From Gammaproteobacteria bacterium (GTDB lineage: Bacteria; Pseudomonadota; Gammaproteobacteria; JAJDYQ01), in contig JAPYNQ010000016.1 of the NCBI GenBank assembly GCA_028289815.1, forward strand, positions 1-42,909: 42,909 bases of DNA, in the 5' to 3' direction. Position 1 is the stretch's first letter; each line of letters starts with the position of its first letter. Under the pieces are notes generated by a model, which was given only the letters and a program-made list of their open reading frames with translations, did no database searches and was not told where the DNA came from. Position numbers and translations under genes: made by a program. Below, in pieces: positions 1 through 42,909 of the stretch.

Positions 1-778
1 TTCTTGTAATGCTTCCAATAATCAGTTTTCTTTCCATTAATTCTTTGACTGGCCAAATACCGATTAGGCTATTGGTTACAAACATCTCATCAAATTCCAA
101 TGCTTCATCAAGCATTATATCTTGAATAGACAGAGGTAGCTTTAAACGACGAGCAATAGCAATGACATGACGTCGCATGACCCCTTCCACACCACAATGC
201 CTTATTACTGGTGTAAAAAGTGTATTATTCCTGACAAAAAATACATTGCTGGTGACACACTCAATAATGCGTCCATCATTATCGAGCAGCAAACCCTCCT
301 GGATATCGTCATCATCCCACTCATAGCGTGCCAACACCTGTTCCAGACGATTCAAATGCTTGATCCCTGCCAACAAAGGTTGTGCCGCCAAACGAGTATT
401 ACATAGCCTCACTCGAATACCTGACTGACTAAAGCCAGAGTTACAGGAAGGTCCGTCTATCTTGATAACAATACGGGTAGGGATTATGGAACAGTCCGTT
501 TTATAGCCTCTGGAACCGCTGCCTCTTGTTATGATAATTTTGATAATTTGCCTATCACTCTTATCAATCAGGGAGTGAAACTCTGTTTCCAGAATTTTCC
601 CATCTGTAAAATCAATACCCAAGCGGTGACAGCCTCCCAGTAAACGCTCTACGTGATAATCCCATAAAATGGGTTTGCCATTGATTACTGAAATGGTTTC
701 AAATAATCCATCTCCATAAGCTGCTCCCCTATCCATAACGGATAGACAATCTGCTGCTTCACCATTAATCAATATCAT
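1..778 (-). CDS. pabC: Aminodeoxychorismate lyase PabC, 3' end cut off by the window edge
   Basis: A PLP-dependent fold-type IV enzyme that splits 4-amino-4-deoxychorismate into p-aminobenzoate and pyruvate for folate synthesis. Reading the minus strand from an ATG at 776-778 gives MILINGEAADCL and continues open to base 1 (about 259 residues). Family landmarks are DRGAAYGDGLFET near residues 17-29, the PLP-lysine segment AGIKHLNRLEQVLAR, an EC.TSNVFF block and SLIGIWPVKEL at the C-terminal side. Only the last few residues should be missing. The start overlaps the pabB stop (TAATG), so translation is coupled, consistent with PabB product being the PabC substrate. The branched-chain aminotransferase and D-alanine transaminase relatives share the fold, but the location behind pabB and the lysine segment favour PabC. 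Confidence 0.92.
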   Translation of the reverse strand, partial: MILINGEAADCLSVMDRGAAYGDGLFETISVINGKPILWDYHVERLLGGCHRLGIDFTDGKILETEFHSLIDKSDRQIIKIIITRGSGSRGYKTDCSIIPTRIVIKIDGPSCNSGFSQSGIRVRLCNTRLAAQPLLAGIKHLNRLEQVLARYEWDDDDIQEGLLLDNDGRIIECVTSNVFFVRNNTLFTPVIRHCGVEGVMRRHVIAIARRLKLPLSIQDIMLDEALEFDEMFVTNSLIGIWPVKELMERKLIIGSITR

Positions 779-2130
779 TACCATGATTGTCCCAGCGCGA
801 GCAACAAGCCGCGTACTTTCTGACGCGTTTCTTGCAGCTCCCAATGAGGAATTGAGTCAGCAACTATACCCGCTCCCGCCCTGAAATGTACTTCCCTGCC
901 ACGTTTGAAAAAAGTACGAATCAAAATATTCAAGTCCATACTGCCATCAAGATTAAGGTAGCCTGCCGAACCTGTATATGGACCACGACCCTGTTGCTCC
1001 AATTCAGCAATAATCTCCATACATCGCACTTTTGGGCATCCTGTAATTGTCCCTCCGGGAAACACCGCTTTCATGGCATCGACCGGCGATTTATCACTGT
1101 GCATAAGCCCTCTGATATTGGACACAATATGATGAACATGCTCATAAGACTCAAGCATCATAATTTCATTGGCAACTATGGAACCTGGTTCACATATTTT
1201 ACCCAAATCATTTCGCTCCAGATCAATGAGCATAATGTGTTCCGCACGTTCTTTGCGATCTGTTCGGAGCTCGTGTATCCATCGCCGATCTTTTTCGTCA
1301 TGCGTTCGTGGCCTTGTACCTGCTATAGGGCGTGTTTCAACCCAACCATTTCGAATACTTATCAGGCGCTCTGGTGATGAACTGATAATATCGCCCTGCT
1401 TATGGTGGATATAGCAGGAAAATGGTGCCGGATTGGAATATCGAAGCCGATTATAGATCGCTATTGAATCAACATCATGGCTTAAACGGGCCTGCCAGAA
1501 ACGCGAGAGGTTAACTTGAAACACATCTCCGGCGCGGATGTAATCAAGTATCCGCTCTACCCCGTCAATATATTTTTGCGGTTCTTCCTCATGAACATAC
1601 TCAAAATTCGGGATAAATTTATGTGATTCTTTGTCATCAAGGATTTCAAGCATCTCGGCAAGGTAAGAGTGGTACATAGTTTCTACCAAACAGATAGTTT
1701 CTGACTTCAGGTGATCAAGGATAATGGCAGCATGACAACGTGTTGCAAATGCAGTGGGATAGCTGTAAGAAAATACAGGTAAACTCAAAACCGGCTCAAT
1801 CTCATAGGCTGTCTCATAGCCAAGGTAAATAAACCAACCTCCATGAAACGGCAGATCTGAATCTGGTTGATGGTCGTCTGTTATCTTTTGACTCTGGAAC
1901 TCATTTTCAAGCGTCGCCAGAAAACCGTCTATGCCTTTCATCTCCACGGATTCAATATGATTGCCAGGCAGTGCCAGCAGAATGCTGAATCGCGCCTGGA
2001 CACTGCCATGTGATACGCTTTCAAGCAAATAAGGGAACTGGCTCGGATATCCGGCCTGAATCGCTACGAGGTCAGCCAGACCTGATCGTACTCCAATGCA
2101 ATAGACATCACTGTCTGTGAGTATGGTAAT
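778..2130 (-). CDS. pabB: Aminodeoxychorismate synthase component I PabB; non-canonical or uncertain start
   Basis: Chorismate-binding subunit that aminates chorismate to aminodeoxychorismate using ammonia from the PabA amidotransferase. Family motifs seen are the SSPERLISI, ETRPIAGTRPR, RAEHIMLIDLERNDLG, FPGGTITGCPK and YTGSAGYL blocks. The first usable conventional start is TTG at 2028 (LLESVSHGS), with no Shine-Dalgarno. The same frame is open upstream to the fabF TAG stop at 2134-2136, and the upstream residues (SGLADLVAIQAG, then YPSQFPYLLES) match the conserved N-terminus of gammaproteobacterial PabB. That extra stretch contains no ATG, GTG or TTG; ATT at 2128-2130 or ATA at 2122-2124 are the nearest candidates. 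I used ATT, giving about 450 residues, the usual PabB length. The function is certain, the start is not. Confidence 0.9.
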   Translation of the reverse strand: MTILTDSDVYCIGVRSGLADLVAIQAGYPSQFPYLLESVSHGSVQARFSILLALPGNHIESVEMKGIDGFLATLENEFQSQKITDDHQPDSDLPFHGGWFIYLGYETAYEIEPVLSLPVFSYSYPTAFATRCHAAIILDHLKSETICLVETMYHSYLAEMLEILDDKESHKFIPNFEYVHEEEPQKYIDGVERILDYIRAGDVFQVNLSRFWQARLSHDVDSIAIYNRLRYSNPAPFSCYIHHKQGDIISSSPERLISIRNGWVETRPIAGTRPRTHDEKDRRWIHELRTDRKERAEHIMLIDLERNDLGKICEPGSIVANEIMMLESYEHVHHIVSNIRGLMHSDKSPVDAMKAVFPGGTITGCPKVRCMEIIAELEQQGRGPYTGSAGYLNLDGSMDLNILIRTFFKRGREVHFRAGAGIVADSIPHWELQETRQKVRGLLLALGQSW

Positions 2131-2133
2131 AGG

Positions 2134-3375
2134 CTACCCAAGTCTGCGGAACGCAAGCGTCCCGTTAGTTCCACCAAAACCGAATGAATTGGAGAGAACC
2201 ACATTGATTTGCATTTCACGGGACTCATTCGGCACATAATCCAGATCACACTCAGGGTCGGGTGTATCATAGTTTATCGTTGGCGGGACCATTTGATCAC
2301 GAATAGCCAATACGCTGAATACTGCTTCGATCCCACCCGCAGCTCCCAATAAATGACCGGTCATTGATTTGGTTGAGCTCACTGCCGTTTTATAAGCATG
2401 ATCGCCCAATGCTTCTTTTATAGCCTGTGTTTCAGCCTTATCACCCGCAGGTGTTGATGTTCCATGTGCATTAATGTGGTTGACATCCTCCGGATTCACG
2501 CCTGCATGGCGCATGGCTATCTGCATACAGCGCTTTGCACCATCACCACTAGGCGACGGAGAAGTCATGTGATAGGCATCGGTGCTCATGCCAAATCCGG
2601 CAATCTCGGCATATATTTTCGCCCCTCTTTTCCTAGCATGCTGATATTCTTCCAATACGAGGATGCCGGCCCCATCGCCCAGTACAAAACCATCGCGATC
2701 TTTATCCCATGGGCGACTCGCTGCTTCAGGGTCGTCATTTCGCGTTGAAAGCGCACGAGCTGCTGCAAATCCACCTAATCCGGTGTATGTTGTTGCCATT
2801 TCTGCTCCACCCGCAATCATAACGTCGGCATCGCCATATTCGATCAAGCGGGCAGCATCGCCGATATTATGTGTCCCTGTCGTACAGGCTGTGACAATAG
2901 CAATGCTGGGACCCTTGAAGCCATATGCGATGGCCAAATTTCCAGAAATCATATTAATGATAGCAGCGGGCACAAAGAATGGAGAAATACGACGGGCTCC
3001 TTTATCCAGAAAAACCCGATAATTCGATTCGATTGTCTCGAGCCCTCCTATCCCCGCGCCAATAGCTACTCCAATACGCTCGGCGTTTTTTTCTGTTGTT
3101 TCAATACCCGAATCCCTGATCGCCTGCATGGCGGCAGCCATGCCATAGTGCATGAATACATCCATCTTCCTGGCATCTTTGGGTGCCAGGTATTCTGTAA
3201 TATCGAAATTCCCGACTGACCCTCCAAAGGTGACTGAGAATCCTGAAGTATCTATGCGCTCAATAGGTGTAATACCGCTTTTACCCGTAAGGATATTTTC
3301 CCAGGATTCTTTCACATTCAGGCCAACCGGAGTCACAGCTCCCAAGCCAGTAACTACCACGCGGCGCTTAAACAA
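2134..3375 (-). CDS. fabF: Beta-ketoacyl-ACP synthase II FabF
   Basis: Condensing enzyme of type II fatty acid synthesis, elongating acyl-ACP with malonyl-ACP in the cytoplasm. The protein is 413 residues, normal for FabF. The thiolase-fold Cys-His-His set is visible: Cys164 in [10 protein letters not shown], His304 in [11 protein letters not shown] and His341 in [15 protein letters not shown]. Translation starts at TTG ([25 protein letters not shown]) with a GAGAGGG ribosome site about five bases upstream; no ATG is available nearby. It lies downstream of acpP, as in most gammaproteobacteria, but the gap is unusually long (321 bases) and holds a palindromic repeat. Its TAG stop is in frame with pabB, which follows without a normal start codon. 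Confidence 0.97.
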
Positions 3376-3407
3376 GACAACCCTCTCAAAAATCAGTTAT
3401 GACTTAA

Positions 3408-3613
3408 GGAAGCTCTGATTAAGCCAGAACCCCCTTGTGGTACGAACAAGTGGCTAAAAACATATCACCAAAATCAACGATCCAAAACTCAACAAAAATA
3501 AGTCATTGATTTTGAAAAGAAAACTCGAACTGCTGTCTCCCTTGCCTTGATAAGTTCAGGATGAACCCTATTGAAGTTCTCCCCAAGATGTTCCGATTAA
3601 CTCAGAAACTTCC
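3408..3613. repeat. Degenerate palindromic, MITE-like element between acpP and fabF
   Basis: The two edges are imperfect inverted repeats of roughly 34 bases. The left edge begins GGAAGCTCTGATTAA at 3408, and the right edge read on the minus strand begins GGAAGTTTCTGAGTTAA at 3613; similarity continues inward through (C/G)GAAC..CTTG.GG. The interior at 3545-3566 reads CCTTGATAAGTTCAGGATGA followed by AC. This resembles the widespread proteobacterial intergenic repeat CCTTCGACAAGCTCAGGATG(AAC). No open reading frame and no clear target duplication are visible. The rest of the 3376-3696 gap shows no gene. I infer a decayed non-autonomous mobile repeat; it could alternatively be a chance stem structure. 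Confidence 0.45.
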
Positions 3614-3696
3614 TCATAAAATACGGCGATAACAACATCTTTTGTATTGCCAATCCACACGACATAAATTGCTTAGTACCACACAGGCTATAGCTG

Positions 3697-3933
3697 CTAA
3701 CCAGTATTTGCCTTAATATACTCAACAGCCTGTTGTACAGTCGTTATATTCTCAGCCTCTTCGTCTGGAATCTCACACTCGAATTCTTCTTCAAGGGCCA
3801 TAACCAATTCCACTGTATCCAGCGAATCTGCGCCCAAGTCATCAACAAATGAAGCCTCAGGCTTTACCTGATCTTCGCCAACGCCGAGTTGTTCAACAAC
3901 AATCTTGGCAACACGCTCTTCAACGCTGCTCAT
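3697..3933 (-). CDS. acpP: Acyl carrier protein AcpP
   Basis: Small acidic carrier of growing acyl chains for fatty acid, phospholipid and lipid A synthesis. The protein is 78 residues, like E. coli ACP. The phosphopantetheine attachment site is Ser37 in the conserved [19 protein letters not shown] helix II motif, and the acidic helix bundle and C-terminal [10 protein letters not shown] are typical. The ATG is preceded by TAGGAGAGACC, a strong ribosome binding site, fitting its very high expected expression. It sits between fabG (upstream) and fabF (downstream), with long gaps on both sides, so it may also have its own promoter. Confidence 0.98.
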
Positions 3934-4219
3934 TTTATGGTCTCTCCTAAGAATATTTGTGCGGCAAGCATTCTAATGAAAATAACGCCGCACTACCATA
4001 GCCACTAATTATTTTTTTAAGTATGCCCTGAACAAGTCCGTATTTGGCTTCACCGAAGCCTGAAAAATCACAGATTCACAGATCTTTATTTATTTTTTGA
4101 AAATCAATCACTTAATTTTACTTTCTAAGTAAAAACACGAAAGTGTCTCAACACTACTATTAGTTTTGATTTAATCAGAATCTTCAACCGCTCTAACTAT
4201 TTGTGCGACCGGATTATGG
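3934..4219 (-). promoter_or_regulatory. A/T-rich leader region upstream of acpP with two hairpins
   Basis: This 286-base gap between fabG and acpP carries no gene. A perfect 6-bp stem with a 3-base loop (GGCTTC ACC GAAGCC) lies at 4046-4060. A 7-bp A/T stem, TTTTACT paired with AGTAAAA, lies at about 4117-4134. The sequence is very A/T-rich (for example the T/A runs at 4011-4020 and 4086-4100), as expected of a promoter region. A separate acpP promoter is known in E. coli; here I cannot identify convincing -35/-10 hexamers, so a promoter inside this gap is an inference. Confidence 0.35.
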
Positions 4220-4963
4220 CTAACCCATGTACATGCCGCCATTTATGTGCAATGTTTCACCAGTGATGTAGCCTGCCTCAGGACCAGCGAGGAAAAGCAC
4301 AGCATTAGCTATATCCTGTACAGATCCGAACCGCTGTAACGGTATCTGATTGACCAGCAATTCCCGTTGCTCATCACCGAGCTTGCGAGTCATATCCGTA
4401 TCAATAAAGCCTGGGGCAATCGTATTGACAGTAATACCCCGAGGACCCACTTCACGAGCAAGTGATCTACTAAAACCCATTATGCCCGCCTTGGCTGAAG
4501 CATAGTTAGTCTGTCCTGCATTACCCACGGCACCAACAACAGATGCGATGCTGATGATGCGCCCTTTTCTGAGCTTCATCATGCCGTAGAGCACCAATTT
4601 GGAAAGCCGATATACCGATGTAAGATTAGTCGTAATTACACTCTCCCATTCCTCGTCTTTCATGCGGACGAGCAGATTATCGCATGTTATACCTGCATTG
4701 TTCACCAAAATTGATATGGTTCCATATTGATCGTCTGTTTCTGCAATCAAAGCACTCACTGCCTCAGCATCATTGACATCAAGCACACGGCCTGCTCCTT
4801 TGATGTCCATCTCCGCGAAGCCAGCTGTAATACTGGCGGCCCCGTCGTCTGATGTCGCAGTTCCGACCACTGTTGCACCCGCACGACCTAATGCCAGCGC
4901 AATAGCCTGACCTATTCCCCTGCTGGTTCCGGTAACAAGCGCAACTTCTCCTTCAATATCCAT
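4220..4963 (-). CDS. fabG: 3-oxoacyl-ACP reductase FabG
   Basis: NADPH-dependent short-chain dehydrogenase that reduces beta-ketoacyl-ACP to beta-hydroxyacyl-ACP. The protein is 247 residues, typical. It has the Rossmann glycine motif TGTSRGIGQAIA near residues 11-22, the NNAGIT motif near 88-93, and the catalytic Ser141 (SIASVVG), Tyr154 and Lys158 (NYASAKAG). The C-terminus ends in ITGETLHINGGMYMG, characteristic of FabG rather than other SDRs. ATG start with an AGGAAGG-like site just upstream. It follows fabD by only 19 bases, so the two are cotranscribed. Position inside the fab cluster makes FabG assignment secure. Confidence 0.97.
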   Translation of the reverse strand: MDIEGEVALVTGTSRGIGQAIALALGRAGATVVGTATSDDGAASITAGFAEMDIKGAGRVLDVNDAEAVSALIAETDDQYGTISILVNNAGITCDNLLVRMKDEEWESVITTNLTSVYRLSKLVLYGMMKLRKGRIISIASVVGAVGNAGQTNYASAKAGIMGFSRSLAREVGPRGITVNTIAPGFIDTDMTRKLGDEQRELLVNQIPLQRFGSVQDIANAVLFLAGPEAGYITGETLHINGGMYMG

Positions 4964-4982
4964 AAAACCTTCCTAGTAAAGC

Positions 4983-5918
4983 TCAAACCGTAACCTCTGC
5001 AAGCACTTTTTCCAAACTTGCCGGATCATATACAGCCAGACTGTTAAGTGATCTGTCGATACGTTTATTAAGACCGGCCAATACCCGACCCGGCCCCATC
5101 TCAATAATATGAGTAATACCACTATCGACAATGGCCTTTACAGTATCGGCCCAAAGTACCGGACAATATAGCTGCTTGATCAATACCTGATTGATCTCGC
5201 TGGCTGTAGCACAAGAACTGGCTGAAACATTATGCAGGACTGGAATCAGTGGCTTGGAAAAAAGTACACTTTTCATATAGTCACCAAGGGATTTTGCAGC
5301 GGACTTCATCAAATTGCAGTGCGAGGGAACGCTGACTGCCAGCTTTAAAGCTCGCCTCGCTCCGATTTCCTTAGCTCTGATAATGGCGCGGTCAATCGCC
5401 TCGGCGTTTCCGGCAATAACCACCTGCCCCGGCGCATTGTAATTCACAGCCTGTGCAATCTGATCTTCTGCGACATCAGCACAAATCCGGCGGACAGCAG
5501 CATCCTCCAACCCCAGTATGGCTGCCATAGCACCCGCATCACTCGGCACAGCCGACTGCATAAGCCGACCACGTTCCGCGACCAGCTTAACTGCCTGCGT
5601 AAACTCTAGTGCTCCAGCACAACATAGAGCTGTGTATTCGCCCAGACTGTGCCCCGCCATGATTTCGGCACTTGTTCCACCTGCCTCATTCCAGACACGC
5701 CAGCATGCCACTCCGCTGACCAGCATAGCCGGCTGCGTATTGTCAGTCTGATTTAAGTCAGGTTCAGGACCGCTGGAAATTAACGACCAAAGATCGAATC
5801 CAAGTGACTCAGAAGCCTCATCGAATGTGTCTTTCACAGCCTCACTGGATTGATAAAACTCTCTCATCATGCCCACTGATTGCGAACCCTGACCAGGAAA
5901 AACAAATGCTATTTTCAT
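4983..5918 (-). CDS. fabD: Malonyl-CoA:ACP transacylase FabD
   Basis: Transfers malonyl from CoA to ACP, supplying the extender for FabH and FabF. The start used is the ATG giving MKIAFVFPGQGSQ, the standard FabD N-terminus; an in-frame TTG three codons earlier is less likely. That gives 311 residues, normal for the family. The nucleophile is Ser91 in AGHSLGEYTAL, the catalytic histidine is about His200 (SVPSHCNLM), and the C-terminal IIEMGPGRVLAGL block is present. It lies between fabH and fabG with short gaps in the usual gammaproteobacterial order. Confidence 0.97.
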   Translation of the reverse strand: MKIAFVFPGQGSQSVGMMREFYQSSEAVKDTFDEASESLGFDLWSLISSGPEPDLNQTDNTQPAMLVSGVACWRVWNEAGGTSAEIMAGHSLGEYTALCCAGALEFTQAVKLVAERGRLMQSAVPSDAGAMAAILGLEDAAVRRICADVAEDQIAQAVNYNAPGQVVIAGNAEAIDRAIIRAKEIGARRALKLAVSVPSHCNLMKSAAKSLGDYMKSVLFSKPLIPVLHNVSASSCATASEINQVLIKQLYCPVLWADTVKAIVDSGITHIIEMGPGRVLAGLNKRIDRSLNSLAVYDPASLEKVLAEVTV

Positions 5919-5952
5919 AATTATCAATTATTAATGAAATTTTCTTCAAAAT

Positions 5953-6918
5953 TTACATTTTTAATAATGCCGAACCCCAAGTAAATCCTCCGCCAAACGC
6001 TTCCATTAAAACAATCTGCCCTTCTTTTATTCTGCCGTCTCTGACAGCAACATCAAATGCAAGCGGAATTGATGCCGCCGACGTGTTTCCATGCTCACCG
6101 ACAGTAAGCACAACATTGTCCATGCTTATTTCCAGCTTTTTTGCCGTTGCCGATATGATCCGGGTATTGGCCTGATGCGGAACAAGCCAGTCAATATCTG
6201 ATTTGGCCCTGTTACTGTGTTCAAGCGTTTCATCGACGATACGTCCCAGCGTTTGCACCGCCATTTTAAAGACCTCACTACCTTGCATTTTGATAAAGGG
6301 GTCGCGGCCAAGTGCTTCACTATGACGAGCGATACTAGGTGATACATGCAGCAATTCCTCATAAGCACCATCTGCATGCATGTGTGTGGAGTAGATACCC
6401 GGTTTGTCTGATGCCTTTAATACGACAGCACCGGCACCATCTCCAAACAGAATACAGGTACCCCTGTCCGTCCAGTCAATAATTCTTGACATGACTTCGG
6501 CACCAATAACCAGAGCACACTGCGCTGCTCCAGAGCGGATGAAGTTATTTGCGGTACCAAGCGCATAGATGAAGCCTGAACAGGCTGCCTGAATATCAAA
6601 TGCTGCACAACCATGAATATCCAGTCGAGCCTGCACAAGGCAAGCTGTACTTGGAAAAATTTTATCAGGGGTCGTGGTGGCAAGCACGACCAGATCGATA
6701 TCATTGGAACCAACTTTTGCGGCCTGCATAGCCGAACGGGCAGCAATGACGGCCATATCGCTGGTTGTTTCATTATCTCCGGCAATATGGCGTCCACGAA
6801 TACCGGTCCTTTCCTGAATCCACTGATCAGAGGTTTGCACCATCCTCTCAAGATCGGCATTTGTCAGTATTTTCTCAGGCAGATAGCTTCCGGTACCTGC
6901 GATACATGCGTGAGTCAC
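5953..6918 (-). CDS. fabH: Beta-ketoacyl-ACP synthase III FabH
   Basis: Starts each fatty acid by condensing acetyl-CoA with malonyl-ACP. The protein is 321 residues with the KAS III catalytic set Cys113 ([12 protein letters not shown]), His248 (VPHQANTRI) and Asn278 ([10 protein letters not shown]). The substrate-site GDGAGAVVL motif and the C-terminal [13 protein letters not shown] are also typical. The start is GTG, preceded by a strong GGGGGAAGC ribosome site; the ATG codons inside the reading frame lie too far downstream to be the start. It is 33 bases downstream of plsX, the usual pairing of the phospholipid and fatty acid entry steps. Confidence 0.97.
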
Positions 6919-6951
6919 GCTTCCCCCGTCTCCAGCAACACTATAAAAAAG

Positions 6952-7974
6952 TCACCGGTCTTTCGATAATACTTTCTCAAGCTTGGAACTGACTGCCTGA
7001 GGTACCTGCTTTTCGACTTCGCGAACTGCAATATCTATGGCATTCGCAAAAGCGGGAGCATCGGCACTGCCGTGACTTTTGATCACGATACCCCTGAGCC
7101 CGAGCAAAGACGCACCATTATAGCGTCCGGGATCAAAAGCCTTCTTAAATGATTTTAATACCGGCAATGCCAAAAGGGCCGCAGTGCGGGTAAATATACT
7201 CTGTTCAAATGCCTCTTTCAAAGTTGTAGTCACCAGCTTGGCAACCCCTTCACTGCTTTTCAAAGCGATATTGCCAACAAAACCATCACAAACAATAACG
7301 TCAAAATCACCAAGAAAAATATCATCACCCTCCGCAAAGCCAGCATAATTGAGGTCGGTTTCAGTCAGTAACCGCGCTGCCTCTCTGACCTGTTCATTAC
7401 CTTTAATGTCTTCTTCGCCGATATTCAGCAAAGCAACAGAAGGGGCTTTAATGTTTTCCACAGCACAAGCGAGTTCTGAACCCATAATGGCAAAACCCCT
7501 CAAATGCTCGGCGCTAGAATCAACATTTGCTCCAAGATCAAGCATATAAGTGTGCCCACTCGCTGAAGGCAAACGGGAAATAATTGCCGGGCGGTCAATG
7601 CCCGGCAACATTTTCAGGACAAAGCGTGAGATGGCCATGAGTGCGCCGGTATTACCCGCGCTCACACATGCGTCGGCTATGCCCTCATCGACAAGATTAA
7701 CTGAGACACGCATGGAGGAATCTTTTTTCTTGCGAAGTGCGAGGACCGGAGACTCATCCATTGTTACAATCTCGTTCGCAGGATACATGGTCATTCTGTC
7801 ATTTAACTCCACGGAATATTTTTTCAGTGTTGCTGCCAGCACTTCTTCCTGACCCACAAGGATAACGTGCAGTCGCTCGCATTTGTTTAGCGCTTTCAAT
7901 GCAGCCGGCAAAACCACATCCGGACCTGTATCACCTCCCATGGTATCCAGCGCTACTGTTATTCGATCAGACAT
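6952..7974 (-). CDS. plsX: Phosphate acyltransferase PlsX
   Basis: Makes acyl-phosphate from acyl-ACP, the donor used by PlsY for the first acylation of glycerol-3-phosphate. The protein has 340 residues. Landmarks include the N-terminal VALDTMGGDTGPDVVLPAAL, the SAGNTGALM motif, the MLDLGANVDSS stretch, a C-terminal GASLLGLRGIVIKSHGS segment and the final amphipathic helix region. ATG start. It lies between rpmF and fabH, as in E. coli. A terminator-like hairpin sits just upstream of its start, so its expression may be uncoupled from rpmF. Confidence 0.97.
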   Translation of the reverse strand: MSDRITVALDTMGGDTGPDVVLPAALKALNKCERLHVILVGQEEVLAATLKKYSVELNDRMTMYPANEIVTMDESPVLALRKKKDSSMRVSVNLVDEGIADACVSAGNTGALMAISRFVLKMLPGIDRPAIISRLPSASGHTYMLDLGANVDSSAEHLRGFAIMGSELACAVENIKAPSVALLNIGEEDIKGNEQVREAARLLTETDLNYAGFAEGDDIFLGDFDVIVCDGFVGNIALKSSEGVAKLVTTTLKEAFEQSIFTRTAALLALPVLKSFKKAFDPGRYNGASLLGLRGIVIKSHGSADAPAFANAIDIAVREVEKQVPQAVSSKLEKVLSKDR

Positions 7975-7986
7975 GATGTATGTCCT

Positions 7987-8029
7987 GAAAACAAAATTGC
8001 CCGAGCCGTATCAATGCAGACTCGGGCAA
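7987..8029 (-). terminator. Intrinsic terminator or attenuator between rpmF and plsX
   Basis: On the minus strand TTGCCCGAG and CTCGGGCAA form a perfect 9-bp stem (8021-8029 with 7997-8005) around a 15-base loop. They are followed directly by TTTTGTTTTC (7987-7996). This is the classic rho-independent form, with a GC-rich stem and a U-run. It lies after the rpmF stop and 13 bases before the plsX ATG. It should reduce read-through from yceD-rpmF into the fab genes; partial read-through would make it an attenuator. Confidence 0.8.
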
Positions 8030-8061
8030 ATCTGATGATTGGTAATGTTGACAAGTAAAAC

Positions 8062-8259
8062 CTATTCTTCGTCTTCGTCGTCAATCATCTTTGGTTTGAT
8101 AAACTGCTTGCCTCGATAGTATCCTCCCGCACTAACATGATGACGCATATGAGTTTCACCGCTGCCATGATCAACCGACAGAGCCGCCCCATCCAGATTG
8201 TCGTGTGCACGGCGCATATCGCGCCTAGAACGGGTTTTACGATTTTGTTGCACAGCCAT
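8062..8259 (-). CDS. rpmF: 50S ribosomal protein L32
   Basis: Small basic protein of the large ribosomal subunit. The protein is 65 residues, beginning [20 protein letters not shown] and containing [17 protein letters not shown] and GYYRGKQ, all close to proteobacterial L32. It lacks the zinc-binding cysteine pairs seen in some L32 forms, as usual in this clade. The C-terminus carries an acidic DDEDEE tail, a few residues longer than E. coli L32. It follows yceD by about 50 bases and precedes plsX, the conserved yceD-rpmF-plsX order. Confidence 0.97.
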
Positions 8260-8310
8260 TTTCTATCTCCGACGCTAAAACAAGGTTACCAGCACCAGCA
8301 GTCACCTGAC

Positions 8311-8814
8311 TTATACCCTCAACTTTCTCAGTACAGCAAATGGATTTTCCTGCCGAATACTTGCCAATCCATCAATATTTCCCTGCATGACCGGCGGTTC
8401 ACAGCTATCATGCATAGCGACAGAAGGCAGCTCCAGTAACAACTCATCTTCAACCAGATCAATAATGTTGACCTGTTCATCGTCAACCACCAAAGGCTCA
8501 AAAAAATCCGGTAATTGATTCGCCTGCGCTACAGTGGCTACCATACAAAGCGAAACTTTGCTATCAAGCCTGACTGTCACTGGTTCCAGACAGCGCTGAC
8601 ATATCGTCACCACGCTGGCAGCGACAGCTCCGGTGACCAGAACCCTGCCCTGCCCATCCCGGTTGAACTCCAAGTCAACACTGATACCGCCTCGGCAATC
8701 GCTAACCAATTTAAGCAAGCGCTCACACAAACGATAATCAAGCTCGCCTTGTATGCTGTGCGCAAAATCAGTAAATCTGCGCACAGCAATAAATTTTGGC
8801 GGGACCACCGACAT
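8311..8814 (-). CDS. yceD: YceD family protein (DUF177), 23S rRNA accumulation factor
   Basis: DUF177 proteins are needed for normal 23S rRNA accumulation in E. coli and plants and are nearly always encoded beside rpmF. The recognisable parts are the CQRCLEPV motif in the middle, the acidic NIIDLVEDELLLELPSVAMHD segment and the NPFAVLRKLRV C-terminus, matching E. coli YceD (NPFAVLASLKRK). I chose the ATG at 8814 (MSVVPPKFIAVRRF), which gives 167 residues and aligns with the family N-terminus. The frame is open to an ATG at 8874, which would add 20 residues with no family counterpart. Neither start has a strong ribosome site. First gene of the cluster on this strand. Confidence 0.93.
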   Translation of the reverse strand: MSVVPPKFIAVRRFTDFAHSIQGELDYRLCERLLKLVSDCRGGISVDLEFNRDGQGRVLVTGAVAASVVTICQRCLEPVTVRLDSKVSLCMVATVAQANQLPDFFEPLVVDDEQVNIIDLVEDELLLELPSVAMHDSCEPPVMQGNIDGLASIRQENPFAVLRKLRV

Positions 8815-9184
8815 AGGCGCGAAATCATAGCGATGAATCCGGGTTGCGTCAAAATAAATATTCGCCGGCCGCATAAACTGCCCACAGTATCCAGTGGAGT
8901 CTTCAAAGACCGGCTGGGAATTTTGTGCTGTAAATCGGCAAGGAGGCGATACCGATTATATTGATATCACAACGGCACTAGGTGTCAGACACGCCAGTCA
9001 AAGTGATGGCGGATACGGTCATAAGCCCGTTCAGACCTTTTACTTCACGACTAAAGTATCCATTTCTGGTAGTGCTGTATAAAATCCAAGCAAACAACCT
9101 GATAGAAGATCACATTCAGGTAGCCTGTGAAATGTGGAATGGAAGGAATGGCTGGTTCTATAAGTTTTCCTCTATAATTTCCCA
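8815..9184. promoter_or_regulatory. Divergent intergenic region between yceD and the aldo/keto reductase
   Basis: No convincing gene lies here, although a conserved divergent maf gene is often found at this position in relatives and is absent. A perfect minus-strand TATAAT occurs at 8955-8960, suitably placed to start the yceD-rpmF transcript, but no good -35 hexamer is at the right distance. A perfect plus-strand TATAAT at 9173-9178 is only six bases before the aldo/keto reductase ATG. That would imply a leaderless message or a later start for that gene. Promoter activity is inferred from these hexamers only. Confidence 0.4.
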
Positions 9185-10204
9185 ATGAGAAACAGAGACC
9201 GGCTACCCGAGGCACTCAGAGTAAATCCGCGATTCGAGAAAATGATCACCTCGCCCATAGGCTTGGGTATGGCAGCGTTGGGCAGGCCAGGCTATATCAA
9301 CTTGGACCATGGTATTGATCTGAATGACAGGAGCTTTACGGCCATGCGGCAACATGCGATGAACATGCTGGACTATGCCTGTGATCTGGGCATTCGTTAT
9401 TTTGACACCGCTGCCTCCTATGGTGCGGGAGAACAATTTCTGGGGCAATGGATTTTCAAAAGAGAATTTCACGTTACAGGCGTCACCGCTGCCTCGAAGT
9501 GGGGTTATGTCTATACTGCTGACTGGCAGGTGCAGGCCGAACACCATGAAATCAAAAAACATACCTTGGAAAATCTGAATTCCTCGTTTATCTGGAGCTG
9601 TCTGCGACTTGGTCGAGCCATGAAAATCTACCAGATACACTCTGCTACGTTTGCCAGCGGTGTGCTGGAAAATACCGAAATCCTGAGTCGGCTGGCACAA
9701 ATTCGAGAGGATGGTAGGCTAATAGGCCTGACTGTCAGCGGTCCACAGCAATCGCAGCTCATCGACAAAGCCATTGAAATTGAAATTGACGGTACCCCGC
9801 TGTTCCGTACCGTACAGGCCACTTGGAATCTGCTGGAAACCTCTGCCTCCGAGGCACTGCGACGCGCTGCGGATGCCGGCATGGCAGTTATCATCAAAGA
9901 AGCCTTGGCCAACGGCCGCCTCACCAACAAAAATCGGCAACCGCAATTCAAACAAAAACTGCAACAATTAAAGACCACGGCCGAGGAACATGCCTGCTCC
10001 TTGGACCAACTTGCACTGAGTGCCGCCATTAACCAACCGTGGTCAAACGTAGTCCTGAGCGGTGCCGTCACAAAAAGACAGCTTCAATCAAACTGGGATG
10101 CACTCAAAGTCACTTGGCCTGATGGCGCGCTGCAGGAGCTGTCACATTTGGTCGAATCACCGCAGGACTACTGGCGTGCTCGCGCCGCCCTAGAGTGGAA
10201 TTGA
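9185..10204 (+). CDS. Aldo/keto reductase family oxidoreductase
   Basis: Predicted NAD(P)H-dependent carbonyl oxidoreductase of the AKR superfamily (TIM barrel), substrate unknown. The protein is 339 residues. The AKR catalytic tetrad is recognisable: Asp in IRYFDTAASYG, Tyr in the same motif, Lys in AASKWGY and His in YQIHSAT. IREDGRLIGLTVSG and VIIKEALANGRL lie in the C-terminal half. The start is uncertain: ATG at 9185 has no ribosome site and lies immediately behind a TATAAT, while the in-frame ATG at 9241 (MITSPIGLGMAALG) is where the family fold begins. It stands alone between the divergent yceD cluster and smpB. It is not part of an obvious pathway here. Confidence 0.85.
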   Translation: MRNRDRLPEALRVNPRFEKMITSPIGLGMAALGRPGYINLDHGIDLNDRSFTAMRQHAMNMLDYACDLGIRYFDTAASYGAGEQFLGQWIFKREFHVTGVTAASKWGYVYTADWQVQAEHHEIKKHTLENLNSSFIWSCLRLGRAMKIYQIHSATFASGVLENTEILSRLAQIREDGRLIGLTVSGPQQSQLIDKAIEIEIDGTPLFRTVQATWNLLETSASEALRRAADAGMAVIIKEALANGRLTNKNRQPQFKQKLQQLKTTAEEHACSLDQLALSAAINQPWSNVVLSGAVTKRQLQSNWDALKVTWPDGALQELSHLVESPQDYWRARAALEWN

Positions 10205-10333
10205 CAACCTGCCGCTCTGTATAGATTGAGATTCGGTATAAGAAGCAAATAGTCTGCCCATAGATATAAACGAGATGCCGCCAAGCCGATAAAATAGCTG
10301 TGAGATTGATAACAGCTCAATTAAAATGCAGAC

Positions 10334-10819
10334 ATGAGGGCAAAGAAGAAAAACTCGAAACAGGTTCCCGGTACCATTACATTGAATAAAAAGGCCCGGT
10401 TTGATTATTTCATTGAACAATCTTACGAAGCCGGCATAGCTTTACAGGGTTGGGAGGTTAAAAGCCTGCGGAGCGGTTCCATTCAACTCAAAGAAAGCTA
10501 TGTAACCATGAAAGATAGTGAGGCATGGTTGCTTGGCGCCCATATATCCCCCCTCACCAGCGCCTCGACTCACGTAAACCCAGACCCCATACGAAGCCGT
10601 AGACTTCTCCTGCATCGACGCGAACTTGATAAATTGTTCGGCGCGGTGGAGAGACAAGGCTATACCCTTGTACCACTGGCCATGTACTGGAGCAGAGGTC
10701 GGGCAAAACTTGAAATCGGATTAGCCAAAGGTAAAAAACAACATGATAAACGTGTATCTATCAAGGAAAGAGATTGGAAACGTGAGCAACAGCGGATACT
10801 GAAACATAGATATAACTAA
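10334..10819 (+). CDS. smpB: SsrA-binding protein SmpB
   Basis: Binds tmRNA and delivers it to stalled ribosomes for trans-translation. The protein is 161 residues. Family features include the [20 protein letters not shown] strand region, a KESYV motif, the HISPLTSAS block, [13 protein letters not shown], and the positively charged KGKKQHDKR...[13 protein letters not shown]-terminal tail that folds in the ribosomal mRNA channel. It lies 133 bases upstream of ssrA in the same direction, so protein and RNA partner are neighbours. ATG start with no strong Shine-Dalgarno. Confidence 0.98.
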
Positions 10820-10913
10820 CCGGCAAAGCACCAATAAAACGAGCCGCAGACCGAAAAAAGAACATCCCGACCAAAAAGAAACAATTTATTGACCAAGACC
10901 GGCACAAAAAGCA

Positions 10914-10943
10914 TTTACAGTTGCCTGCGATAAAGACTATAAT
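10914..10943 (+). promoter_or_regulatory. ssrA promoter
   Basis: TTTACA at 10914-10919 and a perfect TATAAT at 10938-10943 are separated by 18 bases. The expected start point is about 7-10 bases on, at or just before the GGGGGCGAC 5' end of mature tmRNA. This is a good sigma-70 promoter and allows ssrA transcription independently of smpB. Confidence 0.8.
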
Positions 10944-10952
10944 CACGTAACC

Positions 10953-11316
10953 GGGGGCGACATGGCTTCGACGTGGGTCACGAAACCTTTAGGTGCATGC
11001 CGAGGATGTAGCTAGTCTCGTTAATCCTGCTGCAAACTATAGTTGCCAACGACGACAACTACGCATTAGCAGCTTAATAACCTGTGTAATGCCGTCTGGC
11101 TGAAGCCGTGCTTGTGCGCTCAGATTGCAGGCGTCGATTTTCACAAGATCGCAATGAAACCGGTTCGAGGCGGATTTGTTAAAAGCTGATCGAAATCGCC
11201 CGTTACCTTCCCTGCCGGTCGGGTAATAACGGGTTAAACTCAAAGATTCGGCTAAGCATGTAGAACCAAAGGCGGAGGTCTTGCGGACGTGGGTTCGATT
11301 CCCACCGCCTCCACCA
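10953..11316 (+). ncRNA. ssrA: Transfer-messenger RNA (tmRNA)
   Basis: tmRNA rescues stalled ribosomes and tags the nascent chain for proteolysis. The 5' end GGGGGCGACATGGCTTCGAC and the 3' end, with a T-arm GGTTCGATTCCCACC followed by GCCTCCACCA, form the tRNA-like domain, and the 5' and 3' ends pair (GGGGGCG with CGCCTCC). The conserved GGTGCATGCCGAGGATGTAG pseudoknot region follows. The internal message reads GCC AAC GAC GAC AAC TAC GCA TTA GCA GCT TAA TAA, giving the tag (A)ANDDNYALAA, with the ALAA end that ClpXP recognises. CCA is encoded. The length of 364 bases is normal for the single-piece form. Accessory DNA follows immediately downstream. Confidence 0.97.
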
Positions 11317-11323
11317 ATTGAAG

Positions 11324-11352
11324 AAGGTGAGCTGTCTCAGTTCACCTTTTTT
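11324..11352 (+). terminator. Intrinsic terminator of ssrA
   Basis: AAGGTGA.CT and AG.TCACCTT form a stem of about nine base pairs with one mismatch and a short loop, followed by a run of six T (11347-11352). It begins 8 bases after the encoded CCA. The next 230 bases (to 11585) contain no gene that I can support. Confidence 0.9.
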
Positions 11353-11585
11353 ATGCCTGCATCCCGCGCTACAGACCTTGATGTAGCAAGGATTTACGGA
11401 CTTAGAGCCCTTCTTAAGCGCAGACTTTTCAGGGCGGATATTCTCTGCTGAATGGCCAAATACCCTCTGCGTCTCTCCGTATCTCTCAAAACCCAAGTCC
11501 ATGACCAGAGAATCCCTTAAAGTCAGCAGCTTACTATCGGACTAATCAAAAGGTTTGTCGGATGAATTAGTTGGGCGAAAGGTAA

Positions 11586-12103
11586 TCACACTATCCAGAC
11601 TTCAATATTTTTGACTACGTATTCTATTGGCAGTCGCTCCTGCTCCAGCCTCCTATCGGCATAGTGGTCGGCGCGTAATCCTTTAAACAAAGCCAGCTCT
11701 TTATCGGTCAACGCAACGGGACCTTTCGATACTGAGTCAGGCTCTGAAACCATACGACCCACGAAAGTCTCAACTGTCAGTTCATCCATCATCAACGGAG
11801 TAATGCTACTCAGTTTATTTCGGGCATCACTAAGTATGCTAAAGCCCTCGGAATCAACGTCACCCCAATAACCTACATTCTTTCGTGCTAACCACCCAGC
11901 CTTCATCCATGTGACGTTTTTCCCTCCGCCCGAAACTGCTATCGTGTTGGGAACATTGTTTAGTGCTAGGCAGGATTGTTCGTTCTCTATCACCAAGATA
12001 TTACTCGCTGGCAGTTCAAATTCGCGCAAGATGTCAGAGGATAAGCGCAGTAGTGGTGCCCCACCCAGTGACTTCCTTGTTTCCTTACATAGCGGCTTAA
12101 CTA
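11586..12103 (-). pseudogene. C-terminal remnant of a JetD-like Wadjet defence protein (DUF2220)
   Basis: Wadjet (JetABCD) restricts plasmids; JetD supplies the TOPRIM-type nuclease. This remnant reads, from the edge of the insertion sequence at 12103, VKPLCKETRKSLGGAP and on through FELPASNILVIENEQS, AVSGGGKNV, VGYWGDVDSEGFSIL, PLMMDELTVETFVGRM, LTDKELALFKGLRADHYADR and RLEQERLPIEYV to a normal TGA stop. The IEN glutamate and the WGDVD acidic pair match the TOPRIM residues of DUF2220. About 172 residues survive; the DUF3322 N-terminal half and jetABC are absent. On the other side of the IS the frame meets a stop at once, so simply removing the IS would not restore the gene. Family assignment is by motif recognition. 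Confidence 0.72.
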
Positions 12104-12123
12104 GGGCGTGTTAGCACTACTGC
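12104..12123 (+). repeat. Left terminal inverted repeat of the IS5-family element
   Basis: GGGCGTGTTAGCACTACTGC at the left edge matches the right edge read in reverse at the first nine bases and again at CAC and ACTGC. It is preceded by the TA duplication at 12102-12103. Confidence 0.88.
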
Positions 12124-12879
12124 AGCGCCTCGACTATGAGCACAAAAACGATGAACCCGAGGAAGATGACATCAAGTTTCTCGAAATCGGGAAAAGATCC
12201 TGCGCAAGCCCTTGAACCGCTGGAAGAACCGCTCGACCTCGTTGCGCCGCTTGTACAGTTCCTCGTCGTATTCCCACGAGGCCGGTGCGGTCTTTTTTCG
12301 GCGGAACCACGGGAACGAAGCCCAGATCAAGCACCAGTTGGCGCGTCTCGTTGCCTTCGTAGGCCCGGTCCATAACCAGTGCCGGCGCTTCGTCCGTTGG
12401 TTCCTCCAGTGTTTTCAGGAGCTCGCGTCCGGCCGGAGTGTCGTGCGCATTGCCGAGGGAGAGCGAGAAAGCAACTGCCGTTCGAGCATCCACGGCAACC
12501 CTATGAATCTTGGTGTTCCAGCCTCCACGGGACTTACCGATGGACTGCGGGCCGTTTTTGCTAGGGCACCCGTGCCATCGGGATGCACTTTCACGCGGGT
12601 GCTGTCCAAGCCGAGTGCCTCTACCTCGATTCGGACGATTTGATCCCGCTGCAGTTGTTCGAATACCCGATCCAGCACGCCGTTCTTCGACCAGCGGTTC
12701 ATGCGAGTGTAAATCGTGTGCCAATGGCCGAAGCGCTCCGGCAGGCCACGCCACTTGCAGCCGTGCTCGGCCACGAACAGAACCGCATTGAGCACTTGCA
12801 GGTTCGGCAGAGCCACATTTCCCCGCTGCTTTGGGAGCAGCGGAGCGATGCGTTCATACTGGGCCTCGGTAAGTTCCAC
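12117..12879 (-). pseudogene. IS5-family transposase, spread over three frames
   Basis: DDE transposase. The first part starts at GTG 12879 (VELTEAQYERIAPLLPKQRG) behind an AGGGGGG ribosome site and runs to the first catalytic Asp (ALGLDSTRVKVHPDG). At GCAAAAACGG a minus-one shift onto AAA is needed to continue as NGPQSIGKSRGG, HRVAVDARTAVAFSLSLGNA and the second Asp segment LVMDRAYEGN; such a shift can be natural programmed frameshifting in this IS group. After VPPKK a second shift at a run of six A is required to reach SWEYDEELYKRRNEVERFF, which holds the catalytic Glu. A third, after IFSRF, is needed to reach KLDVIFLGFIVFVLIVEALQ and the TAG at 12117. The last two look like single-base insertions, so this copy is probably dead. 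Confidence 0.85.
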
Positions 12880-12941
12880 CGGTTTGATCCCCCCTGCCTT
12901 TCCAGCCAATGACGATAGGGGATGAACATACCATATCTGGA

Positions 12942-12962
12942 GCAGTTTGTGTGAACACGCCC
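12942..12962 (-). repeat. Right terminal inverted repeat of the IS5-family element
   Basis: Read on the minus strand it begins GGGCGTGTTCACACAAACTG, matching the left end. It is followed by TA at 12963-12964, the second copy of the target dinucleotide. Confidence 0.88.
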
Positions 12963-12979
12963 TAATCAGATCGTGCTTG

Positions 12980-13011
12980 AACCCGGCCATGTCCGCTTTG
13001 GTGGCCGGGTT
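12980..13011 (+). terminator. Strong hairpin between the IS and the RND permease gene
   Basis: AACCCGGCC (12980-12988) and GGCCGGGTT (13003-13011) form a perfect 9-bp GC-rich stem with a 14-base loop. On the plus strand it is followed by TTCTGTTCGTTT-like sequence, moderately U-rich. On the minus strand, the direction of the RND operon ending at 13092, there is no U-run. It may be the operon end structure or a plus-strand terminator. Confidence 0.5.
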
Positions 13012-13091
13012 TCTGTTCGTTTGCCAGCACCTATGCCTGTCTGTTGCCCGGTAAGCCCGATTGAGATCAGGCGCTTCTCCGAATACAGGCC

Positions 13092-15413
13092 TCATGCTGA
13101 ATCGGTATCGCAATCAGGCAATAGCCATGCCGCCAATGCAGGCAGTAGTGTTACGGCAGCAAGCATATTTACCAGTAGCATGAAAAGCAGCATCGTGCCC
13201 ATATCTGCCTGAAATTTCAGATCTGAAAATACCCACGGTAATATGCTTATGGTCAGTGCCGTTGCAGTGAAGATTACTCCGCTGCCTGTGACCTCCAGGA
13301 TTGCCCTGAATGCTTTCTGAAGACTCAGCCCTTGTTTCATCAATAAATGCAAACCACTGAATATATAAATCCCGTAATCAACGCCGATGCCTATGCCAAG
13401 CGCAACCACAGGAAGAGTGTTTATCTTTAATCCGATTTCCAGACCAGCCATCAAGGCATATGACAGCAAGCTGACGACACCAAGAGGAATCACAACGCAT
13501 AATGTCCCTTTTATTGTTCGAAAGGTCGCTAAACACAACATAAAAATAGCACCAAATACATATGCCAGAATCGGAAACTGGGCATCTTTTATGACTTCAT
13601 TGGTGGCTGCCATGACGCCAATGTTGTGACCGGCCAGTAAATAATTGACTTTTTCACCGGCTTCATCATTGTTATATCTTTTTACTGCACTGATAACATG
13701 TGAAATGGTTTCGGCTTTACGGTCCTGCATAAAAATCAGTACAGGCATGACACTGCAATCTTTGTTCAACAGCCCCGCTGTGGTTGGTATGTAAGCTGTT
13801 GATTGCGCCAACATGTGAGCATTACGTGGTAACTCACGCCACTTCAGTGAACCTTCATTCCAGCCGGCATTCAAAATCCTGGCAACATCAGATAATGAAA
13901 TAACTGACTGCACCCCCCGGGTGTTTTTCATCTTCCAGGAAAATTTATTGATATCCTGCATAACATCAAAATCAATGCATCCCTCTTTTTTGGTCTCAAC
14001 AATAACCGAGAGGATATCGGTACCAATGGAAAATTTCTCAGCTATGATGCGTGCATCCAGATTGTAAACAGCGTTCTCCCGAAATTCAGGAACACCCCGA
14101 TGTAAATCGCCAATCGTAATATCCGATCCTGTTGAATATCCGAGCAGGGACAATACGGAACCGAGCATTATTATCATCATTGCCGGCTTTTTATGCGACA
14201 CAATCGCTAATTTGTCCCAGACGGACGCGAATAACTGTACGTGCCTGAAAAGATTCTGTCGATATTTTTCAGCGGGGGTAATATAAGATAAAAGTACGGG
14301 TATCAGTATCAGGTTGGTCAGTATTATAATAGCAACGCCCATGCTAGCAGTGACGGCCATGTCTTGTATGACTTTGATTTCAATAAACAGGATGGTCAGA
14401 AAACCGACCGCATCACTCAGCAGGGCAACGCCGCCGGGCAACAGCAGCCTCCGAAAGCCGTTTCTTGATGCCTCAATACCGGTTTTACCCTCACATATCC
14501 CAGCCATAATCGCACTGACCATCTGCACAGCATGACTAACGCTAATCGCAAAGATCAGAAAAGGCACCAGTACTGACATCGGATCAATACCATAATCAAA
14601 CAGTGGCAATAATCCCATCAACCAGACTACAGCCATCAGAGCGCACATAAGAATCAATAGGGTCAGAATGACAGATTTCATGTAAACATAAACAAGAATG
14701 GCTATGAGCGCGAAAGTGATGATAAAAAAGAACTGAACGTCAGTGGCAGCCTGATGAAGGTCGCCAATTATCTTTGCAAATCCGATAATATGAACTCCCA
14801 TGCCAGTATCACCGGTTGTAAGACGCTGGCGTATTCGCTCTTCCAAGAGTCGGGATACTTTGACGTAATCAGTTTTTTCTCCTGTGTCAGCATCAATTTC
14901 CAAAAGAGAGGCGCTGATCATTGCCGCAGTAAAGTCATGCGCTACCAGCTGTCTGGCCATATCCGATTTGAGAATATTATTTCTGACTTCTGCAAAGCTC
15001 TCTGCCGTCGGCCTGAAATCGGCGGGTATGACATTGCCTCCCGAGATACCATCTTCTACTACTTCGGTATATCGAACATCCGGGGTAAATAACGAACTGA
15101 CTCGTGAACGATCAATGCCGGGAATAAAAAACATCTCATCTGTAGCTTGTTTCAAGGCGGCAAAAAATTGTGGGGTAAATATGTCTCCCTGCTCAACCGT
15201 AAGCGCCACAATAATACGATTGGCACCTCCGAATTCCTTGCGGTATTCAAGAAAAGTTTTTATGTATTCATGTTTTACAGGTAACAGCTTTGTAAAGTCA
15301 GTATCAATCCGTAACTGTAAAACGGACGACAGCATAAATACTGTTACTATTGCAAAAAAAATCAGGACTGCGCGGCGATGTCCAAAAATAAAGTTTTCGA
15401 CTGCATGTGTCAT
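13092..15413 (-). CDS. RND superfamily exporter, MMPL type (COG1033)
   Basis: Inner-membrane proton-driven permease of 773 residues. An N-terminal membrane helix (about residues 14-31) precedes a large periplasmic domain, then a cluster of helices from about 225 containing the FLIFAISVSHAVQM and LLSDAVGFLTILFIEI segments. A second helix, a second periplasmic domain and a second cluster with ALGIGIGVDYGIYIFSGLHLL, the MMPL signature, follow. This is the 2x6-helix RND plan without a dedicated membrane-fusion partner. Its ATG overlaps the YCF48 stop (ATGA), so the two are translated together. Relatives carry lipids, hopanoids, sterols or siderophores; the cargo here is unknown. It is last in a four-gene envelope operon. 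Confidence 0.93.
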   Translation of the reverse strand: MTHAVENFIFGHRRAVLIFFAIVTVFMLSSVLQLRIDTDFTKLLPVKHEYIKTFLEYRKEFGGANRIIVALTVEQGDIFTPQFFAALKQATDEMFFIPGIDRSRVSSLFTPDVRYTEVVEDGISGGNVIPADFRPTAESFAEVRNNILKSDMARQLVAHDFTAAMISASLLEIDADTGEKTDYVKVSRLLEERIRQRLTTGDTGMGVHIIGFAKIIGDLHQAATDVQFFFIITFALIAILVYVYMKSVILTLLILMCALMAVVWLMGLLPLFDYGIDPMSVLVPFLIFAISVSHAVQMVSAIMAGICEGKTGIEASRNGFRRLLLPGGVALLSDAVGFLTILFIEIKVIQDMAVTASMGVAIIILTNLILIPVLLSYITPAEKYRQNLFRHVQLFASVWDKLAIVSHKKPAMMIIMLGSVLSLLGYSTGSDITIGDLHRGVPEFRENAVYNLDARIIAEKFSIGTDILSVIVETKKEGCIDFDVMQDINKFSWKMKNTRGVQSVISLSDVARILNAGWNEGSLKWRELPRNAHMLAQSTAYIPTTAGLLNKDCSVMPVLIFMQDRKAETISHVISAVKRYNNDEAGEKVNYLLAGHNIGVMAATNEVIKDAQFPILAYVFGAIFMLCLATFRTIKGTLCVVIPLGVVSLLSYALMAGLEIGLKINTLPVVALGIGIGVDYGIYIFSGLHLLMKQGLSLQKAFRAILEVTGSGVIFTATALTISILPWVFSDLKFQADMGTMLLFMLLVNMLAAVTLLPALAAWLLPDCDTDSA

Positions 15414-16402
15414 TTAGAGTCGCAGCCTGCCAGTTCAATCGTTGAAAAAACCCGGCATAGATCCAGATTACTGATCCCGTTTTCACCGACCAGAATGACA
15501 TGATTGCTTTCATATTCGTATGCGTCTGCAATATCAAATCGTTCCTTTAGCTGATAAAGGTGGCTCTGCCGGTAGTCTTTATCGACAATAACAATATTGC
15601 CGGTATGACCTACTCCCATTAGCTGTCCGTTTCGGAGACGTATCAGGCTGTTAAGTGAGGTTTTGATATTTGTTGATATACGAGACCAACTTTCACCTTT
15701 GTCGCGGGAATAGTAAATTCGCCCTCTCAAGCCGGCGATAGCCACCTGCCCATCTCCCCACACCAGTACGTCAAAAAAAGAGCCTTCATATGGAGAAGAT
15801 AATGTATGCCAGGTTAATCCTCTGTCTTTTGAGCGATATATATGGCCAGCCTCTCCAACAATATAAAGCAGGCCATGCAGGTCATGGCCAATGGCGTTCA
15901 GGTGAAAGTCGTGTTCCTCATTGATTAAACCTTCCAGCCAGTTATTGCCGCCATCCCCGGATACCCGATAGTAACCATAGGCGCCAACTGCAATAATTTC
16001 ATAGGCGCTCAAAAACATGACATCAAGCAAGGGGGCCGCATGATTTTTATCTTCATATACTCTGGACCAGTTATTCCCACCATCATCTGTGCATACGATA
16101 ATAGCGTCATGCCCGACAGCGCATCCGGTTGATGAATCAAACATCTGTATTGCCGTCAGCAATACGCGGGCTTGTACCTTTGACTGATTCCATATGCCCG
16201 GGCTGCTGTGCTTGAGAATATGGCCATATGCCCCTGCGGCCCAGACCGTATTACCGACACCATCCAGTGCTATCAGCAACGAACGGTCAGCCAGAGGCGC
16301 CTGCCAGGAATAATCATTTTTTTCGGCAGCAGCCTCCGTCCACAGGCAAGAATATAAAATAAAAAAGGCCGCGCAACGCAGCCTTGAGGTCATAAGAATC
16401 AT
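15410..16402 (-). CDS. Exported YCF48-like beta-propeller protein
   Basis: The protein has 330 residues with an N-terminal signal peptide (hydrophobic stretch ending near TEAAAEK) and then repeated blades of the form VGxxGxIxRSxDGGxxW. Examples are DDGGNNWSRV, VSGDGGNNWLEG, VGEAGHIYRSKDRGLTWH, AGLRGRIYYSRDKGESWS and VGHTGNIV. This is the YCF48/HCF136-type (BNR-like) propeller. Plant and cyanobacterial HCF136 assembles photosystem II; in heterotrophs these proteins appear beside DUF1329, DUF1302 and MMPL genes with no proven job. It overlaps the permease start by four bases and follows DUF1329 by 16 bases. I infer a periplasmic adaptor or scaffold. Confidence 0.88.
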   Translation of the reverse strand: MILMTSRLRCAAFFILYSCLWTEAAAEKNDYSWQAPLADRSLLIALDGVGNTVWAAGAYGHILKHSSPGIWNQSKVQARVLLTAIQMFDSSTGCAVGHDAIIVCTDDGGNNWSRVYEDKNHAAPLLDVMFLSAYEIIAVGAYGYYRVSGDGGNNWLEGLINEEHDFHLNAIGHDLHGLLYIVGEAGHIYRSKDRGLTWHTLSSPYEGSFFDVLVWGDGQVAIAGLRGRIYYSRDKGESWSRISTNIKTSLNSLIRLRNGQLMGVGHTGNIVIVDKDYRQSHLYQLKERFDIADAYEYESNHVILVGENGISNLDLCRVFSTIELAGCDSK

Positions 16403-16418
16403 ACCGGCGCATCATCTA

Positions 16419-17789
16419 TCAACGGCGACCGGACCGGCGCAAGGCGGATACGGTGAAGTCTTCGGCCTTGACACCAGGTTGGAAATCAATCGTCTTCGAT
16501 TCCTCATTATTCAGACCTAATGCCAGATAGCGGCCCGATTGCAGATCATAATGCACCTCCAGAGTGGACCAGAGCGCAGGCACATCGTAGTAGTTTATGA
16601 CATGCGCCTCGGATACACGCCATAGTTGATCACGATTGTCGTATTGATCGACATGAAGTATTTGCCATGAATCTTCATCAACGTAAAAAGTACGCCGCTT
16701 ATAGAGGTGGCTGATATTGTCTTTAAGCGTTGCATCTACCACCCAGACGCGATGCAGTTCATAGCGAAGGTTGTCCGGGTTCAGGTGTAGCGGATCAAGT
16801 ATATCTTCATATTTCAGCAGGTTACTGTGTAACCGATAGGCGTTATATGGTACGTATATTTCCTTTTTACCGATCAGCTCCCAGTTGTAGCGCTCAGGGC
16901 TGCCATTAAACATATCCAGTTGATCGCTGGTTCTCAAGCCATCCGAACCGGTACCGGGGCTGTCAAACGCAATATTCGGTGCGCGCCTTACTCGTCGCTG
17001 ACCCGGGTTATATATCCATGCCCGGCGTGGCTCGGCGCTTTGATTCAGGGTTTCGTGAACCAGTAATATAGTTCCTGCCAGACGCGGCGGCGCAATGATA
17101 TCCTGAATAAACTGGAGTAGCATATTACCACCCCTGAGGGCATTTTCATCATGGTAGAATGAAATGGATGTGTCCCGCAGCTTAACCAAGGTATAGTCAC
17201 CTGAGCGTGTCACCGGTGCTTGCCCGACATAGCGCATACTTGATTGACCACGATATCTCAGTATGTGGTTCCAGATGACCTCTAACCCGCTTGCGGGAAT
17301 CGGGAAAGGAATCCCGACTACCGTTCCTTCAACACCATTACCATCTTTGCTTAAAGCGGCCTCAACTGCTGACCGGCGGCTTGCTTCATAAATTCTCCGA
17401 GGTAATGCCGCACTTCGACGAGTCAGATAGATGTTCATCCTGAAACTGTTATACATCTCAAGCATTGCCTGGTGACCGGCAGTCAACTTGTCTCGAAACA
17501 GTAACAGGTTGGTTGTATCGACAGTCGCAATCACACTGTCGTCTGCATAAGGGTCAGGGTGATGCCCGCCCGGCTGAAAATCTGCATGTCCGGCATCCGC
17601 AGGCGAAGTCAGCCCTCCGTCCCATGCGGGTATGGAACCATCCGCGTTACCGGCTTTTTCGGCACCTGTCGGCGTCAGTTCATTTCCCAGCCGAGCCACT
17701 TCTTTATCGGGAAGGACGGCGCTAACATGTATAGAGACAAAAGCAATGATCAATCCTGCCGCCAAGTTTATTACTGTTCTGAAATACAC
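16419..17789 (-). CDS. DUF1329 periplasmic/outer-membrane lipoprotein-fold protein
   Basis: The 456-residue exported protein starts at GTG behind an AAGGAGA ribosome site. It has a signal peptide (LAAGLIIAFVSIHVSA) followed by the hallmark DUF1329 N-terminus EVARLGNELTPTGAEKAGN and IPAWDGGL. Later family landmarks include RRAWIYNPGQRRVRRAPNIAFDSP, GLRTSDQLDMFNGSPERYNWEL, KEIYVPYNAYRL, LRYELHRVWVVDATLK and RRTFYVDEDSWQIL. DUF1329 proteins are predicted to adopt a LolA/LolB-like lipid-binding fold. It lies 9 bases after the DUF1302 gene, its near-constant partner. A role in shuttling a hydrophobic molecule across the periplasm is inferred, not shown. Confidence 0.92.
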   Translation of the reverse strand: MYFRTVINLAAGLIIAFVSIHVSAVLPDKEVARLGNELTPTGAEKAGNADGSIPAWDGGLTSPADAGHADFQPGGHHPDPYADDSVIATVDTTNLLLFRDKLTAGHQAMLEMYNSFRMNIYLTRRSAALPRRIYEASRRSAVEAALSKDGNGVEGTVVGIPFPIPASGLEVIWNHILRYRGQSSMRYVGQAPVTRSGDYTLVKLRDTSISFYHDENALRGGNMLLQFIQDIIAPPRLAGTILLVHETLNQSAEPRRAWIYNPGQRRVRRAPNIAFDSPGTGSDGLRTSDQLDMFNGSPERYNWELIGKKEIYVPYNAYRLHSNLLKYEDILDPLHLNPDNLRYELHRVWVVDATLKDNISHLYKRRTFYVDEDSWQILHVDQYDNRDQLWRVSEAHVINYYDVPALWSTLEVHYDLQSGRYLALGLNNEESKTIDFQPGVKAEDFTVSALRRSGRR

Positions 17790-17798
17790 AATATCTCC

Positions 17799-19814
17799 TT
17801 AGAAAAAATACTTGATATAAAATGAAAAGAAATCACGATCACTGAGCAGATTTTGATTTCCTCCACCAAAAAATCCGGTAAAGCTAAAATTGGCAGACCA
17901 TTGATTTTTATAGGTCAAGCCAAGATCCAAAGTAACGGCCTCGCGACCTTCGAGAAAGTTACCTCCGGGTCCGGGCGAGATACCTTTCACGTCATGTTGA
18001 TATGCAATCCCGGGTAACAGATTAACAGCACGATAGACATTGTTATAGGTCCATCGCCCCGCGATCCGGTAGCCCCATGAATTGGCATCTGCAAAAGCAT
18101 TTGCATCGAGTGCGTCAATATCCTCATGCAGGCCACCCGCTGCGGACTGGGCCGGATTACCTGAAACGTAGGTACCCGGTGCTTCCAGCCTCAGTTCCGA
18201 TTTGTGTGGCATGTTATGGATATGCGTTACCGCTGCTTCGGCTACAAAAACCAATGTATCTGCCCCCATAACATTACTGAATACTTTGGTTCCGGTAATC
18301 TGAAACTGGCTTACATCACGTTCAATATAGCCCCGAATGTACTCCTCTGGTCCTGGTGTCGCGCCATTGGTAATCTGATTATCCCGTGCGGCGGGGGATG
18401 ATAATGGTGTCAGTGTGGCTGCCAGTAGTTCGAAGTCATCAATTTGCAAAGGCACATTCCGCTTATGTGCGTATTCTCCCTGGATGGCCCATTGGCCGAC
18501 ACCCGTATTAAAACTTAAGCCCAGCATTTGAATATCCTCGGGATACTCCAGAAAATACCTCGCTGTATCGGCATACTGATCCACAGACACTATCCTGGCC
18601 ACACCAGCTGATATGCGGTCAGCCGCAGCAGGTGTCAGTCCATATATGGTCTGCAGGGTGACACTGACATTCGATCCGCGCACAGCAATTGCACGTGCAG
18701 CAGCAAGTGCCGAATTTAATCCGGCCGTGGTACCGGTTTGTGCGCCAAGAACAGGTAAACGGCTATGGTAATTAACGTAATATGCGCCAAATTCGGTATC
18801 GTTAAGTGACTGTGCAAAGTAACGCAAAGCGATACCCCATTGACCATCATCAGCGGCATTCCGATCTTTGCTGCGATTGACCCCGTAAAAGAAGTTGTCA
18901 TTCAGGTAGGAATGCCCTCCGGTACGCGCCACAGCCGCATCAATATCGGCTGATATTGCCGTATCAATCAAGGCAACTCCTGCAGATCCCCTCGCGCCCA
19001 AGGAAGTGTAAAGAAAAAAGGGACCAGCAGCCAATCCCTGATCCGAGAACTGCCCGAATCCCAGCTGTACGCGAGTCGCCCCTTCCCCGGCGACATCCAA
19101 GGCGCTGAAGTAAGAACCGGCGGGATCAATATCTGTCTTTTCCCAAACGAGCTGATAAAAGCCTTCAGCCGACAAAGCCGGCGTCAGATTGAGTGACATC
19201 GAAAACATATTTACCGGCAGCAACGCTTCTCTGATCTCAGAGCCCGGTAAACGTACCGCAGCCACATCAACAGGGTTAATGACATTGATTCCGCCTTGTA
19301 TAAACGTACTTTCTCCCCAGTTCAGAACATGTTTGCCCAGACGTACATCTGCCGAGTGATCACCGAACAGAGCAAACTGCGACCAAGCATAAAAATCCAG
19401 CAGCCTGACGTTACTTCCTACCAGTTCTCTGGCATCAGCGGATAAAGCGGTACGCTGCGTATCATCGGCACTGTCATTCTTTCGATCAGCAAAAGCAGTC
19501 AACCGGATGAAACCACCCATATCACCGGACTTATGATTAATCTCAATATCACTGGTCAACCTGTAAACCTGTGAGATGTTACCCTGCTGATAATTAAGAT
19601 TACCGTCATCATTGTTACAGCCCAGTGCGGTACCGCCGTTAGCCATACAGATCAGACTGGTATCCGCATCCCGCAGACGGTAGCTGGAACCTAGGGACAA
19701 TGTGCTGTCAATATTCCCGGTAATAACACCATGATTAAATTCGTAAGCGTGCGAAATACCGACAAACCCTATGCCGATCAACAGAAAACAAACATAATTT
19801 CGATTAAAGAGCAC
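17799..19814 (-). CDS. DUF1302 outer-membrane beta-barrel protein
   Basis: The protein has 671 residues, starting at GTG behind a GAGTAGAGA site. It has a signal peptide (YVCFLLIGIGFVGISHA) and then repeated amphipathic strands with a terminal Phe (SFYIKYFF), the outer-membrane protein C-terminal signal. Family landmarks are VITGNIDSTLSLGSSYR at the mature N-terminus, VRLGKHVLNWGES, INPVDVAAVRLPGSE, ALLPVNMFS and the WGIALRYFAQSLNDTEFG stretch. DUF1302 barrels are porin-like and occur with DUF1329. First gene of the operon; a promoter must lie in the 221-base gap to the regulator gene. It probably forms the outer-membrane pore or sink of a trans-envelope system. Confidence 0.92.
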   Translation of the reverse strand: MLFNRNYVCFLLIGIGFVGISHAYEFNHGVITGNIDSTLSLGSSYRLRDADTSLICMANGGTALGCNNDDGNLNYQQGNISQVYRLTSDIEINHKSGDMGGFIRLTAFADRKNDSADDTQRTALSADARELVGSNVRLLDFYAWSQFALFGDHSADVRLGKHVLNWGESTFIQGGINVINPVDVAAVRLPGSEIREALLPVNMFSMSLNLTPALSAEGFYQLVWEKTDIDPAGSYFSALDVAGEGATRVQLGFGQFSDQGLAAGPFFLYTSLGARGSAGVALIDTAISADIDAAVARTGGHSYLNDNFFYGVNRSKDRNAADDGQWGIALRYFAQSLNDTEFGAYYVNYHSRLPVLGAQTGTTAGLNSALAAARAIAVRGSNVSVTLQTIYGLTPAAADRISAGVARIVSVDQYADTARYFLEYPEDIQMLGLSFNTGVGQWAIQGEYAHKRNVPLQIDDFELLAATLTPLSSPAARDNQITNGATPGPEEYIRGYIERDVSQFQITGTKVFSNVMGADTLVFVAEAAVTHIHNMPHKSELRLEAPGTYVSGNPAQSAAGGLHEDIDALDANAFADANSWGYRIAGRWTYNNVYRAVNLLPGIAYQHDVKGISPGPGGNFLEGREAVTLDLGLTYKNQWSANFSFTGFFGGGNQNLLSDRDFFSFYIKYFF

Positions 19815-19872
19815 TCTCTACTCTTAAATATCATCGGAAATAAACCAGTAACCATGCTGCCCATTGATTGAA

Positions 19873-19882
19873 ATTTGCAAAT
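19873..19882. promoter_or_regulatory. Palindrome ATTTGCAAAT upstream of the DUF1302 operon
   Basis: A perfect 10-bp palindrome lies about 60 bases before the GTG of the DUF1302 gene, inside the 19815-20035 gap. It could be an operator for the neighbouring NarL-type regulator or another factor. A single short palindrome is weak evidence. The rest of the gap shows a GCCTG/CAGGC hairpin (20001-20018) and A/T-rich promoter-like sequence but no gene. Confidence 0.25.
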
Positions 19883-20035
19883 ATCAGACGAAACATCCGA
19901 TTGGTTGCAGTTTCTTCACGGACAGGCATCTGAAGAGTAAGATATACAATAGCTTTATACAAACAAAATAAACGCGGCAAGACAGGTAAGAACGGGTTAT
20001 GCCTGTATATTGCCAGGCCGCGCTTTACAGTGGAG

Positions 20036-20683
20036 TCATGTTTTTTCGCAAAACCCCATTTCTACCGCCATTACAGCCGCCTCAACGCGGGAATGTACGG
20101 AAAGTTTTCTTAAAATTGCCTTGACATGAATTTTCACAGTACCGTCAGAAATGCTTAATTCACGGGCGATCACCTTATTGCTCTGCCCTTCTGCCAGATG
20201 GCAAAGTATCTCCCTTTCACGTGGCGTTAATTCGGAGAAAGGCATAGCTACTCCCTGAATATTGGGCACATCGCCCTGCACTACCTTGGCCAGAACGCTT
20301 GCCAACTCCGGCGCCACAACCATCTTACCGTCAATAATGTCGCCCAAGGCAATAACCAAGTCGTCCGGTTCCATATCCTTCAGCAGATAACCCTGAGCAC
20401 CGTATCGAAGCGAGCGCACAACATCCCACTCTTCGCGGCTAGTCGATAGCATGGCTACCGGAGTCCTGATATCCGACTCCCGGATGTGCCTAAGCATTTG
20501 CAGCCCGCCCATCTTCGGCATACGTACATCCAGCAGGATAATGTCCAGTTCGAGAGTGGTCGCCATGCGTATACCTTCTGCGCCATCCCCCATAGCATTG
20601 ACTACTTCAATACCGCGTTGTTGCAGCAGCTCCTGCAAGCCGCTGCGGAACAAAGTATGGTCATCAACTAACAGCACTTTCAT
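20036..20683 (-). CDS. NarL/FixJ-type two-component response regulator
   Basis: The 215-residue regulator has a receiver domain (MKVLLVDDHTLF; phospho-acceptor Asp in IILLDVRMPKMGG; Lys in GYLLKDMEPDDL) and a LuxR/GerE helix-turn-helix (FSELTPREREILCHLAEGQSNKVIAR and DGTVKIHVKAILRKL). The phrase YLLKDMEPDDL and the C-terminal SRVEAAV place it in the NarL subgroup. I used the second ATG (MKVLLVDD), with AGGA about 11 bases upstream; the ATG four codons earlier abuts that site. It lies between the NarX-like kinase and the DUF1302 operon on the same strand. Inference: it is the partner of the kinase and regulates the envelope operon. Confidence 0.92.
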   Translation of the reverse strand: MKVLLVDDHTLFRSGLQELLQQRGIEVVNAMGDGAEGIRMATTLELDIILLDVRMPKMGGLQMLRHIRESDIRTPVAMLSTSREEWDVVRSLRYGAQGYLLKDMEPDDLVIALGDIIDGKMVVAPELASVLAKVVQGDVPNIQGVAMPFSELTPREREILCHLAEGQSNKVIARELSISDGTVKIHVKAILRKLSVHSRVEAAVMAVEMGFCEKT

Positions 20684-20910
20684 GGCACGCAACATCCTAA
20701 TCGAATTTAATCCGGCATGATACTGTTTGGGACTGTATAGAAATCCCGGTTCAACCGGAAACTCTTTCAGAGGCCAATGCCATCTACAAATATGGCGACT
20801 AGCTGATTGGCTCTGTTAAAGACCCCGGCTTGATTATCAAATCCTGATCATTCCTGCTCCGCTGTCTTTGCTGCGCCCTCCCTGCCACTCATTTACTCAC
20901 CGGGCTACCC

Positions 20911-22455
20911 CTATTTCGTATCCCAGCGAAAGCTCAATTCGACACGGGCACCCTCGCCCGCTTCCGACTCAACATTCAGCTCAGCGTCAATATAAGCCGC
21001 CCGCTCTCGCATCACCCGCAAACCAATATGTCTGCCATCGGCAAGGCTGTTATCGGCATTCGCTTCAAAGCCACATCCGTCATCTTCGAGCAATAGCTGA
21101 CACGTGCCTTTATCGGATAATCGCAACAGTAATCGGACCATGCGTGCATCGGCATGTTTTTTGACATTAGCCAGTGCTTCCTGGACTATGCGAATGACCT
21201 GCCGCCGGATATGCGAAGGCGGTTCAATCTCGTCACAATAAAACCGGCTGGAAACCAATACCTGGCTTTCTTCTCTGAATTTTTTCAATATATCACTCAA
21301 TGCGGGCGCCAGACCTCTTTGATCAATCGGAGCGCGAAAATGAGCCAGTAGCTCACGTAATTCACCATTAGCACGGTCAACACCTTCCTTCAACCGGGCA
21401 ACCTTTTGCACCACCGAGTCAAGATTGGATTCCTCTACGCTCGCCTCCAGTGCTTTACATTGAAAACGCAGACTGGCCATGCTTTGCGCCAGCGAATCAT
21501 GCAGCTCATGCGCAAGCGTCAGGCGCTCCCGGAAAATCGACTGTTTCTGCGCTTCTTCATCAAGTTGTGCCTTATGAACCGCTAAACCGAGATGAAAGCC
21601 AATACTGGTCAACAATTCGTGCAAGTCGTAGCTCATACTGGAAGCAGATTGGTCCATCAATAAGTGGTAGGCCCCCATGACATCACCCTGATGGATTAAA
21701 GAAACGATCACACATTCAAAGTCCGCAGCGTACTCGCTGAACCGACGAAAGTCTCTTGAGGCCCCTAGCGAGATCACATAGACACTCTTAGCTTTTGAAC
21801 CATGGCCGGGTATGGCATCGATCATCGGGATGCTGTCTTCATACTGATCGGATGCCTCGCCGACCGCGGCAATTAATTTCATATCACCATCCGCCGTAGC
21901 AAGGCGCACCAAAGCCGCCCGTGCATGGGTGATTTCTGCGGAAATATGCAGAAAACGCTCAAGCACTTCATTCAAGTCATGAGACACGCTGATGCTGGCC
22001 GCAATGTCATATAGAATCTCCAGCAGGCGGGTCTTTCTGATCATCTGCCGCAGCTGTTCGCTGATTTTTTCATCGCCTTCAAAACCAACTTCTTTATACC
22101 AGCGCCCCATCTGCGATATATCCTGCAAAAGGTCAGTAAACTGGCCTTTGGCGGGTAATGTAATTTCAGCAGAATAGTCACCCTCACGCATACGCGATGC
22201 CCAACTGCGGATGCTGCTGATAGGTTGAATCAATTCACGATAAAAACGCCTGACAAGTGCCAGTAGTATGGCGACACACAAGATAAGCAAGACAATCTGA
22301 ACGGGTAAAATATAGCTAATCCGTTCGGGAAACTGATAAAGCCCCCATATTGTCGCAGCCGCGATAACAAACAGCATAAAAAGCACCACAAACAAACGGA
22401 GTACCCAACCTGACATCACAGGGTCACGCACCCAAGGGTAATCAAACCATGACAT
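20911..22455 (-). CDS. NarX-like sensor histidine kinase (HisKA_3), almost no periplasmic domain
   Basis: The 514-residue membrane kinase has two membrane helices (about 20-40 and 49-69), a HAMP linker (about 66-118), a GAF-like region (about 150-295), the HisKA_3 dimerisation motif with His319 in LAHELHDSLAQSMASLR, and an HATPase_c domain (RIVQEALANVKKHADA, LEDDGCGF and HIGLRVMRERAAYI). The fold matches NarX/NarQ. However, the loop between the two helices is only about eight residues, so the nitrate-binding periplasmic helical domain (P-box) is missing. The signal is therefore probably membrane-borne or cytoplasmic through GAF. It is 215 bases from the regulator gene; a CCGGTT/AACCGG hairpin lies in that gap at 20746-20758. 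Confidence 0.92.
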   Translation of the reverse strand: MSWFDYPWVRDPVMSGWVLRLFVVLFMLFVIAAATIWGLYQFPERISYILPVQIVLLILCVAILLALVRRFYRELIQPISSIRSWASRMREGDYSAEITLPAKGQFTDLLQDISQMGRWYKEVGFEGDEKISEQLRQMIRKTRLLEILYDIAASISVSHDLNEVLERFLHISAEITHARAALVRLATADGDMKLIAAVGEASDQYEDSIPMIDAIPGHGSKAKSVYVISLGASRDFRRFSEYAADFECVIVSLIHQGDVMGAYHLLMDQSASSMSYDLHELLTSIGFHLGLAVHKAQLDEEAQKQSIFRERLTLAHELHDSLAQSMASLRFQCKALEASVEESNLDSVVQKVARLKEGVDRANGELRELLAHFRAPIDQRGLAPALSDILKKFREESQVLVSSRFYCDEIEPPSHIRRQVIRIVQEALANVKKHADARMVRLLLRLSDKGTCQLLLEDDGCGFEANADNSLADGRHIGLRVMRERAAYIDAELNVESEAGEGARVELSFRWDTK

Positions 22456-22507
22456 TACATTCAGCCCGTTTTAGATCTTGATAAGGAGCTTCCGAATAAT
22501 ACCGGGA

Positions 22508-22888
22508 TTAGCAGTACTTCCTAGCCTCCCGGCGTCTGCGCCCGGAACGTTGAGTAACAACACCCGTAATTGATTTTTCATGTTTGAGCTCCAGCGTGGG
22601 ATATAAATCATTCAGTGGCACCAGATATTTTTTATCCTCAATAATCCTGAGCTGACGAAAGATATATCCGTCATCAACTTCAGCAACCACGTAGCGGTTG
22701 TCGGTTGGCTGCACACTAGGGTCAACCATAATGATATGCCCATCACGAAACTCAGGTTCCATGCTGTTACCCTTGACCATCAACGCAAACGGTTCGGTTT
22801 CGGCACAAACACCACCGGCATCGGCAAAACCCAGCCCGGAACCATCGGCAGCCTGCTTCAGCGGAATGATTTTGTCTGCTTTACTCAT
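22508..22888 (-). CDS. S24/LexA-fold protein without the expected catalytic lysine
   Basis: The 126-residue protein has no DNA-binding domain. The S24 (LexA/UmuD/signal peptidase-like) core is recognisable: GNSMEPEFRDGHIIMVDP contains the nucleophile Ser, followed by RYVVAEVDDGYIFRQLRI and YLVPLND. In LexA the general-base lysine sits in the VKRL segment; here the aligned segment reads FRQL, so Arg replaces Lys. That predicts loss or change of autoproteolytic activity. The C-terminus is strongly basic (RSGRRRREARKY), which might bind nucleic acid. It lies 53 bases upstream of the sensor kinase gene and 36 bases downstream of the ABC transporter gene. Function unknown. Confidence 0.75.
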   Translation of the reverse strand: MSKADKIIPLKQAADGSGLGFADAGGVCAETEPFALMVKGNSMEPEFRDGHIIMVDPSVQPTDNRYVVAEVDDGYIFRQLRIIEDKKYLVPLNDLYPTLELKHEKSITGVVTQRSGRRRREARKYC

Positions 22889-22924
22889 AGCAACGCGACT
22901 CTACAGTAGAACTTCAATAGCCCG

Positions 22925-24712
22925 CTAATACTCTTCCTGCTGCTGTAAATCCCACATGGCGCGATAGATGCCCCCACACTCATGCAAATACTGGTGCGAA
23001 CCACGCTCAATAATTTCGCCATGCTCCATTACTAGGATTTCATCGGCATCAACAATAGTGGACAGGCGATGCGCAATCACCAAGGTAGTATGCTCCTCGG
23101 CGACCTCCTGCAACGCCCTCTGGATTTCGCGCTCAGAATGCGAATCCAGCGACGACGTGGCCTCATCAAACACCAAGATGCGCGGACCTTTGAGGATGGC
23201 ACGCGCTATCGCAACACGTTGCTTCTCTCCGCCGGAAAGCTTCAATCCACGCTCGCCGACGATCGTATCGTAATCATTCGGGAGATTCTCAATAAAATGG
23301 TGGATATGCGCCCTGCGAGCCGCATTGATTATTTCAGCCTCGGTGGCGCCATGCCGGGCATAAGCTATGTTGAAACGAATCGTATCATTAAACAGTACAG
23401 TATCCTGGGGCACAATGCCAATCGCCTGTCTCAAGCTATGCTGCGTTACTTTGGCTATGTCTTGACCGTCAATGGTAATCTGCCCGCTGCCGATTTCATA
23501 AAAACGAAACAGTAAACGTGACAGGGTCGATTTTCCGGCACCGCTGGTACCAACTACAGCAACCTTGCTGCCGGGCGCAATTTTCAGGCTGATATTTTTT
23601 AATATCTGCCGATCTACCAGATAGGAAAAACTGACATTATCAAATCGAACTTCTCCCTTTTTCAGCAGCAGGTCTTTTGCGCCCTCGGCATCAACAATCT
23701 CCGGTTCGGTTTCTAACAAGCGCAGCATGCGGTCCATATCAGCCAGTGAATACTTGACTTGTCGATAAACAACACCGAGAAAGCCCAGAGGCAGAAACAG
23801 CTGAATTAAAAATGTATTGACCAATACCAGATCGCCCAAGCTCATATCACCTTGGACTACGCCATGTGCCGCAAAAACCATAATAAATGTCACGCCAATG
23901 GCAATAATTGCACCCTGACCAAAATTCAACGCCGACATGGAGGTCTGACTTTTCACGGCGGCATCCTCCCAAACGTCAAGCGTATTGTCATAGCGTTCAA
24001 GCTCAAGCCGCTCATTGCCAAAGTATTTCACCGTTTCGTAGTTAATCAGGCCGTCAACTGCCTGCATGGAGGCCTGTGAGTCCATTTCATTCATTTTCAG
24101 GCGGTAAGACATACGCCACTCAGTCACCAGCAGCGTAAAAACGACATAGACAATTACCGTCAGAAAGGTAACCGCAACAAATTGCCAGTCATAACTGAAA
24201 AACAGAATGCTGACCACCAGTATAAATTCGACCGACACGGGAATAATGTTAAAAGTCAGGTAATTCAGAATAGAACTGACGCTTTGCGCACCACGCTCCA
24301 GATCGCGCATTAATGCACCAGTTTTGCGCTCCAGGTGGTAGCGCAAAGACAGGTTATACAAGTGCCGCAAAACACGATCACCGACATGGCGCATGGCACG
24401 ATAGCGGACCCGTGCAAACAGCGCATCACGCAGTTCATTAAACAGTGAAGCAAGCAGCTTCAATACACCGTAGATGAGCAATAACAGCACCGGCAGTTCG
24501 AGCATCTGTATCTCAGGTCGGTCAAGCGCATCAACTATTTCCTTCAATACCAGCGGAACACCGACATTTGCCATTTTGGCCAACACCAGACTACCCAATG
24601 CCAGTAATACCCGACCACGGTAATCCCATAAAAACGGCGAGAGTCTTTTCAGATTATTCCAGTCATCGCGGCCTTCGTGGGGACGTTCAGTGTAAGCATG
24701 AGATCGAATCAT
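22925..24712 (-). CDS. ATM1/HMT1-type ABC exporter, fused permease and ATPase
   Basis: A half-transporter of about 595 residues with an N-terminal six-helix membrane domain (from about residue 30) and a C-terminal ATPase: Walker A GTSGAGKST, Q-loop IGIVPQDTVLFNDTI, signature LSGGEKQRVAIARA, Walker B ILVFDEATSSLDS and H-loop IAHRLSTI. The LAKMANVGVPLVLKEIVDAL stretch after the first helix and the ALNFGQGAIIAIG segment are typical of the ATM1 group (glutathione/metal or Fe-S-related export) rather than MsbA. I used the ATG at 24712 (MIRSHAYTERPHEG); an ATG 11 codons upstream has no ribosome site. It is first in a same-strand run of four genes with the S24 protein and the kinase/regulator pair. 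Confidence 0.88.
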   Translation of the reverse strand: MIRSHAYTERPHEGRDDWNNLKRLSPFLWDYRGRVLLALGSLVLAKMANVGVPLVLKEIVDALDRPEIQMLELPVLLLLIYGVLKLLASLFNELRDALFARVRYRAMRHVGDRVLRHLYNLSLRYHLERKTGALMRDLERGAQSVSSILNYLTFNIIPVSVEFILVVSILFFSYDWQFVAVTFLTVIVYVVFTLLVTEWRMSYRLKMNEMDSQASMQAVDGLINYETVKYFGNERLELERYDNTLDVWEDAAVKSQTSMSALNFGQGAIIAIGVTFIMVFAAHGVVQGDMSLGDLVLVNTFLIQLFLPLGFLGVVYRQVKYSLADMDRMLRLLETEPEIVDAEGAKDLLLKKGEVRFDNVSFSYLVDRQILKNISLKIAPGSKVAVVGTSGAGKSTLSRLLFRFYEIGSGQITIDGQDIAKVTQHSLRQAIGIVPQDTVLFNDTIRFNIAYARHGATEAEIINAARRAHIHHFIENLPNDYDTIVGERGLKLSGGEKQRVAIARAILKGPRILVFDEATSSLDSHSEREIQRALQEVAEEHTTLVIAHRLSTIVDADEILVMEHGEIIERGSHQYLHECGGIYRAMWDLQQQEEY

Positions 24713-25167
24713 AAACTCAAAACCGGGAAAGCCATATACTGGCATCAGGGGCGTGCAGCATAGCGGCTTTTACCCAAATCAGCCAGCGACAGCATCGAAC
24801 AATAAAGGCCCGCATAAATAACGGTAAACTGTTTTCTCCGATTTATATTGGGTATCGCAAGACTTACGAACCAATAAAAATCAATAGACTGATCGTTTCT
24901 GATGTATCAAAATACTTAAAGATCCGGAACTGTGCAAATTGTCCCTGAACCAGTATAAAGATATTCTGATTATATCCTTGCTTTCTGTATTCCAAATGGT
25001 TACGGTTCAGAGTAGCCGCTTATACCATTTCAGACAGCATCTGCCGGGAACTGGAATATGCTTTGCTCTGTGTACATGACGGAGCAGGCGTTTTACCATG
25101 CTGTCTGCTACTTGTATCCCTCAATCAACCGCAAAATATTACTTATTTCCGAATCACGACATAGCTT
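24713..25167. other. Divergent intergenic region between the ABC exporter and ettA, no gene seen
   Basis: About 455 bases without a supportable reading frame, tRNA or strong hairpin on either strand. It must hold promoters for both directions. A weak plus-strand candidate for ettA is TTGTAT (25112-25117) and AATATT (25135-25140) with a 17-base spacer. Nothing else stands out. Confidence 0.5.
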
Positions 25168-26835
25168 ATGGCACAATATATCTACACCATGAATCAGGTG
25201 AGTAAGCTCGTTCCTCCAAAGCGAGAGATTCTCAAGGATATTTCTATTTCTTTTTTCCTTGGTGCCAAGATCGGAGTGCTGGGTTTGAATGGCTCGGGCA
25301 AGTCCACCCTGCTGCGTATCATGGCGGGGATTGATACAGAGATTGAAGGAGAGGCACGCCCCATGCCGGATATCAAGATTGGTTATCTGCCACAGGAACC
25401 TCGGCTTGACCCGGCAAAGGATGTACGTGGTAATGTTGAAGAGGCTTTGAGCGAGTTCAGTAGCGCTCAGAAACGTCTGGATGAAGTTTATGCCGCCTAT
25501 GCGGAACCCGATGCCGATTTCGATGCCCTTGCCAAAGAGCAGGCCCGCTTGGAAAATATTCTGCAAGCCGGTGATGGGCATAATCTGGAAAGGACCCTGG
25601 AGGTGGCTGCTGATGCTCTGCGTCTGCCTCCCTGGAATTGTGATGTAGCAAAACTCTCCGGCGGTGAATGCCGCCGCGTTGCGCTATGCAGGCTGTTACT
25701 CTCCAAGCCCGATATGCTGCTGCTTGACGAGCCGACGAATCATCTGGATGCCGAGTCAATCACCTGGATGGAACAGTTTTTGAAGGAATATTCCGGTACT
25801 GTTGTTGCCGTTACACATGACCGCTATTTCCTTGATAATGTCGCGGGCTGGATTCTGGAACTGGACCGTGGATACGGCATCCCATGGGAAGGCAATTACA
25901 CCACTTGGCTGGAACAAAAAGAAAAACGTCTAGAGATGGAAGAAAAGCAGAAAACGGCACATCAAAAGACAATCAGACACGAGCTGGAGTGGGTTCGTAC
26001 TAACCCCAAAGGCCGTCACGCTAGGAACAAAGCCCGCTTGAAACGCTTTGACGAACTGAACTCCGCCGAGTTTCAGAAGCGTAATGAAACCAATGAGCTT
26101 TATATTCCTCCCGGCCCACGCTTGGGCGACAAGGTCATTGAGGTCGAAAATCTCTGTAAGCGCTTTGGTGACAAGGTGCTGCTTAATGACCTCAACTTCA
26201 GCCTGCCTCCAGGTGGTATCGTCGGTATCATCGGTACCAACGGTGCGGGTAAAACAACTCTGTTTCGCATCATTACAGGTCAGGAAAAGCCGGACAGCGG
26301 TACGGTATCCATCGGTGAAACGACCAATCTGGCCTATGTTGACCAGTCACGTGATTCACTGAAAAATAACAAAACCGTATGGGAAGAGATCTCGGATGGT
26401 CAGGATATTATTCAAATTGGTAATGTAGAGTTCCAGTCCCGCACCTATGTCGGCCGTTTCAACTTCAAGAAATCAGACCAGCAAAAGTTTATCAAAGACC
26501 TCTCCGGTGGAGAGAGAAATCGCGTCCATCTGGCAAAGCTTCTGCGTTCTGGCAGTAATGTCCTGTTGCTTGACGAACCAACCAATGATCTTGATGTTGG
26601 GACATTGCGTGCATTGGAAGAGGCACTATTAAATTTTCCAGGCTGTGCTGTTGTTATTTCGCATGACCGTTGGTTTCTGGATCGAATTGTAACCCATATT
26701 CTGGCATTTGAAGGAGACAGTCAAGTGATATGGTTTGAAGGAAATCACGCGGACTATGAGGCAGATAGAAAGCTTCGATTGGGTGAGGCGGCTGCTCAGC
26801 CACACCGGATTAAGTATAAAAGAATTGGTGCCTAG
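25168..26835 (+). CDS. ettA: Energy-dependent translational throttle protein EttA (ABC-F)
   Basis: Soluble tandem-ATPase ABC-F protein that binds the ribosomal E site and gates the first elongation step according to ATP/ADP. The protein has 555 residues, the family length. The first ATPase has GLNGSGKST near residue 40 and LSGGECRRVALCRLLL with LLLDEPTNHLD. An arm and linker (WLEQKEKRLEMEEKQ, RTNPKGRHARNKARLKRFDEL) follow, and then the second ATPase with GTNGAGKTT, LSGGERNRVHLAKLL and LLLDEPTNDLD. The MAQYIYTMNQVSKLVPPKREIL N-terminus is diagnostic of EttA among ABC-F members. It is convergent with kdsB; the stops are 35 bases apart. Confidence 0.97.
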   Translation: MAQYIYTMNQVSKLVPPKREILKDISISFFLGAKIGVLGLNGSGKSTLLRIMAGIDTEIEGEARPMPDIKIGYLPQEPRLDPAKDVRGNVEEALSEFSSAQKRLDEVYAAYAEPDADFDALAKEQARLENILQAGDGHNLERTLEVAADALRLPPWNCDVAKLSGGECRRVALCRLLLSKPDMLLLDEPTNHLDAESITWMEQFLKEYSGTVVAVTHDRYFLDNVAGWILELDRGYGIPWEGNYTTWLEQKEKRLEMEEKQKTAHQKTIRHELEWVRTNPKGRHARNKARLKRFDELNSAEFQKRNETNELYIPPGPRLGDKVIEVENLCKRFGDKVLLNDLNFSLPPGGIVGIIGTNGAGKTTLFRIITGQEKPDSGTVSIGETTNLAYVDQSRDSLKNNKTVWEEISDGQDIIQIGNVEFQSRTYVGRFNFKKSDQQKFIKDLSGGERNRVHLAKLLRSGSNVLLLDEPTNDLDVGTLRALEEALLNFPGCAVVISHDRWFLDRIVTHILAFEGDSQVIWFEGNHADYEADRKLRLGEAAAQPHRIKYKRIGA

Positions 26836-26870
26836 TTATGGTCAGGCTATCACAGCATAAAATAGATGCC

Positions 26871-27614
26871 CTATGAGTTTCGGATATATGGCTCAACTCT
26901 GATCATATCTTTATGCGTATCAATCCCCATTCCAGTGTCAAGTTCTGTAGTACCGACCTTGATCTTTTCTCCGTTCCACAATACTCGTAGCTGTTCCAAT
27001 GCTTCAGCGGATTCCAGTTCGCATGAAGGCATTTCTACGTATTTTCTGAGAAAGCTGACTGTATAAGCATAAAGCCCGATATGCCGGAAATAATTCGGTG
27101 CGATTGAGATTGTCTTATTTCTATCCCAGGGTATCGGTGCTCGACTGAAGTACATGGCATAACCATATCTGTCAGCCACAAGCTTTACAATATTCGGATT
27201 ATCAATATCTGTTTTTTCCAGTAACGGACAGCAAAGTGTTGCCATGTTGCAGTTATGTTCTGACTCAAGCAGTCCGGCTACCTGGTCCAAGCATTCTACC
27301 GGCATAAACGGTTCATCACTCTGTAAGTTCACAACGATCTCTTTCTCGTTCATATCATAAATATTCGTCACCTCGGCTAATCGCTCTGAACCACTTTTAT
27401 GTCGGTCGGATGTCATACAAACCTCAGCACCGATCTTATGCGCCAGTGCAGCAATACGCTCATCATCTGTTGCAATGATGACACGCCGTGCGGCACTTTT
27501 ATTGGCACACTCAAATGTACGCTGCAGCATCGGCTTGCCTGCCAGAACGGCTAATGGCTTGCCTGGAAAACGTGCTGACGCATACCGTGCAGGAATGATA
27601 ACAGTGTAATTCAA
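26871..27614 (-). CDS. kdsB: CMP-KDO synthetase KdsB
   Basis: Activates KDO to CMP-KDO for the lipopolysaccharide inner core. The family N-terminus is YTVIIPARYASARFPGKPLAVLAGKPM; later landmarks are ATDDERI, MTSDRHKSGSERLAEV, VNLQSDEPFMP, YFSRAPIPWDR and HIGLYAYTVSFL. The start chosen is TTG at 27614, with AAGGAATG as ribosome site, giving 247 residues (E. coli KdsB has 248). The reading frame is open for about 40 more codons upstream, but that stretch lies inside lpxK and has no KdsB counterpart. The TTG overlaps the lpxK TGA stop (TTGA), so translation is coupled. Last gene of the lipid A unit. Confidence 0.95.
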   Translation of the reverse strand: MNYTVIIPARYASARFPGKPLAVLAGKPMLQRTFECANKSAARRVIIATDDERIAALAHKIGAEVCMTSDRHKSGSERLAEVTNIYDMNEKEIVVNLQSDEPFMPVECLDQVAGLLESEHNCNMATLCCPLLEKTDIDNPNIVKLVADRYGYAMYFSRAPIPWDRNKTISIAPNYFRHIGLYAYTVSFLRKYVEMPSCELESAEALEQLRVLWNGEKIKVGTTELDTGMGIDTHKDMIRVEPYIRNS

Positions 27615-28612
27615 CGCATCATTCCTTTTCGTTTTATGGCTTTTTCCAGTAGCATAAGTAAATGCTGGCCAAAGTCGTTTCCGAGAGTTACATTTACCGG
27701 CACATACCAGAAAAATTTGTTCGCAAAACGCATACACTTCACGGCATCTTTCTCCGTCATCATAACGATAGCTCCTTCCTCGAACCGCAAATCTTGCAGA
27801 TTGTATTGATAGTGGTCCGGGAACTCATGCTCTACAACATCAATCTGATATTTTTTTAATCCATTAAAAAAAAAAGCCGGATAGCCTATGCCGGCAACAG
27901 CATGTACCTTTCGATTGGTGAATTCTGACAGTTTTCTGGTTTCATTTGTGCGCATATTTACTGCTGAAAGATTGCACAAAGACATTGGATATTCGCGCTG
28001 TTCACCCTGTCCATTCACTACTATCATATCAACTTCTTGCAGGCGCGATACGCCCTCTCTGAGGGGACCCGCCGGCAAATACCGACCATTACCAAATCGG
28101 CGCTCGCCATTTACAACTGCAATTTCAACATCTCTGTACATAGCATAATGCTGTAGTCCATCATCAGAGATGATGACATCGACATCACTGCATTCAAGTA
28201 AACTTTGAATAGCCGCAACCCGATCAGGTCCAACTGCCATAGGACACTCTGTTCGTGAGGCCAGCATAATAGCTTCATCACCCACAACCATATGGTCAAT
28301 ATCCATAGTGACTCGCTGGGGCCATTGCCCAGCCTTGCCTCCGTAACCCCGACTTACCAGTCCCGGTTTGTATCCATTTTCTTTGAGCAGGTTTGCCATC
28401 CAGATAACAAGCGAAGTCTTACCGCTACCGCCAACGGTGATGTTGCCAGCCACAATAACCGGAACCGGTAACGACTTTGAGGATAATATGTTTATTCTGT
28501 AAAAAAAACGGCGAATAAATACCAGAAGACAAAACATCCAGGATAGCGGCGCCAGAAAATAATACCTGACATCGCGCTTGTCGCTATACCAGTAGCCGGG
28601 TGTCTTACGCAT
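27611..28612 (-). CDS. lpxK: Tetraacyldisaccharide 4'-kinase LpxK
   Basis: Membrane-associated kinase that adds the 4'-phosphate to the lipid A precursor. The start used is ATG at 28612 (MRKTPGYWYSDKRDVRYYFLAPL), which overlaps the end of msbA by eight bases; the frame is open 15 codons further but inside msbA. That gives 333 residues, normal. A hydrophobic N-terminal helix (APLSWMFCLLVFIRRFFY) precedes the P-loop (GNITVGGSGKTSLVIWM). The VSRGYGGK, VGDEAIMLA and DDGLQHYAMYRDVEIAVVN motifs, the PAGPLRE block and FPDHYQYNLQDL at the C-terminal side are all typical. Confidence 0.95.
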   Translation of the reverse strand: MRKTPGYWYSDKRDVRYYFLAPLSWMFCLLVFIRRFFYRINILSSKSLPVPVIVAGNITVGGSGKTSLVIWMANLLKENGYKPGLVSRGYGGKAGQWPQRVTMDIDHMVVGDEAIMLASRTECPMAVGPDRVAAIQSLLECSDVDVIISDDGLQHYAMYRDVEIAVVNGERRFGNGRYLPAGPLREGVSRLQEVDMIVVNGQGEQREYPMSLCNLSAVNMRTNETRKLSEFTNRKVHAVAGIGYPAFFFNGLKKYQIDVVEHEFPDHYQYNLQDLRFEEGAIVMMTEKDAVKCMRFANKFFWYVPVNVTLGNDFGQHLLMLLEKAIKRKGMMR

Positions 28613-30371
28613 AACCCTTTGAAAACTGCATACGATGAAGAGCTGCATATACGCCACCTGCTGTCAAAAGCTCAACATGTCTACCGGACTCTATAATTTT
28701 ACCCTCATTCATAACAAAAATTACATCGGCCATTTCAATGGTGGACAGACGATGGGCAATCACCAGAGTGGTACGCCCCCGCATTAGTATACTCAATCCG
28801 TCCCGGATATATTTTTCGGATTCAGTATCAAGTGCAGATGTGGCTTCATCAAGAATCAGTATCGGGGAGTCTTTCAATAGTGCGCGCGCTATCGCCAAGC
28901 GCTGACGCTGACCTCCTGATAACAATACGCCATCTTCACCCACCTGAGTCTCAAGACCATACGGAAGTTTCTCAATAAATTCCCAGGCATGTGCCCTTTT
29001 GGCTGATTCAATGATTGTCCGGGTATCGATCTCTTCTAATCGCCCATAGGCAATATTGTGCTTAATACTGTCGTTGAACAGTGTGACACTCTGGCCGACA
29101 TAGGCTATTTGCTCACGTAGTGAGTGAAGTTGTATATCCTTGATATTATGCCCATCCAGCATAATCCGGCCGTCGGTTATTTCATAAAATCTTGGCAGTA
29201 AGTTAACCAGTGTTGTCTTTCCGCTACCGGATTTACCAACAAAAGCAACCATACTTCCTGGCTCAATCTCCAGTGATATACCTTTGAGTATTTCATGATC
29301 GTCATCTGTATATCGGAATCGAATATCTTTGTATTCAATATGTCCTTTTACCTTTTGCAGTATTTTCCTGCCACTGTCGGACTCCGGCACTTCCTCAAAA
29401 AAACCGAAAATGGCCTGGCCTGCCGCAATACCTCTTTGCAGCACTGCATTCACCGCGGTAAGGCGTTTAACTGAAGGCAGTAAAACCGACATGGCAATCG
29501 CATAGGCCGTAAAGTCTCCCGGTGTTACTGCCTCCGGTAGATACCCGGATACGACAATATAGACTGCCCCGGCCAGTACCAGAGCAACAATCAACTGAAT
29601 AAGTGGCACATTAAGTTCGTCCGTGGCAACCATTTTCATGCTCTGCACACGATTATGTTCGACTGCTTTTCGGTATTGGCGCTTTTCATGCTGTTGCCCA
29701 CCAAACGCCTTTACTACCAGATGACCGGTGATCGCTTCCTCAGCAACATGGGTAACTCTACCCATAGAGTTTTGAATATTTCTGCTGATTCGGCGGAGCC
29801 TTTTACTAATGACCAGTACCAGCAATACAACTATCGGCGCAATGATAAGAAAGCCCAGTGACAAATAAATACTCAGATAAAACATCAATGAAACCTGAAA
29901 TATCACCTTAATGCTGTCAGACACCAGGACGGTGACCGCCTTGGTTGCAGCACCGGCAACCTGTTCAGTATTATAGGTAAGATGGGATAGCAGATTACCT
30001 GTAGATGAATGCTCATAAAATCGACTCGGCAACACAACAAGATGGTCAAAAATGTCTCGCCGTATCGTGGCAACAACGCGGCGACCTACCCATGAAACGC
30101 AATAGGCAGACAAATAACTGGTAATACCACGCAGAAAAAAAATACCGATGATCGCTAAAGAAAAGAATAATGCCAACTCAGGGTTTGGCTCAATAAATCC
30201 TTCATCCATAAGAGGTTTCATCAAATAAGCAAAACTTACATCAGCCAGACCGTTTATCACCATAGCGAAAATACCGAGAAGAAATATTTTCCAATGTGGA
30301 TAAGCAAGTCGCAGTAAGCGCCAGTAGATACTTATACCGCTCTCTTTATTGTCCTTCTCATTGCGGATCAT
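28605..30371 (-). CDS. msbA: Lipid A export ABC transporter MsbA
   Basis: Flips core-lipid A across the inner membrane. The 588-residue half-transporter has a membrane domain (ISIYWRLLRLAYPHWKIFLL onward, with VSFAYLMKPLMDEGFI after helix 1) and an ATPase domain (Walker A GKSGSGKTTLVNLLPRFY, Q-loop AYVGQSVTLFNDSI, signature LLSGGQRQRLAIARALL, Walker B ILILDEATSALDTESE, H-loop IAHRLSTIE). Placement between exbD and lpxK, the standard gammaproteobacterial order, confirms MsbA rather than another exporter. It follows exbD by 12 bases and overlaps lpxK. Confidence 0.95.
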   Translation of the reverse strand: MIRNEKDNKESGISIYWRLLRLAYPHWKIFLLGIFAMVINGLADVSFAYLMKPLMDEGFIEPNPELALFFSLAIIGIFFLRGITSYLSAYCVSWVGRRVVATIRRDIFDHLVVLPSRFYEHSSTGNLLSHLTYNTEQVAGAATKAVTVLVSDSIKVIFQVSLMFYLSIYLSLGFLIIAPIVVLLVLVISKRLRRISRNIQNSMGRVTHVAEEAITGHLVVKAFGGQQHEKRQYRKAVEHNRVQSMKMVATDELNVPLIQLIVALVLAGAVYIVVSGYLPEAVTPGDFTAYAIAMSVLLPSVKRLTAVNAVLQRGIAAGQAIFGFFEEVPESDSGRKILQKVKGHIEYKDIRFRYTDDDHEILKGISLEIEPGSMVAFVGKSGSGKTTLVNLLPRFYEITDGRIMLDGHNIKDIQLHSLREQIAYVGQSVTLFNDSIKHNIAYGRLEEIDTRTIIESAKRAHAWEFIEKLPYGLETQVGEDGVLLSGGQRQRLAIARALLKDSPILILDEATSALDTESEKYIRDGLSILMRGRTTLVIAHRLSTIEMADVIFVMNEGKIIESGRHVELLTAGGVYAALHRMQFSKGYA

Positions 30372-30383
30372 CAGAAAAGGAGA

Positions 30384-30806
30384 CTACTTTTCCGATGTTG
30401 TTTGAACAGTCGGCATGGATAAACGGCTAAAACCCAGCTGCCCGGCAATGTCCATGACGGTCACCATTGATTGCCAGCTGGCTCCTTGGTCACCACGTAT
30501 CGTAAAAGGCAGATTACGATTACTCCCGGCATGGCGAATAATTGCCACCTTCAAAGCATCAGGGCTACTGTTCAACACCTTGGTACGGTTAATATAGTAT
30601 TCACCATTTGCACTTACCGTAACCTCGATAGCTTCTTCCCGCTCGATCTGTTCGCTGCTACTTGCCTTGGGCAAATCAATTTGAACCGCCGATTCTTCTT
30701 CAAAGGTCGTGGAAACCATAAAGAAGATCAGCATCAGAAATACCACATCAATCAATGGTGTCAGATTGATGTCAGGTTCTTCCTGTTTTTTTGATCGCAG
30801 ATTCAT
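30384..30806 (-). CDS. exbD: ExbD/TolR family biopolymer transport protein
   Basis: Motor subunit that, with ExbB, converts proton flow into mechanical work on TonB- or Tol-type partners. The protein has 140 residues: a short cytoplasmic N-terminus, one membrane helix carrying the essential aspartate (DINLTPLIDVVFLMLIFFMV) and a periplasmic domain (VTVSANGEYYINRTKV and IRGDQGASWQSMVTVMDIAGQLGF). Its ATG overlaps the exbB stop (ATGA). No tonB gene is present in the window. The position next to msbA and lpxK is common in proteobacteria; a lipid A-linked role has been guessed but is not established. Confidence 0.93.
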   Translation of the reverse strand: MNLRSKKQEEPDINLTPLIDVVFLMLIFFMVSTTFEEESAVQIDLPKASSSEQIEREEAIEVTVSANGEYYINRTKVLNSSPDALKVAIIRHAGSNRNLPFTIRGDQGASWQSMVTVMDIAGQLGFSRLSMPTVQTTSEK

Positions 30807-31450
30807 CGGCGCTGCTTGTTTGCGTTGCGTATTTGTGTGTCTTCTTCACGCTCACCATGAATGACTTCGACCAGCTTGAGCGCTTCTTCTTCCATACGAA
30901 CAACATATTCTTCGACAACTCCGCGAAAATAGCGGTAAAACATCAGTGACGGAATGGCAATTGTTAAGCCGGCAGCAGTAGTAATCAGTGCTTCCGATAT
31001 ACCACCTGCCAGCAGGCTGGCATCCCCCACACCAGCAGTTGTTATTGTGCTGAACACCTTGATCATACCAATCACGGTGCCCAGTAAACCCAACAGAGGG
31101 CTGATTGACGCAATAGTGCCGAGTGTATTGAGGAAACGCTCAAGCTCATGGACGACATGCCTGCCGGTTTCCTCAATTGCCTCTTTCATGATCTCACGAT
31201 CATGCTGCAGATTAACCAATCCCGCGGCAAGCACACGCCCGAGTGAGGAGCTTTGTTTCAGATGCGCCAATGCCGCTTCATCGAAAGACTTGTCATTAAA
31301 ACTAATCCATACGTCGGCCACCAGATTGGGTGGAATAACGTGTTTTTTCTGAAGGCTCCAGAAGCGCTCGGCAATAATGGCAAACGCCACGATGGAACAT
31401 AAAATGATGGGAAGCATAACCCAGCCGCCAGCCTCGATTATTTCAAACAC
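30803..31450 (-). CDS. exbB: ExbB/TolQ family biopolymer transport protein
   Basis: Membrane component of the ExbB-ExbD proton-driven motor. The start is the GTG at 31450 (VFEIIEAGGWVMLPIILCSIVAF), with AGGGGA just upstream, giving 215 residues, the family length; about 88 open codons upstream overlap comEC and have no family similarity. Three membrane helices are visible: the first near the N-terminus, then TLGTIASISPLLGLLGTVIGMI with the conserved polar residues, and ALITTAAGLTIAIPSLMFYRYF. A cytoplasmic loop (about 40-105) and a charged C-terminal tail complete it. It overlaps exbD by four bases. Confidence 0.93.
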   Translation of the reverse strand: MFEIIEAGGWVMLPIILCSIVAFAIIAERFWSLQKKHVIPPNLVADVWISFNDKSFDEAALAHLKQSSSLGRVLAAGLVNLQHDREIMKEAIEETGRHVVHELERFLNTLGTIASISPLLGLLGTVIGMIKVFSTITTAGVGDASLLAGGISEALITTAAGLTIAIPSLMFYRYFRGVVEEYVVRMEEEALKLVEVIHGEREEDTQIRNANKQRR

Positions 31451-31484
31451 AACGTCCCCTTGATTGCGAAAGGTAAATAATACT

Positions 31485-33797
31485 TTATTTATCACCGGCT
31501 GGCATGTAATGCCAGAACCTGCGCCACTGCCGACGATACTCATAAGGCATGTCCATTGACCCATCAGCGTAAAAAACGAAACGAACCATACCGGATTTAT
31601 CGTTTCGTAATTGCCGCGTTGACAGCTTCCGGTAACGCTGTATGACATCTTCTCTGGGAAACCCAAAGCGATTCCTGTAATCCATCGAATAAACCACATA
31701 TTCCGGCAGGACATTATGCAACCAACTCTGAGTCGAGGAGGTTGCGCTACCGTGATGCGGAGCCGATATAATATGGGACTTCAGACGCTTACCATATACA
31801 GCAACCATTTCTTGTTCGGCACGAGCCTCAATATCTCCAGTCAGCATGATCGTTTTTTCTTTATGGCGAATGCGTACAACACAGGAGCGATTGTTGCTAC
31901 TCAATCCCTGATTATTTCTCACTCTGGCTGTAGGATAGAGAATATCAAAGTCCACTCCGTCCCAACGCCATCTCTGACCCGCCTGACATACCTGTGAATG
32001 TGCGTGTTGGTCCTTGAATTCAGAATTCGGCATAACGGTTAATGAATGCACCATGATCTCATCAGCCACCGCTTGGTAACCACCTGTATGGTCTTTATCG
32101 TCATGGCTGAGTATAACGCGATCAATATGAGTAATCCCTTCACGCCAGAGGTAGGGCAATATAACCCGGCGCCCAATATCAAAGTGATTTCCTGCGCGAA
32201 AACCCGTGTCATACAGCAATACATGCCCGTGTGTACGGGCTACAACAGCCAAGCCTTGTCCTACATCAAGAAAGTCAACTTGCAGCTCTCCCCTGCCTAG
32301 AGAATTTTCGATAAAAGCTGACCATGGAGTGAAAAACAATAACCCGGCTATAGCGAAACTGCGCCCGCGGAACCTGTAAAGGATAATCAGCCCAGGCAGT
32401 GCAGTTATCAGGTTATATGAAGTCGGCGCGGAAAGACGCATCACGGCATACTCGGTTTCGGCCAGCATCTGTATAAATCCCCACAGCAGCATCATCAGAA
32501 ACTCAACTGCGTCGGCGACATAATCGGCCAACCCGTGAAAAACAAACTGGATAACTACCAGTAATACCAGCATGGGCACAATCAGCATGCCCACCCACGG
32601 TACCGCAAACATATTAACCAGCGGCGCCACCAAAGAAAACTGGTGAAAAAAAATGAGAGTTAGCGGCATTAATCCGATAGCCAGCGCAATCTGCAACCAA
32701 GCCAGTCGCCTAATTTTACCGGACACACCTTCTCCAATCCTATCCGTTAGCGCAAAATAAATAATGGTGACCGCGGCATATGATAACCAGAACCCGACAT
32801 TCAATATGGACAAAGGATCAATCAGTAATACAGCCAACAGGGCAACCAGTAAAACCGACAGCGGAGCTACCGCCCTCCTGAGTAACAGGCTGAGAACGAT
32901 AACAGCAAGCATGATGAGTGCACGTTGTGTTGGAATCGAAAAGCCCGCCAACGCCGCATAGACTATTGCCGCCAGCAGACCACTTACCATAGCAACATCC
33001 TGCGCGGGACGATATAGACAAAGCTGTGGAAGACAGCACCAAATCTGTTTCCCTATCCAGTAGAACAACGCAAAGATCAAACCAATATGCAGACCGGAAA
33101 TCGCCATTAAATGGGTGGTTCCGGTACGTTGCAGCGCTTGCCAGTGCGATGCCGACAGATACTGCCTGTCACCGGTTACCAGTGCGACCAATAAGCCGGA
33201 CACATCCTCTGATTGAAGTAGCAGTAAGAGTCGTTCAGAGAGCAGCTGACGCAGATAATTCAAGGTCGCTCGCTGCTCAAGCAGCACCGCCTGATGCGCA
33301 TGACGCACATATCCGGTGGCTGCTATGCCTCGCTCAAAAAGCCATCCTTCATAATCAAAACCACCTGGATTGGAAAAACCGTGAGGACGCTTCAGCTTGA
33401 TGGCCATGCGCCAAACTTGACCTGCCGACAAAGATGATTCCGGTGAGTACCAGTTCAATCTGACATCTGCCTTCCAAGCAGAACCGTCCACATTCAGAAT
33501 CTGAAAATCAAACCGGCTGCGCTTTCTCCGGTTCTCCGGAATCGACTTAATGATCCCGGTCACATTGATAGCCTGACCTTCCAGCTCGGCGGGTAAAACC
33601 TGCGGCGCAAACCACTGAACAAAGGTTATGAGCCAGACAGAACCCAGTATCGCCGCCAGCAGTATTTTTACAGAAAGCGAACGACATTGATACCCGACAA
33701 ACAGCAGCACAGGTAACAACAGGGGCAACCAGCTGCTCTGCGGCAAGTATGGCAGATAAGCGGTTAAATATATGCCTGTCGCAAAGGCCGGAATCAC
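31485..33797 (-). CDS. comEC: DNA internalisation protein ComEC/Rec2
   Basis: Inner-membrane channel for single-stranded DNA in natural transformation. The protein has 770 residues, starting at GTG behind GGAGG. An N-terminal membrane and OB-like region (about 1-200) contains GFSNPGGFDYEGWLFERGI. The competence domain follows (about 200-480, with GTTHLMAISGLHIGL and IPTQRALIMLAVIVLSLLLRR). The C-terminal metallo-beta-lactamase domain has LDVGQGLAVV, VILSHDDKDHTGGYQAV and ISAPHHGSATSS, so the predicted nuclease metal site is intact. An intact comEC suggests possible competence, but no other competence gene is in the window. Divergent from the DUF2062 gene. Confidence 0.95.
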   Translation of the reverse strand: MIPAFATGIYLTAYLPYLPQSSWLPLLLPVLLFVGYQCRSLSVKILLAAILGSVWLITFVQWFAPQVLPAELEGQAINVTGIIKSIPENRRKRSRFDFQILNVDGSAWKADVRLNWYSPESSLSAGQVWRMAIKLKRPHGFSNPGGFDYEGWLFERGIAATGYVRHAHQAVLLEQRATLNYLRQLLSERLLLLLQSEDVSGLLVALVTGDRQYLSASHWQALQRTGTTHLMAISGLHIGLIFALFYWIGKQIWCCLPQLCLYRPAQDVAMVSGLLAAIVYAALAGFSIPTQRALIMLAVIVLSLLLRRAVAPLSVLLVALLAVLLIDPLSILNVGFWLSYAAVTIIYFALTDRIGEGVSGKIRRLAWLQIALAIGLMPLTLIFFHQFSLVAPLVNMFAVPWVGMLIVPMLVLLVVIQFVFHGLADYVADAVEFLMMLLWGFIQMLAETEYAVMRLSAPTSYNLITALPGLIILYRFRGRSFAIAGLLFFTPWSAFIENSLGRGELQVDFLDVGQGLAVVARTHGHVLLYDTGFRAGNHFDIGRRVILPYLWREGITHIDRVILSHDDKDHTGGYQAVADEIMVHSLTVMPNSEFKDQHAHSQVCQAGQRWRWDGVDFDILYPTARVRNNQGLSSNNRSCVVRIRHKEKTIMLTGDIEARAEQEMVAVYGKRLKSHIISAPHHGSATSSTQSWLHNVLPEYVVYSMDYRNRFGFPREDVIQRYRKLSTRQLRNDKSGMVRFVFYADGSMDMPYEYRRQWRRFWHYMPAGDK

Positions 33798-34056
33798 TTT
33801 ACAGAAACCTCCGGAAGTCTACTGCGCGAGGCTATGGCAGCATTGTGAGATGTTCGGAATCCCCATATATCGCTCTCCCAATAAGTAAACCTGCCGAACC
33901 CCCATTACTCATTCTTGTGCGCCTGATGCCCTGATCCAGCGTAGCACATCGGGTTTTTTGAAATTCCCTTTCACATGTCCGTAGACATAAAACTGACACG
34001 GCTATCATCAATTATGAGAGAATTGCCGTTTTGCCCCGACTGCATAAAACTACGGT

Positions 34057-34602
34057 ATGCGCTTGAAGGTACTGACTTGGCTCGTTGTTAAGTATACAGA
34101 AATGCGCGAGCACCACTCTCTGCGCATATTTGGCCAACTGTTGGATGATCCCTATCTGTTTCATCTAAACAGACGTTCTGTATCCGGCGCATTTGCCGTG
34201 GGCTTCTTCAGCGCCTGGATACCCGTTCCCTTTCAAATGCTGATCGCCGCTACCGTTGCGATCGCTGTTCGTGTCAACCTGCCGCTTGCCGTCATCCTAG
34301 TGTGGATCACAAACCCTGTCACCATAGCACCGATGTTTTATTCCGCCTATATTGTCGGCACATGGCTTACCGGCGATGCCGTGAAACAAGTTGAATTTGA
34401 GACAGGCCAAAAGTGGTTTATGGAAGAATTGCAGACTATCGGGGAACCTCTGCTGCTGGGCTGCCTGCTACTGGCAGCTGCCAGCTCAATGATCGGCTTC
34501 TTTACAGTAAGGCTACTATGGGATGAACGGTTCTCACGCCTGCTGCATATCAAGCTGAAAAGACATCGACGCAAACAACATGGCAGCAATAAATCTGCCT
34601 GA
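34057..34602 (+). CDS. DUF2062 small membrane protein
   Basis: The 181-residue protein of unknown function is typically encoded beside comEC. The family pattern is clear: EMREHHSLRIFGQLLDDPYLFHLNRRSVSGAFAVGFFSAW, then a helix pair rich in Ala and Val (PFQMLIAATVAIAVRVNLPLAVILVWITNPVTIAPMFYSAY), a soluble loop and a third helix (LLLGCLLLAAASSMIGFFTVRLLW), ending in a basic tail. It is divergent from comEC across a 259-base gap that holds no gene; that gap contains a small imperfect hairpin followed by six T (about 33929-33960). No biochemical role is established for the family. Confidence 0.85.
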   Translation: MRLKVLTWLVVKYTEMREHHSLRIFGQLLDDPYLFHLNRRSVSGAFAVGFFSAWIPVPFQMLIAATVAIAVRVNLPLAVILVWITNPVTIAPMFYSAYIVGTWLTGDAVKQVEFETGQKWFMEELQTIGEPLLLGCLLLAAASSMIGFFTVRLLWDERFSRLLHIKLKRHRRKQHGSNKSA

Positions 34603-34816
34603 TTCACTCAGGCGAAACTCTGAATCAGGGCCAGGTTGACACATATAAAGTATTTACGCCTAGTCAGTCATGGCGACTCCACCAACAACCTGACATCCAA
34701 TAGTAGCACCAAAATATCAGGCAGTGTCCGCGCAGCGATGTCGAAAACCCGTAAAAAAGCCATACCGTGCTTGAGGGGGATCTTCAGAGCATTTTATTGG
34801 CTGATATTTATTTAAT

Positions 34817-35491
34817 TTAATCCTCAGATTCTTTAAGGATTTTCGCAATCCCATAGTAACCACGTTGTCTGGCATGGTCCAGCGGAGTCTTGCCATCACG
34901 ATCTTTAATATTACGGTTTGCGCCTGCATCTACCAGCAAACGGGTAATCTGCTGATAAACATTCGAACCATTACCAAGAATGGTGGTTTCCAATAGAGCC
35001 GTCCAGCCCAGATTATTCACTCGATCAAGGGGAGCCCCAGCCTGAATCAGCATGTTTACAATCTCTACCTGTCCCTGATGACAAGCATAGATTAATGCGG
35101 AACCCTGATAGATTGAAGTCACCATCGTGGGATCAATATGATGATCCAGCGCCCAGCGGACCAGCCTGGAATTTTTTTGCGAGATGGCAATATTCAAGAT
35201 ATCCCTCTTACTACCGTCTAGTTGGTTAATATTGGCCCCCCGCTCAATAAGCAAATCCATAATCGCCAGATTACCTGATCGAGCAGCCAGTAACAGCGGC
35301 GTGTCACCACTAGTATTGACATGGTTTATGTCTTGCGTTGATTTTAATACCTGAGTAACCTTGGCCGAATCATTTTGCTGTATGGCTGAAAACAGAAGCT
35401 GCTCATCAGCAGAGGCAATCTGTCCGAGTAACAGCGGACCAGTGCTGAGCAAGGCGGCTTTCCCGTAAACAAGAAAAGAGGAAAAATTCAT
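34817..35491 (-). CDS. Exported ankyrin-repeat protein
   Basis: The 224-residue protein has a plausible signal peptide (AALLSTGPLLLGQIASADE) followed by about five ankyrin repeats: GDTPLLLAARSGNLAIMDLLIERGANIN, a degenerate repeat around KRDILNIAISQKNSRLVRWALDHHIDP, GSALIYACHQGQVEIVNMLIQAGAPLD, GWTALLETTILGNGSNVYQQITRLLVDAGANRN, and GKTPLDHARQRGYYGIAKIL. Ankyrin repeats bind other proteins; the signal peptide places it in the periplasm. It stands alone between DUF2062 (convergent) and folD (divergent). Partner and role are unknown. The 34603-34816 gap carries a GATTCA/TGAATC hairpin (about 34600-34625) and no gene. Confidence 0.85.
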   Translation of the reverse strand: MNFSSFLVYGKAALLSTGPLLLGQIASADEQLLFSAIQQNDSAKVTQVLKSTQDINHVNTSGDTPLLLAARSGNLAIMDLLIERGANINQLDGSKRDILNIAISQKNSRLVRWALDHHIDPTMVTSIYQGSALIYACHQGQVEIVNMLIQAGAPLDRVNNLGWTALLETTILGNGSNVYQQITRLLVDAGANRNIKDRDGKTPLDHARQRGYYGIAKILKESED

Positions 35492-35796
35492 ACCTGACTG
35501 AACCGTTATTAATGGCTATAAATACAGATTTAATTTTACCCTCAAATCAAAGATATCGCTCTTCTATCGTTTTAATGTAGTGGTAGTCAAGTAAATCGTA
35601 CTTATATCAACCCTGCTTGTGCAGGAATGGCAAAGAAATAGCAATAAGCAGGCATGGCGGGTCGCCTATAGACCAATCAGGATTCGACAGATTGAGCTAC
35701 TCTAGCGTACAAGGCGGCTGCTATGAGCTTGGTTCTTGAGCGGGGTATTTTGCCATGCCAGAATAACGGTTTTTTGTCCGGGATAATACATCGGTT
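35492..35796. other. Intergenic region upstream of folD with small inverted repeats
   Basis: No gene is visible in these 305 bases. Two near-identical 11-mers, GCAGGAATGGC (35621-35631) and GCAGGCATGGC (about 35659-35669), occur in the same direction. GGAATGGCAAA (35624-35634) is mirrored by TTTTGCCATGCC at 35748-35759. CCTGC TTGT GCAGG forms a small hairpin at about 35612-35625. A GATAAT at 35782-35787 is a possible -10 box for folD. This may be a decayed palindromic repeat. Confidence 0.35.
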
Positions 35797-36645
35797 ATGG
35801 GTGCTCAGATAATTGATGGCAAGGCGATTGCTGATGGGCTACGTGAGACTGTGAGGGCGCGGGTAGAGGAAAGGGTTCACCGACGACAACCACGTCCGGG
35901 GCTGGCCGTTGTATTGATCGGGGATGCGCCGGCTTCGCTGGTCTATGTACGTAACAAGAAGCTGGCCTGTGAATGGGTCGGCATGAATTCCTTTGAGTTC
36001 AGCAGGCCAGCTGTGACTTCCGAAGCCAAGCTGCTTGATCTGATTGGACAACTAAATGCGGATGAACGGGTGAATGGCATTCTTATACAGCTGCCCTTGC
36101 CGGGGCATATTGATACAAACAAGGTTATTGAAGCGATTTCTCCTGACAAGGATGTGGATGGCTTTCATCCGTATAATATCGGGCGATTGAATATTGGCAG
36201 ACCGGTTTATCGACCCTGCACGCCTCAAGGTATTATGAGTCTGCTGGAATTTACGGGGATTAAGCTGGCCGGCATGGATGCGGTGATCGTGGGCCGTTCA
36301 AATATTGTCGGACGTCCACTGATCGCAGAGCTGCTTGATAAGGATTGTACGCCCACAATTTGTCATAGCTACACCAGGGATATCGGCGATCAGGTACGTG
36401 GTGCAGATATTGTGATTGCCGCAGTCGGCAGACCCGGCTTTATCCAAGGTACCTGGATTAAGCCGGGGGCTATCGTCATTGATGTCGGTATCAATCATCT
36501 GCCGAATGGTCGTTTAAGCGGCGATGTTGACTTTGAGTCTGCCCGACAGGTCGCGGGGTACATTACACCGGTGCCAGGCGGTGTTGGTCCCATGACTATC
36601 GCCTGCTTGTTGCAAAATACACTGATTGCCGCCGAGTCGAGGTAG
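35797..36645 (+). CDS. folD: Bifunctional methylenetetrahydrofolate dehydrogenase/cyclohydrolase FolD
   Basis: Interconverts methylene-THF, methenyl-THF and formyl-THF in one-carbon metabolism. The protein is 282 residues, normal. Motifs are [17 protein letters not shown] with catalytic Lys54, [40 protein letters not shown], the NADP-site [13 protein letters not shown] and the C-terminal [19 protein letters not shown]. It ends 20 bases from the convergent zipA stop. No tetrahydrofolate-type riboswitch is recognisable upstream. Confidence 0.97.
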
Positions 36646-36665
36646 CTGCGCGGCTACACAGCTTG

Positions 36666-37253
36666 TTAATTTTGGCGGTATTGACTGATTTTTTCCCGCA
36701 GTGCGATGCTGCGCATGTATTCAAGAACTTCATCTCGCATGTTTTGCTGCTTCTGAGATGAGAGGGGCTGGCGGTTTTTATCCAAAAGTTCCGCATCAAG
36801 TTCTCTGGCTAGATTTTGTGCAGTCAGCCACATTTCATCTAGGGCATGAAGGGCATCAAATGCGCGTGGCAATTGCAGAAACATGGTTATACCGGGGGTT
36901 TCAAATGTCATCAGTTCGCTGAGGTTAAAATCACCCGGCTCGGTCATATTGGCTACGCTGAAAAGCGGCTGCCTGCTACCCTCGGTCAGGCGATGAAAAA
37001 TGCCCATGTCACCATGCCTGAGGTTGTATTTTTCCATAGCCCTCACCAAGTCTGCTCCGCTTATCAGGCCTGTCCTGCTTCTGATATTGATATGGATTAC
37101 TTCGTCTTCGGAAATAACCTTTTCATCCTCTTCGGGCTGCTCGGTACGCTTGCCAAACCAGTGAGGATAGCGCTTTTCCAAGCGGTAAATTACGTATATT
37201 CCGGCGAGCAAGGTGAAGCCTGCGAGTATCAGTATCAGGCGGAATAATTCCAT
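36666..37253 (-). CDS. zipA: Short cell division protein ZipA
   Basis: Anchors FtsZ filaments to the inner membrane. The start used is ATG at 37253 (MELFRLILILAGFTLLAGIYVIYRLEKRYP), giving an N-terminal membrane anchor as ZipA requires; the open frame upstream overlaps the end of smc. At 195 residues it is much shorter than E. coli ZipA (328) because the Pro/Gln-rich linker is replaced by about 30 mostly acidic residues (EEDEKVISEDEV). The FtsZ-binding domain is recognisable: VIHINIRSRTGLISGADLVRAMEKYNLRHGDMGIFHR, LFSVANMTEPGDFNL and TPGITMFLQLP. It follows smc by 34 bases. The ligA gene that usually comes next is not here. Confidence 0.9.
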   Translation of the reverse strand: MELFRLILILAGFTLLAGIYVIYRLEKRYPHWFGKRTEQPEEDEKVISEDEVIHINIRSRTGLISGADLVRAMEKYNLRHGDMGIFHRLTEGSRQPLFSVANMTEPGDFNLSELMTFETPGITMFLQLPRAFDALHALDEMWLTAQNLARELDAELLDKNRQPLSSQKQQNMRDEVLEYMRSIALREKISQYRQN

Positions 37254-37287
37254 ATTTGAATACTTGGGGAGCAGATTGATCGCATTG

Positions 37288-40200
37288 CTACGATGCCATC
37301 TTGAGCGCTTCATCAATATCAACAGATACCAACCGGGAAACTCCGGCTTCCTGCATGGTGACGCCCATCAGTTGATGGGTCATTTCCATGGTCACCTTGC
37401 TGTGTGTCACAACGATAAATTGAACATCGGCGGCCATTTCACTAACTACTTCACAGAATCGAATCACATTGGCATCATCAAGCGGCGCGTCAATCTCGTC
37501 CAACATGCAAAATGGTGCCGGATTCAGCTGAAACAGAGAAAATAGCAGGGCAATAGCTGTCATGGCTTTTTCGCCACCGGATAGCAGATGGATGCTACTG
37601 TTGCGCTTTCCCGGAGGCCGCGCCATAACCGAAACACCGGTTTCCAGCAGCTCCTCGCCGGTCAGCTGCAGATACCCGTGACCGCCGCCAAACAGACGCG
37701 GAAATATTTTTTTCATCCCGGAGTTGACCTGCTCAAAGGTATCTTTGAATCGGGTTCGGGTTTCCCGATCAATTTTGCGCATAGCACTTTCCAAGGTTTG
37801 CAGGGCTTCGGTAAGGTCGTCGTTCTGTTTGTCCAGATACTGCTCGCGTTCAGATGCCATTTTGTATTCATCAATAGCTGCAAGATTGATTGGGCCTAAT
37901 CGGATTATCTGCTTTTCAATGCACTCAAGCTTCTGGGACCATGCGCTTTCGGAGGCTTCGGGGTGCAGTTCTTTAAGAATGTCTTGGACGACATACCCTG
38001 ACTCTGTCAGCTGTTCAGCAATGCCTTGGCATTTCACCCTGACTTCCTGCCACATCATGCGGGCTTTTTCGGCCTGTAGCAAGCACTCTTTTACTCGTTG
38101 TTCCGCCTGATGGCGGCTGATTTCCAGCTCACGCATTGTCTGGCTAATTTGTTCCACCCTGTTCCTAGCTTCGGCCAGTTCGACTTCTATAGCTTGGCGC
38201 TGTTCCAATAATTGGTTGCGCTGTACCTGCATTTCATCCAGCGGTGTGTCGGCATCATTTATAGATTGCTGTAATCGGATGCGTTGCTGCTCAAGATTTT
38301 GTTGCTGGTGCTGCATACGCTGCTGATGACCCTGCATGGAGGCATGCTGACTGCGCAAGGATTCGATCTGCATTTCAATCTGGTGTGTCTGATCGCTTAT
38401 AACATGAGACTGGTCGCGTTTATGTTGCAGGTCCGTGGCAAAGCGCTCGCGCTCGCTTTCCAGTACCCGACTTTTTTGTTTGAAAGAATTGAAACTCGCC
38501 TTGGATGACTTAAGGTTTTGCTCAGCGGTCTGCAATTCCTGTTGTCCGGCAACCATCTGCTCCTGAATCTTGAGGACTTCGGCAGCCAATCGTTCGTCCC
38601 GCTCTGCCAGCTGCCGGAGTATGTTTTCACGGCCATTGATTTCCGCACGGGATTCAACCAGCTGCCGGTTCAGATCATTGATTTCACTCTGTATTTCCTC
38701 ACGCTGCTGCTCATGGGCCATATATATCTCGCGCCCTTGACGCAGTTTTTCGTTTACCTCAGTAAACGTCTGCTCCAGCCTGACGAGTTCTTGTTCAAGA
38801 TACTTGATACGCTGTTCACGCTCAAGAATACCTTCTTTATCATGCCCCACGGACACCCGTATCCAGTTTTGACCAAGACATATGCCGTCGCGAGTAACAA
38901 CGCTGGCACCCACCGGCAGTTCCTTACGCAGCACCAAGGCGCTGTCCAGATCATCAGAAATATAGACATCATGCAGCAATCCGCTCAGGTCGCTATCCGA
39001 CTTAATCCTGCTGATGAGAAGGCGGTCGTCATTATTCCGGGCAGCCAGGAACTGTTGCGTTATCAAGCCAATGCGACCGGATGCAAGCTGATTCAGGTGT
39101 TTTGAGTATGCCACGTCATCAGCAACACTAACGGCCTCCAGATAATGGCCCAGTACCGCTTCAACGGCTTTTCCCCAGCCTGCCTCAACTTCCAGGCGTT
39201 GTGCCAAGCGCGGTGCGTCTGAGAGATTGTGCGAATCAATCCATGCTGAAACGTGCTCATTCTCTCCGCCATAGGCCGCTTTTTGTACAGACTGCAGAGT
39301 CGCAAGTTGTGCCCGAGTGGACTGCAGTGATTCCCGCAGATCATCCTGTTGTGCAACCAAGCCGCTATTTAGCGTGCGCTGTTCAGCCAATGATTCAGAT
39401 CGGGACTGGAGGGCAGTCTGCAGTTCCGCCTCACGAGCAGCCAGCTCCTGCCCCAAGGCTTGTAGTGTTTGTAACTCTTCATCCAACGATTGCTCACCCA
39501 AATTGGTCAACTCTTCCTGAGTCACCTGGAGGCGTTCATTAAGCTGCTGCATGTGACGCTGCATATGGTCAATGTGGGTAATTTCCACCTGTATTGACTG
39601 ATCTGCCATAGAAAGCTCCTGCTGGTTGCCTTGCCATTGCCGTTGCCAGCTCTGCATGGCTGCTTCCGCCTCACTTAATGATTCACGGAAAGCCTGCTGC
39701 TCTGATCTGGCTTGTTGCAGTCGCGGTTCACTGGTCTCCAGCTGCCCTGTCATCACCCGCAGGCTTTGTTTATCCTGTTCAAGATGGGTAATAATATACT
39801 GTAACTGCTTTTCCAGCCTTTCAAGTTCAGCCTGTTGCTGTTGGCGGGTCTCCTGGGCATGTTTAACGGCCGCTTCAAGACGGGTAATTTCCGCACCATG
39901 CTGATAGAAGCACGACTGCACAGTATTCATGACCTCGCTGGCCTCAACATGTTTCAATCTAGTCTTTTCTATGCTGGTCTCCAACTCACGCTGGTCGGCA
40001 ACGGCACTCTCGTAAATGCTCTCTTTTTGATGGATAACCTGTTGGCGCTGCGTTGCTTGGCCATCAAGCCCTTGCCAGCGAAGTGCCAGTAATTCGGCCT
40101 TGTATTTGCGTTCGTCCTGCTTGTAAGACCTGTATTTCTCGGCCGCCTCTGACTGTCGCTTCAGATGGTTAAGCTGCTTTTCCAGCTCTTCTTTCAAGTC

Positions 40201-40788
40201 GGTCAATCGCTCCAGATTGTCTCTGGTACGGAGGATACGACTTTCAGTCTCACGGCGGCGCTCCTTATATTTGGAGATGCCCGCCGCTTCCTCCAAGTAA
40301 ACACGCAATTCATCGGGTTTAGCCTCAATCAGCTTGGATACCATCCCCTGCTCAATAATCGCATAGCTGCGCACACCCAGACCGGTGCCCAGAAATACGT
40401 CGATGATATCCCGGCGGCGGCACCGGGTACCATTGAGACCATATTCGGAGGAACCATCCCGGGATACCATGCGCCGTACCGAAATTTCATTAAACGCGGC
40501 ATATTGACCACCGAGCTTACCCTCCCGATTATCAAACACGAGCTCAACGGACGCCGCACCTACCAGTTTACGGCTGGTCGAACCGCTGAAAATAACGTCC
40601 GCCATAGTCTCACCACGCAGGCTTTTGGCTGAAACCTCACCCATTACCCATTTGACGGCATCAACGATGTTTGACTTTCCGCAACCATTGGGGCCCACAA
40701 TACCCATAAGATTGCCAGGGAATGCGATGCTGGTGGGGTCAACAAACGACTTAAAACCAACGAGCTTTATCTTCTTCAGGCGCACCAA
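37288..40788 (-). CDS. smc: Chromosome segregation protein SMC
   Basis: Large condensin ATPase of 1166 residues. The N-terminal head contains KLVGFKSFVDPTSIAFP and Walker A VGPNGCGKSNIVDAVKWVMGE (about 31-50). Long coiled-coil arms, rich in Gln, Glu and Leu heptads, span about 170-500 and 660-1000. A hinge lies about 500-650 (GKAVEAVLGHYLEAV and GASVVTRDGI). The C-terminal head has signature LLSGGEKAMTAIALLFSLF, Walker B PFCMLDEIDAPLDDANV and FIVVTHSKVTMEMTH. This is the SMC/ScpAB type rather than MukB. It is upstream of zipA on the same strand and divergent from queF. No scpA or scpB lies in the window. Confidence 0.96.
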   Translation of the reverse strand: MVRLKKIKLVGFKSFVDPTSIAFPGNLMGIVGPNGCGKSNIVDAVKWVMGEVSAKSLRGETMADVIFSGSTSRKLVGAASVELVFDNREGKLGGQYAAFNEISVRRMVSRDGSSEYGLNGTRCRRRDIIDVFLGTGLGVRSYAIIEQGMVSKLIEAKPDELRVYLEEAAGISKYKERRRETESRILRTRDNLERLTDLKEELEKQLNHLKRQSEAAEKYRSYKQDERKYKAELLALRWQGLDGQATQRQQVIHQKESIYESAVADQRELETSIEKTRLKHVEASEVMNTVQSCFYQHGAEITRLEAAVKHAQETRQQQQAELERLEKQLQYIITHLEQDKQSLRVMTGQLETSEPRLQQARSEQQAFRESLSEAEAAMQSWQRQWQGNQQELSMADQSIQVEITHIDHMQRHMQQLNERLQVTQEELTNLGEQSLDEELQTLQALGQELAAREAELQTALQSRSESLAEQRTLNSGLVAQQDDLRESLQSTRAQLATLQSVQKAAYGGENEHVSAWIDSHNLSDAPRLAQRLEVEAGWGKAVEAVLGHYLEAVSVADDVAYSKHLNQLASGRIGLITQQFLAARNNDDRLLISRIKSDSDLSGLLHDVYISDDLDSALVLRKELPVGASVVTRDGICLGQNWIRVSVGHDKEGILEREQRIKYLEQELVRLEQTFTEVNEKLRQGREIYMAHEQQREEIQSEINDLNRQLVESRAEINGRENILRQLAERDERLAAEVLKIQEQMVAGQQELQTAEQNLKSSKASFNSFKQKSRVLESERERFATDLQHKRDQSHVISDQTHQIEMQIESLRSQHASMQGHQQRMQHQQQNLEQQRIRLQQSINDADTPLDEMQVQRNQLLEQRQAIEVELAEARNRVEQISQTMRELEISRHQAEQRVKECLLQAEKARMMWQEVRVKCQGIAEQLTESGYVVQDILKELHPEASESAWSQKLECIEKQIIRLGPINLAAIDEYKMASEREQYLDKQNDDLTEALQTLESAMRKIDRETRTRFKDTFEQVNSGMKKIFPRLFGGGHGYLQLTGEELLETGVSVMARPPGKRNSSIHLLSGGEKAMTAIALLFSLFQLNPAPFCMLDEIDAPLDDANVIRFCEVVSEMAADVQFIVVTHSKVTMEMTHQLMGVTMQEAGVSRLVSVDIDEALKMAS

Positions 40789-40944
40789 ACTTCATTTCAT
40801 TCAGGAAAGCGATAAATGTTAGTATCTTTATCTGCCTTTGTCGATGAAGAGCTAAAGAAAACCCGGAGAAGCAAAACAAACGACACCGGAAAAAACACAC
40901 AATGCACAGTCGATTTTCAGAAATCACCTCAAGGTATTTGAACT

Positions 40945-41334
40945 ATGAGTACGCAACCCATTAGAGAAATTGAAACATTTGAGAATCCCAATCCGGAACG
41001 GGATTACACCATACGTATCAGTATCCCTGAATTTACCTGCTTGTGTCCGCGCACCGGGCAACCGGACTTTGCCACGCTCGAGCTGGAGTATGTACCTGAC
41101 CAGCTCTGTGTGGAGCTGAAATCCCTGAAACTGTATATCTGGTCCTTCCGCGATGAGGGAACGTTTCATGAAACGGCAACCAATGAAATTCTCAGCGATC
41201 TGGTGATTGCAACAGAGCCGAGATTTATGCGTCTGGCAGCCATATTCAATGCACGTGGCGGAATTTATACCACCATCGTTACCGAACACCGCAACTCGAA
41301 CTGGCGCATACCTGAAAAAGTTGAGCTCCCTTGA
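40945..41334 (+). CDS. queF: NADPH-dependent 7-cyano-7-deazaguanine reductase QueF, short type
   Basis: Reduces preQ0 to preQ1 in queuosine tRNA-modification synthesis. The 129-residue protein is the single-domain (Bacillus-like) form rather than the two-domain E. coli form. It has the catalytic Cys34 and Asp41 in [20 protein letters not shown], the QueF signature [17 protein letters not shown], and the substrate-binding FHETATNEI block. ATG start with AAGG about ten bases upstream. I looked for a preQ1 riboswitch in the 156-base leader and saw none. Two bases separate its TGA from the cysZ GTG, so the pair is probably cotranscribed. Confidence 0.95.
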
Positions 41335-41335
41335 G

Positions 41336-42118
41336 GTGAAAAAACCCGGCTTTTTTACCGGTATTGGATGTTTTCTGCGCGGCTTCAGGCTGATTAGTAC
41401 CGCTGGCCTGAGACGTTTTGTCGTGATACCGCTGGGTATTAACATCGCACTGTTTTCACTGGCAATCTGGTTTGGCCTCAGCTGGATTGATAACCAGATT
41501 GACCGACTGGGTATATTCATTACTGAGAGTACAGCAGCCTTTATGCCAGGACTCGCCAATCTGACTGAATGGTTGAAGTGGATACTTATACCACTGGCCA
41601 TTCTGGTTATTCTGGCTATGATTTTTTATACTTTTACTATACTGGCAAACCTGATTGCGGCTCCCTTTAACGGACTGTTGGCGAAAAAAGTTGAAGATCA
41701 CCTGACGGGTAGCCGGTCCGATGAGGGCAGTGGTATGACGGATACCATCAGAGACATCGGCGGATCATTTTTATCTGAGTTCAAAAAATTGTTTTATTTT
41801 TTAGTTCGGGCAATACCATTGCTCGTATTGTTTACTATTCCGGGTATCAATATAGCCGCCGGCTTACTCTGGTTTATATTCAGCGCATGGATGCTGGCAA
41901 TTGAGTACGGTGACTATCCGATGGGAAACCATAGTATCCATTTTACAGGCCAAAAGCAGGTACTGCAAGGCAGTAAATTTTTCGCCCTAGGATTCGGTAC
42001 AGCAACCCTGATCGCAACCATGATACCGATACTTAATTTTATAGCTATGCCGGTAGCTGTTGCAGGAGCAACCACTATGTGGACAGATTACTGGAAAGGC
42101 AACATGGATAACCATTGA
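41336..42118 (+). CDS. cysZ: Sulfate transporter CysZ
   Basis: Inner-membrane sulfate permease supplying cysteine synthesis. The start used is GTG at 41336 (VKKPGFFTGIGCFLRGFRLI), in the arrangement TGAGGTG after queF, giving 260 residues (E. coli CysZ has 253). A TTG five codons earlier is the alternative. Family landmarks are STAGLRRFVVIPLGINIALF, ANLIAAPFNGLLAKKVEDHLTG, a FTIPGIN helix, LWFIFSAWMLAIEYGDYPMGNHSIHF and TMIPILNFIAMPVAVAGATTMWTDYW. Several membrane segments are evident. Last recognisable core gene before the accessory right edge. Confidence 0.94.
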   Translation: MKKPGFFTGIGCFLRGFRLISTAGLRRFVVIPLGINIALFSLAIWFGLSWIDNQIDRLGIFITESTAAFMPGLANLTEWLKWILIPLAILVILAMIFYTFTILANLIAAPFNGLLAKKVEDHLTGSRSDEGSGMTDTIRDIGGSFLSEFKKLFYFLVRAIPLLVLFTIPGINIAAGLLWFIFSAWMLAIEYGDYPMGNHSIHFTGQKQVLQGSKFFALGFGTATLIATMIPILNFIAMPVAVAGATTMWTDYWKGNMDNH

Positions 42119-42167
42119 TTTAATGGTTGAAACAACAATTATTTCTTCAACTCCAAGATATCGTTGA

Positions 42168-42236
42168 CTCTTCTCGGGAGAAGAGAACCAATTCGATCAT
42201 AGCCACGCTGCATTCTGATAACTCAATTCAGCGTGG
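42168..42236. other. Two perfect hairpins downstream of cysZ
   Basis: CTCTTCTC GG GAGAAGAG at 42168-42185 is a perfect 8-bp palindrome. CCACGCTG (42203-42210) pairs perfectly with CAGCGTGG (42229-42236) around an 18-base loop. Neither has a T-run, so they are not standard intrinsic terminators. They may end the queF-cysZ transcript or mark an island boundary. Confidence 0.45.
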
Positions 42237-42316
42237 TCGGACTGCATAAAATATGGGAATTATATACCTGATTGCCCAAATCAATTATAATCACCAGACT
42301 TGGCAAGGCTGTAATT

Positions 42317-42463
42317 CTACTTTTTCGGCTTCCGCGTCTCCGGGCGCGGAGCTGCCCCGCCTTTCAATAGCACTTTTGCTACTTGCTCTGGGGTTGCGTT
42401 GATCCGAAGGTCGGTGACTTTATTAGTTTTGCCTAGCTTATCTACAATCAATTGAGATTTCAT
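42317..42463 (-). CDS. Very small hypothetical protein (48 residues)
   Basis: Reading MKSQLIVDKLGKTNKVTDLR, then INATPEQVAKVLLKGGAAPR and a basic tail PETRKPKK to a TAG stop. ATG start with AAAGG only two bases upstream. The N-ATPEQVAKVLLKGG pattern resembles small uncharacterised proteins often seen on integrative elements, which is recognition by pattern only. The 185 bases upstream (42464-42648) contain a further in-frame stretch, YIIPKKYAIQVHNAVVDRLN and on to TAA at 42469, with no good start, whose status I cannot decide. Confidence 0.5.
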   Translation of the reverse strand: MKSQLIVDKLGKTNKVTDLRINATPEQVAKVLLKGGAAPRPETRKPKK

Positions 42464-42648
42464 TGCCTTTACATTTCGCGATAAATTGATTTGAGACTGT
42501 AAATTGCGTTGCGTTTTGTTTCCATCTCTATATTTTCAGCATTCAAACGATCAACAACAGCATTATGAACTTGAATTGCGTATTTTTTGGGGATTATATA
42601 CAAAAGTAACGAAACCGATTTCCGCCAGCCTTGTGTGGAAATGGCGGA

Positions 42649-42822
42649 TTATTCAGGATCGCGGTAGTTGATCTTGACAGGCTGGAGGACGGCCTTTGCA
42701 AAGTTTTCCATCTTTTTCTCTACGGTGCTGCCAAGCACGTCAATCCTGATCTTTTCCTTCAACTCGGCCTTTGTCGGCTGGTAGCTTCGGTTGGCAAGCG
42801 TTACGGTTCTTCTTGATTTCAT
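42649..42822 (-). CDS. Small hypothetical protein (57 residues)
   Basis: Reading MKSRRTVTLANRSYQPTKAE, then LKEKIRIDVLGSTVEKKMEN and FAKAVLQPVKINYRDPE before TAA. Its form, SYQPTKAEL followed by a VLQPV segment near the end, is like short proteins repeatedly annotated on mobile or restriction-associated islands. No function is known to me. It starts 6 bases after the stop of the upstream partial gene, so they are probably cotranscribed. An opposite-strand frame over the same bases is its shadow. Confidence 0.6.
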   Translation of the reverse strand: MKSRRTVTLANRSYQPTKAELKEKIRIDVLGSTVEKKMENFAKAVLQPVKINYRDPE

Positions 42823-42828
42823 GTTATG

Positions 42829-42909
42829 TTATTTCTCTAAGTTAGAACTATATGGCAACGATTTAATATAGTTTTCGATAAATTTCCAGTCTATAGAGCC
42901 ATCCTTTGC
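42829..42909 (-). CDS. C-terminal tail of a gene entering from the right, possibly a restriction specificity subunit
   Basis: The last 26 codons read AKDGSIDWKFIENYIKSLPY, then SSNLEK and TAA at 42829-42831. The DGxxDWxFxExYIKSLPYS pattern resembles the C-terminal end of HsdS-like restriction specificity proteins as I remember them. With only 26 residues this is a guess. The gene body lies outside the window. Confidence 0.4.
   Translation of the reverse strand, partial: AKDGSIDWKFIENYIKSLPYSSNLEK

Follow-up and report, generated by a model that had tools for sequence, protein, structure and literature searches.

The closest described relative of the locus analyzed here is AmeABCD of Castellaniella defragrans 65Phen, which was studied with a deletion mutant and placed in its own HAE3 sub-branch (Puentes-Cala and Harder, 2018; PMC6394551). 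The mutant grew less well on monoterpene hydrocarbons, tolerated them less, and accumulated more Nile Red; the authors proposed an export system, although real-time efflux kinetics of the wild type and mutant were nearly identical (PMC6394551). Growth of Pseudomonas putida on Tween 20, which is an ester of a fatty acid, requires the homologues PP_0765, PP_0766, PP_2018, and PP_2019, for which AlphaFold contacts ranging from weak to strong were reported (PMC10866462). The HAE3-type hopanoid transporter HpnN operates without dedicated periplasmic or outer-membrane partners (PMC6394551). How very hydrophobic molecules cross the Gram-negative periplasm is largely an open question beyond the Mla, Lpt, and Lol systems. 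The cassette described below is widespread over several phyla, yet the 2018 AmeABCD paper is the only dedicated study that we found in the literature searched (PMC6394551).

The window, which is the whole 42,909-nucleotide stretch of gammaproteobacterial DNA that was analyzed, contains four intact genes on the minus strand at positions 13092-19814, in the order DUF1302, DUF1329, YCF48, and MMPL/RND (open reading frames and Pfam). All four AmeABCD-type families are thus present, in A-B-C-D order, on one strand, and with operon spacing. The open reading frame coordinates and junction sequences bear out the spacings given in the original prediction: 9 nucleotides between DUF1302 and DUF1329, 16 between DUF1329 and YCF48, and a 4-nucleotide ATGA overlap (15410..15413, minus strand) of the YCF48 stop and MMPL start codons, which likely couples translation of the two genes. 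Compared to congener G001, the cassette has dN values of 0.11-0.20, consistent with purifying selection; dS is saturated (>1.3), and dN/dS is therefore indicative only. A promoter and terminator scan performed no better than shuffled sequences. The final cassette gene has its 3' end ≈126 bp away from an IS5-type element.

The AmeA-type protein (17799..19814, minus strand; 671 aa) matches DUF1302 over residues 9-671 (PF06980, E=1e-160) and has a GTG start, a hydrophobic N-terminal signal, and a C-terminal Phe. Its structural model (m64dc6f1f8b03; pLDDT 84) is predicted to be a porin-type outer-membrane barrel, with porin, Occ, and AlgE-type barrels as the best PDB folds and TolC absent among the 50 fold matches listed. 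The AmeB-type protein (16419..17789, minus strand; 456 aa) matches DUF1329 (PF07044, E=2e-148) and LolA_like (1.6e-11), and has a GTG start and a signal-type N-terminus. Its model (m8f94a8cf2f86; pLDDT 81) is predicted to fold like LolA, with 9tp6 (LolA3), 4z48 (DUF1329), and 3bk5 as the best PDB folds. A PDB sequence search gave no match for either protein, and folds alone gave matches. The window's genome contains only one copy each of DUF1302 and DUF1329.

The AmeC-type protein (15410..16402, minus strand; 330 aa) is a predicted periplasmic YCF48/BNR-repeat beta-propeller (Pfam PSII_BNR/YCF48, 1.8e-15), whose sequence matches the Ycf48 structures 5ojp and 2xbg. The AmeD-type protein (13092..15413, minus strand; 773 aa) is an HAE3-like MMPL/RND inner-membrane permease (Pfam MMPL, 2.8e-26, in two stretches). 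Its best NCBIfam match is the HAE3 model TIGR00921, nearly full length at E=4e-40 and 137.6 bits compared to a cut-off of 351.9 bits. The RND subunit of an AmeABCD-type system is expected to belong to the HAE3 family (COG1033) and to have 12 transmembrane helices and two large periplasmic loops; a hydropathy scan, a crude method that may merge or miss helices, gave 10 segments in two halves with two large loops. The motifs S293-H294-x-x-Q297 (SHxxQ, TM4) and D679-Y680-x-x-Y683 (DYxxY, TM10) are invariant. We rejected assignment of the pump as HpnN, given its 69.4 bits against TIGR03480, far under the 751.85 cut-off. A classical tripartite RND (HAE1) pump was likewise rejected, because Pfam detected no membrane-fusion protein or TolC-type channel in the operon and the DUF1302 model is of the porin type. 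Together, families and folds support the earlier proposal that four components bridge both membranes without TolC or a membrane-fusion protein in the cassette; the periplasmic carrier candidate is LolA-like.

A neighborhood survey confirmed that the four families co-occur beyond chance. When 274 gammaproteobacterial species were sampled, 26 of the 30 best loci had the full cassette, in the same order and on one strand; two of the other loci (L142 and L167) end at contig ends, and two (L165 and L166) contained only DUF1302 and DUF1329 in the short stretch fetched. Among named loci, 70 of 80 carried the full cassette, across several phyla. Its presence is patchy, with DUF1329 model matches in 40 of the 274 species, and some genomes contain multiple copies. 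Weak, short PF07044 matches in relatives resembled ordinary LolA-like proteins and were left out of the cassette counts.

Relatives of the cassette recurrently adjoin VolA phospholipase or beta-oxidation genes, a link that is newly added here. In eight named loci, a same-strand VolA/Pla-1 phospholipase cluster immediately precedes the cassette, and in G057 a VolA-like gene ends 57 bp ahead of DUF1302. In five loci, a same-strand acyl-CoA ligase gene comes after the cassette, followed by a FadB-like gene in four and a thiolase gene in three, and PlsB is upstream in three loci. On the MMPL tree, the VolA and ligase links each require at least two changes, and the window falls in a supported 24-row clade alongside ligase-, PlsB-, and VolA-linked members. 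These neighbors indicate a fatty-acyl cargo in this sub-lineage. Plasmid homologues of the cassette are located among aromatic-catabolism genes, which implies that cargo differs between branches. The original prediction of an unknown cargo still holds in part, but published work and gene neighborhoods indicate fatty-acyl or hydrocarbon molecules. The VolA and beta-oxidation links and the invariant SHxxQ and DYxxY motifs lead to testable predictions about cargo and energy coupling.

In the window itself, no cargo gene adjoins the cassette and no catabolic genes are nearby. A NarL-family response regulator gene (20036..20695, minus strand; profile match) adjoins DUF1302 in all three congeners (G000, G001, and G002) and is probably the regulator of the cassette. 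Upstream of it is a NarQ/NarX-like sensor histidine kinase gene (20911..22455, minus strand; profile match), which is in the same position in G002 and was not found on the G001 stretch. The window's genome contains no PF00441 acyl-CoA dehydrogenase, FadL, or VolA gene (assembly 97% complete), making fuel uptake unlikely there, and we rejected a beta-oxidation role in this genome because acyl-CoA dehydrogenase is missing, with the same caveat about completeness. Its sole long-chain-ligase-like AMP-binding gene adjoins an aldehyde dehydrogenase gene; by eye, two other AMP-binding genes resemble acetyl/propionyl-CoA synthetases.

Given which genes are present, how they are ordered and conserved, what adjoins them, how their products are predicted to fold, and which residues within the membrane are conserved, we favor, with some confidence, the reading that the operon encodes a transporter of the AmeABCD type that carries hydrophobic molecules across the envelope and is composed of a pump, propeller, LolA-like carrier, and channel, with fatty-acid or lysolipid cargo in the sub-lineage. 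Its assembly into a complex, division of labor, cargo, and direction would be as follows. The RND/MMPL protein may be driven by the inner-membrane proton gradient, with the YCF48 propeller docked on it as a periplasmic adaptor or assembly factor. The DUF1329 half-barrel would ferry a hydrophobic molecule, acyl-like or otherwise, across the periplasm, and DUF1302 would provide the outer-membrane channel. Sub-lineage cargo would most likely be fatty acids or lysolipids. In relatives with a lipase and acyl-CoA ligase, cargo would probably move inward from the outer membrane, whereas in the window's genome, where acyl-CoA dehydrogenase and FadL are missing, the system may scavenge membrane lipids or remove unwanted hydrophobic molecules. 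A more specific version, which we put forward only tentatively, is that the sub-lineage cassette drives proton-dependent import of long-chain fatty acids or lysolipids freed by VolA-type phospholipases, as an energized alternative to passive FadL in which the RND protein works net inward by way of the LolA-like shuttle. To our knowledge, characterized RND pumps transport outward, and AmeABCD, the sole system tested directly, was interpreted as an exporter; both observations stand against an inward direction. The absence of a cargo gene beside the window cassette, and of acyl-CoA dehydrogenase, FadL, and VolA genes from its genome, also weighs against the favored reading.

Efflux of toxic hydrophobic compounds, such as hydrocarbons, terpenes, or excess free fatty acids, out of the periplasm or inner membrane into the surroundings is a possible but doubtful alternative, in which catabolic neighbors merely mark such compounds. 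The phenotype of the AmeABCD mutant, with its Nile Red accumulation (PMC6394551), and the precedent of the RND family argue for efflux, and export fits the window's genome because acyl-CoA dehydrogenase and FadL are absent. By contrast, the near-identical AmeABCD kinetics (PMC6394551) and the requirement for the P. putida homologues on Tween 20 (PMC10866462) argue against it, and the operon-like VolA, acyl-CoA ligase, FadB, and thiolase neighbors better fit uptake for use. Trafficking of a self-made lipid, such as an acyl lipid, from the inner to the outer membrane, as HpnN does with hopanoids, seems improbable. Kinship within MMPL/HAE3 that includes HpnN, the LolA-like carrier, the PlsB-linked loci, and the retention of one copy, apparently under purifying selection, in a genome that is small and has no acyl-CoA dehydrogenase are consistent with this role; however, a core envelope function fits poorly with a cassette that is patchily distributed and, in some genomes, multicopy, and the experimental links concern exogenous hydrophobic substrates. 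That the genes are chance neighbors, which the co-occurrence survey ruled out, or a degenerate relic, as the nearby IS5-type element might suggest, is hardly credible given an order conserved across phyla, intact open reading frames, and low dN.

Returning to the transporter reading, AmeABCD matches the window cassette by family and order (DUF1302, DUF1329/LolA, YCF48 [COG4447], and an RND pump that is HAE3 in AmeABCD and HAE3-like in the window; PMC6394551), and thus the prediction of an undescribed system did not hold. Neither cassette includes a classical membrane-fusion protein or TolC; AmeABCD is in a monoterpene-degradation island and is monoterpene-induced, whereas the window cassette is beside a NarL/NarX-type two-component system. 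In the P. putida set, DUF1302 and DUF1329 are likewise accompanied by an RND-type pump and another protein of the periplasm (PMC10866462), but the genes are divided between two loci (PP_0765/PP_0766 and PP_2018/PP_2019) instead of forming one operon as in the window. The "Nanopod" cluster of benzene-degrading Ca. Anaerobenzenivorax ORM2a also groups porin-like, DUF1329, YCF48, and MMPL genes, but has added universal-stress and hypothetical genes inside and benzene as its proposed cargo (PMC13101534). HpnN and MmpL3 share with the window pump the MMPL/RND superfamily and, probably, hydrophobic cargo. Thus, we conclude that the window cassette belongs to a widespread, already described, and poorly understood AmeABCD-type kind.

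The four cassette genes lie on the minus strand in the order DUF1302 (17799-19814), DUF1329 (16419-17789), YCF48 (15410-16402), and MMPL/RND (13092-15413), and the ORF layout and junction sequences place a 9-base gap, a 16-base gap, and then an ATGA overlap between successive genes. The ORFs and Pfam matches, which for DUF1302 and DUF1329 score strongly and cover nearly the whole protein, bear out the original prediction of a closely spaced, same-strand set. The GTG start of DUF1329 aligns with the start of the congener protein, and a hydrophobic signal-peptide-type segment opens both the DUF1302 and DUF1329 proteins. Compared to the congener G001, the cassette shows 69-80% amino acid identity, and the low dN (0.11-0.20) versus a saturated dS (>1.3) is consistent with purifying selection. 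A complete-looking IS5-type insertion element (12101-12965) lies ≈126 bp past the end of the pump gene; its 16-nt inverted ends (12102-12117 and 12949-12964) are 88% complementary, and its transposase is split over two frames. Between this element and the tmRNA gene is a fragment of the JetD (Wadjet defence) C-terminal domain (11586-12029), which resembles the remains of an island at the ssrA site; no further Wadjet genes were recognised adjoining it.

Co-occurrence of the four families, which the original prediction had also proposed, exceeds chance. Of 274 gammaproteobacterial species, sampled evenly, 40 contained a close DUF1329, and 26 of the 30 best loci carried DUF1302, DUF1329, YCF48, and MMPL in the same order and strand. 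Two of the remaining four were interrupted by contig ends, and two had DUF1302 and DUF1329 only, within the short stretch fetched. The full cassette was likewise present in 70 of 80 named loci retrieved by a DUF1329 profile, a non-random sample of DUF1329 proteins because the best matches to the window lineage were chosen. Cassette loci occur in Gammaproteobacteria, Desulfobacterota/Desulfuromonadales, Nitrospirota, Verrucomicrobia (Opitutaceae), Acidobacteriota, and Alphaproteobacteria. The 10 incomplete named loci are mostly contig-end cuts, with two genuine exceptions. Locus L091 (10001-11311) has a DUF1329 gene with 65% identity to that of the window and no DUF1302, YCF48, or MMPL within ≈10 kb on either side. 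Locus L097 (1-6198) has consecutive VolA-cluster phospholipase, DUF1302, and DUF1329 genes, with YCF48 and MMPL absent nearby and FadL farther along the contig.

The DUF1329 model (pLDDT 81) predicts a lipid-carrier-like half barrel with an N-terminal extension, and the PDB structures it resembles best are LolA3 of Porphyromonas gingivalis, 4z48 (a DUF1329 protein), and further members of the LolA superfamily. DUF1302 is modelled (pLDDT 84) as a beta-barrel with a helical insert (residues ≈363-415); this barrel is closest in fold to Occ, OmpF-type, and AlgE porins rather than to TolC. The propeller has sequence matches to Ycf48 structures, and the pump matches HAE3 best and MmpL3/MmpL5 weakly. 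S293, H294, and Q297 (TM4 region) and D679, Y680, and Y683 (TM10 region) are invariant across 74 aligned cassette pumps, plasmid ones included, and are candidate proton-relay residues.

Neighbouring genes bear on the cargo. A single protein cluster is directly upstream of the cassette, on the same strand, in eight named loci, and all three members tested score above the VolA/Pla-1 phospholipase cut-off. In a further survey genome, a VolA-like gene (below cut-off, split over two frames) ends ≈57 bp before DUF1302. VolA of Vibrio cholerae releases fatty acids from extracellular lipids (PMC9496633; PMC12208996). By informal estimate, eight chance adjacencies would rarely arise for a family at about one copy per genome of at least two thousand genes. 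No report of this linkage was found in the literature searched, which covered only a minority of subscription journals. Five loci have a same-strand acyl-CoA ligase downstream of the pump, followed by a FadB-like protein in four and also a thiolase in three; a ligase link by itself counts for less than a VolA link, because AMP-binding ligases are common. PlsB is upstream in three loci.

A quick maximum-likelihood tree, built from the 74 pumps and supported by SH-aLRT values only, requires at least two changes for the VolA label and at least two for the ligase label, and therefore the association is not one single inheritance. The window pump belongs to a supported 24-row clade, of whose members four are linked to a ligase, one to PlsB, and one to VolA. 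Plasmid pumps fall outside this clade, and aromatic-catabolism genes adjoin plasmid cassettes (Massilia WG5, Vibrio alfacsensis, Cupriavidus N-1). Because of these different neighbours, cargo seems to vary between branches while being hydrophobic throughout. Gene order differs in some plasmid cassettes: loci L136 and L138 (P. aeruginosa and Azoarcus plasmids) and L134 (V. alfacsensis) have the orders DUF1329-DUF1302-RND-YCF48 and DUF1329-DUF1302-YCF48-MMPL, the former on a very long branch. We give even chances to a fatty-acyl cargo in the window's sub-lineage, and inward transport is somewhat favoured in the VolA- and ligase-linked relatives.

No acyl-CoA dehydrogenase (PF00441), FadL, or VolA was found in the window's genome (2.18 Mb, 97% complete) or in G001 (87% complete); the larger congener G002 has acyl-CoA dehydrogenase and FadL. 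Fatty-acid catabolism has thus apparently been lost where the cassette is retained, so that uptake of fuel is less likely than efflux or the scavenging of acyl chains to build membranes. Beside the cassette there is a NarL-type response regulator in each of the three congeners and a NarQ/X-like kinase in two, and this adjacency makes the pair its likely regulator. In congener G000 (C20:33100-34242), a reading by eye places a PrpE-like propionyl-CoA synthetase next to an AcuI-like acrylyl-CoA reductase, a pairing that hints at a marine habitat and DMSP/acrylate metabolism.

The further proposal that the system is undescribed fails, because related systems have been reported. AmeABCD of Castellaniella defragrans has the identical four families in identical order: AmeA (DUF1302), AmeB (DUF1329/LolA), AmeC (COG4447, YCF48), and AmeD (HAE3 RND pump). 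The deletion mutant grew less well on monoterpene hydrocarbons, tolerated them less, and accumulated slightly more Nile Red, and the authors of that work described a conserved cassette and a distinct HAE3 lineage (PMC6394551). Homologues at two separate P. putida loci are required on Tween 20 and were suggested to form a transport system (PMC10866462). Benzene-degrading ORM2a strongly expresses a cluster containing DUF1329, YCF48, and MMPL (PMC13101534), and Delftia nanopods contain DUF1302 and DUF1329 proteins (PMC3110197). The window set is very probably a cassette of the AmeABCD type that carries hydrophobic molecules across the envelope; the fuller explanation, with fatty acids or lysolipids as the likeliest sub-lineage cargo, is moderately probable. 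The cassette type is thus already known and the window set is another member. What this analysis adds is the link to phospholipase and beta-oxidation genes, the invariant residues within the membrane, the absence of FadL and acyl-CoA dehydrogenase from the genome, and the adjoining two-component system.
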